Shown here: one piece after another, positions 1 to 40,824 of the stretch | Layout: each line of letters starts with the position of its first letter | How positions within the stretch are numbered: position 1 is the first letter of the stretch | Source: a virus | Length of the DNA stretch: 40,824 nucleotides | Direction: 5' to 3' (one strand) | Virus record (IMG/VR): IMGVR_UViG_3300017530_000141 | Location: 1 to 40,824 of that record | Made by a program: the position numbers and the translations under genes | Notes under the pieces: generated by a model | Told to the model about the DNA's origin: nothing | The model's database searches: none | The model's input: only the letters and a program-made list of their open reading frames with translations

Positions 1-55
1 CCCGGGCATGCTGCATCGTCATCTCGGCGATGGAGCCCGCACCGGGTTCCGGCGC
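1..55. repeat. Terminal direct repeat, copy 1 (circular assembly overlap)
   Basis: Bases 1-55 are identical to 40770-40824. The repeat lies inside the large terminase gene and keeps its reading frame, so it marks the point where a circular assembly was opened. It is not a biological terminal repeat or att site. Confidence 0.95.
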
Positions 56-781
56 CGTCGTGGTCTCGAGCGCCCATGGATCCGCAAGCGGCCGTTTCGC
101 GAGGTTGGCTAGCATGACAGACCAGCCACGCTTCAGCGAATCGAGAACGAAGCGATGGGTTTCATCGGCATGCTCGAACGTTGTCCGCGCGCCATCCCGG
201 GCGTTCGGCGACCCGGCGACCGCTTCCGCCTTGCCATCGCCGCCAATCCGGATGATGCGCTCGAGTCCGATATCGAACGCATCGGCGACCTGGCTCTCCT
301 CGAGAATCCGACGCAGCGCCCCGTAGGCGAGCTCCTCGGTCTGCTCCTCAGTGTACGCGATCATCGGGATGTACGGGTCGACGACGCCACGGCCGATTGG
401 CTCGTACAGCTGCCCGACCTTCTGGAAACCGGCGCAGCGCACGGGCGCCTCCGGATGGAGCTCGCACGCGGCGATCCAGGCAGCAAGCTCCGTCTTGTTG
501 CTGCCCTTTCGGAGCGAAAGTGCACAGCGCGTGAAGCGACGGCGACCCGCCTTCGGATTCTTCGAGGTCACGAGCTTTCCGCCCTTGCGCTCCTTGAGGA
601 CCGGCGGCTCGATCTCATAAAAACGATAGATCCACATCTTCTGCTCGTCGTCAAGCACGACCGATTCACCAAGCAGATCCCCGGGCCCGTGAACCAGGTT
701 CTCCTCGATGAACGCGCAGACCTGAGGCCCCAGCGTTGGCCAGGGCTTCTTGTCGGCAGGTGGATAGACAAATACGCTCAT
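1..781 (-). CDS. terL: Terminase large subunit, N-terminal (ATPase) part; continues at 39871-40824
   Basis: This is the packaging motor ATPase that drives DNA into the prohead. The ATG at 779-781 overlaps the small-terminase stop (ATGA). The frame runs open to base 1 and, through the 55-base terminal repeat, continues in frame into 40824-39871, giving about 559 residues in all, which is normal for the family. Translation shows a Walker A-like segment LRKGSNKTELA near residues 90-100 and a Walker B-like TFEHADETH near 201-209, with Asp and Glu at 206-207. The phosphate-binding loop is a variant (RKGSNKT) rather than the classical GxxGxGKT, as is common in phage terminases. The product resembles the large terminases that pair with small subunits starting MPGPPPKP. 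It looks cut here only because the circle was opened inside the gene. Confidence 0.93.
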   Translation of the reverse strand, partial: MSVFVYPPADKKPWPTLGPQVCAFIEENLVHGPGDLLGESVVLDDEQKMWIYRFYEIEPPVLKERKGGKLVTSKNPKAGRRRFTRCALSLRKGSNKTELAAWIAACELHPEAPVRCAGFQKVGQLYEPIGRGVVDPYIPMIAYTEEQTEELAYGALRRILEESQVADAFDIGLERIIRIGGDGKAEAVAGSPNARDGARTTFEHADETHRFVLDSLKRGWSVMLANLAKRPLADPWALETTTAPEPGAGSIAEMTMQHAR

Positions 782-1335
782 TTCAACCGCTTCAGCAGAT
801 CACGCGGATCCTTGCCCTCTGTCTTTTGGGTGGTCCTGCGGCTCCTGGTCTTCTCGGCCGCCTGCTCGCCCTTTTCGACTTCCCACTGCAGCCGCCGGCG
901 ATCGATTGGCGAGAGTCCGAAGCGCCACTCGTGCTGTCGGATCTCTTTCGAGATCTCGATGATCGCCTTGTAGGATTCCGCTTCCCAGCGCCGCTGCTGG
1001 AGTTCCGCGAGCAAATAGAGACCATGCTTGTCGGCCTCGAGGTACTCGGCCGACATCGGGGACGTCCAGACGTCGCGCCACCACTTCTCGATCATAGGAT
1101 GCCACTGAAGGCCGGCGATAACCTTTCGGGCCTGTTCCGCGTGCTTGCCTTGCAAGTACCGTTTGAGGTAGGTCTCTGCCCTCATCTGGAGCGGCCAGTA
1201 GACGGCGCCGGCGCGGGGCGGCAGAGGGGGCACTTCGTGCCGGGCACTCTCGGTCTCGCAGGGGAGAATCGCCCTGCTGGCAGCGCGGTTTCGGCGTTGA
1301 CGCGTGCCGGGTGGTTTGGGTGGTGGTCCTGGCAT
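778..1335 (-). CDS. terS: Terminase small subunit
   Basis: This is the DNA-recognition partner of the large terminase. The protein (185 residues) starts MPGPPPKPPGTRQRRNRA, the hallmark N-terminus of a widespread family of phage small terminases (MPGPPPKP followed by a basic RQRRN stretch). A helical, charge-rich middle follows (AETYLKRYLQGKHAEQARKV), then a basic C-terminal tail (EKTRSRRTTQKTEGK). I chose the ATG at 1333-1335 because of this conserved start; the frame is open 20 codons further to 1395. The stop overlaps the large-terminase start (ATGA). No strong ribosome-binding site precedes either start. Recognition rests on the N-terminal signature, the size and the position next to terL. 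Confidence 0.85.
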   Translation of the reverse strand: MPGPPPKPPGTRQRRNRAASRAILPCETESARHEVPPLPPRAGAVYWPLQMRAETYLKRYLQGKHAEQARKVIAGLQWHPMIEKWWRDVWTSPMSAEYLEADKHGLYLLAELQQRRWEAESYKAIIEISKEIRQHEWRFGLSPIDRRRLQWEVEKGEQAAEKTRSRRTTQKTEGKDPRDLLKRLK

Positions 1336-1419
1336 ATCTAGGCACTCATCATGTTCGCTCTGTGTGAACTCGTACAATTTCTCAAACCCGTACATAAAAA
1401 ACTCAGCCGAAGCATCGGT

Positions 1420-1887
1420 CTAGTAGCTCTCCTTACTGAAGTTTTGATGGCCCCCCCGGATTCTTCCCGATCCATTCATGCTGCCTCTTTCAAGGGCGAT
1501 CGCAAATTCGATCGTCTGACTGACACTGAAGCCATCATCATATCTGCCACGGATATCCGGATCCCTGGGCTTCTTTGCATTGTCGCAGTCGCGGCATAGG
1601 CTCTGGTAATTTTCCTGGTCCCAAAAAAGCGGGTCATCCGCTCCTATCACCGGTACGATGTGATCGACCACGAGTGCTTCCGTTGTCCGAATCCCACGCT
1701 CGCACGCTGCACACAGTGGATGCTCCGCGAGCCACCATTCCCGAATGTCGCGCCAACGTGCTCCATAGCCTCGGTTCGCAGCCGAGCCGCGATTCTCCCG
1801 ATCGGCGCGTCCTTGCGTCTGCCGACAGGCCTTGCAGCGCCCACGTTCTACCACTGCGCCGCAGCCGGAAGTAGTACATGCTCGCAT
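1420..1887 (-). CDS. HNH endonuclease (packaging-associated)
   Basis: This is an HNH nuclease of 155 residues just upstream of the terminase pair, the usual place for HNH proteins that help terminase cleave DNA. The N-terminus has a small zinc knuckle (C4, C9, C18, C21). The core runs from RGYGARWRDIREWWL to CAACERG, then VVDHIVPV (catalytic His 76), ENYQSLCRDCDNAKK (Asn 93 and Cys 98/101 of the structural zinc site). The pattern CxxC...DHIxP...N...LCxxCxxxK is diagnostic of the family. The ATG at 1885-1887 overlaps the stop of the upstream gene (TGATG). An 84-base gap separates it from the small terminase. A homing-type role is possible, but the position favours packaging. Confidence 0.9.
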   Translation of the reverse strand: MRACTTSGCGAVVERGRCKACRQTQGRADRENRGSAANRGYGARWRDIREWWLAEHPLCAACERGIRTTEALVVDHIVPVIGADDPLFWDQENYQSLCRDCDNAKKPRDPDIRGRYDDGFSVSQTIEFAIALERGSMNGSGRIRGGHQNFSKESY

Positions 1888-2237
1888 CAGGTCTCGAGGT
1901 TCTCCGTTACGACAATCGCTCGAACATGTGACGTATCAGATGGGAAGCGCGCCTCTGTCCCACCTGGCCACGTTACCAGGAAATATGCATCAAACGAACC
2001 AGGTTCATCGACATCAGCTGCAATGGGTAAATAATTGATTCGACCTCTTAGTCCCATAGTTCCATCATCGACGACCGTCGTCGCCTTCCCGTCGATCTTA
2101 TTGGTGGTCGCTCCGTGCTTACGCATGTAGAGGTTAGCCGTGGATACGCCGCTAATATCCACGGCAGATCCGTTCTCTTTGACCGTGAGCTCCCACGTTT
2201 GGGTGTCACCGCGCTTGATCGTCAGCACTCTAGCCAT
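1887..2237 (-). CDS. Baseplate upper protein (BppU)-like small structural protein
   Basis: This is a protein of 116 residues, all-beta by appearance, starting MARVLTIKRGDTQTWELTV. The pattern of a short N-terminal strand, a GDT-TWELTV segment, then VDISGVSTANLYMRKHG and a closing GSFDAYFLVTWPGG resembles the N-terminal domain of phage baseplate upper proteins and similar small fibre-attachment proteins. It follows the large repeat fibre gene, and the two overlap (that gene's stop is at 2230-2232), which suggests they act together in a tail appendage. I chose the ATG at 2237, with AGGAACGAGAG about ten bases upstream; a TTG at 2246 is the longer alternative. The family assignment is by resemblance only. 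Confidence 0.6.
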   Translation of the reverse strand: MARVLTIKRGDTQTWELTVKENGSAVDISGVSTANLYMRKHGATTNKIDGKATTVVDDGTMGLRGRINYLPIAADVDEPGSFDAYFLVTWPGGTEARFPSDTSHVRAIVVTENLET

Positions 2238-4404
2238 GATAATCAATCTCTCGTTCCTGCGCCGTGAAATCGAGTTTGCGTTCCTGAATCGTCCAATCGA
2301 GCGTAAGAGGCTGGCTCAATTCCGGCGCCAAACCGGGAAAGACTAGTGTCCCTGTGAATGCCAGGTTGCCGATCAGGCTCCGTCGCGCGAGCCTGGTCAA
2401 TGCCCCGGCGGGTGCCAGCGCGCCCGTTAATTGCAGACGTGCCATGCGGGTGAGCGCGCCGCTCGGCGTGATGGAGCCCGTCAGCACGGCCACCTGCACG
2501 ATGCGCGTGCTCAGCGCGCCCGTCCCGTTCCAGTCGCCCTCGACGTCCATGCTCACGACCACGGCCATCGAGCCCGACGGGGTGACGGTGCCGGCGAGCG
2601 CCTGGCCCGTGCGCCTGCCGAGCGTGCCCGCGCCGGTCCAGCCTCCCGCCAGCGTCTTGCGGGCCGTTCTACCGAGCGCACCGGCCCAGCTCATGACACC
2701 GCTCAAGGCCAGCTGCGTCACGCCCAGCTGCGCGACGAGTGCGCCGGCGAACGACAGGCCACCCGCGAGTGGCTTGAACGTGCGCCTGGCGAGTGTCCCG
2801 CCGAACGAGAGGACACCGACCAACGGCGCCATCGTCCTGCGGGCCAGCGCGCCCCCGAACGATAGGACGCCCGCGAGGCCGACGGTGGCCACGATCTTGG
2901 TCGAGAGCGCGCCCGCCCATGACGCCGTGCCGGACAGCACCAAGCGCGCGCGGCTGCTGAGTGCGCCTACGAAGGAAAGAGCACCGATAAGGGGCATCGA
3001 GGTCTTTCGCGCCAGGATGCCAGTGAAGGTCAGGACGCCAGCGAAGGCCTTGCGGGCTCCCACCGCGATGGTACCGCTGAACGACAGCGCACTCGTGAGC
3101 GGCAGGAGCGCACGCTCCGTGACGGCGCCGGCAAACGATGCGGTGCCCGCCAGGGGCTTGCGCGCCCGGAGTGCTAACGCACCGCTGAAAGATAACGCGC
3201 CCGTGACTGCCTGCGGTGTAGGTCCTCCCGCCGCCAAGACCATCGAGACCGCCATGACGACGCGGTCCTCCGCCACGGTCGTCGCGGCGGCTTCCTTCGA
3301 GCCGTCCAGGTCGATGACCGACGACGCGGACAAGGACTCCACCGTCTGGATGTGCACGGGCATCTCGTCGGTGGAATCTAGCTGCCCGAAATTACGGGCG
3401 ACCTGGCTGGGCGGCTGATCCGCACCCGCCACCTGCAAGCGGAACTGCACGTCGTGGCCCGTACCGCCTATGTCGGTTATCCACTGACCGAGGATCCAAA
3501 CATCGCCGGTGCTAATCGGCGCGAAGGTCAGCGTTTGGACGGTAGTAGCGAACGCGGTCTCGCTGAGCGCCAGCTCGGCCTCGGTCCAGATCGAACCCTG
3601 CGACTCGAACTTGTCGAGGTTGAGCGCGAACACGGCGTTGTGCGTGCGGTTCTCCGTCCCGCCGCCTACACCACTGCCGTCCATCCGGGATTCGGTCTTG
3701 AACGTCTGCGACACCGCGCCCAGGGCCTTGAACACGCGGCACAGGTGGTGGACCATGAAATCCGTCGAGCCTTCGCCCTCCTGCGAAGCGAGGGGCTGCG
3801 TCTCGGCGAACGTGCCCGTGCTAACTACGCGCGTGAGATAGTTATCATTTGCACTCTCCACCTCGATCCGCGACCGGCACATCACCAGCCAGTCGTCGCC
3901 CGCGGCCGGTGTGAACGTGACGGTCGCGTTGTTGGTCGTCGTCCAGTTGGGCTGGATGGCGTCCAAGTCCACGCTCGTCGAGTTCTCGCTGAAGAACCAG
4001 TCGGTGTTCTCCGTCAGGTCGTCCGACAGGTTCATCACGAAGATCGTCGTGTGAGCGGCGGTGATCGTGGTGCTCTTCGGAGAGTTGAACTGGACCTGGA
4101 GGTCCTCAGAAGCTACCGCGGTCCAGACGGTGAACCAGGCATAAGGGCGCCACTCCTGAGCGCCGGGGCTGTTCTGCCTGTGCTCGCTGCTCGGGAAGGC
4201 GGTCGAGCCGTGGACAACCTGCATCGCCACCTCGTCGCCCGAGACGCTTCCAACCTTCAACTGCGAGATTGCGACGATGAGGTACTTCTTCCCGGCGACC
4301 AGATCGGCCGCCGCGATCGTCGCCCCCGGCACATCGACGTATGTGCTGCTGGCCGTCGTCTGGGCGGCCGTGACCTCGACGTATTTGTGTGCGATCTCAG
4401 CCAT
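2230..4404 (-). CDS. Tail fibre/appendage with C-terminal 18-residue tandem repeats
   Basis: This is a 724-residue structural protein in two halves. Residues 1-395 form a beta-rich, Thr/Ser-rich head that looks like two related halves (compare FVMNLSDDLTENTDWFFSEN and FALNLDKFESQGSIWTEAEL), plausibly a virion-attachment or lectin-like region. Residues 400-691 are about sixteen consecutive 18-residue repeats of the form L-x-G-x-L-S-F-x-G-A-L-x-R-R. The last 33 residues hold short LDWT/LDFT/IDY-type elements (DWTIQERKLDFTAQEREIDY). Such repeats suggest a solenoid or trimeric shaft. The start overlaps the previous stop by one base (TAATG). The gene lies in a fibre cluster upstream of the terminases, apart from the main tail genes. 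The function as a host-contact fibre is inferred from composition and position. Confidence 0.75.
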   Translation of the reverse strand: MAEIAHKYVEVTAAQTTASSTYVDVPGATIAAADLVAGKKYLIVAISQLKVGSVSGDEVAMQVVHGSTAFPSSEHRQNSPGAQEWRPYAWFTVWTAVASEDLQVQFNSPKSTTITAAHTTIFVMNLSDDLTENTDWFFSENSTSVDLDAIQPNWTTTNNATVTFTPAAGDDWLVMCRSRIEVESANDNYLTRVVSTGTFAETQPLASQEGEGSTDFMVHHLCRVFKALGAVSQTFKTESRMDGSGVGGGTENRTHNAVFALNLDKFESQGSIWTEAELALSETAFATTVQTLTFAPISTGDVWILGQWITDIGGTGHDVQFRLQVAGADQPPSQVARNFGQLDSTDEMPVHIQTVESLSASSVIDLDGSKEAAATTVAEDRVVMAVSMVLAAGGPTPQAVTGALSFSGALALRARKPLAGTASFAGAVTERALLPLTSALSFSGTIAVGARKAFAGVLTFTGILARKTSMPLIGALSFVGALSSRARLVLSGTASWAGALSTKIVATVGLAGVLSFGGALARRTMAPLVGVLSFGGTLARRTFKPLAGGLSFAGALVAQLGVTQLALSGVMSWAGALGRTARKTLAGGWTGAGTLGRRTGQALAGTVTPSGSMAVVVSMDVEGDWNGTGALSTRIVQVAVLTGSITPSGALTRMARLQLTGALAPAGALTRLARRSLIGNLAFTGTLVFPGLAPELSQPLTLDWTIQERKLDFTAQEREIDYHG
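2332..3207 (-). repeat. Protein-coding tandem repeat array (about 16 x 54 bp)
   Basis: This is the repeat region of the fibre gene. Thirteen units are 18 codons long or nearly so, and three are stretched to 20-21 codons by inserts. Examples of units are VTGALSFSGALALRARKP, LVGVLSFGGTLARRTFKP and LTGALAPAGALTRLARRS. The DNA copies are diverged, so recent slippage is unlikely for most units. Two neighbouring units near 2770-2880 (LAGVLSFGGALARRTMAP and LVGVLSFGGTLARRTFKP) are the most alike. Confidence 0.9.
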
Positions 4405-4760
4405 TACGATTGATACTTCAGTTCGCGCTCGATCACGGCTATTCCTGCGTCGGCCAGCGCCACATCGGCTATGCCGGCGGCCAGCGTGAGAATCGCGTCC
4501 ACGTCGGCCAGTTGCTGGACTCTGTCAAGGTCCGTGTTCGCCCCGTACCAGACCTTCGGGTAGATTTGCTTAAGGACGCCCTGCGCGATGATGATCTTAT
4601 AGCCGAACGTGCGCTGCTTGTAGGCAGGCGACTTGATGATGGTCTTGGCAGCACTCAGCACCTGCGGGATGACGCTCTCAACCAAAGCCCGTAACTGCGA
4701 CTCGGTCAAGCTCGTGTCGAGCGTCCAGACACCCTTGAACCTATGATCAACCCAGGCCAT
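4404..4760 (-). CDS. Hypothetical protein in fibre cluster
   Basis: This is a 118-residue protein not recognised as a known family. It starts MAWVDHRFKGVWTLDTS and looks alpha/beta with a helical C-terminus (DLDRVQQLADVDAILTLAAG) and no membrane segment. Its ATG overlaps the stop of the beta-helix gene upstream (TGATG), and its own stop overlaps the start of the repeat fibre gene (TAATG). It is therefore produced together with the fibre and could be a fibre chaperone or a minor structural subunit. That role is inferred only from its position. Confidence 0.75.
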   Translation of the reverse strand: MAWVDHRFKGVWTLDTSLTESQLRALVESVIPQVLSAAKTIIKSPAYKQRTFGYKIIIAQGVLKQIYPKVWYGANTDLDRVQQLADVDAILTLAAGIADVALADAGIAVIERELKYQS

Positions 4761-5362
4761 CAGAGCCGGCCTATTCGTTCGTCGCCCGTAGCATAGGCTC
4801 CGATGTTCTCACCGTACCTGCCCGCGCCGACGCAAGGTGAGGTCGGTTGCAGCTTGAAGTCCTCGGGCACGACCGGACTCGCAGCCACGAACTCGGGGTC
4901 GGCCTCGACGTTGTTGCTGCCTGCCGGTGTCGCGCTGCCCGCAAGGTAATAGGCATTGTAGTCGGCGTACGCCAGCGTCGGATTACCGGGAATCAAGTCC
5001 TGATTCGGCGTCTTGGAAATGATGTTGTTGTAGACGACGATGTTCGTCGTCTCGGCACCGTCCACGTTCACGCCGTGCCGCTCGTGCCAGTGGATCGTGT
5101 TGTTGTATATGACCGAGCCGTCGTGCGGGTTATTGTTGCCTCGCACGTCCACGCCCGTCTCCCCACCCACCAGCACGTTATTGTGAACTACGTGATCGCC
5201 CGTGCCGCTACCCACGCCCAGGTGAATGCTAGCCTGCACACAGTCGTGGACGTAGTTGTAACGAAATATATTGCCGCGACCACCAGACTTGTTCCTGAGG
5301 CCGCAGCCCACGTCGTACACCTCATTATACTCCATGACGATGCCGGTGGAGCCACGATGCAA
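4760..5362 (-). CDS. Right-handed beta-helix protein, probably 5'-truncated
   Basis: This is a 200-residue protein made almost entirely of parallel beta-helix turns: IVMEYNEVYDVGCGLRNK, NIFRYNYVHDCVQASIHLG, HVVHNNVLVGGETGVDVRG, VIYNNTIHWHERHGVNVDG and IVVYNNIISKTPNQDL. It ends with a DPEFVAASPVVPEDFKLQP tail like those of right-handed beta-helix carbohydrate-active proteins. The Asn-Asn ladder is typical of pectate-lyase-like and NosD-like folds. The first turn begins at residue 5 and there is no N-terminal cap or attachment domain. The only starts are a TTG at 5362 directly abutting GGAGG, or an ATG at 5335. A stop lies 24 bases upstream in the same frame. It is either a remnant of a longer spike or a detached spike tip. 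The substrate is unknown. Confidence 0.75.
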   Translation of the reverse strand: MHRGSTGIVMEYNEVYDVGCGLRNKSGGRGNIFRYNYVHDCVQASIHLGVGSGTGDHVVHNNVLVGGETGVDVRGNNNPHDGSVIYNNTIHWHERHGVNVDGAETTNIVVYNNIISKTPNQDLIPGNPTLAYADYNAYYLAGSATPAGSNNVEADPEFVAASPVVPEDFKLQPTSPCVGAGRYGENIGAYATGDERIGRL

Positions 5363-5405
5363 CCTCCGGTTGCTGGGGTAACGTTACTGGGACCATCAAG
5401 ACATA

Positions 5406-5433
5406 GGGCGCGGCCCCCGGTCGAGCCGCGCCC
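5406..5433 (-). terminator. Strong GC hairpin after structural gene
   Basis: A nine-base-pair perfect stem (GGGCGCGGC at 5406-5414 pairing with GCCGCGCCC at 5425-5433) closes a ten-base loop. It sits 40 bases after the stop of the gene at 5473 and before the beta-helix gene. There is no T-run on the minus strand, so it may only weaken or pace transcription, or protect mRNA ends, rather than act as a full Rho-independent terminator. Confidence 0.5.
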
Positions 5434-5472
5434 CCGTTAGAGCACCATGATCCGGACGATACGGCGCTTGGT

Positions 5473-6189
5473 TTAGCCGCCGGCGTTGGACGTCAGCGTG
5501 TACGTGAACTCGATGCCACCCCCCGAGGTGACGTTGATCGCGGAGAACACCGAGCGATCCCAGAGCGTGCCCCCTAAGGCGAGCTGGCTGAAGATCCCGT
5601 GCTCCGTGATCGCGAAGCTCGCCGCGTACGTGTGGGTCGCGACCGTGCGGTACTGGTTCGCCGTCGGCTGCGACTGCACGCCCGTCTCGCGCGTCTCGAC
5701 CTCGGTGCCGAGCGCCGTGTCCGTCTGCGCCTCAGCCACCACGCCGGTGCCGGAGGCGTGGTAGTTCATCAGCTCCAGCTCGACCAGGTTCTCGAACGCA
5801 TCAGTCAGGAACGCGACGCCGGCGTCCGTCACCATATGCCGGCAGACCACGCCGAGGTCTTCGAGCGCCGGCGCTAAGCGGGGGTCGAGCCGGCACAGCT
5901 CAATCATGTCCGCCGTGGTGCGCCAGCCGGGCCGGTGCGCGAATATGGCCTTGAACCGGTCCGGCAGGTTCACCCAGCGCAGGTACTCGGTCAGGTACTC
6001 GAGCTCGCGATGCTCGAGCAGCAAGTCCACCAGCCGGTCGTGGCGCAGCACGACGGCCCGCAGCTCACCGATGTTGCTGACCAGGCCCTTTGGCGTGCCG
6101 ACGCGGCTGTAGAACTCGGCGCGCCATCCGCGCAGCCGGTGCGGCAGATTTCGCCGGCGGTAGTCCCGCACTGCCGTGATGCTGGTCAT
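5473..6189 (-). CDS. Conserved phage structural protein
   Basis: This is a 238-residue protein. The N-terminal 140 residues are helical and charged. The C-terminal 100 form a beta-rich domain with the pattern ELMNYHASGTGVVAEAQTD, then GTQ-type QSQPTANQYRTVATHTYA, then FAITEHGIFSQLALGGTLW and VFSAINVTSGGGIEFTYTL. I recognise this C-terminal pattern from uncharacterised virion-associated proteins of many environmental phages. A very good ribosome site, GGAAGGAGG, precedes the ATG at 6187-6189. The gene overlaps its upstream neighbour by ATGA and is the second gene of the late unit. It is probably a minor virion protein; the role is unknown. Confidence 0.75.
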   Translation of the reverse strand: MTSITAVRDYRRRNLPHRLRGWRAEFYSRVGTPKGLVSNIGELRAVVLRHDRLVDLLLEHRELEYLTEYLRWVNLPDRFKAIFAHRPGWRTTADMIELCRLDPRLAPALEDLGVVCRHMVTDAGVAFLTDAFENLVELELMNYHASGTGVVAEAQTDTALGTEVETRETGVQSQPTANQYRTVATHTYAASFAITEHGIFSQLALGGTLWDRSVFSAINVTSGGGIEFTYTLTSNAGG

Positions 6190-6491
6190 TGCGCGCCTCC
6201 TTCCTCGACTGTCACCTCAACGCCGAGCTTCGCCATGAGGTGGTTCAGGGCATCCTCGGTGGTGTCGCCCACGGCGCCGACGCTGTCGCCCTCGTCGTTC
6301 GTGATGCGGAGCATCACCTTGCCGTCGGGGCGGGTCGTGCGGATGTGCTTCGCACCGAAGGCTTCGCACAGCGCCTTCAGGCGGGCCGCCCTCGTCGGGT
6401 CTGCCTCGGCGAACTCGAGCGCCGTCACCTTCTTGGCGGTCAGGGCACCGCTGAAACTCGCCGCGCCACCGACTTTCTTGGTGTCCCCCAT
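6186..6491 (-). CDS. Hypothetical protein, first gene of the late unit
   Basis: This is a 101-residue protein starting MGDTKKVGGAASFSGALTA. The first 25 residues contain ASFSGALTAKK, which resembles one unit of the tandem repeats in the fibre protein at 2230-4404. The rest is mixed alpha/beta (RAARLKALCEAFGAKHIRTT, DALNHLMAKLGVEVTVEEGG). Two purine-rich ribosome sites (GGAGGAGACGAGG) precede the ATG at 6489-6491; a TTG at 6509 is the longer alternative. It is the first gene after the terminator at 6523-6550, so it heads the late unit, and it overlaps the next gene by ATGA. No family is recognised. Confidence 0.7.
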   Translation of the reverse strand: MGDTKKVGGAASFSGALTAKKVTALEFAEADPTRAARLKALCEAFGAKHIRTTRPDGKVMLRITNDEGDSVGAVGDTTEDALNHLMAKLGVEVTVEEGGAQ

Positions 6492-6522
6492 CTCCTCGTC
6501 TCCTCCCAACGTCTTTGAAACA

Positions 6523-6550
6523 GAAAAAGCCCCGGCCTCCCACCTCGGGG
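6523..6550 (-). terminator. Rho-independent terminator between early and late units
   Basis: On the minus strand, CCCCG (6550-6546) pairs with CGGGG (6534-6530) and is followed at once by CTTTTTC. This is a classical hairpin plus T-run. It lies about 60 bases after the last early gene (stop at 6612) and just ahead of the first late gene (start at 6491), so it separates the two units. Confidence 0.7.
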
Positions 6551-6611
6551 AGTTCGGAGCCAGCTAAAGGGCTGAATATGTCTTCAGCATTCAATATCGG
6601 CGCACGATCCG

Positions 6612-6833
6612 CTATTGGCAAGTCGGTCGCCTGGCCGGCTTGTAGACCGACCACATCTTACAAGATCGGCACCGCTTCACACAGCGAGGTGGAGGGAACA
6701 GTTTTTCGTAATCTGCGGTCGCCCTTGCTATGACTACCGGAATAGGATCTACAGGCACGATGGATTCGCCGAGTTTGTGGTGGCAGGTGTGACCCCGCAG
6801 CATTCTGGATGGCGCCTGACAGAACAGTTCCAT
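6612..6833 (-). CDS. Small cysteine-rich hypothetical protein
   Basis: This is a 73-residue protein, MELFCQAPSRMLRGHTCHHK and onwards, with clustered Cys/His in two groups (CHHK near residue 17, and RCVKRCRSCKMW near 50-61). That arrangement could bind zinc. Support for it being real is a strong purine-rich ribosome site (GGGAGGTGGGGGTGAG) just upstream, a gap of only 17 bases from the preceding stop, and a terminator soon after its own stop. It would be the last gene of the early unit. The alternative is that it is a chance frame in a 240-base gap. Confidence 0.55.
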   Translation of the reverse strand: MELFCQAPSRMLRGHTCHHKLGESIVPVDPIPVVIARATADYEKLFPPPRCVKRCRSCKMWSVYKPARRPTCQ

Positions 6834-6850
6834 CGCTCACCCCCACCTCC

Positions 6851-7978
6851 CTAAGTCGCAATCGCCCCCAGCGTTCGGCGCTCTGCACGCGCCGTCCGGA
6901 CGAGCCCTTCCTGATATGCCCTGGTCAGCAAGCCAAGGATCCTCAATTTTTCCCTGGCCGTTTTTTCTTTGATCCCGGCTTCCTCGGCCATCTGATCCGT
7001 CGTCATACCGCGATCGAGGCGTTGAAGCCACCAGCCGCGATTACTGTGCGGAAGATGCTGTGAATGTTTCCGCGGCATGCCCAGCACGCTCCGCGCATAT
7101 AGCGAGACGAGCGAAGGCGTACAGCCGATCTCCGCTGCGGCCTCGGCGTAGCAGCCTCCGTGGCGATCGAGCAAGTCGCGCAGGTAGTCCGCGTCGTGCA
7201 GCTGTGGGTAGCTGCGGCCGCGACGTCTTTTTCTATCGACGGCATGCTCGAGGTCGAATTTCTTCACGTAATAACGGGTCGCATGCCGCTTGATCCCGGC
7301 CTCACGAGCACAAGCCGTGAGCGTCATCTTTCGGTCCTCGAGTCGGACCCGCCACCATTCGCGCCTGAAGTAGTGATGGCCGGACTTTATGTTTGCCAGG
7401 CCTAGCCGACTGAGAACCCGACGCACCTGAGTGCTCGATGTCTCGAGCTCGTGCGCGATCGTGCCGGGAGCTTCGCCGGCCGCATGCAACCGGCGGATCT
7501 CTCGTTCGAGCATCTGCGAGTCGCTGTACTTGTTTGATTTGAGCCCGTGCTTCTCAGCGAAGTATCGCACGTTCACCGGGTTACACCTGAGATCGGCGGC
7601 GATGGCTGCGAATGTCTTGCCGCGTCTGAGCTGGTCGTATAGCCAGTTCTTGTCACGCAAGACCTGCAGGCGGGTCCTGCCGTTCTGTGGCTGCGTAAAC
7701 TTCGTACGGCTCAGCCGGTCGCATTTCGGGCAAATCTGAAACCAGGCCCAGGGCGGTGGGGCCTCGAAGCCCTCGGGCGCGATGCGTTGCAGCTGAAAGA
7801 TGCGCAGGGCAAGGAGTTCGGTCCGCGTGAACATGTCCGGTCCGACCAGTTTACGAAGCGCGTCGACAAACCGGTTCGATGCTCCTTCTTCCGGGCCGTC
7901 CCATGCCTGATGCACCGCGGCCGCGATCGCCGCGGCGATCGGGATCTCCTCCGGATCGGACCAGCGTGGTGAAGGCAT
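6851..7978 (-). CDS. DNA-binding protein with five tandem helix-turn-helix units
   Basis: This is a 375-residue protein. Residues 1-80 are helical, with a short CPKC pair at 83-86. Then come five units, each of about 35 residues and spaced about 50 apart, that share a helix, a xxxIAxEx turn and a recognition-like helix ending GL. They lie near 112-146 (YDQLRRGKTFAAIAADLRC), 157-194 (PGTIAHELETSSTQVRRVLS), 208-243 (MTLTACAREAGIKRHATRYY), 264-300 (CYAEAAAEIGCTPSLVSLYA) and 316-351 (MTTDQMAEEAGIKEKTAREK). Many Arg and Lys lie between units. No nuclease or recombinase residues are seen. The ATG follows the previous stop directly. Its position near the end of the early unit, just before the terminator, suggests a late-gene regulator or a DNA-organising factor. 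That is inference. Confidence 0.85.
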   Translation of the reverse strand: MPSPRWSDPEEIPIAAAIAAAVHQAWDGPEEGASNRFVDALRKLVGPDMFTRTELLALRIFQLQRIAPEGFEAPPPWAWFQICPKCDRLSRTKFTQPQNGRTRLQVLRDKNWLYDQLRRGKTFAAIAADLRCNPVNVRYFAEKHGLKSNKYSDSQMLEREIRRLHAAGEAPGTIAHELETSSTQVRRVLSRLGLANIKSGHHYFRREWWRVRLEDRKMTLTACAREAGIKRHATRYYVKKFDLEHAVDRKRRRGRSYPQLHDADYLRDLLDRHGGCYAEAAAEIGCTPSLVSLYARSVLGMPRKHSQHLPHSNRGWWLQRLDRGMTTDQMAEEAGIKEKTAREKLRILGLLTRAYQEGLVRTARAERRTLGAIAT

Positions 7979-8275
7979 CTATTCGCTCACCCGCAGATCC
8001 GCTTCCGTCTGTCCTTCTGCCCGGTTTGACAACCACGATGACTCATGCCCATCCAGCGCATCGAATATCCAGCGGAGCCAGTCCAGGTCGGTTGTGTTCA
8101 CCTGTACGTCCACGACATCGGCCAGTCTCAGGCACAGTCGATGCGTGTTCACGTCGCCGTCGTGGGGCATCGGCGCTGGAAGCTGTCCACCACACGCAGC
8201 ATCCTGCACACGCCGCTTGAACAAACAGTCGGTATGCGGGCACCAGGTTGGCCGTTCTTGCTTCCACTCATTCAT
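7979..8275 (-). CDS. Conserved hypothetical phage protein with Cys/His cluster
   Basis: This is a 98-residue protein, MNEWKQERPTWCPHTDCLFK and onwards. The pattern WCPHxDCxFKRR, CGGxLP, MPHDGDxNTHRLCLRL is one I recognise from small uncharacterised proteins in many environmental phages, and the Cys/His residues could bind a metal. The ATG at 8273-8275 has GGGGATCGAGC upstream; an upstream start at 8329 would overlap the previous gene and lacks the conserved N-terminus. The stop touches the start of the five-HTH gene. The function is unknown. Confidence 0.8.
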   Translation of the reverse strand: MNEWKQERPTWCPHTDCLFKRRVQDAACGGQLPAPMPHDGDVNTHRLCLRLADVVDVQVNTTDLDWLRWIFDALDGHESSWLSNRAEGQTEADLRVSE

Positions 8276-8297
8276 GCTCGATCCCCGAGCGATGGTA

Positions 8298-8480
8298 TCA
8301 GTTCCGCTCCACCTGCACGCGCATGACATCTCGCGCCGCGCCGACCTCGATCGATCGGATGGTCTTGCGCGGAAGCGCGCGCAAGACGGCGTCGTGCAGC
8401 TCGGCCAGGATATTGTTCTGATATTTCGGATCCTTCGGCCACTCGTCCTCCGGAATTTCGATGATGCAGATGAGCTTCAT
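8298..8480 (-). CDS. Small hypothetical protein
   Basis: This is a 60-residue protein, MKLICIIEIPEDEWPKDPKY and onwards. It looks like a small alpha/beta fold: strand LICIIEI, helix QNNILAELHDAVLRAL, strand IEVGAARDVMRVQVE. The ATG overlaps the stop of the preceding gene (ATGA) and has an AGGGGATC ribosome site. It is part of the early unit. No family is recognised. Confidence 0.75.
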   Translation of the reverse strand: MKLICIIEIPEDEWPKDPKYQNNILAELHDAVLRALPRKTIRSIEVGAARDVMRVQVERN

Positions 8481-9064
8481 GGTCGATCCCCTAGTTGCCA
8501 CGCGACGATGAGCCTCGAGGCGGCATTCACGATCGCGGCCTTGAGCACCCTCGCATCGACTCCGTTCTCCTCGAGCTCCCGGACGCCAAGGTCGCTGCAG
8601 AGCGTCCGGTACAGCATGACGAACTGATGCCGGAGCTCGGTGGGATTCGTCGATGGCCGTGGCGGCGCTGCCGGCGCCGGCGGCCCGCCACCGTTTGTCG
8701 AATCCGATCGTCGCGCGGGTATCGCCCCCTGAAACCCGGGGAGCACGGTCCAGACGTTCCGCTTACCGTCCTTCTCCCGGACGATCGAGAGCTCATAGAC
8801 GGTCGTATCGCGATCGGTTTTGCTGGGCGCGTCGATCAAGCAGGCGAGTACTGCCTTCACCAGCTTCTCGTCCTTCGTCGTGAAATAGCAATACTCGATC
8901 TCGTATTCCCCTCGACTGTGCATTGGGTTGCAGCGGGGAAGACCTGCACGGATCGACCACTCCTCGCCGTAGCGCCCGTCCTTCTGCTCCCAATTGCGGG
9001 CCCGAACCTGAACGGGCCAGGCCTCATCGAGCGGCAGTTCCGTATGCTTGATATAGCGAGCCAT
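8477..9064 (-). CDS. Hypothetical early protein, possibly ssDNA-binding-like
   Basis: This is a 195-residue protein. Residues 1-110 look beta-rich (WPVQVRARNWEQKDGRYGEE, then YEIEYCYFTTKDEKLVKAVL, then TTVYELSIVREKDGKRNVW) and could be an OB-like fold. A Pro/Ala/Gly-rich linker follows (GGGPPAPAAPPRPSTNPTEL), then a helical C-terminal domain (FVMLYRTLCSDLGVRELEEN). A fold plus flexible linker recalls phage single-strand binding proteins, but no decisive motif is present and the C-terminus is not the acidic tip of SSB. The start at 9062-9064 is chosen because the GTG at 9139 would read through a structured element (9084-9151). The ribosome site is weak, and that element may control it. Confidence 0.65.
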   Translation of the reverse strand: MARYIKHTELPLDEAWPVQVRARNWEQKDGRYGEEWSIRAGLPRCNPMHSRGEYEIEYCYFTTKDEKLVKAVLACLIDAPSKTDRDTTVYELSIVREKDGKRNVWTVLPGFQGAIPARRSDSTNGGGPPAPAAPPRPSTNPTELRHQFVMLYRTLCSDLGVRELEENGVDARVLKAAIVNAASRLIVAWQLGDRP

Positions 9065-9083
9065 CGATGATCGCTTCAGTAAA

Positions 9084-9151
9084 GGGCCGGGCCGCTTATC
9101 CGCTGGCCGCCGCCGAAAGTTCGGCGCCAACCTTGGCACAGCACCCGGCCC
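9084..9151 (-). ncRNA. Candidate structured RNA / 5' leader element
   Basis: This lies in a 103-base gap between genes. An outer stem of eight pairs (GGGCCGGG at 9084-9091 with CCCGGCCC at 9144-9151) encloses two perfect inner inverted repeats: CGCCGAA/TTCGGCG (9111-9117 and 9120-9126) and GCCAA/TTGGC (9126-9130 and 9133-9137). A GGCC...GGCC pair near 9089-9107 could form a third arm. Together they can fold as a multi-branched element 20 bases upstream of the ATG at 9064. It is not a tRNA, because the arm lengths and loops do not fit. It may be a leader switch, an RNA processing site or a pause hairpin. Confidence 0.45.
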
Positions 9152-9167
9152 GCCTTCAACCTTCTAA

Positions 9168-9449
9168 TCATCCTGCGCTGTCTTCCCCGTAAGGATCGTC
9201 GAGGTCCGGAACTCGAGCCTCGCCTCCGATTCGATCGAGCCATTCCTCCCGCGTCTCGTTCAGTCCTCGATTGTAAGTGCGTGGCCGCTCGTTCTCTTTG
9301 AGGTAGTCTTTCGTGACAGTAATCTTGCCACAATTCCGACACACGAGCACTTGAAGGGCCGGAATGAAGCCACGAGGCCGAGTTTTCAGTCTCGCCGCGC
9401 TGCCGCACTTCGGACAGTAGTAGATCAAGATTTCCTCTCGCTGCTTCAT
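9168..9449 (-). CDS. Zinc-ribbon protein
   Basis: This is a 93-residue protein, MKQREEILIYYCPKCGSAAR and onwards, with a four-Cys zinc ribbon: CPKCG at 12-16 and CRNCG at 37-41. The C-terminal half is charged (YLKENERPRTYNRGLNETRE) and ends acidic (DLDDPYGEDSAG). The ATG overlaps the stop of the ATPase gene upstream (ATGA), so it is made together with the ATPase. It may be an accessory DNA- or protein-binding factor. The partner is unknown. Confidence 0.75.
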   Translation of the reverse strand: MKQREEILIYYCPKCGSAARLKTRPRGFIPALQVLVCRNCGKITVTKDYLKENERPRTYNRGLNETREEWLDRIGGEARVPDLDDPYGEDSAG

Positions 9450-11203
9450 TCGAGAAACAGAACGGGCAGCGCGCTCACGCGCCCCGGCGTAAGGTAATCG
9501 ATGAACCCGAGCGATCTGAGCGCGCCGAGATTATTCGTATAGCCGCTCGAGGTCGGCGACTGCTCGGCCCGCTCCGCGAGCTCGTCCTTACCGAGATCGT
9601 CCGGATAGACGTCGATCAACGCGCGAAGGATCCGTGCGCGACGCGCCGGCAAGCGCGCGAACAGGGCATCGTGCAGCTCCGCAGTCGTGAGCGCCGCCGC
9701 CGGCGCCTCGGCGAGCGATCGGCCGTCGTCCGTCAAGCAGACGTGCCCGGGCGCGGGATAAGTGATCAGTCCGTCCGATCGCAGGCGTCCCAGATTGTTC
9801 GTGTAGCCGGAGCTCGTGGGGCTCTGCTCGGCCAGCAGCGCGAGTTGCGTCTTCTGGGCGCGCTCGACGCGTACGCTCTCGAGCCAGGCCAGGGCATTGA
9901 GGATCCGCTGCATGGGATTCGAGATCTCGACAGCGAGGTCGAGGTCGGCGGTCCTGCCCGGCGTCTTACTCGGTTTAGGCTTCGGAGTCGCTACGGGCGG
10001 CCGGACTCTGGGAGCGGGCTCGCGGCCGTTGCCGGAGGCACTACGGATCGCCTCGACGAGCTCCTGACCGAAGCCCAACGCCTGGCCACCGACGTCGGCC
10101 AATCGCTCGCCCACGGAGGCGAAGCGACTGGCGACCGTCTCGAGCCGCTTGATCTGCGCGTCTTTGATCACGGCGACCTCGACGCGCTCGATCTCGACCT
10201 TCGGTTCCGGCGTCCTCGTCTTCGACTTCTTCGTGAGCTCGCGTTCGAGCTCGAGGATCCGCCGGCGAAGCAGCTTCGGATCCTCCGCCTTCGCGCGCGC
10301 GATCGCGGAGTCGAGATGCTTGCGGAGCCGGTCGAGGTCGACCGCCGCAAGCTTCCTGGGCGCGCGGGCCTTCTTCTTCGCTCCGACCTTAGGAGTAGCC
10401 GAGGAGTCGTACGTATCGCGCTCGCGGACCTTGACCTTGCGGAAGAGGTCCAGCCAGCCCGGCCTCCAGAACCAGGCAGTCCCGACGGGCAGGGAAGGGA
10501 GCGAGCTCATGAGCTCTTCGCGCTTCTCCGGCGTGCCGTGGACTTTCACCCAGGCGTCGATCGCCGCACGGTCTTGGGGCGCGATGGTCCGGAGCGTGAT
10601 GAGGACCTCGCACTGGGTGAGGACGTCCTTGTTGAGTACCGCCGCGCGCTGAGTGACGAGCGTAAGTCCCAGGCCCCGGGCCCGGCCGCGCCGGACGAGG
10701 TCCTCGACGGCGCCGAGCATCCTGGGCGTCTGCTGCCCCATCGGCTTTTGCGGCGCGAACATGTCCGCTTCATCGAGCACGATGTGCAGCGGCTCGCGGT
10801 TCCGGTGATATGGCCGCTCGGCGAAGGCCGTCATGAAACGGACCTGCTCCGCCTTCCGGAAAGCTGAGAGGTCGAGCACGACGGACAGCCGTTCGTCGAC
10901 CACCAGATCGGCGATGGTCTCGCCGGCGCCCGGCTCGAGCGGCAGATCTCCGTGCTCGCCGCCCAGGACGATGATCGGAAGCCCCTCGGACTTCCCATCG
11001 GCCGCCGCTCGAAGACCCCAGCAGACCCCGACTGGATCAACGACGACCACGGCTTGGTCCGCTTTCAGGAGTTCCTCGACGACCACGAGGGCCAAATAGG
11101 TCTTCCCGACGCCCCGCTTTGCGATGATCGCGAATGTCTGCGTGACCGCCTCGAGTGGCAGCGCGAGCTTCGGTCCGATCTTCAGTCGGCCCTCCCGAGC
11201 CAT
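9446..11203 (-). CDS. HerA/FtsK-type ATPase with two C-terminal winged helices
   Basis: This is a P-loop DNA translocase or helicase of about 585 residues. An N-terminal RecA-like domain carries Walker A AKRGVGKTYLA near residues 28-38, Walker B LHIVLDEADMFAPQ near 139-152, and a TLVTQRAAVLNKD segment near 181-193, all typical of the DUF87/HerA family. A charged coiled region follows (300-420). Two winged-helix units then share the identical 15 residues AEQSPTSSGYTNNLG. The product may unwind or pump phage DNA in replication or recombination. It starts at the ATG at 11201-11203, overlapping the previous stop (TGATG); a GTG at 11206 is equally possible. It is longer than a minimal HerA ATPase because of the C-terminal DNA-binding part. 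Confidence 0.85.
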   Translation of the reverse strand: MAREGRLKIGPKLALPLEAVTQTFAIIAKRGVGKTYLALVVVEELLKADQAVVVVDPVGVCWGLRAAADGKSEGLPIIVLGGEHGDLPLEPGAGETIADLVVDERLSVVLDLSAFRKAEQVRFMTAFAERPYHRNREPLHIVLDEADMFAPQKPMGQQTPRMLGAVEDLVRRGRARGLGLTLVTQRAAVLNKDVLTQCEVLITLRTIAPQDRAAIDAWVKVHGTPEKREELMSSLPSLPVGTAWFWRPGWLDLFRKVKVRERDTYDSSATPKVGAKKKARAPRKLAAVDLDRLRKHLDSAIARAKAEDPKLLRRRILELERELTKKSKTRTPEPKVEIERVEVAVIKDAQIKRLETVASRFASVGERLADVGGQALGFGQELVEAIRSASGNGREPAPRVRPPVATPKPKPSKTPGRTADLDLAVEISNPMQRILNALAWLESVRVERAQKTQLALLAEQSPTSSGYTNNLGRLRSDGLITYPAPGHVCLTDDGRSLAEAPAAALTTAELHDALFARLPARRARILRALIDVYPDDLGKDELAERAEQSPTSSGYTNNLGALRSLGFIDYLTPGRVSALPVLFLE

Positions 11204-11856
11204 CACGATGAGGCCCCGCTAAGATCCAGCTCGAGCTGCTTGAGCTGGTGGCCGAACAGCATGAGGTCCATCTTCCAGAGACCGTAACGGCCAACGATTT
11301 CGGAGAACTCTTCGACATCATGATGGCGCATCTTCCAGGCGCCGCTGTCGAGGTCCTGGTCACAGTGGCACAGCTCGTGGTCCGCGATCGCGACGCGCTG
11401 CATCGCCGTAAGCTTCTCCCAGGCCTTCCAGTTGAAGAGGATCACGAAATCGGAGTTCGCGAGGAAGGCGAGCTTCGCGTCGCACTTGGATGCCTTCGCC
11501 AGGCGGACGCGACCGGCGCCGCGGATTTGGAGCTCCTGCTTCCAGAGATAGCTGATCCTCGCGTTCGTGAGGTGCGGGTGATACTTCGGGATGAGCAAGT
11601 CTGCGAGCGCCCCGGGGATGCCGGCCCTAACGTACTTCTCACCGTCGGGCCAGGTTGCCGGGTGCGGCGCTTTCATGGCCTTCTCGAAGTCGGGGAGTGC
11701 GCCATCCACGAACTTCTGCATCCATTCGCTCATCTGCTCTTCCACGCGATCCCGGTCCTCTTCGGTATTGAAAGCCATCGGCGGGCCATCCGCGATCTGA
11801 ATGGTAGCGGTCACCTCATCACCGTTCTGTGTCCGTCCCGATTCTGATTTCTTCAT
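11203..11856 (-). CDS. Putative phage metallopeptidase
   Basis: This is a 217-residue protein with a zincin-type HExxH motif, DHELCHCD (His 160, Glu 161, His 164), in a helix following QRVAIADHELCH. A possible third ligand lies in the HHDVEEFSEIVGRYG segment. The pattern, including NARISYLWKQELQIRGAGRV and ILFNWKAWEKLT, matches the group annotated as putative phage metallopeptidase domain proteins. The first 60 residues are acidic and probably flexible. The ATG at 11854-11856 overlaps the previous stop (ATGA); an ATG at 11877 would add seven residues. It lies between a small membrane protein and the HerA-like ATPase. The substrate is unknown, and a host target or a DNA-binding role is possible. 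Confidence 0.8.
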   Translation of the reverse strand: MKKSESGRTQNGDEVTATIQIADGPPMAFNTEEDRDRVEEQMSEWMQKFVDGALPDFEKAMKAPHPATWPDGEKYVRAGIPGALADLLIPKYHPHLTNARISYLWKQELQIRGAGRVRLAKASKCDAKLAFLANSDFVILFNWKAWEKLTAMQRVAIADHELCHCDQDLDSGAWKMRHHDVEEFSEIVGRYGLWKMDLMLFGHQLKQLELDLSGASS

Positions 11857-12086
11857 TGCGCTGTCTTTCTTTTCCATTGTCCGCTCAGGTCCTCGCTCAC
11901 ATCGCCGTACTCTTTGAGCGCGCGAGCCAGGAGCTCGAGCTCCCAGGCCGTGAGCGAGTCGATGCAGACGACCGGGGTGGGGAAGGGCCTGGCGATCTCG
12001 CGCTCTGCCCTCCGATAGCCGACGGCCACGCCGATGAGAAAGCCGCCGACGAAAATCAGTAGAGCGAGGATGAGGCGCGGATTCAC
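11853..12086 (-). CDS. Small membrane-anchored protein
   Basis: This is a 77-residue protein with one N-terminal membrane segment (LILALLIFVGGFLIGVAVGY, residues 5-24) followed by a basic RRAER stop and a soluble helical tail (AWELELLARALKEYGDVSED). It starts with GTG overlapping the preceding stop (GTGA) and ends with ATGA into the metallopeptidase gene. The topology suggests anchoring to the inner face of the membrane. No family is recognised; it is not in the lysis cluster. Confidence 0.7.
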   Translation of the reverse strand: MNPRLILALLIFVGGFLIGVAVGYRRAEREIARPFPTPVVCIDSLTAWELELLARALKEYGDVSEDLSGQWKRKTAQ

Positions 12087-12223
12087 GCGAGCCGCTCCTC
12101 ACCCACTGATTCACCGAACCGGGCGGGGCCTGACTCTCGCCACCTCACGTGCCACAATAGCCCCAACACGACAGCCAGAACCCCTAGCCCGGCCAACAAC
12201 CCGAGGGCGCGATGCGTCTTCAC
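12083..12223 (-). CDS. Very small membrane protein
   Basis: This is a 46-residue protein starting with GTG at 12221-12223 (VKTHRALGLLAGLGVLAVVL). One membrane segment (ALGLLAGLGVLAVVLGLLW) is followed by an Arg-rich tail. The start is set by the GTGA overlap with the stop of the replication-initiator-like gene, and the end by a GTGA overlap with the next membrane protein. The frame remains open upstream, but that part overlaps the replication gene. The function is unknown. Confidence 0.6.
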   Translation of the reverse strand: MKTHRALGLLAGLGVLAVVLGLLWHVRWRESGPARFGESVGEERLA

Positions 12224-13131
12224 AAGAGCCGCCCCTGGCGTTCGCTGAAGCGGGTACTGGGAACCGGGTACCCGATGGCTGATCCCCGCGACCAGTCGCG
12301 TTCGCCACGGCCTTCTCGCTCGAAGACGTGCTTCACGAACGTATCCACCTCCTTGTTCCACTTCTGGAGTATCTGCGAGACGCGCTCCTCTCGGGTTGTC
12401 TGCATACCACCTTCACGCCAGAGCACGACGGTGCGAGGATGCTGGTCGCGCTCGGTGTAGACGTCGATGAGGAGACCGCTGGGTAGTCGCAGGCGAACCG
12501 CTCCGGCGCTCCTGGCTGCGAGCTCCCACATCTCGAGCCCGAGCAGTTCGAGCTTCTTCCCGCCCCAGCGTAGCTCGGGTAGATCCGGAGCTCGGGCATC
12601 GTGGCCCGCACCTGGAGTGGGGTCAGTGGAGTTTTCCACAGGCTCCGGATCTCTAGATTCTTCTTCTTTGGCCTTAAAGGCCTTATATACGCCTTGCTCT
12701 GTCACAGCTGTGACAGGGTTTTCTCGCACAGCTGTGACAGGGTTTCCGTCTTGCGTGACAGGGTTTGCATCCCCGGTCTCGGAGTTTTCCACAGCCGGCT
12801 CATTATTCTCTGTCAGATTGAGAGTGTTTGAGCTTACGAACTGAGAGATCCCCTTCACGTTCAGGGACCACGTCGTCGACCGGCCGCGACCGCCACCGTG
12901 CGAGGCGCGCTGGATGAGGTTCAGCTCGACGAGCTTGCTGAGACGTCGGTAGGCCGTGCTCTCGCTGCAGTTCGCGGCTTTCGCGAGCCGGTCCGTGCCC
13001 GGGAAGGCGCCCGCACCCCACTCCGGCGCGTGCGCGTCGATGCAGAAGAGGATGCACTTCGACTCCGCATCGAGCGGCGACTGAAGGATCGCCCGCCTGA
13101 GACTCCAGGATCGTTCTAGCGGATCAGGCAT
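12220..13131 (-). CDS. Replication-initiator-like winged-helix protein
   Basis: This is a 303-residue protein. The N-terminal ~95 residues form a winged helix (SKCILFCIDAHAPEWGAGAF, GTDRLAKAANCSESTAYRRL, KLVELNLIQRASHGGGRGRS) like those of phage replication proteins of the lambda O and DnaD-related groups. A low-complexity hinge at about 100-170 has threefold ENPVTAV-type repeats and two VENS motifs. The C-terminal part (about 175-303) is mixed alpha/beta with a helical TREERVSQILQKWNKEVDTF tail that could recruit a helicase loader. The hinge is encoded by repeats that look like replication iterons (12632-12793). The ATG at 13129-13131 is chosen over a GTG at 13146. No primase or helicase motif is present. 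Confidence 0.75.
   Translation of the reverse strand: MPDPLERSWSLRRAILQSPLDAESKCILFCIDAHAPEWGAGAFPGTDRLAKAANCSESTAYRRLSKLVELNLIQRASHGGGRGRSTTWSLNVKGISQFVSSNTLNLTENNEPAVENSETGDANPVTQDGNPVTAVRENPVTAVTEQGVYKAFKAKEEESRDPEPVENSTDPTPGAGHDARAPDLPELRWGGKKLELLGLEMWELAARSAGAVRLRLPSGLLIDVYTERDQHPRTVVLWREGGMQTTREERVSQILQKWNKEVDTFVKHVFEREGRGERDWSRGSAIGYPVPSTRFSERQGRLL
12632..12793. other. Candidate intragenic replication origin (iterons and DnaA-like boxes)
   Basis: Inside the initiator-like gene are three direct repeats of GTGACAGGGTTT: 12710-12721, 12734-12745 and 12755-12766, spaced 24 and 21 bases. Two of them lie in the palindromes GTCACAGCTGTGAC (12701-12714) and CACAGCTGTG (12727-12736). The cluster is flanked by two copies of GGAGTTTTCCACAG, each containing TTTTCCACA (12632-12640 and 12785-12793), which fits the relaxed DnaA-box consensus TTWTNCACA. 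Beside them is an AT-richer stretch with the palindrome GGCCTTAAAGGCC (12671-12683) and TTATATA. The layout parallels the lambda origin, which lies within the O gene. Confidence 0.65.
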
Positions 13132-13200
13132 CGGCGGGCCACACACCCATCATCAACCACCCTGGTGCCCTGTTTGCAGACGTATGCAGTCCGAGTGTGA

Positions 13201-13833
13201 TCAGCTTCGGTTGCACCATTCCGTCACGACCTCCTCCCTTGCATCGTCGAAGGCGAGAGCCAGATCGTCGCGAACATCGTCCGCACTGATATAGCCATCC
13301 AAATCGATCTCCAACATGACCGTACACAAACTTTCCTCTGAGCAGACCTGGCAGTAATAGCGCATGTTGCCGTCTTGTTCGATCCGCTCGAGTGTGACGG
13401 CGACGTGCTCGTCTTTGGCAGATTTCACGATCCGCCGGCGAGATGGTGTCAGGCGCACGTGCGCGGACGAGTCGTCACGGAAGAAGCCGGCCCTCGTGCG
13501 GACGGCTTTCTTGTTCCCGGGTGCCGGCGGGACGGAGAGTTTCCGAACGACGCCGTGCTTGTTGGGCGCGACCCACTGATCCTTCAACAGATCGATGATG
13601 AGCTTGCGCCGTGCGTCCAGGTTGTCCGGGTCTTCCGGGCGTACGACGTGGAAGACGACCGAGAGCCGAGTCAATGGCCAGGGCTTCTCCGGAGGGCGCA
13701 CGCCCTGGCGAATCATCTCGATCTCGGCGTGACGTTCCCAGTGTTTCTGCGGCAGGTATTGCTTCCGCGTGTGTCCGCGGAAGTTCCCGCGCGAGGGCGG
13801 GAGGGGAAGCCGGAACTCGACGCGCTCAGCCAT
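13201..13833 (-). CDS. RusA-like Holliday junction resolvase with C-terminal extension
   Basis: This is a 210-residue protein. The N-terminal 130 residues fit RusA: FRLPLPPSRGNFRGHTRKQY, a strand LTRLSVVFHVVRPE, then DPDNLDARRKLIIDLL, with Asp 68, Asp 70, Asn 71 and Lys 77 matching the catalytic DxDN...K pattern, then WVAPNKHGVVRKL. RusA cuts four-way DNA junctions, which helps resolve recombination and replication intermediates before packaging. Residues about 130-210 are an extra domain with a CQVCSEESLC cluster and an acidic DLDGYISADDVRDDLALAFD segment, not usual for RusA. The ATG at 13831-13833 has GGGAGG eleven bases upstream; a GTG at 13845 is less likely. Confidence 0.75.
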   Translation of the reverse strand: MAERVEFRLPLPPSRGNFRGHTRKQYLPQKHWERHAEIEMIRQGVRPPEKPWPLTRLSVVFHVVRPEDPDNLDARRKLIIDLLKDQWVAPNKHGVVRKLSVPPAPGNKKAVRTRAGFFRDDSSAHVRLTPSRRRIVKSAKDEHVAVTLERIEQDGNMRYYCQVCSEESLCTVMLEIDLDGYISADDVRDDLALAFDDAREEVVTEWCNRS

Positions 13834-14260
13834 TGATGCGGACACCTCCCGGGATCTCGTACAGGTGCATCGTCGTCGGGGTCGGGTGCCGGTCCACGTA
13901 GTCTTTTTTGGGCGGCAGGATCATCGCCATGTAGATGTCGTCGGGCAGCAGTTCGTAGCGCGCATCGCGGATCTCCTTCCACGTCGGGATCCGGCCCACT
14001 ATGGGCCCGCCGTCCGGGCCGACCAGGTCCGTCCGAACGTGGGCGGCGATCGAGAGGTGCCAGCCCGCGTTCGCGCTACGGCCGACGATGACTTGCAACG
14101 CCGTCCTGTCCCTATCGTCGAGCCGGCGGACGAAACAACGCGCGTCAGGCTCGAGCCGCGAGAGCACGCGGGGTGGGATAGGCACCTGCCGCCATTTGCC
14201 GCGCTTTAATGCAGGCATCATTCTTCGATTAGTTTCTCCAGGAAGCTTCGCGGAGCTCAT
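13826..14260 (-). CDS. DUF7694-like conserved phage protein
   Basis: This is a 144-residue protein. The C-terminal part has the pattern WHLSIAAHVRTDL, then RIPTWKEIRDARYELLPDDI, then MAMILPPKKDYVDRHP and HLYEI, which I recognise as a common uncharacterised domain of phages and phage-like elements (annotated DUF7694). It probably has a single alpha/beta domain. The ATG overlaps the previous stop (ATGA), and the 3' end overlaps the resolvase start by eight bases. No enzymatic motif is visible. Confidence 0.75.
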   Translation of the reverse strand: MSSAKLPGETNRRMMPALKRGKWRQVPIPPRVLSRLEPDARCFVRRLDDRDRTALQVIVGRSANAGWHLSIAAHVRTDLVGPDGGPIVGRIPTWKEIRDARYELLPDDIYMAMILPPKKDYVDRHPTPTTMHLYEIPGGVRING

Positions 14261-14505
14261 GGACTCACGCCCTCCGCCTCACGTTTGCCGCTCTCGGTGA
14301 GCATGAAATGCCGGAATCCGTAATCATCAGCCTTCGTGACAGCTTCAACGAGACCCTGCTCGAGGAGGATTCGCATCGTCTGCCCGGCCACTTTTGACCA
14401 GCCGGGTATTATGTAGGCCGACGACCCTCCGTCCCACTGGATGGAGTAGCGTTCGTGATACCGGAGATGTACGATCACGTGGCGCTGCGCGGTGCTGAGC
14501 CTCAT
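14257..14505 (-). CDS. Small winged-helix-like protein
   Basis: This is an 82-residue protein, MRLSTAQRHVIVHLRYHERY and onwards. An N-terminal helix, two short strands (YSIQWDGGSSAYIIPG), a helix (TMRILLEQGLVEAVTK) and a hairpin ending HFMLTESGKREA resemble a small winged helix, where L-x-E-x-GK-x-A is a common C-terminal pattern. It may bind DNA as a regulator. ATGA overlaps exist at both ends. Confidence 0.65.
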   Translation of the reverse strand: MRLSTAQRHVIVHLRYHERYSIQWDGGSSAYIIPGWSKVAGQTMRILLEQGLVEAVTKADDYGFRHFMLTESGKREAEGVSP

Positions 14506-14801
14506 ACGTCATTCTCGTTTTGTGTGCTACATTTGTAACAACGGAGTTTGGTAGCACCCCGCTTGCTGCCGGCGGGAACAACGGCCTCGCGTGTATGACC
14601 ACATTCTAGAACCGCGATCCGCTTATCCCATTTACTCCCGTCGCCGATAGGTTCAAAGCGAAGTTCGATCACCTGTTTTCGCCTCATCGGCGTCTCCTGT
14701 CTTCTCTCTAGGTTCCGGCAGCTCACGCCCTCGATAGTCATGGTCACCCACACGTCGGAATCCAGGTACGTTATGCTGTACAGATCCGCGCATTGAATCA
14801 T
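14502..14801 (-). CDS. Small zinc-finger protein
   Basis: This is a protein of up to 99 residues. The C-terminal part has a Cys/His set ECGHTRE then LRCYKCS, consistent with a small zinc finger. Two starts are plausible: the ATG at 14801, six bases after the previous stop, with good GC-rich codon use throughout; and the ATG at 14687, with a strong AGGAGA site eight bases upstream, giving 61 residues. I list the longer form because it leaves no gap. Its stop overlaps the next start (ATGA). The function is unknown. Confidence 0.6.
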   Translation of the reverse strand: MIQCADLYSITYLDSDVWVTMTIEGVSCRNLERRQETPMRRKQVIELRFEPIGDGSKWDKRIAVLECGHTREAVVPAGSKRGATKLRCYKCSTQNENDV

Positions 14802-14807
14802 GGTTCT

Positions 14808-15008
14808 TCACCGCCGGCGCCTGGTTCCGTTGCCGTTCCCGCCGAGGCCTTCCGGCGGTGGACCGGATGGATATCTGCGCTCGAGCCGCCGCAACAGGAT
14901 GCGCGCCGTCACCGGATGGTTCGTAGTGGCCATCACTCGTTCCTTGCCGTTCTCCTCGTAGACGACCTGGACGACGTAAGCAGCCGGTCTCAGTTTCCAG
15001 CCGCTCAT
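14808..15008 (-). CDS. Small basic hypothetical protein
   Basis: This is a 66-residue protein, MSGWKLRPAAYVVQVVYEEN and onwards. A beta-hairpin-like start is followed by a helix (VTARILLRRLERRY) and a Gly/Arg-rich tail (GNGNGTRRRR). The ATG overlaps the previous stop (ATGA). The tail suggests nucleic-acid binding. No family is recognised. Confidence 0.65.
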   Translation of the reverse strand: MSGWKLRPAAYVVQVVYEENGKERVMATTNHPVTARILLRRLERRYPSGPPPEGLGGNGNGTRRRR

Positions 15009-15196
15009 CTCGCGAAGCTCTTGCGGCACTCGACGAAGAAGCGGATCGCCTCCGAGAGCTCGGCGGCGCGGCCCACGCTCGGGCAGACGAGCTCGGTCTC
15101 GCCGTCCGGGCACCGCTCGATCTTGAAACCATCTGGACAGACGATCCGGACCTCATTCCGATGGCCGTCCTCGACTTTAACGATGTCCACTCTCAT
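15005..15196 (-). CDS. Small hypothetical protein
   Basis: This is a 63-residue protein, MRVDIVKVEDGHRNEVRIVC and onwards. Repeated short strands carry Cys (IVCPDG, ERCPDG, LVCPSV), followed by a helix (AAELSEAIRFFVECRKSF). The paired CPDG turns could form a small metal site or just beta turns. Start and stop are set by ATGA overlaps. The function is unknown. Confidence 0.65.
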   Translation of the reverse strand: MRVDIVKVEDGHRNEVRIVCPDGFKIERCPDGETELVCPSVGRAAELSEAIRFFVECRKSFAR

Positions 15197-15444
15197 CGGT
15201 CCTGCTGGAAGATGCGATCCAGTTGCTCGATATCCGCGGCGACCTCGGTCAGGGCCTCGTTGTAGGCGGACTCCGCGACATCGGCCGGCGCGCCGGTGAG
15301 GCGCCGTATCATCCGGATCATGCTCTCGTGCTCGTGGGGCCGGATCGGCCAGCCGGCGCGCACGATCGCCGAGCGCGCCCTGAGCTTGCACTGGCAGCGC
15401 AGCTCGCGCACCGGCAGCCGCCAGATGCTCAATCTGTCAACCAC
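15193..15444 (-). CDS. Small helical hypothetical protein
   Basis: This is a protein of up to 83 residues, mainly helical (SMIRMIRRLTGAPADVAESA, NEALTEVAADIEQLDRIF). It has two Cys (CQCK) near the N-terminus. The start is uncertain: a GTG at 15444, or a TTG at 15432 that would overlap the previous stop as TTGA. The stop overlaps the next ATG. It sits in a chain of small early genes. The function is unknown. Confidence 0.55.
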   Translation of the reverse strand: MVDRLSIWRLPVRELRCQCKLRARSAIVRAGWPIRPHEHESMIRMIRRLTGAPADVAESAYNEALTEVAADIEQLDRIFQQDR

Positions 15445-15698
15445 CAGATGAGGACCGTCGCCGCGCCGACGACGGCCAGCCAGGTGCCGACGCCCCAGAC
15501 GATCCCGGAGATGGCGAAGCGCCAGAATCGATGCGAGACGTAAAGGTCGGGCGGGGCCGGGTGCTCGCAGATATCGTCATCTGGGAATCCATCGTGTCGG
15601 CCCCGTCGCCCGCCGTGTCCGCTGGCGCCGCGCCCGTGCCCGTTTCCGTGCCGGTAGGCAATCTCCGCCTTCAACTCATCGATTGTCGGTCTCATCAT
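15429..15698 (-). CDS. Small membrane protein with C-terminal anchor
   Basis: This is an 89-residue protein. It has a short helix (TIDELKAEIAYRHGN), a His/Gly/Arg-rich stretch (HGRGASGHGGRRGRHDG), an acidic patch and a C-terminal membrane segment (GTWLAVVGAATVLIWWL). The ATG overlaps the previous stop (ATGA). The layout suggests a tail-anchored protein whose His-rich part could bind metal. The function is unknown. Confidence 0.65.
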   Translation of the reverse strand: MMRPTIDELKAEIAYRHGNGHGRGASGHGGRRGRHDGFPDDDICEHPAPPDLYVSHRFWRFAISGIVWGVGTWLAVVGAATVLIWWLTD

Positions 15699-16186
15699 CG
15701 AGCTCTCAGTTCTCGGGTGACGAACAGATCCTCGAAGCGGGGATCTTCCTGGATCAGCCGCCGGACGATGCGGCTGCGGTAGTCGTTGTTGATCTTGAAG
15801 GGCTCATCGCCCCGGGAATCAATCTCGACGTCCCATCTCACGCGCTCGATGATCGCGGCGATCCCGAAGCGCCGCCGGCCCGAGCGGAGCGCCTGGTAGG
15901 CGTAGCGGCGGATCGCCGCGTAGAGCTCGGCGTTTCTCTCGAGCCACTCTTCGAAGCGTGTCTGGATGGAATCATCGCGGCGGCCGTTTCCATCGCTGGC
16001 GCCGAACTCGTTGGCGAGCTGCTCCTCGTCCGTCCCTTTGCGCGGGTGCCGCATGCGGTAGTGGAGGTTCTTGCACCGCTCGGAGCAGTGCTTAATTCCG
16101 CGGCGTCCGCGCAGTCGGCCCCAGCAGCCGGGGCGGGCGCAAGTGCCTCTATTAACCGTTGCAACGGCACCCTGAGCCGTTTTCAC
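15695..16186 (-). CDS. Conserved phage hypothetical with N-terminal zinc finger
   Basis: This is a 163-residue protein. The N-terminus has a zinc-finger-like set, CARPGCWGRLRG then KHCSERCKNLHYRMRH. The C-terminus (about 85-160) has the pattern FEEWLERNAELYAAIRRYA, GIAAIIERVRWDVEIDSRGD, FKINNDYRSRIVRRLIQEDP, DLFVTRELR. I recognise that C-terminal pattern from a widespread uncharacterised phage family. It starts with GTG in a GTGA overlap. It may be a nucleic-acid-binding early protein. Confidence 0.75.
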   Translation of the reverse strand: MKTAQGAVATVNRGTCARPGCWGRLRGRRGIKHCSERCKNLHYRMRHPRKGTDEEQLANEFGASDGNGRRDDSIQTRFEEWLERNAELYAAIRRYAYQALRSGRRRFGIAAIIERVRWDVEIDSRGDEPFKINNDYRSRIVRRLIQEDPRFEDLFVTRELRAR

Positions 16187-16881
16187 CCGCCGCCGCCCTT
16201 CGTGGGTCGCCGGTAGCGAAGAATCGCCCAGAGCGCCGATTCCGGTGTTCGCCGACTATGCTGAGGTCGCCGCCACCAGCTGCGTCTCGTGACTTCGCGG
16301 GATGCCGCGGGCAGCTCCGGGACGAGCTCGCGACGCAGCGTCGTGAGTCGGGCCCGGATTGGCTCCGCTCCAGGGGCCGCCGCCTGCAGGGCCGTGAGCT
16401 CATCGATCGACAGATCCAGTTCGGCGATCAGGAGCTTGCGGGTACTCACGACGGGAGGCCGGCGGAGCGGCTGGGTCGCATAGCCGCAGACCGAGCAGCG
16501 CCAGGCGAGCAGGTGATAATGCGCGGTGCGATCGAGCCCACACGAACCGCAATAGCGGAGCCGGCGCTCGGCGCGAAGCGGGACGACGTCGAGCTTGTGC
16601 GGGCCCGTCGGGGAGACGGAGGCGCGCACCCCGGGCGCCGGGGGAGTGGGGCGGCCGTGTGCGGGCCTCCGGGCGGTCTCGTGCTCGAGCTCAGGCGGCG
16701 CGGCCTCCAGGATCTCGACATCGAGTTCGCGGCGGAGTGCGCGGCGCGGTGCCAGGCGCCCGTCGCGCTGGAGGAGCCGCACGATCGACTGATGCGGCAG
16801 CTGCCGGTGAACGAGGCCCTCGATCTCGAGGGCGGGAGCACGAAACCAGAGACCGGGGCTGAGATCTCTGAGTAGTGGCAT
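16183..16881 (-). CDS. Zinc-ribbon protein, first gene of the early unit
   Basis: This is a 232-residue protein starting MPLLRDLSPGLWFRAPALEI. The middle has a four-Cys ribbon, YCGSCGLDRTAHYHLLAWRC then CSVCGYATQP. A helical, acidic stretch follows (LLIAELDLSIDELTALQAAA), then a basic C-terminus. The N-terminal third could be a DNA-binding fold (HQSIVRLLQRDGRLAPRRAL). I chose the ATG at 16879-16881 because the frame upstream, though open to 17160, reads as low-complexity Pro/Ala/Arg with no ribosome site. It is the most upstream gene of the early unit and is likely among the first expressed. The function is unknown. Confidence 0.65.
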   Translation of the reverse strand: MPLLRDLSPGLWFRAPALEIEGLVHRQLPHQSIVRLLQRDGRLAPRRALRRELDVEILEAAPPELEHETARRPAHGRPTPPAPGVRASVSPTGPHKLDVVPLRAERRLRYCGSCGLDRTAHYHLLAWRCSVCGYATQPLRRPPVVSTRKLLIAELDLSIDELTALQAAAPGAEPIRARLTTLRRELVPELPAASREVTRRSWWRRPQHSRRTPESALWAILRYRRPTKGGGG

Positions 16882-17409
16882 ACGAATCACGCTGTGAGAG
16901 GAAGCGTGATCCGGCCCTGTCATCACATCGTCAACACAGGGGATCCCGGGGGCTCGGATCGGCGAATGGCGGGAAATACGGCCGGCGGCGGCCGCCGGCG
17001 GCGTGGGGTCAAGATACGGGTAGGCTCTGACAGCCGGTGCCCGTGCGTCGAGCGTGGGAAGAACGAGAAGAAGCAGCGCGTAGAGCGGGAGGCGCGAGAG
17101 GGGGCCGCCTGGGCCTTTTACCCGGGCGAGCTCGGAGTGGCTGCGGGGCGCACGGAGCATGCTGTATCAGCCTTTCGGCACCCCCCGAAGCTGCTCTGAC
17201 CTTCGGGCCCGTTAGGTTACATAACGGAAGTTACGCTGCGGGCTTTCGGAGCGTCTTCGGGTGCCGGCGATCTCATGGGTCCGGAGAATCGGGGGGAGTC
17301 GCCATCGTCGTTCGAAGGAAAGGTCGCGAATGCTGAGCACCCCCTCAGACGCTGACTTCGAACTTACAGTGCTCCCCGGCCGCGCGCAAGCACGGCTGAT
17401 TCAGAGCAC
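16882..17409. promoter_or_regulatory. Non-coding region upstream of the early unit
   Basis: About 530 bases hold no convincing gene on either strand. Frames here give Arg/Pro-rich text without ribosome sites. A notable element is GTTACATAAC with a nearby GTTAG/GTTAC group at 17211-17236 in otherwise GC-rich DNA, which could belong to an operator or a -10 region. The early promoter for the leftward genes should lie here because a terminator bounds the upstream side. I could not fix a -35/-10 pair with confidence. Confidence 0.4.
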
Positions 17410-17486
17410 AAAAAAAGGGGCCGGGTATTCAGGCAGCTCTACCGTCTGAGGGGACAGATTCACCACCGAAAAGGGACCGCGGCCCC
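17410..17486 (-). terminator. Terminator of the late unit (long-loop hairpin with T-run)
   Basis: On the minus strand, GGGGCCG (17486-17480) pairs with CGGCCCC (17423-17417) and is followed directly by TTTTTTT (17416-17410). The loop of 56 bases contains further short inverted repeats, including TCAG...CTGA. It lies about 40 bases after the stop of the last late gene (17527). Confidence 0.65.
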
Positions 17487-17526
17487 AGAGACCAATCTAT
17501 GGGCATTCCGGGCTTCTGCAACCGGA

Positions 17527-18147
17527 TCACTGGAACGACCTCTGCGCTGTTCGGAGACCGTAGCCAATTACGATGGCGCCGGCCGTGTACGCAGCCTTCT
17601 TCCAGAATGGCGGATTGGCTTTGCGATAGAGCTCGCGCGCCTCTTTCATCAATAGACCGTTTTGAATGCGGAACTCGGCAATCGTCGAATCCTGGCTAGC
17701 TATTATCGAATGGGCGAAGACGAGCGAGCGCCTGAGCGTATCCGCCTCGGCGATCGCCAGAGCGGTCTGATCCGATTGGATAGCCAGTCGCTCTTCGTTG
17801 GCCCCCTGGAGCCGCGCCAGCAGCTCGAGCCCGGTCGTATCACGCTCGAGGTAGATGGCCAGATTCTCGGCCGCGTCATCCCGCCGGCGCTCGACTTCGA
17901 CGGTCCGAACGACGACACGTTGCCGGGCGTCGCGCAGGCTGTCAGCGATAGATCTTGCTGTTGACAGGCTGTCGGACCAGATCGCCTCGCGGGATGCCCG
18001 GGCCTCGTGCAGCAGGGCGATCGAGTCATTGGCGGCCTCGAGCTCTCTGAAGTGGTCGCGTTCTCCCAGCCGGAGGCGGACGTCGTCGACCGCGAGCGCG
18101 ATGATCGCGAGGGCCAGGATCCACTTGAGCGCCTCGATGAATTTCAT
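17527..18147 (-). CDS. Spanin-like membrane/coiled-coil protein
   Basis: This is a 206-residue protein directly after the endolysin gene (TAATG overlap). An N-terminal membrane segment (ALKWILALAIIALAV, residues 6-20) is followed by about 150 residues of heptad-like coiled coil rich in Glu, Arg, Ser and Asp (ARSIADSLRDARQRVVVRTV). A second hydrophobic segment lies near the C-terminus (AAYTAGAIVIGYGL). Inner-membrane spanins have the first membrane segment plus a periplasmic coiled coil, and this is the expected place in a lysis cassette. The second hydrophobic end is unusual and could touch the outer membrane. There is no lipobox or separate outer-membrane partner. It is the last gene before the late terminator. 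Confidence 0.6.
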   Translation of the reverse strand: MKFIEALKWILALAIIALAVDDVRLRLGERDHFRELEAANDSIALLHEARASREAIWSDSLSTARSIADSLRDARQRVVVRTVEVERRRDDAAENLAIYLERDTTGLELLARLQGANEERLAIQSDQTALAIAEADTLRRSLVFAHSIIASQDSTIAEFRIQNGLLMKEARELYRKANPPFWKKAAYTAGAIVIGYGLRTAQRSFQ

Positions 18148-18731
18148 TACAGGCCTTCCCGAAGATCGAGGATACGTTCGATCCACCATCGGATGAACTT
18201 CAGACCCTCCGCCTTATCCACGAGCTCGCGCACGTCGGCCCACCGCTCTTCGCGCACCGCCCGGGCGAGCTTGACCAGGGCGTTCGATTCGTCGCGCGTG
18301 ATCTCCCGGTAGTAACGAATCCGCTCCCAAAGAATCGCCTCGACGAGTTGATCCGGATCGGCCTGCATGACGGCGCCAAGCGTAACGGAACCGATGATAC
18401 CATCGGCTTCGACGCCAACCGCCTTCTGGAGAACTTTCGCCGCCCCGGCGATGCCTAGATTCACGGATCCATCGAAGTGGACGATTGCGACCAGCTCCGG
18501 CATCTGGTCACTGTGGCCTTCGCGCCAGTAATACTCGAAGTAGATCGCCTCGACCTCGTGCTCTGCGATCAGCTCGACCGATTGCGCCTCGAGAAATCGA
18601 TCCGTCCGCCAGCGATCGTACGTTCGCTGGGTGATGCCCCTGTTCGTTGCCCCACCGGTGTCGGCCGGGTCGTCGATGAACCCGCCTTCGGCCTTGAGTA
18701 CGACGCTGAGCGCCCGTTCGAACGCGCTCAT
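18147..18731 (-). CDS. Endolysin, GH108 muramidase with peptidoglycan-binding domain
   Basis: This is a 194-residue lysozyme-like enzyme that cuts peptidoglycan at the end of infection. The N-terminal motif VLKAEGGFIDDPADTGGATN, then RGITQRTYD, is the GH108 signature, with catalytic Glu 15 in EGG. The C-terminal half (HFDGSVNLGIAGAAKVLQKA, GVEADGIIGSVTLGAVMQAD) fits the companion PG-binding type 3 domain. No signal peptide is seen, so it needs a holin for release. The ATG at 18729-18731 overlaps the previous stop (ATGA); the frame open to 18863 lacks the family N-terminus. Neighbours are holin-like proteins upstream and a spanin-like protein downstream. Confidence 0.92.
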   Translation of the reverse strand: MSAFERALSVVLKAEGGFIDDPADTGGATNRGITQRTYDRWRTDRFLEAQSVELIAEHEVEAIYFEYYWREGHSDQMPELVAIVHFDGSVNLGIAGAAKVLQKAVGVEADGIIGSVTLGAVMQADPDQLVEAILWERIRYYREITRDESNALVKLARAVREERWADVRELVDKAEGLKFIRWWIERILDLREGL

Positions 18732-19021
18732 GCGATAGCTATGGCCAGCGCGACGAGCCACGGTGCCGCCACATCGAGCAGGTGGTCGTAGAGCGGCGCT
18801 TCCTTGGCGTACCAGAACACTTCGAGCAGCTCGCGAATGAGCCACCAGCCAGCGACCATCCACATGGCCGGCTCACGCAGCTCGACTCCCAGCCATGCCA
18901 GGATGCCGAACGGCAGCATCCAGGCCACGGTGAGGGCGCTATGGGCTGCCCATGTCCGCCAGTGTTTGCCAGGTTCGTACGTCCATCGCTCGATCTTCTC
19001 GAGAATGTCACGAAGCTTCAT
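18728..19021 (-). CDS. Lysis-cassette membrane protein (holin candidate)
   Basis: This is a 97-residue protein, MKLRDILEKIERWTYEPGKH and onwards. It has three hydrophobic segments (SALTVAWMLPFGILAWLGV, AMWMVAGWWLIRELLEVFW, DVAAPWLVALAIAIA) after a charged N-terminus. A strong GGAGG site lies eight bases before the ATG at 19019-19021. It overlaps the endolysin start (ATGA), which makes it the nearest holin candidate. I do not recognise a named holin family. Confidence 0.65.
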   Translation of the reverse strand: MKLRDILEKIERWTYEPGKHWRTWAAHSALTVAWMLPFGILAWLGVELREPAMWMVAGWWLIRELLEVFWYAKEAPLYDHLLDVAAPWLVALAIAIA

Positions 19022-19119
19022 CCCGTCCACCTCCGCTCTGAGGCGATAGACCCAGTCTATCAGCCAGTAAAACGTTCACCTGCTGTTCCTGTCCAACCGC
19101 CGGGAGCCCTTCATGGGCG

Positions 19120-19413
19120 TCAATCGCTTCTCGCGCGGATCGTTCTTCGTATCTTGTCCCCCTCGTCGCGGACGCCCCGCTCGATCTCATCCAGGGATTT
19201 AGCTATCTGCTCGAGCTGTTTGGACATCACACCGGCGAGCACCGGGTCGTAATGACACCCCGGATTACCGCGGCTATTATTTCCGTTGCGTTTGCCGTTC
19301 GCCCTGGCGATGAGTGGTTTCGCCAGTGCCTTGAGCAGCTCGAGCAGTCCCAGCGCCACTGTGAGCGCGAGTACGAGCGGGCCGTATTCGATTGCCGGGT
19401 GACCCTGGATCAT
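19120..19413 (-). CDS. Membrane protein with coiled-coil tail, lysis cassette
   Basis: This is a 97-residue protein. The N-terminal membrane segment (YGPLVLALTVALGLLELLKA) is followed by a basic Asn-rich linker and a C-terminal coiled coil (SKQLEQIAKSLDEIERGVRD). The layout is the reverse of XhlA-type lysis accessory proteins, which have the coil first. The ATG overlaps the previous gene's stop (ATGA). A 98-base gap without a gene follows. It may tune holin timing; that is inference. Confidence 0.6.
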   Translation of the reverse strand: MIQGHPAIEYGPLVLALTVALGLLELLKALAKPLIARANGKRNGNNSRGNPGCHYDPVLAGVMSKQLEQIAKSLDEIERGVRDEGDKIRRTIRARSD

Positions 19414-19616
19414 TTTGCAGGCTGGCCTCCCCCGTTTCGATCGACCCAGGCCTTGCCGACGTTCGCGCCGCCGTAGAGCCCGAGCGTGAGCGCCAGTGCC
19501 GTCACATACTCCGCACCGCCGAGTTTACTCAGGAGCATCCCTAACGTCGCGCCCGCCCAACAGACCAGGGCCACAATGAACTTCCGCTGCCGCTGGATTG
19601 ATTTACCGTTCGTCAT
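19410..19616 (-). CDS. Small two-membrane-segment protein (holin candidate)
   Basis: This is a 68-residue protein, MTNGKSIQRQRKFIVALVCW and onwards. It has two membrane segments (FIVALVCWAGATLGMLLS and YVTALALTLGLYGGANVG), a positively charged N-terminus and a charged C-terminus (KAWVDRNGGGQPAK), which fits class II holins. The ATG at 19614-19616 has GAGG six bases upstream and overlaps the 3' end of the phosphatase gene. The frame open to 19961 lies within that other gene and is not used. Confidence 0.65.
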   Translation of the reverse strand: MTNGKSIQRQRKFIVALVCWAGATLGMLLSKLGGAEYVTALALTLGLYGGANVGKAWVDRNGGGQPAK

Positions 19617-20121
19617 TTGCCACCTCACAGAGATCGACACCGAGCGCCTTAGATCTGGCGCAACCGTCTCCAGGCAACTCGAACCTCTTCCACGGCCACC
19701 AGCTATTCCAAGGGCTTTCGCGCAGGTTCTTGAGAAAGCCGGGGTTCCAGAGTGAATATTCGCGCGTCGTAGCTGGCCCGTATTCCTGCACTTGCCTGAT
19801 GGCCGTCTCAACCGGATGACCGCGAACCATGAGAATGAGGGCCGCTGCGAGACCGCTACGATTCTCACCCGCTCTGCAAACCGTGAGGACGCGGAAGCAG
19901 GCAAGTCCATTAGCGATCGCCCACAAAAGCTCAAGCGTGTCAGTGGGCAGCCCTTGGGCATCGTCTGCTATTAGTGTGCACACAGTCGGAACCGGGAAGT
20001 CGACAGGGACAAGCGACCAAACGACCTCGATGCTCTCCGCCACCAGCATCTGGGCCGTTATCGCACTGGCCGGTCCCTGGTATAGGTCGTCGAGTATCCG
20101 GCACATGCCTACGCTAGACAT
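19603..20121 (-). CDS. Dual-specificity/tyrosine-type phosphatase
   Basis: This is a 172-residue protein with the Cys-x5-Arg phosphatase loop, TVCRAGENRSGLAAALILMV (Cys 82, Arg 88), followed by a helix, as in dual-specificity phosphatases. The usual His before the Cys is Val here. An IADDAQGLP segment (Asp 53/54) is placed like the general-acid loop, and the N-terminus (MCRILDDLYQGPASAITAQM) resembles the start of small DSP-like folds. A strong site, AAGGAGCAAT, precedes the ATG at 20119-20121. The gene overlaps the sulfotransferase upstream by eight bases and the holin gene downstream. It could remove phosphate from a host protein, nucleotide or PAP by-product; the substrate is unknown. Confidence 0.75.
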   Translation of the reverse strand: MSSVGMCRILDDLYQGPASAITAQMLVAESIEVVWSLVPVDFPVPTVCTLIADDAQGLPTDTLELLWAIANGLACFRVLTVCRAGENRSGLAAALILMVRGHPVETAIRQVQEYGPATTREYSLWNPGFLKNLRESPWNSWWPWKRFELPGDGCARSKALGVDLCEVANDER

Positions 20122-20632
20122 ATTGCTCCTTCAACGCCGGCCTGAGTTCTTGTTCCAACTCGTCCTCGGTCCAGCGACGGTTGAAATTCAGCCGATGGTA
20201 GTTCAGAAACGGCAACCAATATTCCAGCAATCGCCGCCGCTCACGTATCTGGCCCTCGCTGTCAGGCCGCCAGCGATTGAGTGCGCTCGTCACGCAGTCC
20301 TCCACATCCCTGTCACACCAGATCAATCGGCTGTCGGGTAGCAGAGTGAGGATTATCGGCAGCACGTGCGCGATGCGCGGCGCCTTGAAGCCCCACGGTT
20401 CGGTCTTGCCGGCTACGTGGGCACTGAACGCATCCAGGAACTCATGGAAACTGATCTGCCGCCGTTCGAAGCGGAACGCCAGCGTGTGAATCGTGTTCTC
20501 CTCCCAACTACCCAGCGGGCAAGCTGCCGATACTACGGCGCGCCCACCCATGTCTATCCCGAACCGCTCCTCCAATACCTTCGCCGTGATCGAGCTGCCA
20601 CAGCGCCCAGTGCCCAAAACGATTACCGGCAC
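20114..20632 (-). CDS. Sulfotransferase-family protein
   Basis: This is a 172-residue protein with both PAPS-binding signatures of sulfotransferases. One is a P-loop-like 5'-phosphosulfate site, IVLGTGRCGSSITAKVLEER (residues 4-23). The other is a 3'-phosphate site, LIWCDRDVEDCVTSALNRW (residues 103-121, with Arg 108 and Ser 116). WGFKAPRIAHVLP at 80-92 fits the usual strand between them. It is shorter than many cellular sulfotransferases. It starts with GTG at 20630-20632 after GAGGGC. It is coupled to a phosphatase gene and lies between tail-fibre and lysis genes. It may sulfate a surface sugar, lipid or protein; the acceptor cannot be told. A kinase-like P-loop role is less likely because of the paired motifs. 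Confidence 0.75.
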   Translation of the reverse strand: MPVIVLGTGRCGSSITAKVLEERFGIDMGGRAVVSAACPLGSWEENTIHTLAFRFERRQISFHEFLDAFSAHVAGKTEPWGFKAPRIAHVLPIILTLLPDSRLIWCDRDVEDCVTSALNRWRPDSEGQIRERRRLLEYWLPFLNYHRLNFNRRWTEDELEQELRPALKEQYV

Positions 20633-20644
20633 TTCACTACGCCC

Positions 20645-21232
20645 TCACCAGATCGTCACTTCATCACCTGCGGCGGGCGTCCCCGTGAGCACACTGCCCA
20701 GTATGAAGATCCCCGTCGCGCTCACGTAGTCGGTCACGGGCACACGCTCGTATTGCTGTGCGCCGGTGCGAACCTGAAACAGTTGACCGTTGAACGTATC
20801 ATCGCCGAAGCCGGTGATGTCGGTCCTGACTTGTGAGGCAGAATTGCCCGCATCTGCAACTACCACGCCGACCACACTCGGCTTGATCGGATTGAGGTAA
20901 CAGGCACCCCACCCGGGTTCCGCCGCATCGAAATTCACACCGAAGAACACGAGGTTCTCACCCGCAGCGATCGCCGCGTCGGGAAGATCGAAGCGATAAA
21001 GCCCGTTCGCGATCTCTATCATGCCGCCGTCCGAGTGAACCGAGTCCACGGCGGCCAGGTTCGAGAGCACGATCGTTTGCAGTGTGCCCAGGGGTCGCAG
21101 GTAGCGCGCCCAGGCCCCGGCCGATGCAGACGTCATGCCCGCGAGCGCGTTCCCGACCGTGTCCGTCATCATACCGTAGACCGTCGGATTTGCCCCGCCC
21201 TGAGTGAAGATGTGTGGGATGATGTAGCTCAT
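20645..21232 (-). CDS. Hypothetical tail-fibre-cluster protein
   Basis: This is a 195-residue beta-rich protein starting MSYIIPHIFTQGGANPTVYG. It has the segments GMMTDTVGNALAGMTSAS, EIANGLYRFDLPDAAIAAGE and a C-terminal FQVRTGAQQYERVPVTDYVS. The run from IEIANGLYRFDL to VFFGVN recalls phage structural proteins found beside fibres. An AAGGAG site lies ten bases before the ATG at 21230-21232. It sits between the spike genes and the sulfotransferase. It is probably a minor fibre component; no family is firmly recognised. Confidence 0.65.
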   Translation of the reverse strand: MSYIIPHIFTQGGANPTVYGMMTDTVGNALAGMTSASAGAWARYLRPLGTLQTIVLSNLAAVDSVHSDGGMIEIANGLYRFDLPDAAIAAGENLVFFGVNFDAAEPGWGACYLNPIKPSVVGVVVADAGNSASQVRTDITGFGDDTFNGQLFQVRTGAQQYERVPVTDYVSATGIFILGSVLTGTPAAGDEVTIW

Positions 21233-21236
21233 AGTT

Positions 21237-21767
21237 TCAAACTCCTTGGCTTCCAAATGCGGGGTAGGCTGTTGGCATCCGACGCATCAGCATGAGCGGA
21301 CCGCCGCCGCCCGGTACATTAGGCACTTCGAGCTCGGCCCACGAGACGTAACCGCGCAGGTTGGTGCCGCTCGTATACGTCACATCGAACTTGACTCGCA
21401 GGTCAGTGTAGTCGGTGATCGCGGCCGTCACGGTGAAATCGTACTGCGTATAGACTCCCGGCAACACCTGGCTCCACGACTGCCTCTCGACCGCGCCCTC
21501 GTACAGAAAAATGTTGAGAGTCCCAAAGTCGCCGCCGCTTTTCCTTGCCCTGAGCCGAAGTGTGCGCGTGCCGGTGTCGGGAGTGGATACGTTCGAGAGG
21601 CCGATCTCGCACCGACCGCTTGTTCCAGCGTTAAGGCTCTGGCACCTGATCCAATCAAGATCGTCCGGCGTCAGCTCGTCGATAGAGACGTCGAGATTGT
21701 TGGCCAGCAGCTCGTTCTGCCAGTTGTTGACCAGAATCGTCGAGTCGGGCCGTCCAAACTGGGGCAT
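21237..21767 (-). CDS. Hypothetical fibre protein
   Basis: This is a 176-residue protein. A first part (MPQFGRPDSTILVNNWQNEL, DELTPDDLDWIRCQSLNAGT) leads into a jelly-roll-like beta domain (TGTRTLRLRARKSGGDFGTL, FDVTYTSGTNLRGYVSWAEL), a pattern common in carbohydrate-binding and appendage proteins. The C-terminus is Gly/Pro-rich (PNVPGGGGPLMLMRRMPTAY). The start overlaps the stop of the tailspike gene (TGATG), suggesting that the two proteins act together. Confidence 0.65.
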   Translation of the reverse strand: MPQFGRPDSTILVNNWQNELLANNLDVSIDELTPDDLDWIRCQSLNAGTSGRCEIGLSNVSTPDTGTRTLRLRARKSGGDFGTLNIFLYEGAVERQSWSQVLPGVYTQYDFTVTAAITDYTDLRVKFDVTYTSGTNLRGYVSWAELEVPNVPGGGGPLMLMRRMPTAYPAFGSQGV

Positions 21768-23602
21768 CAGTCCGCCGTCGTCGGGTCGGTGGCGTTCAGG
21801 TACTCCTCGATGTTGGAGTAGCCATCGCCGTCGTCATCTGCATCGAACACAGCTGCGGTTGCCGAGCCCCAGTAGCGGGTCTCGAACGCGTCGGGAAGGG
21901 CGTCCCCGTCACTGTCGCCGCAGGCCGTACCCGCCGCAGGCACGGGGCTCGTTACCGTGTCGCTCCGCTGCGTCCCTACGAGCCCCGTGCCGTTCTTGAA
22001 ATGGGTCGCCTGAAGTGCATCCTTCGCATCTCGTCTCGGCGTGAACTCCCCGTCGCAGGTGAGGCGAAAAGCGTTGCCGATCGAGTCTGCGAGCGCCAGA
22101 CGAAGCGCGTCGGTCATAGTGGCTATCGCCGGTGGATTCGCGGAAGGTGTAATCACCGTATCTTTTCGCTGACCGCGGTGTGCCGTGTCACCTGCCGCCA
22201 CACAATCCCAGGCGGGATCTAGTGTACCGCCGCTAGGAGTATCCTCCCGGCAGGCGACGCTACGATTCGGGCCTATCCAGAAGGCGTCAGAATCGATGTC
22301 CTCCACGAAGCCGTTGTTGCTCGTGAGGTTCCCGGCAAAGTAAAATCTCCCGTCGCAGGTACTGTCAGAAGTTTCACCCTCGGCGGTGCAGCCACTTTGC
22401 ACCAAGATAGAGTAGGGCCTCACCCCGCCCGTCGAGTCGGTTGCCGGCCCACGCCGCAAATAGTTGTTGATGGCGTCGACGTTGTATGCACCAGGCGCGA
22501 CCTCGAAGCCTCGGATATCCCAGTTGTAGGCCATGCTGTTTATCAGCTTGACGTTGCAGGCACTTATGTTTGGCGTTCGATGCCCCGGCCCTGCCCAATA
22601 ATTCCGCCAGTGAACTATATTCAGACTACTCTCCGGGCATGGCGGCATGATGCGCGGCCGACCACTCGGAGCCTGTGAGATACGGCGTGAACCCGCACCG
22701 GCCAGGTCCGCAGGCTCGTACATCATGATGTAAGCGGTCGTCAGATCGTCGAATGAAAAGCCGGGATTCGTTCCGAGCGTGTCTGGCGAGATGTCCAGCC
22801 CGGTATGTCCGCCCTGCGAACCCGTCCACCACCGCAACGTCACGTGGTCCAGGTAATGACGCTGGGCGTATCTGACAGTCAGGGACTGCTGCGTCCCTTG
22901 TGAATTGATCGTGATATAGCGGATTACGATATCGTGGTTAGCGGTGTCCGGCGCGATGTGCCATTCCTGACTGCCAGCCCCCCCAGGTCTTTGAAAAGCA
23001 ACTCCACCGCCCTGAGTCCACTGCCCGGCGATATAGACACAGCTGGCGTTCCCCGGCCAGATCCATCTGTCGTCACCACCCCACGCCAGGTTGTAGAGTC
23101 CGCCCTGGTCGAATATGATGATATCCAACGAGTCGGGCCGCACGTTGTTCGTGATGATATATCTGAGGGAGCCGGCTATGGAATCCGTCGTCGTGGTGAC
23201 GCGCCAGACCCTGGTGATCCCCGGCCCTCTTGCACAAAAGGCCGAGGACAATGCAAGCGCCGCCGGACCGACCGCACCGGGAAAGGCGAGCTCGAGCCCG
23301 GACGGTGGTGCCGCTCCACCAGGCAACGCCCCGCTGCCCGATGCGGGCAGGGCAAGCGGTGTCAGGAACGAAACGAGGGGTGCGGCTCCCTCGGCCGCAT
23401 CGCCCACGGCCACGACGAATTCTATCGCCTTCCTGACCGGCCCACTCTCGAAGGTCAAACGGATATATCCACCGCCCTCGATGAGCGCGTAGGCGACGAG
23501 GATGCCTGCGGTCGCGATCTTGCCGAACCCGAGGGCATAGCGGAGTATGGCCCTCCGCCGTAGGAGTAAGTAATCCGGTCTTTTCTCAGGTAACTTTTCC
23601 AT
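21767..23602 (-). CDS. Tailspike, pectate-lyase-like beta-helix with calcium-binding tail
   Basis: This is a 611-residue protein and a likely capsule or exopolysaccharide depolymerase. The N-terminal ~125 residues include a hydrophobic stretch (KIATAGILVAYALIEGGGYI) and a Pro/Gly/Ala-rich region that may attach to the virion. A right-handed beta-helix follows, in pectate-lyase style: TDSIAGSLRYIITNN, DIVIRYITINSQGT, YAQRHYLDHVTLRWWTGSQG, SLNIVHWRNYWAGPGHRTPN, NVKLINSMAYNWDIRG. The C-terminus holds two DxDxDG loops (GDSDGDALPDAFETRYWGS and DADDDGDGYSNIEEYLNATD) like calcium-binding type-3 repeats of secreted polysaccharide lyases. The ATG at 23600-23602 follows TTAGGGGAACG. The catalytic residues cannot be assigned with confidence. 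Confidence 0.85.
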   Translation of the reverse strand: MEKLPEKRPDYLLLRRRAILRYALGFGKIATAGILVAYALIEGGGYIRLTFESGPVRKAIEFVVAVGDAAEGAAPLVSFLTPLALPASGSGALPGGAAPPSGLELAFPGAVGPAALALSSAFCARGPGITRVWRVTTTTDSIAGSLRYIITNNVRPDSLDIIIFDQGGLYNLAWGGDDRWIWPGNASCVYIAGQWTQGGGVAFQRPGGAGSQEWHIAPDTANHDIVIRYITINSQGTQQSLTVRYAQRHYLDHVTLRWWTGSQGGHTGLDISPDTLGTNPGFSFDDLTTAYIMMYEPADLAGAGSRRISQAPSGRPRIMPPCPESSLNIVHWRNYWAGPGHRTPNISACNVKLINSMAYNWDIRGFEVAPGAYNVDAINNYLRRGPATDSTGGVRPYSILVQSGCTAEGETSDSTCDGRFYFAGNLTSNNGFVEDIDSDAFWIGPNRSVACREDTPSGGTLDPAWDCVAAGDTAHRGQRKDTVITPSANPPAIATMTDALRLALADSIGNAFRLTCDGEFTPRRDAKDALQATHFKNGTGLVGTQRSDTVTSPVPAAGTACGDSDGDALPDAFETRYWGSATAAVFDADDDGDGYSNIEEYLNATDPTTAD

Positions 23603-23609
23603 CGTTCCC

Positions 23610-24254
23610 CTAAGAGCTAAGGATAGTCAGCAGTGGCACGATGTCTTGCTCCAGTGCCGGCGCCGGCAGGGGCGGCGGCGTAGCAGGAGCGACCACCTCC
23701 GCGCCGGCTATCCGCCAACCGATGAACCACGAACGGTTATTGCCCTCAACGTATCCCAGGTTGCCGCCGCTAGTCTGGTACGCCTGGACATAGAACTCGT
23801 CTCCCTCCTCGACCATCTCCAGCGAGACGCAGAGCGCGCCGTTCGGCCCCGCTATGTAGGCTTCCTGGCGTGCGACGCTACGCTCGCTCAGCACCGTTGC
23901 CCGATCTCTCATAATCCGCGTCTGGTACTCGCCGATCGTGTTAGCCTCGAAGAAGACCTCGCTGGCAAAGATCCAGAGCCCGGCCAGGCCGGCCGGGACA
24001 ATCATGCGGCCGGTCGGCGCATCATAAAGCCCGGCCGGCATATTGAAGAGCTCGCCATCGAAGCTCACGAGCTGAAAGCTGCCCGTCGCCGTATGCGTCG
24101 CGGCGGCCGACAGGTAGGCCCGGAAGGCAAGCGGCGCCAACTGGATGATGGGCAACCCTTCGAGGCCGGCCTCGACGCTCCGCAGAATGCCGAGGCCCGG
24201 TCCCGTCTCGAACCGCGCCGACTGCGCGCCGCCGAGCGTGATGCCGTGCCTCAT
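23610..24254 (-). CDS. C1q/TNF-like tail adhesin
   Basis: This is a 214-residue protein. Residues about 40-190 follow the C1q-fold order: FRAYLSAAATHTATGSFQLV, SFDGELFNMPAGLYDAPTGR, MIVPAGLAGLWIFASEVFFE, then ARQEAYIAGPNGALCVSLEM and a final SWFIGWRIAGAEVV strand. C1q-like domains form trimers and occur at the tips of phage receptor-binding proteins. The C-terminus is Pro-rich and hydrophobic. The ATG at 24252-24254 overlaps the stop of the large tail-tip gene (ATGA). It probably sits at the tail tip and contacts the host; the ligand is unknown. Confidence 0.75.
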   Translation of the reverse strand: MRHGITLGGAQSARFETGPGLGILRSVEAGLEGLPIIQLAPLAFRAYLSAAATHTATGSFQLVSFDGELFNMPAGLYDAPTGRMIVPAGLAGLWIFASEVFFEANTIGEYQTRIMRDRATVLSERSVARQEAYIAGPNGALCVSLEMVEEGDEFYVQAYQTSGGNLGYVEGNNRSWFIGWRIAGAEVVAPATPPPLPAPALEQDIVPLLTILSS

Positions 24255-27145
24255 ATCGGGCACACGAGTGGACTACGCTCGAAGTCGAGCGGGTCGTTCC
24301 ATACCCGGCTGTCCTTCTCCACACCGCTTCGCAGGAGGACGATCTTATAGTCGAGCTTGCACAGAATGGCGCTACCGACCTGCTCGAAGCAGGGCGTGTT
24401 CTGATCGAGATAGGACCCGATCGCGCAGGGATCGGAGGTGGTCGTCAGCAGCTCCCAGACATCTCCATCGATCCTGCGCCACGCCTCCACACTGTCCGTT
24501 GCGGCCACACAATTGGCGATGTCCCAGAAGAGTTCCACCTGCCGGCGCTGGCCCACCGTACAGCTCGTGCCGGGTTGGTCCTCGACCCGCCGCGTCAGTT
24601 TGATGGTGAAGTAGGGATCGCCGGTCCCGCCGCCGCCCACGATCGTGAGGCTGTTTGACGAACGATTGCCGGGATATTCCAGCCCGTTCGTGTCCACCGG
24701 TACGGCGATGTCATACACGACCTGATCGGTCTGCCAGCCCCCATCCTCGTACGCGAACTGGTCATCCTGATCGATGATGCCGCGATCGAATACCGGGTCG
24801 AGCTCCGCATTCGGATCACCCGCGACCTTGGTCGGCCAATCGCCCTCGCGTCGATATACGCGTAACGCGACGGCCCGGGTGTTCACGTCCCACGAGCGAC
24901 GGGCACTCGCGAACGGCGAAACATCGCCGTCGCCGATTTGGACGGCCGTCGTGCTGAGTATCTGCGGATCCCAGAGACCCGGCGGTCCTACCTTCGCGGT
25001 CACGCTCTCTCCGGCGGTGCCTGCGCCGTTAAGCAGGGGAAAGATTACGACGCGCGCGAATAGCTGCTGAGCGCGGCCGACCACGACATCGGAACCCGCG
25101 TCTTGGGCGACCACGGGCGATCCGTCCACCGAGTTGCTGATCTCGCCGCTCGTGACGACCGCGGCGAATGTCGGCATCGAACTCACGCTCGTGAGGTAGC
25201 GGAACGATCGCGCGGCGCCGGCGCCCACCACGGTGAGCTCGAGTGTCCCGTCCGCTCGGATGGACCAGCCGAAATCCTGAATCCTCGCAACGCCCGGGCG
25301 CGGTTCGCCCTCTCCGAGACGTCGGCGCCGGCGCCGGCCGGTCAGCGCGTCGATGAGATCGAGCGGCCGGTTGCTGAGCTCGAGGCCGAGTGTCCGGGCC
25401 GCGATCAGCTCGCGGCGGATCCGGAGTAGCCGCGTCGAGAGCTGGAGCTGGAGGATCTCGTCCTCGACAAATACGGTGCCGCCGAGTGTCAGCGCATCAT
25501 AAGGGAACGTCGCGGGATCGATCGTCGTCAGGTCGACAGCATCGATCTCGTAGCTCATCCGCGGACCCGCGCGATCGCGTAGCGCATCAAGCCCTCGGGC
25601 CCATAGCTTGTTGGCCGCGCGGCCCTCGAAGAATGCGGAGAGCCCGGCGGAGTTCAGGAACATGGCACCGTCGAGATAGAATTCGGCCGCTCCGTTCCGG
25701 CTCACGACGAAGATCTGGACGTTGCCGGCGGGCAGCTCCTTCCCCGCAATGCCGAGCTCGATGAAGCGATCGGTCTCGGACGTGAATGCTTCGGCCTCCG
25801 CACCCTCCTCCGGGAAGCGACCCTCTGTCGAGTGAACGATGTAGACGAGTACTTCGCCGCTTACGACGTAAAGCGATGCGAGCACCGAGTAGAAGACGTC
25901 GGGCTGTGATGGTGAGATCGGGATCGGGTCGCTGCTCAGCCCCTGGCCCACAGCGCCCGCCTGTACCCGCGCACTCGCTCCACCTATCCGCGTGTATCGC
26001 TCGTCGACGTTCTGGCTGGTCGTCGGCGCGCCGACCACGTTCCAGTCGTCTGGGTTCCCGGCCGTGAAGTTCCGGAGCGCGGCGTTCTGGACGAGATTGT
26101 CGACCGGCGGCAGATCGCTCTCCTCGATCACCGCGTCGATCGTGCCGTAGACGGCCTGCTGCGCCGCGTCCTCGACGAACGCGAGCTCGGTTCCGGAGAT
26201 GTCGGCGCCGAAGCGTACGTAGTCGTCAACGCTCAGGTTGTGGGCGGCCGCGGTCGTGACCCGCTGCAGCGCCGCATCCGTGCTGGATATCTGGACCGTA
26301 GTCGTCGGACCCTCGACATAGTCGCCGCCCAGGTGACCATCCTGGAGGATCGGATTCTCGTCGACGGCGAAGATCGTCGAGCTGATGATCGCTGTCACGC
26401 GCCAGCGCGCCCGACCGATCGTGAGCTTCGCCATGCCGTCGCCGCCACCGATCGGCCAGATCCGGTTGGCCATGTCCGAGAGGTCCGGAGTGCGCTTCAC
26501 CCCGATCAGGTTCTTCCGATAGCGGAACTCGGGCACCACGGCGCCCGCGCCGACCTGGTCGATTAGATCCACGAGGTAGCTCGTGTCGCCGTTCCGGCGC
26601 ACCGCGAGCTCGAGGCCTTCGATCTGGGCCAGCTCCTGCAGCGCACGGAGCGGCGTGTCGCCATCGAATGTGAAGGCATCGACGACCGTCGCCGAGGCGG
26701 AGATCGTACCTGCCGCGAAGAACGTCGGCGCGTTCTCCAGCATCTTCGTCACGAGCTGCTGCCGGGTATGGGAGAGCAGGGTGAACACGAGCCTCACGCG
26801 GCCGGTCTGCTCCGTTCGCCTCACGATGCCGTTACCGAGATCGAGCAATGAACCGCTCGCGATCACCGAGCCCGTCTCGGCTCCCGTCCGGTCGCGGCCG
26901 TCCGGAGCTTTCTCGATCCTGAACTCGCGCACCGTCCCATCGGTGAAGATGAGCCGCAGCACCCGGCGCCCCGAGATCTCCGGCCAGGCGGCCGATGCGC
27001 GCCGCAGTTTCACATCGAGCCGGTCCTTGCCCTCGAGGTCCTCGTCAAGGACGGCGGCCATAAGATCGTCGCGCGGGATGCTCGCCTGGTGCGCGCCCCC
27101 GCCAGCGGCGTAATCGCTCCAGATCTCGGCTCGCTCAATCAGCAT
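24251..27145 (-). CDS. Tail tip/central baseplate (Tal-like) protein
   Basis: This is a 964-residue protein right after the Dit-like gene. The N-terminal ~230 residues show the tail-hub pattern (LRALQELAQIEGLELAVRRN, SYLVDLIDQVGAGAVVPEFR, LIGVKRTPDLSDMANRIWPI), as in Tal/gp27-like proteins that close the tail tube. The middle has a jelly-roll-like insert (TSQNVDERYTRIGGASARVQ), probably carbohydrate binding, and a hub-return segment (RTLGLELSNRPLDLIDALTG). The C-terminal third has fibronectin-like strands. The start follows the Dit stop without a gap. No peptidase motif is visible. The main role is forming the tail tip and anchoring the adhesins. Confidence 0.8.
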   Translation of the reverse strand: MLIERAEIWSDYAAGGGAHQASIPRDDLMAAVLDEDLEGKDRLDVKLRRASAAWPEISGRRVLRLIFTDGTVREFRIEKAPDGRDRTGAETGSVIASGSLLDLGNGIVRRTEQTGRVRLVFTLLSHTRQQLVTKMLENAPTFFAAGTISASATVVDAFTFDGDTPLRALQELAQIEGLELAVRRNGDTSYLVDLIDQVGAGAVVPEFRYRKNLIGVKRTPDLSDMANRIWPIGGGDGMAKLTIGRARWRVTAIISSTIFAVDENPILQDGHLGGDYVEGPTTTVQISSTDAALQRVTTAAAHNLSVDDYVRFGADISGTELAFVEDAAQQAVYGTIDAVIEESDLPPVDNLVQNAALRNFTAGNPDDWNVVGAPTTSQNVDERYTRIGGASARVQAGAVGQGLSSDPIPISPSQPDVFYSVLASLYVVSGEVLVYIVHSTEGRFPEEGAEAEAFTSETDRFIELGIAGKELPAGNVQIFVVSRNGAAEFYLDGAMFLNSAGLSAFFEGRAANKLWARGLDALRDRAGPRMSYEIDAVDLTTIDPATFPYDALTLGGTVFVEDEILQLQLSTRLLRIRRELIAARTLGLELSNRPLDLIDALTGRRRRRRLGEGEPRPGVARIQDFGWSIRADGTLELTVVGAGAARSFRYLTSVSSMPTFAAVVTSGEISNSVDGSPVVAQDAGSDVVVGRAQQLFARVVIFPLLNGAGTAGESVTAKVGPPGLWDPQILSTTAVQIGDGDVSPFASARRSWDVNTRAVALRVYRREGDWPTKVAGDPNAELDPVFDRGIIDQDDQFAYEDGGWQTDQVVYDIAVPVDTNGLEYPGNRSSNSLTIVGGGGTGDPYFTIKLTRRVEDQPGTSCTVGQRRQVELFWDIANCVAATDSVEAWRRIDGDVWELLTTTSDPCAIGSYLDQNTPCFEQVGSAILCKLDYKIVLLRSGVEKDSRVWNDPLDFERSPLVCPI

Positions 27146-27955
27146 CTACCAGTAGCGTCTCCGGTACTGAATGCGGAATAGATCGGCCGTCCCTCCGCCG
27201 GTGTCACTGAGTCTGACGTCGGGGGTGGCCGCCGCCACGAAATCGCCATCATCGGGATCTATATCGAAGTAGGAGCCGGAGAGGTTCGCGCCGACGCTCA
27301 CTCCATTGCTCTCGGCGGTGAAGGCCTCGGTATCGATGACGAGCGTATCCGTCCCCGTCAGTGTGATGCCGGTGAAGGCGAGACTCTTGACGACCGCATC
27401 GGCCGAGTCGCGGTAATCGATCACGGGGTCACTGATATCACTGACTGTATTCCCCGTGATCGTGATCAGTAGTGGGTGCGGCGCCGTCCCTATCGGGGAT
27501 TCGATCACGCGGGGAAGGGCACCGTTGTTCTCAGCCGATTGGAGTGTCGTCTCCCTCGCGCGCGAATCCGGCGTTAGTAGCTCCAGTCGAAATCTCGTGG
27601 CCTTCTGTATCCAGGAAGGTCGGATCTCCTCCAGCCTCAGCTCCGCGGTCCAGGCGAGCCACTCGCGTGCGGGTGTCTGTTGATCGTCACTCCATTGCAG
27701 CGCGAGTTCCCGGTCCGGCCGCAACCGATACTTGAATTCATCGATTCTCTGCTGCAGGTCCAGGAGGCTGGAGCCGGTGATGGCACCAGTGACTGTAATC
27801 AGTTTGGCATTTGGGGCCTGTTGACCTATTCGGAGGCGGCGCTTCGCCCCGGGGATGGCATTCAAGAGATGATGCAGTCTCGGACCGCTGCGGCTTGGCG
27901 AGCGATCATCGACGATCACACCGAAGGTCGAGACGTTTACACCGTCAAGAATCAC
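27146..27955 (-). CDS. Distal tail protein (Dit-like)
   Basis: This is a 269-residue protein between the tape measure and the Tal-like hub, the standard place for Dit. The N-terminal half (DGVNVSTFGVIVDDRSPSRS, GAKRRLRIGQQAPNAKLITV, ITGSSLLDLQQRIDEFKYRL) matches the Dit belt domain, which forms a hexameric ring at the tube end. The C-terminal half is a beta-sandwich (HPLLITITGNTVSDISDPVI, GTDTLVIDTEAFTAESNGVS), as in Dit galectin-like domains. It starts with GTG six bases after the tape-measure stop. Confidence 0.8.
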   Translation of the reverse strand: MILDGVNVSTFGVIVDDRSPSRSGPRLHHLLNAIPGAKRRLRIGQQAPNAKLITVTGAITGSSLLDLQQRIDEFKYRLRPDRELALQWSDDQQTPAREWLAWTAELRLEEIRPSWIQKATRFRLELLTPDSRARETTLQSAENNGALPRVIESPIGTAPHPLLITITGNTVSDISDPVIDYRDSADAVVKSLAFTGITLTGTDTLVIDTEAFTAESNGVSVGANLSGSYFDIDPDDGDFVAAATPDVRLSDTGGGTADLFRIQYRRRYW

Positions 27956-27960
27956 TGGGT

Positions 27961-30942
27961 TCAGTCCCTCAACTGAAAGAGTCGGCGTCGCTCGCGGAGT
28001 GCTTCGCCGAGCTGAACAGAGACTTGTTCGCTTATGGCTGTCCCGATGTCCTCCGCGACTGCCTCGGTGGCGCCGGCACCAAGTGCGACCTCGGTATTGA
28101 CCGTCAGATTGATGACGGGCCCAGTGGTCGTCACCGCGCTCAGGCTCGGACCGCCTGAGAGTGAAAAAGAATCGAGCAGCGCGAGGATGTCTTTCTGTAC
28201 GCCCAGCTGCGCTTCGTCGACTATGAGCTGGGCATGGTCGATCTGCAGCAGCTCGTTCGCCTGTAGCTCGGTGATCTGGACCGTCCGGACGAGCGACTGC
28301 GTCACGCCGTCATCCTCGGTATTGTCCTCGATCTGATCGAGCAACCCCTCCATCTGGCCCAGTAACTCGACCGCCTCCTCGAACGTGGCGAAGCCGAGCT
28401 GCTCCGGTGTCAGCAGGCCAGCCGCCAGCTTACGGAAGAGATCCTCGATCAAGGCCTCCGCGAATCGGCGGCCCTCGGCCGTCGATATGTCTACTCCGAG
28501 GAGCTGCTTGAAGAGCGGGATGGCCCTGCCCGTCTTCGCCAGTATCGCGAGCTCCTGGCGCAGCGCCTCGAACTGAGCGAGTGGCCCCTCGATGTCCAGG
28601 ATCTCGAAGCCGAGCTGCAGACGGCGCATGAAGCCCTCGAACGTGTCCGGGAAACCGATCAGTTCATCCTCGAGCTCCTGTAGCGCCGTACGCAGATCAC
28701 GTAGTCCGGACTGAATGAGCTTGCCGGCGTCATCCCTGATCGTGATGCCGAGCTCCGCGGCGATCCTGTCGAGGTCGGCCATCGAGAGACCAAGCCGCCG
28801 CAGGTTGTCTAGTAGCGCCTTCCTCGACAGGCCACCGCCGAAGGCGCCGCTTAGGAACGTCTGTTCGAGCGCACGGAGCGCACCGGCGAAGTCGGCCCCC
28901 GAGATCTCGAATGTCCCACGCAGTCGGTCGACGTTCTCACCCAGTTCCCTCAGCGCCCGTGTGTTCTGCTCGATGACCTGACGTCGGGCACGGTCCTCCG
29001 CACTCTCGCCGAGCAGGCCCGCGAGGCCGCCGAGCAGCCCGAGCGATCCGGAGATGATGCCGGGCACGTTGGTGCTCGCGATGGCAGCCGCGAGCGTCGC
29101 GGCGCTAACGGCGATCTGGGTGATGTTGTCGAGCGTTTCGGCCGTCTCGTCGCCTACGAGGCCCATCGCGTTGGCGAAATCAATCGCGCCGTCGGCAGCC
29201 TGACGAAGCAGCGACAGCGTGGTCACCAGGTTCTGGAATCGCTGCTGCGCCTCGGTCTTCGCCTGGTCGGTGATCGCTGTCTGCTCGCCACGTACCTTCT
29301 GGAGCAGCACCAGGATCTTAGCGATTTCAGCTCGGAGGGCCTCCTCTTCCTCCACGGTCGCATCGGTCGCTTTAAGCTGCTGCTCTACCCGGTACAACTG
29401 GATCTCGAACAGCCGCTCCTGATTCTCGAGCACTAAGGTCCGGCGTTCCTCCTCGTCGGTGATCGCCGCCGTCGCGATGGTGATCTCTCTGAGCCCGGCC
29501 TCCATTTCCTCTCCGAATGTCTTGGCCAACTCCTGCGCCCGGAGCTCGCGACCGGCCTTTGCGGCAGCATCCTCGAGGATGCGGAAGTTTTTCTCGGCTT
29601 CCTCGCCGATCGTGCCAAACGCCTTTCGATATGCGTCCCTGAGCTTGCCGATCTCCCTGAGCTGGAGCTCTGTGGCGGTGAGCGTGATCTTCGCCACGCG
29701 GTCGGCAAGCTGTTCCTCGAGCTTTGCTCGCTGAGCGGCGGCCTTCTTGTTCCCCGCGTCGTCGCCACCTACGGGTGCAATTTGAGGATCTACTTCCTCA
29801 TCTGCTCGGCGACGTTGCTGCTGCCTTTCCAGCAATAGTTCGCGAGCCTTGATGAGCCGTTCGAAGGCTTCGCGCTGTTCGTTAGTCATGGAGATGTTAG
29901 CACGACCAGCATTAATCTCCGCAAATATCGCTGCAATATTCTCGTCCGTAGCACCCTTAGCACGCTCGATTTGCGTTATTCTTCTGGCTTCTGCAACGAT
30001 TAGCCGTTGAAGAGCATCGTCGCTCAAAGATTTCATAGACTGATCGAACGCAGTGATGCCCTTCACCAGAAACTTCCACCCTTCGATCGTGTCACGTATG
30101 ATTTTCAATAGCGAACTAAAAGCTGGAAGTAAGCCGACTGAAATATCATCCTTCATGTTCTGAAGTTCCGCGCTCAGAGCGCGCGCTTGATTCGCTGCCG
30201 AGTCCTGTGTGCGTGCGAGGTCACCGACTGCCACACCGGCCCGCTCAGTAATGAGTTGCAGACTGGCTGTAGCCTTCTCTTGCTGCGTGAGCTGTTTCGC
30301 GTTCGTCTTGGCCGTGTTCAGGAGGGCGCGCTGCTGGACATCGCTTTCGAGGAAGACGATCCCGAGGCGCTTCAGCGACTCGCGTTCGCCGGCGAGCGCC
30401 GCCTGAAGAATGCGCGCCGCCTCGGCTGCGCCACCCTGCAGATTATTGAATGAAGCCAGGTCCGCAGCAAGCGTAATGATTTCCTGCGCGAAGTCCGCGC
30501 TTTCTTGACGAGCGAATCCGAATCCCTGCGCGATCGCACCCGTCGAGGCGAGCAGCTCGCGTGCCTGTTGGCGGCTGAGGCCGGCGATGACGGCGAAGGA
30601 GTCGATGAACTGATCGAGCTGTAAAGCCGCTGCACCGAAGACGGTATTGAACTTGGCTCCGGTCTCCTCCACGGCTGTCGCCGTCTCGAACAGGTCCTCA
30701 GCCAGACGCTTCAAACCGATCGCTGCGAGCACACCGCCGACGCTGACCATCGTCGTGCGAAAGGCTTTCGCCCGGCGGTCGGCCGCGCGCATCCGGTCGT
30801 CCATGCGATCGATCTGCGAAGCCGCCGCACCCGTATTCGTGCCGAGCTTTCTGAGTTGTTTCTGGGCACCCGCCAGAGCCCTGTCGAAATCCTGCTTCTT
30901 CAGGTCTAGCTCATAAAACAGGTTGTCGATGCGGCTCGGCAT
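27961..30942 (-). CDS. Tail tape measure protein
   Basis: This is a 993-residue, largely helical protein, the longest in the genome, which sets tail length and is ejected with the DNA. The N-terminus begins with coiled coil (YELDLKKQDFDRALAGAQKQ). A central GLSRQQARELLASTGAIAQG region and a membrane-like segment (AVSAATLAAAIASTNVPGII, GSLGLLGGLAGLLG) are typical of tape measures. Long charged coils follow, and a compact end (TTGPVINLTVNTEVALGAGA) has short beta strands. The ATG at 30940-30942 follows AAAGGCCTGAA. At about 1.5 angstroms per residue the tail would be roughly 150 nm long; that length is an estimate. Confidence 0.92.
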   Translation of the reverse strand: MPSRIDNLFYELDLKKQDFDRALAGAQKQLRKLGTNTGAAASQIDRMDDRMRAADRRAKAFRTTMVSVGGVLAAIGLKRLAEDLFETATAVEETGAKFNTVFGAAALQLDQFIDSFAVIAGLSRQQARELLASTGAIAQGFGFARQESADFAQEIITLAADLASFNNLQGGAAEAARILQAALAGERESLKRLGIVFLESDVQQRALLNTAKTNAKQLTQQEKATASLQLITERAGVAVGDLARTQDSAANQARALSAELQNMKDDISVGLLPAFSSLLKIIRDTIEGWKFLVKGITAFDQSMKSLSDDALQRLIVAEARRITQIERAKGATDENIAAIFAEINAGRANISMTNEQREAFERLIKARELLLERQQQRRRADEEVDPQIAPVGGDDAGNKKAAAQRAKLEEQLADRVAKITLTATELQLREIGKLRDAYRKAFGTIGEEAEKNFRILEDAAAKAGRELRAQELAKTFGEEMEAGLREITIATAAITDEEERRTLVLENQERLFEIQLYRVEQQLKATDATVEEEEALRAEIAKILVLLQKVRGEQTAITDQAKTEAQQRFQNLVTTLSLLRQAADGAIDFANAMGLVGDETAETLDNITQIAVSAATLAAAIASTNVPGIISGSLGLLGGLAGLLGESAEDRARRQVIEQNTRALRELGENVDRLRGTFEISGADFAGALRALEQTFLSGAFGGGLSRKALLDNLRRLGLSMADLDRIAAELGITIRDDAGKLIQSGLRDLRTALQELEDELIGFPDTFEGFMRRLQLGFEILDIEGPLAQFEALRQELAILAKTGRAIPLFKQLLGVDISTAEGRRFAEALIEDLFRKLAAGLLTPEQLGFATFEEAVELLGQMEGLLDQIEDNTEDDGVTQSLVRTVQITELQANELLQIDHAQLIVDEAQLGVQKDILALLDSFSLSGGPSLSAVTTTGPVINLTVNTEVALGAGATEAVAEDIGTAISEQVSVQLGEALRERRRLFQLRD

Positions 30943-30980
30943 TTCAGGCCTTTCGGGATTTCTACGCTAGCGCGCGCGTG

Positions 30981-31004
30981 GTTATCAGTCCATCTTTGGA
31001 TAAC
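30981..31004 (+). promoter_or_regulatory. Inverted repeat upstream of the plus-strand gene (possible operator)
   Basis: GTTATC at 30981-30986 and GATAAC at 30999-31004 form a perfect six-base inverted repeat with a 12-base spacer, between the tape-measure start and the plus-strand gene. The spacing suits a dimeric regulator. No clear -35/-10 pair is visible near it. Confidence 0.35.
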
Positions 31005-31040
31005 GGTCCTGCCGCGAACAACTTCACCTGGAGGAAAGAG

Positions 31041-31256
31041 ATGCCAGAGAATCTCGCCCCTATCGTGCTAACGCTCGGGCTGATGTACGCAGTCATCATG
31101 TTGGTCTTGCCGTTTTCCATTCTCGGCATTCATAGCTGGGTAAAGCGCACTTGCGAAGAAACCCAGAAGACGAACAAATTGCTCCAGAAAGTCTTGCAGG
31201 AACTCGAAGGAACTCGTCAGCTATCGAGCGCATCGTCTAGACCGGATGATGTTTGA
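31041..31256 (+). CDS. Small membrane protein, the only plus-strand gene
   Basis: This is a 71-residue protein, MPENLAPIVLTLGLMYAVIM and onwards. One long hydrophobic segment (APIVLTLGLMYAVIMLVLPF) is followed by a helical coiled-coil-like stretch (CEETQKTNKLLQKVLQELEG). A strong ribosome site, GGAGGAAAG, sits five to twelve bases before the ATG. It lies opposite the transcription of the tail genes, in the gap between the tape measure and the upstream tail gene, and its 3' end overlaps that gene's 3' end by 40 bases. It looks like an independently expressed accessory gene. It resembles small bacterial membrane proteins that I cannot name, so the function is unknown. Confidence 0.65.
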   Translation: MPENLAPIVLTLGLMYAVIMLVLPFSILGIHSWVKRTCEETQKTNKLLQKVLQELEGTRQLSSASSRPDDV

Positions 31257-32035
31257 CCTTCTTCGTGTTTGATCGCCTCGAGGGCGGTCTCCGCGCAGAT
31301 CGAGACGAGGCTCCGTTCCCGGACGATCTCGATGGGCGGGCGCCGCTCGCGCCAGGCGACCGACTGAAAGACCATCGCCCAGGTGTTCGGTAACTCCTTG
31401 CCGTCCTTTTTGCTCATGGGCCTCGGAAGACGTCTCAGTATATCCGTATTCACGCGGTGCCAGGCTTCCATGAGAAGCATCTCTTCATCGGGCGTAATCC
31501 GATCACCCCAATCGATGGGCTCGTAGAGCGGCGCCGGCCCCTCCGCGGTCACCTCAGCGTAGAGCAGGGAACGGCAATGGGACACCTCCTCCTGGATCTT
31601 ACCGAGGGTCTCATCCAGGTCATCGATCGGTTCTCCGCGACCGGCGTCGTATTTGAGCAGCAGCCGTGCGGCCCCGAGCCGCAGAATCCACCAGTCCAGG
31701 TCCTCGACGCGCATGATGCGGAGCCAGGAGGCGGGCGAGATGCGAAAGGTCCGGTTGAGCGAGGGCAGCTCGACGATCTCCGCCCTATCCTCGAGTGCAG
31801 CCAGCGCCGTCTCGAAAGAATCGGCGTCGCCGCGGCGGTTCTGCCGGCGCGCTTGCCACTCCTTGCGGCGTGCGAACGAGCGGAGCTCGGCGTAGCGAAG
31901 CCACAGCTGCTCTTTCGTCTTGCCTGGATGCGAACTGGCGACGGAGTCGAGCTCGGCATCCGTCGCCAGCTTCTCTATCCTGAGGAGCTTATCGAGACTC
32001 GCTATCCGGTTCTCGAGCTTCTTACGGGTCCACAC
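31217..32035 (-). CDS. Hypothetical protein in tail-chaperone position
   Basis: This is a 272-residue, mostly helical and charged protein. It begins MWTRKKLENRIASLDKLLRI with a coiled stretch, followed by DADSFETALAALEDRAEIV and a C-terminal DEEMLLMEAWHRVNTDILRR. It starts with GTG at 32033-32035, three bases after the previous stop. It lies between the major tail protein and the tape measure, where tail-assembly chaperones (gpG/gpGT type) are found. It may be the larger chaperone component, but no motif proves this. Its last 40 bases overlap the plus-strand gene. Confidence 0.65.
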   Translation of the reverse strand: MWTRKKLENRIASLDKLLRIEKLATDAELDSVASSHPGKTKEQLWLRYAELRSFARRKEWQARRQNRRGDADSFETALAALEDRAEIVELPSLNRTFRISPASWLRIMRVEDLDWWILRLGAARLLLKYDAGRGEPIDDLDETLGKIQEEVSHCRSLLYAEVTAEGPAPLYEPIDWGDRITPDEEMLLMEAWHRVNTDILRRLPRPMSKKDGKELPNTWAMVFQSVAWRERRPPIEIVRERSLVSICAETALEAIKHEEGQTSSGLDDALDS

Positions 32036-32037
32036 AC

Positions 32038-32274
32038 CTAGATCACCCTCGCCTTGCCCCGGGCGACGAGTTCCACAGCGACCGAGCGGGATACTTTGGC
32101 TGTCTTCTTCTCTCGATTATCGAGGTACTCGATCCGCACCTCATGGGGGTCGCGATCCGTCGTGGCCGCATCAACCTCCGGACCGGCGATCTCCTCAGCC
32201 CATACCGCGGCCTCCTCGAGCTCAGTCTTGAGCTCATGCTTATCCTTTTTCGTTGTCATCATTCCGATCGTCAT
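32038..32274 (-). CDS. Small protein paralogous to its upstream neighbour
   Basis: This is a protein of up to 78 residues (alternative ATGs at 32262 and 32259). The segment AVWAEEIAGPEVDAATTD, then HEVRIEYLDNREKKTAK, and a final LVARGKARVI match the neighbour at 32240-32569 (MAEEIAGPEIDAAAVA, DEVWIEYCDGRREKTSK, LVVRGKAKVI), so the two arose by duplication. It overlaps that gene by 35 bases in another frame, at a run AAAAAGG. Given the position between the major tail protein and the tape measure, both are candidate tail-assembly chaperone parts. Confidence 0.65.
   Translation of the reverse strand: MTIGMMTTKKDKHELKTELEEAAVWAEEIAGPEVDAATTDRDPHEVRIEYLDNREKKTAKVSRSVAVELVARGKARVI
32240..32251 (-). 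other. Possible programmed frameshift site
   Basis: On the minus strand the 109-residue frame ends AAC GAA AAA GGA TAA. Slipping +1 from AAA onto AAG, or -2 back onto AAA, enters the frame of the downstream paralogue (AAG GAT AAG CAT). Slippery runs just before a stop are used by many phages to make a fused tail chaperone. Confidence 0.3.
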
Positions 32275-32569
32275 CCTGCTCGCGTTGGTGGATCACTTTT
32301 GCTTTGCCGCGAACGACCAGCCGCTTGGCGAGCTGCTTTGACGTCTTCTCACGCCGCCCATCGCAATACTCAATCCAGACCTCGTCGGGGCCGGACGCGA
32401 CCGCGGCCGCGTCTATTTCCGGACCGGCGATCTCCTCGGCCATGTCCCTGGTCTCTTCGATCTCGGCCTTGGGTTCATCTTTGTCCGGACCGGCGATCTC
32501 CTCCGCAGTCTCCGCCGCATCCTCGATCTGCTCCTTGATCGTCTCCTCCTCGGGAGTTCTCTTAGCCAT
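32240..32569 (-). CDS. Small acidic protein with AEEIAGP repeats, chaperone position
   Basis: This is a 109-residue acidic protein, MAKRTPEEETIKEQIEDAAE and onwards. AEEIAGP occurs twice (residues about 22-28 and 44-50) and once more in the downstream paralogue. The DNA keeps the 20-mer TCCGGACCGGCGATCTCCTC exactly at 32177-32196, 32418-32437 and 32484-32503. The C-terminal 45 residues hold a small beta domain (DEVWIEYCDGRREKTSKQ, then LVVRGKAKVI). The GGGAGTAAACG site precedes the ATG at 32567-32569. It follows the major tail protein gene and is likely a chaperone or scaffold for the tail. Confidence 0.65.
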   Translation of the reverse strand: MAKRTPEEETIKEQIEDAAETAEEIAGPDKDEPKAEIEETRDMAEEIAGPEIDAAAVASGPDEVWIEYCDGRREKTSKQLAKRLVVRGKAKVIHQREQDDDRNDDNEKG

Positions 32570-32572
32570 CGT

Positions 32573-33292
32573 TTACTCCCTCGTGATCCGGATGTAGTTG
32601 ATGTTCCGGAGCGTCACCGGCAGCACCAGGGCCTCGCCGGTCTGGATGTTGTACTCGGTGTTGGGGACGACGACGCGGGCGGCGACCACATACCAGGTGA
32701 TCGTATTACCGCCATCATCCAGCCCCTGGAAGCGCCACGGCTTGTTGCCGAGGGAAGCGAACGCGTTCGGCTGAATGACCACGCCCGTCGGAGTAGACCG
32801 TACATAGGTCGTCTCGTCCTGCCCGAGCGCCTGCGCGAGGTTCTCCATCGAGATATTCACCAAAGCGAAGGAGATCGCCGTCTCGTTCGGGCCCGGCATA
32901 TAGAGATAAGTCGCGAGCTGCGTACCGACCGGCAGCGGTGTCTCTGACCCGCTGTGCGCAATCTTCACGCCCTCGGACGTGTGGCCCAGGTCCACGAGGC
33001 TCAGCCTCGTCACGGCGGCGCCAGTGGCCTGCGCGTACTCGAGCGGCGTGCCGGCGTACAATGTGATCAAACTGGCGGCCACAGATGTGACGATGCCGAG
33101 GTCGGCCAAGCTGCCGTTCTCACCGATCCGGATAACATCGTCTGTGACGAAGCCCACTTCGCTCGCGACGGCCAGGGCCACGTCGCCAGCAGATTGATCC
33201 GCTGTGAGCGTGGTGGGCGAAGCCGCATCCGAATAGTAGCCCACGGACCGAAGGTCGTGAATGACTTCTGAGGTAGCGTTGAGTCGTGGCAT
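32573..33292 (-). CDS. Major tail tube protein
   Basis: This is a 239-residue beta-rich protein between the tail-completion genes and the chaperone-position genes, where the major tail protein of siphoviruses is found. It opens MPRLNATSEVIHDLRSVGYY. The middle has SEGVKIAHSGSETPLPVGTQ and NETAISFALVNISMENLAQA, as expected for tube-forming folds, and it ends YNIQTGEALVLPVTLRNINY. A GGAGAGC site precedes the ATG at 33290-33292. It should be one of the most abundant virion proteins. The assignment rests on position, size and beta content rather than a named motif. Confidence 0.75.
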   Translation of the reverse strand: MPRLNATSEVIHDLRSVGYYSDAASPTTLTADQSAGDVALAVASEVGFVTDDVIRIGENGSLADLGIVTSVAASLITLYAGTPLEYAQATGAAVTRLSLVDLGHTSEGVKIAHSGSETPLPVGTQLATYLYMPGPNETAISFALVNISMENLAQALGQDETTYVRSTPTGVVIQPNAFASLGNKPWRFQGLDDGGNTITWYVVAARVVVPNTEYNIQTGEALVLPVTLRNINYIRITRE

Positions 33293-33306
33293 CGTTCAGC
33301 TCTCCG

Positions 33307-33720
33307 TTAGATCGTCAGTTCAATGAGGAAGTCGCTCTGTATCGACCTCAGTCCATTCGTCACCACTCCATCCCGGCGATCGTCGGCGGGAATCACCGCC
33401 GCGTCCACGCCCTGGGCGTCGAGGTTCACGCCTGTGATGAGGGCGAGTGTTCGATCCATGAGTGGCTCGAGTTCGGCGTAGGCATCAGCCAAATCGCTCC
33501 ACCATTCGATCTCGCAGCGGATCCGTCGCCGGCCGTTGGTCCCGCCCATCCTGGGACCGGAGACGAACCGATAAGTACCCACCGGGTAGCTCGTGCTCTC
33601 CGGGTCGAGTTCCACGCCCCAGGCAATCAGGTTGCGATCGCTGCGGCCGGTGATCGTCTGTATGGCTGCATCTCCGTCGATCAGGGTGACGAGAGCTGTG
33701 CGAAGTGCGAGCTCGCTCAC
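33307..33720 (-). CDS. Tail terminator/completion protein
   Basis: This is a 137-residue protein between the HK97 gp10-like gene and the major tail protein. It has LRTALVTLIDGDAAIQTITG, then a strand pattern SYPVGTYRFVSGPR, RRRIRCEIEWWSDLADAYAE and a final GLRSIQSDFLIELTI. This order of helix, sheet and long helix fits tail terminators that cap the tube and join it to the head. It starts with GTG in a GTGA overlap. Confidence 0.75.
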   Translation of the reverse strand: MSELALRTALVTLIDGDAAIQTITGRSDRNLIAWGVELDPESTSYPVGTYRFVSGPRMGGTNGRRRIRCEIEWWSDLADAYAELEPLMDRTLALITGVNLDAQGVDAAVIPADDRRDGVVTNGLRSIQSDFLIELTI

Positions 33721-34205
33721 CTGAACCTCGCCGCGTTCTTCAGCTGCTTGATGAGCCCGCGCGTCATCTTCGGGCGTGCCTGATCGGTCGCCGGCCGAAC
33801 GAAAGGACGAGGCCGGATTCCTGGATGCTGGACGAACGGCCCGAAGACCTGCCCGCCGCTGGCCAGGACCAGGGCACCCCGACGCGACCGCGTTCGCCGA
33901 CCCGTCCGCTGCGAGATACGTTGGCGCCGGGCAGTGATGGGATGCCGCTCGGTCCCATATTCGAGAAAGCGCCAGATGAAGCCGCGGTAAAATCCCTTGG
34001 CCATGCCAAAGCGGAGCTTCCCGTTCTGGACCTCGTGGATGATATTACGTCGGAACTCGCGCGTCTCGCCGACCGGCGCCTTAGCCTGCATTAGCAGGGC
34101 CACGTCGCGGCCGATGGGCTCGAGAACTTCATCGCGGCGAACGCGGTCCTGGAGTTCCGCGGTCCGCTGAAGCGCACGCGTGAGATTTTGTAGTACCAGG
34201 CTCAT
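33717..34205 (-). CDS. HK97 gp10-like tail completion/connector protein
   Basis: This is a 162-residue protein with features of HK97 gp10 family members: an N-terminal helix (LTRALQRTAELQDRVRRDEV), ALLMQAKAPVGETREFRRNI, KLRFGMAKGFYRGFIWRFLE followed by YGTERHP, and a C-terminal RPRPFVRPATDQARPKMTRG. The (A)PVxTG..R...and FLE.GT..pARPF layout is the family signature. It acts in head-tail joining. ATGA and GTGA overlaps link it to both neighbours. The basic Arg-rich insert (RQRISQRTGRRTRSRRG) is longer than usual. Confidence 0.85.
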   Translation of the reverse strand: MSLVLQNLTRALQRTAELQDRVRRDEVLEPIGRDVALLMQAKAPVGETREFRRNIIHEVQNGKLRFGMAKGFYRGFIWRFLEYGTERHPITARRQRISQRTGRRTRSRRGALVLASGGQVFGPFVQHPGIRPRPFVRPATDQARPKMTRGLIKQLKNAARFR

Positions 34206-34516
34206 TCCTTCACCGCCATGATCTCCAGTTCACGACCTCGCATCCGCACGTTAATAGGGACTTTGATATCGTAGATGTCGGAACCGTGCACGACTCGCAT
34301 CTCCGCCGTGACTCCCGGGATGTATCGACCGCTCAATCGTGTATTGACCTCTCTATCCAGCGCCGCCCCTGCGAAGAACTCGCGCCCGCTCAAGGGTTCG
34401 ATTTCGCAGCGCCAGTCGGCGAACGTGCTCCAACTCTTCGTGACGCCACCGGTCGCCGTGCCCGTTTCCGTCGGTTGCTCGATCGTCACCAGGTGCCTGA
34501 GCCGACCCGCTCTCAC
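34202..34516 (-). CDS. Head-tail adaptor (head closure) protein
   Basis: This is a 104-residue protein that starts with GTG as MRAGRLRHLVTIEQPTETGT. This is the classical opening of phage head-tail adaptors (xxAGxLRHxVxIxxP). It continues SWSTFADWRCEIEPLSGREF and LSGRYIPGVTAEMRVVHGSD, ending in a short strand. The GTG at 34514-34516 overlaps the previous stop (GTGA) and fits the family start; the ATG at 34549 would add eleven residues. It closes the head after packaging. Confidence 0.88.
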   Translation of the reverse strand: MRAGRLRHLVTIEQPTETGTATGGVTKSWSTFADWRCEIEPLSGREFFAGAALDREVNTRLSGRYIPGVTAEMRVVHGSDIYDIKVPINVRMRGRELEIMAVKE

Positions 34517-35121
34517 ATCGGCACCACCGCATCCTGCCAGAGCAGCCACTTCGCGCTCAAGGGTATCTCGGTCATGGTCATTCCCGTGATGATCGGTTCC
34601 CGATTCTCGTACCAGTTCGCCAGTGTTATCAGGATCAACTGGCGTATGTGGAACGGCACATTGCTTGCCGCGTTACCGTAACCCGCATTGAACTCGATCG
34701 AGACACCGCCTGCGCTCCTCAGGTCGTCGCTCGGCCATTGCTCGCCGTCCTTGAGCACGACGATCCCCTTGAAGCGGTTAACATCGGGCCGGTATACCGT
34801 CGTCGCGACCTCGGTTGCGACGTCGGCTGGGCTATACCAGTTGATCGCTGTGACTGACTGTAGCGGGGGTCGAGGCAACCGAATCGTATCGCCCCCCGGG
34901 AAATTGTCGAGCCAGAGTCGCCAGGTCTGCGTGATGTAGGCGCGATCCTGAAACCGCTCGCACGATTCGGTCGCCGCCTTAATGAGATCCCCGATATAGG
35001 TATCATCATCAGAAAGCGTTACGCGAAGATGATCCTTCGCCGCCTGCAGACTGATGGGCTCATCCTGCGGCGCCGTGACGAGCTCGACGTTGAGCCCCGA
35101 TCCATCGTGCAGCGAGTGCAA
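34513..35121 (-). CDS. Head-tail connector (gp6/gp8-like)
   Basis: This is a 202-residue protein with the connector pattern TAPQDEPISLQAAKDHLRVT, DDTYIGDLIKAATESCERFQ, YITQTWRLWLDNFPGGDTIR, LPRPPLQSVTAINWYSPADV, SIEFNAGYGNAASNVPFHIR and LILITLANWYENREPI, typical of HK97 gp6 and phiE125 gp8-type proteins. It forms a ring under the portal. The start is a TTG at 35119-35121 with GGTGGCG close upstream; no ATG fits before the first conserved helix. Confidence 0.85.
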   Translation of the reverse strand: MHSLHDGSGLNVELVTAPQDEPISLQAAKDHLRVTLSDDDTYIGDLIKAATESCERFQDRAYITQTWRLWLDNFPGGDTIRLPRPPLQSVTAINWYSPADVATEVATTVYRPDVNRFKGIVVLKDGEQWPSDDLRSAGGVSIEFNAGYGNAASNVPFHIRQLILITLANWYENREPIITGMTMTEIPLSAKWLLWQDAVVPM

Positions 35122-35132
35122 AGCGCCACCGG

Positions 35133-35567
35133 TTACGCGATGATATCGGCAGTCAGACCATCGCGCGCATAGAAGGGCTCGGCCTCGAGCGTGAGCATGA
35201 CCCCTTCATCCGTACCGATGGCCACGCTCGCACGCGGTGACCAGTGCGTCGCGGCCGCCAGGGCGTGGCGCATCTGCTCGGCGTCGCACTCGAGAAAGAT
35301 CTGGTCGCCCACGGCATCGGGCTCAGAAGCCACGGCATGGGCCACAACCACGGTCGCCCCGGTCCCCGATGCATCGGTGGCCACGGCGATATCGAAAGTG
35401 ACCGCGGACGTCCCGATCGTGCGGAAGAAGGCGGCGAGAAAACGCCGGAAGCCGGCGATCGGTCGCCACTCCGCCGCGACCACGGTTGTGACACCCGGAT
35501 CGAAGTCGTGCAGCTTGAGCGCCTGCCGGGCCGTGAGGTGCTTTGCTATGTAAGTCGCAGGTGACAT
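35133..35567 (-). CDS. Hypothetical capsid-region protein
   Basis: This is a 144-residue protein between the major capsid and the connector. It has alternating strands and helices (GVTTVVAAEWRPIAGFRRFL, SAVTFDIAVATDASGTGATV, EQMRHALAAATHWSPRASVA, GVMLTLEAEPFYARDGLTAD). The fold looks beta-sandwich-like. An AAGGAGAG site lies nine bases before the ATG at 35565-35567. It may be a capsid decoration or head-completion protein. No family is recognised. Confidence 0.7.
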   Translation of the reverse strand: MSPATYIAKHLTARQALKLHDFDPGVTTVVAAEWRPIAGFRRFLAAFFRTIGTSAVTFDIAVATDASGTGATVVVAHAVASEPDAVGDQIFLECDAEQMRHALAAATHWSPRASVAIGTDEGVMLTLEAEPFYARDGLTADIIA

Positions 35568-35616
35568 ATCACTCTCTCCTTATCGCTCTTTCTACGTGCC
35601 AGGCCCCCGATCCGGA

Positions 35617-37014
35617 TCAGGCGGCTATGATGACGAAGGGAGACAGCTTGCTCGCTCCCTTGTGCGGCGTCAGGGCCGTCCGCCACCAGGGCGCGCCCGC
35701 GTTCCGGAGCCAGAACTTGAACGTCCGCTCGTGGTTCACGAATCGGACATGCATCGACTCGGCCGAGCGCAGCGGCTGGTATAGTCCGTCGAGGTACTGA
35801 GACCAGTTCCCGAGGATCAGGTCACCCGCCGCTCCGAGCGCCGATGGGTACTCGCTGAAGAAGATCGGACGGCCGAGCAGCATATCAGGCCGATCCTCCT
35901 GAAGGCTGGGCTGGAAGACGGTCACGATGCCACCCCCGACGGCGCCCTCGACAACGATCGCCGCCTGCGCCAGCTGCGGATACGTGTCGTGGTTCGCGAG
36001 CCAGATCATGCTTCCGTAACCCCAGGCCCGTGCCCGCATGTTGATGATGTCGGCGGCCGCGATCTCATTCGCATTCGCCCGGGTGATCGCCACGGTCGCT
36101 CCGGCGCCGATCACGCCTTGATACTCATTTGCACCGCCACCCCGGAGCTTCTCCGAGAGTATGTGATGCGCGAACTGATCGCGGAAGCCCGCTTCGATGA
36201 AGGCGATGAAGGAGATCGCCGAGTCCGTGAGGATCTCCTCGGTGGCATAGGCCAGTCCGAACAGCGAGGTGGCCTTGAGGGTCACCATCTCGAACAGCGC
36301 GCGGCTTGCCGTCGCCGCGACCGTCTCCGGCTTCCGCGTCACGGTGAATCCACCCGACACGCTGGTCTGATGGTTCTTATCAACCCGGGCTGGGATATCG
36401 ACGGTCGGCGCTTCCATGGGAATCGCTGCCGTACGGCCAGCCGTCGGATCACCCTCCATCCCGACCTGGAGCAGCGTAGCGAGCAACCCACGTCGAACCA
36501 GGAAACCGCCGACGGTATCGTCGTAGCCACCCTGCTCGTCAGAGCCGGCGGCCGCGAGGAAGGTCGGGTTGAAGCCGCGCGGCATCAGGTAGGCGATCTC
36601 GCCGGCCGCCTGCCGGTCCTCACGATCGGCGACGGCGAGCGGCTGCAACCGCTCATCGCTCACCAACCCACGATCGCGAAGACCGCTATTCTCCATAACC
36701 GCGAGCAGGAAATCGCGATGCGTCGTGAAGCCCCGGCGCGGGTCCTCCTCCACGCGGTTCTTGCCGACCTCCACCTTACCGGTCGGTCCCACAACCTGAA
36801 GGGCCGCCGCCTCGAGGTCCGCCTTCTCGATCTCCTCCCGCTGCCGAATGCTCTCGAGGAGCGCCAAGCGCCGCGCATCCAGAGCATCGTATTCCGCCTG
36901 CTGTTCCTCGGTGAGGCGTCCGTCCTCGGAGCTCTCGTCCGCGTCCGCGAGGATCGCCTTCATCTGATCGACGACCTCGGCATGCTGCTTCCGGTACTTC
37001 TCGAGCTTCGTCAT
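35617..37014 (-). CDS. Major capsid protein, HK97 fold, with N-terminal scaffolding region
   Basis: This is a 465-residue protein. Residues 1-115 are a coiled-coil delta-domain (KLEKYRKQHAEVVDQMKAIL, YDALDARRLALLESIRQREE) that acts as internal scaffold and is normally cut off by the prohead protease. The rest follows the HK97 order: GGFLVRRGLLATLLQVGMEG, AIPMEAPTVDIPARVDKNHQ, LATSLFG-type E-loop and spine regions (TLKATSLFGLAYATEEILTD), ANEIAAADIINMRARAWGYG, LLGRPIFFSEYPSALG and MHVRFVNHERTFKFWLRNAG. The ATG at 37012-37014 has ACGGAGC upstream; the frame open to 37113 is not conserved. The S49 protease gene is immediately upstream. Confidence 0.92.
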   Translation of the reverse strand: MTKLEKYRKQHAEVVDQMKAILADADESSEDGRLTEEQQAEYDALDARRLALLESIRQREEIEKADLEAAALQVVGPTGKVEVGKNRVEEDPRRGFTTHRDFLLAVMENSGLRDRGLVSDERLQPLAVADREDRQAAGEIAYLMPRGFNPTFLAAAGSDEQGGYDDTVGGFLVRRGLLATLLQVGMEGDPTAGRTAAIPMEAPTVDIPARVDKNHQTSVSGGFTVTRKPETVAATASRALFEMVTLKATSLFGLAYATEEILTDSAISFIAFIEAGFRDQFAHHILSEKLRGGGANEYQGVIGAGATVAITRANANEIAAADIINMRARAWGYGSMIWLANHDTYPQLAQAAIVVEGAVGGGIVTVFQPSLQEDRPDMLLGRPIFFSEYPSALGAAGDLILGNWSQYLDGLYQPLRSAESMHVRFVNHERTFKFWLRNAGAPWWRTALTPHKGASKLSPFVIIAA

Positions 37015-37202
37015 TGTGTTGCTCCGTATGGAGCGGACAGGACACGGGATAGGAGCACGGGCAAAGAAGAAGCGGGCGGGACTTGCCCTCGGAGTCCGTG
37101 CCTCCGATCGCATGTCCTCGCCCGCCAGTGCGTAACGAGTGACCCTGTAATCCGTCGGCGCGCGGTGCGCCAGTGCGTCACCGCTCTGCCATGATTGCCA
37201 TT
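37015..37202. other. Gap between protease and capsid genes with short repeats
   Basis: 188 bases hold no gene. They contain the direct repeat GCCAGTGCGT (at about 37123 and 37170) and the hairpin-forming GGCGCGCGGTGCGCC near 37158-37172, then a good ribosome site for the capsid gene. The gap may carry a promoter or processing site that raises capsid expression. Confidence 0.4.
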
Positions 37203-38102
37203 CTAGGGACTCGCATCCGCCGTGTCAAGTTCGAGCCGCCGGCGGAGCGAGCTGGCGTTCTTGCCACGCCGCCTTATCCTGCCCGCGAGCTGCTCGAATG
37301 CCTGATCGAATGTCGCGACCGCATCGGCCAGGTTTGCCTTCACGGAGGCCTCGGCATTGAGCAGACGGCCCTCCCCGTAACCGGCCAGGACGTTGGCCTG
37401 GCTGTCCCGCCGGTTCTTCGCCACCGCCTGCACGAACCAGCCGTAAACCTCATCGATCTGCGCCTGAAAAAACTCCTTCGTCTCCTCGGTGAGTGGGCTC
37501 CAGGGATTGCCCTCGATCTTATATTTGCCAGCGGAGAAGGTCGTGATGTCGACGCCCTCGTTCCCGAGCCACCGCGACCAGTCCTCATGCGCCGTCCAGA
37601 CGCCGACCGAACCCAGTTGCCCGCTCGGTGTGCTGAGGATCTGGTCGGCCGCCGAGCCGATCCAGTAGGCGCCGCTCGCCATCATCGTGTCGGCCAGGGC
37701 GATCATGGGTTTCTGGCCGCGGGCTGAACGGATTTTCTCGGCGAGCTCCGGCACGCCGTCAACATGACCGCCTGGAGAATCGACGTCGAAGAGGATAGCG
37801 TCGACGCGTTCATCCGCAATCGCCGCGTCGAAATCCGCGTCGATCTGGTCGACCCCCGTTCCCATGCTGAAGGCTCGCCGATTGATGATGCCATGGATCG
37901 GGATCACTGCGATCGTCGGCTCCCGGCTCGAGCGGCTGCGCGATCTCGCCGCGACTCCCGCCTCGGCGTGGATCTCCTCCACCGTGAAGCTCTCGCCCAG
38001 GACGAACTTCCGCCCGAACAGGTTGATGAGCGCGGCACCGGTCCTCGGCTCGATCACCAGCGGACTGAAGAGCGCGCGAAGCAGGCGCGGTAGGTCATTC
38101 AT
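37203..38102 (-). CDS. Prohead protease, S49 (SppA-like) family
   Basis: This is a 299-residue protein placed between portal and capsid genes, so it probably matures the capsid. The N-terminus is about 60 residues of connector. Then come the SppA-type motifs: TIAVIPIHGII, FDVDSPGGHVDG (oxyanion region), IALADTMMASGAYWIGSAAD with nucleophile Ser 143, and TTFSAGKYKIEGNPWSPLTE with likely general base Lys 193 or 195. The C-terminus carries an Arg-rich stretch (GRIRRRGKNASSLRRRLELD). The ATG at 38100-38102 overlaps the portal stop (ATGA). A 188-base gap separates it from the capsid gene. Confidence 0.9.
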   Translation of the reverse strand: MNDLPRLLRALFSPLVIEPRTGAALINLFGRKFVLGESFTVEEIHAEAGVAARSRSRSSREPTIAVIPIHGIINRRAFSMGTGVDQIDADFDAAIADERVDAILFDVDSPGGHVDGVPELAEKIRSARGQKPMIALADTMMASGAYWIGSAADQILSTPSGQLGSVGVWTAHEDWSRWLGNEGVDITTFSAGKYKIEGNPWSPLTEETKEFFQAQIDEVYGWFVQAVAKNRRDSQANVLAGYGEGRLLNAEASVKANLADAVATFDQAFEQLAGRIRRRGKNASSLRRRLELDTADASP

Positions 38103-39679
38103 CGTATTTCTCCATTGAGGGTCTGCTCCAATATCATGCGAACTTCGTCCTGACGCTCTGCACACCAGTCATCCGGCACGCCATCGGCCAGCGCGAACAG
38201 TGCTGTTTGCTCGATGCCGCGCGCGGCCTGATTCAGCGCCGCATCCTTGAGATCGAAGGACTCGGCCAGCGGTAGCAAGACGATCAGCGCGTAACCGCGA
38301 TGCTTCTCGTAGTAAGTCGCCAGCCATTCGAGCCAGCGGTCAGTATCCTCATCGGCCTTCTCCGCGCGCCGCTCGATCGCCCGTACCTCCTTGACCGCGA
38401 TTCGTTCCGCCGCATCACCGAGAAGCGGGCCAGGGATGCCGGCGCCTGTCCCGGTGCCCTCATCGGGCGCGCTGCCGCTCGTGTTGCGTGCCGCTCCCCG
38501 TGGGGCTTCCTGGTACTTATCCCCGCCCTCTCGCGGCCCTTCGTTCTCCTTGTGCCGGATCTCGTTCGGATTCCAGATGCCGATGTCGCGGCCGATTTGA
38601 TAGGCCTCCATGCGGTCCTTGAGATTACCGCGCACCAGGTCGGCGAACAGGAACTCGATGAAGAATTCCTCTTGCTCCTCCTCGTCGAGTAGCGCGTTGG
38701 TCATGGCCTGAGCCCAGCGGTCCGTCCAGGGCTTCATGGTGAAGTCGGTGAAGCCCTGCTTCTGTGATTCGATCCCCGTCCCCCAGGTCGTGGACTTCTC
38801 CTCGAGCCCGATCATGAAGAGCGGGACCCGCCAGAAGCGGGCGATATCGGCCACCTGGAAACGTCGCGGGTCGACGATGAAGCCCGAGTCATCGTGCTTG
38901 CCGAGCTCCGTCGCCTTCACTCCGTGAGTGAGGACCATCGCCTTCGAACGGTTCGCCCAGCCAGCATAGTTCTCGGCGATCATCCTATTCATTTCGGCGC
39001 GCTGCTCCTCCGTCAGCTTCGCCGGATGCTCAATCAGGAGCCGGCCGGTGGCGTCGTTCTTGAAGAATCCACCGACGTACGCCTCGCCGGCGGCGGCCAC
39101 GGCGATCGCCTCGCGTGCCAGCGCCGCCCTGGCCAACGATTCGAGCCCACCTGTTGGCAGGTCGCGGATGTGTAATACGCGTTCTTCCAAGAGCGTGCGG
39201 GGATCCTTACCCGGTTCTTCCACGACATAGCGGCTCCGCCCTGTATCTAGCACTTCCTCGGTCACATAGGCGGGATGAAGCGGGAGCAGTTCGACCCTTT
39301 CTCCATCGTCCTGGATTTCCGAGATCGCCTTGCCGCGGAGCCCGAGATGCATCTGCTGGCCGCCGAAGTAGTCCATCGGTGTCTTACGCTGGAACGGCCG
39401 GCGCCGGAGTGTCTGATAGAGCCGGTGCTCGCGGGCACGTTTCTTACTGCCATCATCGAGGCGGCGATACAGGATACAGGGCAGAGAAGCGAGCGTTTCG
39501 GCGATGAGGCTCGTGCAGGCAAAGACGGCCGAGACCCGGAGTGCCGTGTCCGGACCGATCGGGAATCCGCTGAAAGTTTCCGACCAGTAGCCGAGCTGCT
39601 GATACCACCGCTCATCCAGCGGACTCCAACTGACCCCCGCCTTCACGCGCGGTCGCTCGAGCAGGTCTATAATCCCCAT
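38099..39679 (-). CDS. Portal protein (HK97 family)
   Basis: This is a 526-residue portal through which DNA is packed. The family order is visible: PDTALRVSAVFACTSLIAET with LASLPCILYRR, DYFGGQQMHLGLRGKAISEI, LLPLHPAYVTEEVLDTGRSR, VLHIRDLPTGGLESLARAAL, EAYVGGFFKNDATGRLLIEH, SKAMVLTHGVKATELGKHDD, FQVADIARFWRVPLFMIGLE and STTWGTGIESQKQGF, with FADLVRGNLKDRMEAYQIGR and GIWNPNEIRHKENEG near the end of the core. The C-terminal 110 residues are a charged tail. The ATG at 39677-39679 has GGGGAGG seven bases upstream. The protease follows (ATGA). Confidence 0.92.
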   Translation of the reverse strand: MGIIDLLERPRVKAGVSWSPLDERWYQQLGYWSETFSGFPIGPDTALRVSAVFACTSLIAETLASLPCILYRRLDDGSKKRAREHRLYQTLRRRPFQRKTPMDYFGGQQMHLGLRGKAISEIQDDGERVELLPLHPAYVTEEVLDTGRSRYVVEEPGKDPRTLLEERVLHIRDLPTGGLESLARAALAREAIAVAAAGEAYVGGFFKNDATGRLLIEHPAKLTEEQRAEMNRMIAENYAGWANRSKAMVLTHGVKATELGKHDDSGFIVDPRRFQVADIARFWRVPLFMIGLEEKSTTWGTGIESQKQGFTDFTMKPWTDRWAQAMTNALLDEEEQEEFFIEFLFADLVRGNLKDRMEAYQIGRDIGIWNPNEIRHKENEGPREGGDKYQEAPRGAARNTSGSAPDEGTGTGAGIPGPLLGDAAERIAVKEVRAIERRAEKADEDTDRWLEWLATYYEKHRGYALIVLLPLAESFDLKDAALNQAARGIEQTALFALADGVPDDWCAERQDEVRMILEQTLNGEIR

Positions 39680-39691
39680 CACTCGCCTCCC

Positions 39692-39874
39692 CTAATCTCG
39701 CTGCAGAAATAGTCCCATCGCCGCCAGCGTCGCACCGAGTACCACGAGAGTCCAGGGCAAGGAGATCTGAACGCCACCCACAACGGCGATCGTGAGGCCG
39801 GCATAGACGTGAACGTCCCGCAAGTCGATCCAATCCACCCGCCAGGTGGGCCGCAGCCGGTCAGGCCACCTCAT
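39692..39874 (-). CDS. Small membrane protein between terminase and portal
   Basis: This is a 60-residue protein, MRWPDRLRPTWRVDWIDLRD and onwards. It has two hydrophobic stretches (VYAGLTIAVVGGVQISL and TLVVLGATLAAMGLFL). The ATG overlaps the large-terminase stop (ATGA), and it ends 13 bases before the portal start. Small membrane proteins at this place recur in phages, but I know of no function. Confidence 0.7.
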   Translation of the reverse strand: MRWPDRLRPTWRVDWIDLRDVHVYAGLTIAVVGGVQISLPWTLVVLGATLAAMGLFLQRD

Positions 39875-40824
39875 TCCGCATCCTCCACTCCGGCGCTCAC
39901 AAATTCGACGCCGAGTCCATCGACCACGCCGCCCATCTCGCCCTTCGCGATGGCATCATTTCGCGCTTCCCACGCGAGGATTGCCGCCATCGCGGCATCG
40001 ATCTTTCGCGGGCTGTCCGGCCGATCCTTTCGCAGGATCCAGAGCGTCTTCTCCTCCTCATCGAACAGATTCGTGAATGACTTACATGAGTTACCGATGT
40101 GTTGGATCAGTCGCTCATCGCCATCGTGGGTGAGCTCGCCGGCCGTGATCGCAGTGATGAACGAGCGAATCGCATAGGCCATAGGCCTCCGCCTGTTCGT
40201 CCACCATTCAATGACGATTTTGTCCCCGAACTCGCCCGCCCATCTCGCAATCCAGCTTTCCCATTTGGGTGGATCCGCATACATACGAACCACCGTCCAT
40301 TGCTCGAAAGCATCATGGACGGTTGCATCGACATCCTCGACTGGCACCTCCCAGTTCGGCAAGTGAAGCGGGCGCTCCCAGATTCCCAGCGGCCACTGGA
40401 AACCGGATTCGATCTCTGTTCCGACGAGCGCGGTCGCGTCGTCGTAGCGAGAGCCGTCGAAGCCGAGTGTGATCATCGCTCCCGCCGGGACCTCATGATC
40501 GATACCGAGCTCGCGCCAGCGAACGACATCAAAGGCCTTCGCCGATGCCTGGACCGGCCGGTTGAACCACACACGCTCGAGATACGCGAGATCGGCGTCC
40601 GGCTCGTGAAACGGCTCGATGATCCGATCGATATCGCTCCATTTGACGACAAAAGGGCCAGAGGCTTCGATCGCGGCATCCCGAAGCCCTTCGTCCGTGG
40701 ACAGATCGTGTTCTGATGCCTCGCGATGGAAGAAAAAGAGTCGCGCCGGCTTCTCCGTCTGCGCAAGCGCCCGGGCATGCTGCATCGTCATCTCGGCGAT
40801 GGAGCCCGCACCGGGTTCCGGCGC
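39871..40824 (-). CDS. terL: Terminase large subunit, C-terminal (nuclease) part; begins at 781
   Basis: This is the 3' portion of the large terminase, continuing the frame that starts at 781 (bases 40770-40824 equal 1-55). It carries the RNase H-like nuclease that cuts concatemeric DNA. Visible motifs are ITLGFDGSRYDDATALVG, whose first Asp is a likely metal ligand, then VRMYADPPKWES, and a C-terminal KIDAAMAAILAWEAR segment typical of the last acidic cluster of terminase nucleases. The stop overlaps the start of the next gene, a small membrane protein at 39874, by ATGA, so the two are translationally coupled. Family membership is clear from the motif order. The exact packaging mode (cos or headful) cannot be read from the sequence. 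Confidence 0.93.
   Translation of the reverse strand, partial: APEPGAGSIAEMTMQHARALAQTEKPARLFFFHREASEHDLSTDEGLRDAAIEASGPFVVKWSDIDRIIEPFHEPDADLAYLERVWFNRPVQASAKAFDVVRWRELGIDHEVPAGAMITLGFDGSRYDDATALVGTEIESGFQWPLGIWERPLHLPNWEVPVEDVDATVHDAFEQWTVVRMYADPPKWESWIARWAGEFGDKIVIEWWTNRRRPMAYAIRSFITAITAGELTHDGDERLIQHIGNSCKSFTNLFDEEEKTLWILRKDRPDSPRKIDAAMAAILAWEARNDAIAKGEMGGVVDGLGVEFVSAGVEDAE
40770..40824. repeat. Terminal direct repeat, copy 2 (circular assembly overlap)
   Basis: This is the second copy of the 55-base end overlap (see 1-55). Removing one copy leaves a circle of about 40,769 bp in which the large terminase is intact. Confidence 0.95.

Follow-up and report, generated by a model that had tools for sequence, protein, structure and literature searches.

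A probable replication origin in the linker-encoding region of an uncultivated phage's winged-helix initiator gene

The segment at positions 12628–12794 of the phage genome analyzed here is very likely its replication origin, located inside the linker-coding part of the phage's own initiator gene. It consists of three iterons, an AT-richer stretch, and two flanking copies of TTTTCCACA, and it encodes linker residues 113–168 of the initiator. This layout is already known from lambda O/ori and SPP1 gp38/oriL, and the phage is very probably a further example of it, not a new design.

The window is the whole stretch of DNA that was analyzed, a single IMG/VR virus record of 40,824 bp with 63% GC. 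Because it carries a 55-bp direct terminal repeat, the genome looks complete. Almost all of its genes are encoded on the minus strand, and they include a tailed-phage set (capsid, S49 protease, portal, terminase, tape measure, and endolysin). The first-pass annotation described a phage with no polymerase or primase of its own. This agrees with our scan of 34 proteins, in which no helicase loader, replisome helicase, primase, or polymerase was recognized; small divergent ones could escape such a scan. A GC-skew minimum anticipated near 12.7 kb was absent. The skew was monotonic and tracked the coding strand, and its detrended form had a minimum at 9268 and a maximum at 18120. Since nearly all genes are on one strand, GC skew is not diagnostic here, and it was dropped as evidence for or against an origin.

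Several other genes of the window have features of their own. The minus-strand gene at 9446–11206 encodes a HerA-like ATPase in which a C-terminal segment, AEQSPTSSGYTNNLGxLRSxG, is duplicated; a homologue in the spring-water phage MW202482 is 43% identical and shows the same duplication. MW202482, which has the nearest HerA-like ATPase, was considered as a test case and set aside, as the genes read contained neither an iteron-like cluster nor a recognizable winged-helix initiator. At 19603–20632 (minus strand), a dual-specificity-phosphatase-like protein (phrog_10650, CRAGENRSG loop) adjoins a sulfotransferase-like gene. Two small neighboring reading frames at 32038–32569 (minus strand) have repeated EEIAGP motifs in common, with 12-mers occurring three times at the DNA level. 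The minus-strand gene at 6851–7978 encodes 375 residues with several helix-turn-helix matches, resembling a D5-like regulator and HNH-associated DNA-binding PHROGs.

The initiator gene occupies 12220–13131 on the minus strand and encodes 303 residues. The protein contains a Pfam HTH_36 domain (2.6e-7) and hits PHROG replication-initiation families, the best being phrog_1032 (5.2e-9), with the O-like phrog_678 at 4.7e-7; it belongs among phage initiator families with a winged helix. In the AlphaFold2 model, a winged helix (helix-helix-helix-helix-strand-strand) extends to about residue 92, and residues 104–209 had no confident structure. The first-pass annotation had placed the repeats in the hinge-coding part of a winged-helix gene, and their position in the middle of this linker, which is predicted to be disordered, fits that description. 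The mean pLDDT was 46.8, and we make no claim on the C-terminal fold, since confidence was good in the winged helix alone. Structure comparison matched many winged helices, including the DnaD N-domain, and did not single out one function. Directly upstream, at 13201–13845 on the minus strand, is a gene weakly matching RusA-like Holliday junction resolvases (phrog_34, E 4e-5); the RusA–initiator order is the same in the Arthrobacter phages Galaxy and KHumphrey. No close homologues of the initiator, portal, or HerA proteins were found in viral_contigs, nor was a close homologue found with DatBoi as the query. Neither of the alignments A1 and A2 was conserved enough in any stretch to be used for scanning.

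The iterons are defined by GTGACAGGGTTT, which occurs exactly at 12710, 12734, and 12755 (span 12710–12766) with spacings of 24 and 21 nt. The three direct repeats noticed at first reading are thus exact, and no further copy exists in the whole genome, even when one mismatch is allowed. Only one further 10-mer in the genome, a GC-rich simple word, is present three times within 200 bp, and no other iteron-like cluster was found in the genome. All three iterons lie on the minus strand. Iteron 1 (12755–12766) is AAACCCTGTCAC on the coding strand and constitutes a single half-site. Iteron 2 (12727–12745, AAACCCTGTCACAGCTGTG) is partly palindromic, including the CACAGCTGTG palindrome. Iteron 3 (12699–12721, AAACCCTGTCACAGCTGTGACAG) includes a full 18-bp palindrome, CTGTCACAGCTGTGACAG (12699–12716), and only one other perfect palindrome of the window ranks with it as the longest. 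CACAGCTGTG is found at 12703–12712 and 12727–12736. Of the two nested palindromes reported earlier, both are present, but the larger one had been understated; it extends to the 18 bp given above.

The AT-richer stretch (12649–12690), a candidate unwinding element, is on the C-terminal-coding side of the iterons, where such an element would be expected. The AT-richer palindrome said to lie alongside the repeats is indeed there (GGCCTTAAAGGCC, 12670–12682), and the stretch beside iteron 3 is real. Its segment 12649–12678 has 33% GC over 30 bp versus 63% for the genome; about nine other places are equally AT-rich. On the plus strand, GGAGTTTTCCACAG occurs exactly at 12628–12641 and again at 12781–12794, as the earlier reading of two flanking copies had it. 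Its core TTTTCCACA is present only in these two copies in the genome, with about 0.1 expected from base composition.

The flanking copies raise the question of whether host DnaA binds the TTTTCCACA pair and takes part in origin function, either along with the phage initiator or instead of it. We regard this as possible but less likely than not. TTTTCCACA has been proven to act as a DnaA box in cyanobacteria (PMC4674748) and differs by one base from TTATCCACA, and its two copies, which are the sole ones in the genome, bracket the iteron array. TTWTCCACA boxes also occur in the same gene of Whytu (two boxes) and RcKemmy (one), but these two are the only ones among 31 other initiator genes. Both TTTTCCACA copies include CTGTG, as the iterons do, and they may be weak initiator sites. 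The pair may represent either DnaA boxes or extra, weak half-sites of the initiator. A DnaA role would supplement the initiator-bound origin and not exclude it.

The repeats are more than the protein needs. On the coding strand, they read AAC CCT GTC ACx GCT GTG, encoding N P V T A V, and nearly every copy uses rare codons (CCT, ACA, and GCT account for 9%, 10%, and 9% of the codons for their amino acids in this phage). Synonymous codons were permuted within the gene with the protein held fixed. Among 5000 such shuffles, a 12-mer appeared three times within 60 nt in 3, and a palindrome of at least 18 bp was formed in 111; the triple 12-mer and such a palindrome never occurred together. In a separate test, the best direct repeat of 19 nt exceeded all 200 shuffles, whose maximum was 15. 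All repeat copies are in frame, and tandem duplication of a peptide could have contributed to them.

Weak tblastn matches and their families supplied related initiators from phages that infect many different hosts. Lambda O was included as the positive control, and the shuffle test detected the annotated lambda iterons. A direct repeat beat codon shuffling (p about 0.01 or less) in 14 of 22 initiator genes, counting the window and lambda O. With identical settings, one of 89 control genes from the same loci beat the shuffles, and none reached the score of 19 obtained for the window. In a wider set, 37 of 54 initiator genes beat the shuffles, with all 37 repeats at residues 80–190; repeat distances were counted from 10 nt in this set and from 12 nt in the 22-gene and 89-control tests, and the latter two form the only strictly comparable pair. 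The 54 genes include related groups (L024–L043 and L049–L053), three genes that scored through near-simple repeats (L062, L063, and L069), and two short reading frames (L066 and L067). Repeat sequences vary among phages (e.g., GGGGTGCAACGGTTGCACC and GGGGTCAGAATGTGACCCC), and many are inverted repeats. Significant linker repeats were absent from the initiators of Bacillus EZ-2018a, KellEzio, and L065 in the 54-gene survey. The linker-repeat design is common, not universal.

The sole control with a shuffle-resistant repeat was the frame just upstream of the KellEzio initiator (L019:1585-2349), and the KellEzio origin may lie in this frame. The Arthrobacter phage initiators have a second DNA element 3' of the iterons, composed of four GAACC units 10–13 bp apart (L003:2380-2420, L008:2368-2410, and L049–L053 at gene positions of about 400–435). 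Because the units are read in all three frames, they are conserved as DNA and not as peptide. Similar GAACC clusters were seen in Vibrio, Klebsiella, Salmonella, and Bordetella phages; the GAACC array of the relatives is not present in the window.

The metagenomic C72C1 relatives (L018 and L024–L043) have a common C-terminal domain, whereas their DNA-binding domains differ. Between L018 and L026, identity is 13% over residues 1–85 and 97% over the C-terminal domain; their iterons are unrelated, being TGACACAGTTGTGACAGGGGGTAC at 24-bp spacing in L018 and of the ACCGTTGACGGAAAA type at 15-bp spacing in L026. L024 and L032 are 27% identical in the first 85 residues and 94% identical in the C-terminal domain. 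The 15-bp repeats are weaker in L031 and L032 (p 0.02 and 0.14). In both the L018/L026 and L024/L032 pairs, the iterons switch along with the DNA-binding domain. Most simply, these sequences can be read to mean that the DNA-binding domain has its sites in the repeats, which move together with it.

The window is linked to this group through its iteron core CACAGCTGTGACAGGG (16 bp, in iteron 3), which is letter-identical in the iterons of L024 and L025. When 244 other window segments were compared with these linkers, none shared a 16-mer and three reached 15; other words of at least 14 in common occurred at only three other places. The domain–iteron co-swaps and this core support an initiator-bound, lambda-like origin. 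That reading, proposed at the outset, is well supported, by inference, through the initiator family match, the disordered linker, the repeats of the relatives, and the swaps. A composite design, in which two DnaA boxes bracket the iterons and the initiator and host DnaA together license replication, is conceivable, as is a wider picture in which winged-helix phage initiators move as cassettes of a DNA-binding domain and its coding-embedded iterons, attached to interchangeable C-terminal domains; we consider this reading less likely than not.

The same data bear on a different explanation, according to which the repeats reflect a recently duplicated NPVTAV peptide in a flexible linker, their DNA identity stemming from the duplication with no binding role. 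The spacings of 24 and 21 nt do preserve the frame, and linkers tolerate repeats. Duplication of a peptide would not, however, call for the 18-bp palindrome, and rare codons recur in nearly every copy. Other phages have different repeat sequences at the same place, where the lambda iterons are proven binding sites (PMC7466680), and the iterons switch with the DNA-binding domain. We therefore consider this explanation very unlikely. It is highly improbable that the protein binds the repeats as operators in autoregulation or copy-number control, with the origin elsewhere: the winged helix is regulator-like and binding by itself is no proof of an origin, but the sites are some 350–430 bp into the gene, no sigma-70-like promoter was detected within 12000–14300, and the genome offers no second iteron-like cluster.

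The origin reading can be placed among known systems. Lambda O/ori likewise has an N-terminal DNA-binding domain and inverted-repeat iterons in its own linker-coding part, followed by an AT-rich stretch (PMC7466680), and the O-like PHROG match adds to the likeness. The window differs from lambda in its iteron sequence, in having three iterons instead of four, in a milder AT-richness, in its two DnaA-box-like flanks, and in that no P-like loader was recognized among the 34 proteins. It is not classed as lambda O/ori proper, given that these proteins included no recognized loader partner and that the AT-richness of the candidate unwinding element is equaled elsewhere in the genome. SPP1 gp38/oriL likewise places direct repeats inside the gene encoding its origin-binding protein, together with an AT-rich unwinding element (PMC6316719), but SPP1 encodes its own loader (gp39) and helicase (gp40) and has another origin as well; no counterpart of these was recognized in the window.

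Among the relatives, the C72C1-type initiators (L018, L024, and L025) combine a winged helix with linker iterons as the window does, and L024 and L025 have the 16-bp core in common with it. They differ by a protein identity of about 21%, an unrelated C-terminal domain, and extra GTGACAC-type repeats. The initiator of Galaxy is the best weak match among the phage records (E 2e-3). Galaxy and KHumphrey resemble the window in the RusA gene directly upstream and in their linker repeats, but their repeat core is GGGGTGAACG, and they have a second array (11-bp GAACCGTCC) that is absent from the window.

For the initiator-bound origin, we infer from the parallels with lambda O (PMC7466680) and SPP1 gp38 (PMC6316719) that the protein binds and unwinds the DNA and that helicase, primase, and polymerase are recruited from the host. 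The winged-helix domain of the 303-residue protein would bind the three iterons, AAACCCTGTCAC(AGCTGTG), probably in dimeric form where these are palindromic. The nucleoprotein array would strain and open the neighboring AT-richer stretch, and the remainder of the protein would bring in the host replicative helicase and replisome.

The sequence by itself was enough to propose an origin that can be tested in a phage that has not been cultivated. The findings also provide a simple origin-finding test, namely the search for shuffle-resistant repeats where winged-helix initiators have their disordered linker. The joint swaps of domains and iterons in the metagenomic relatives supply evidence from nature that such repeats serve as binding sites for the protein encoded by the same gene, and they suggest how phages may change origin specificity yet keep the remainder of the initiator.
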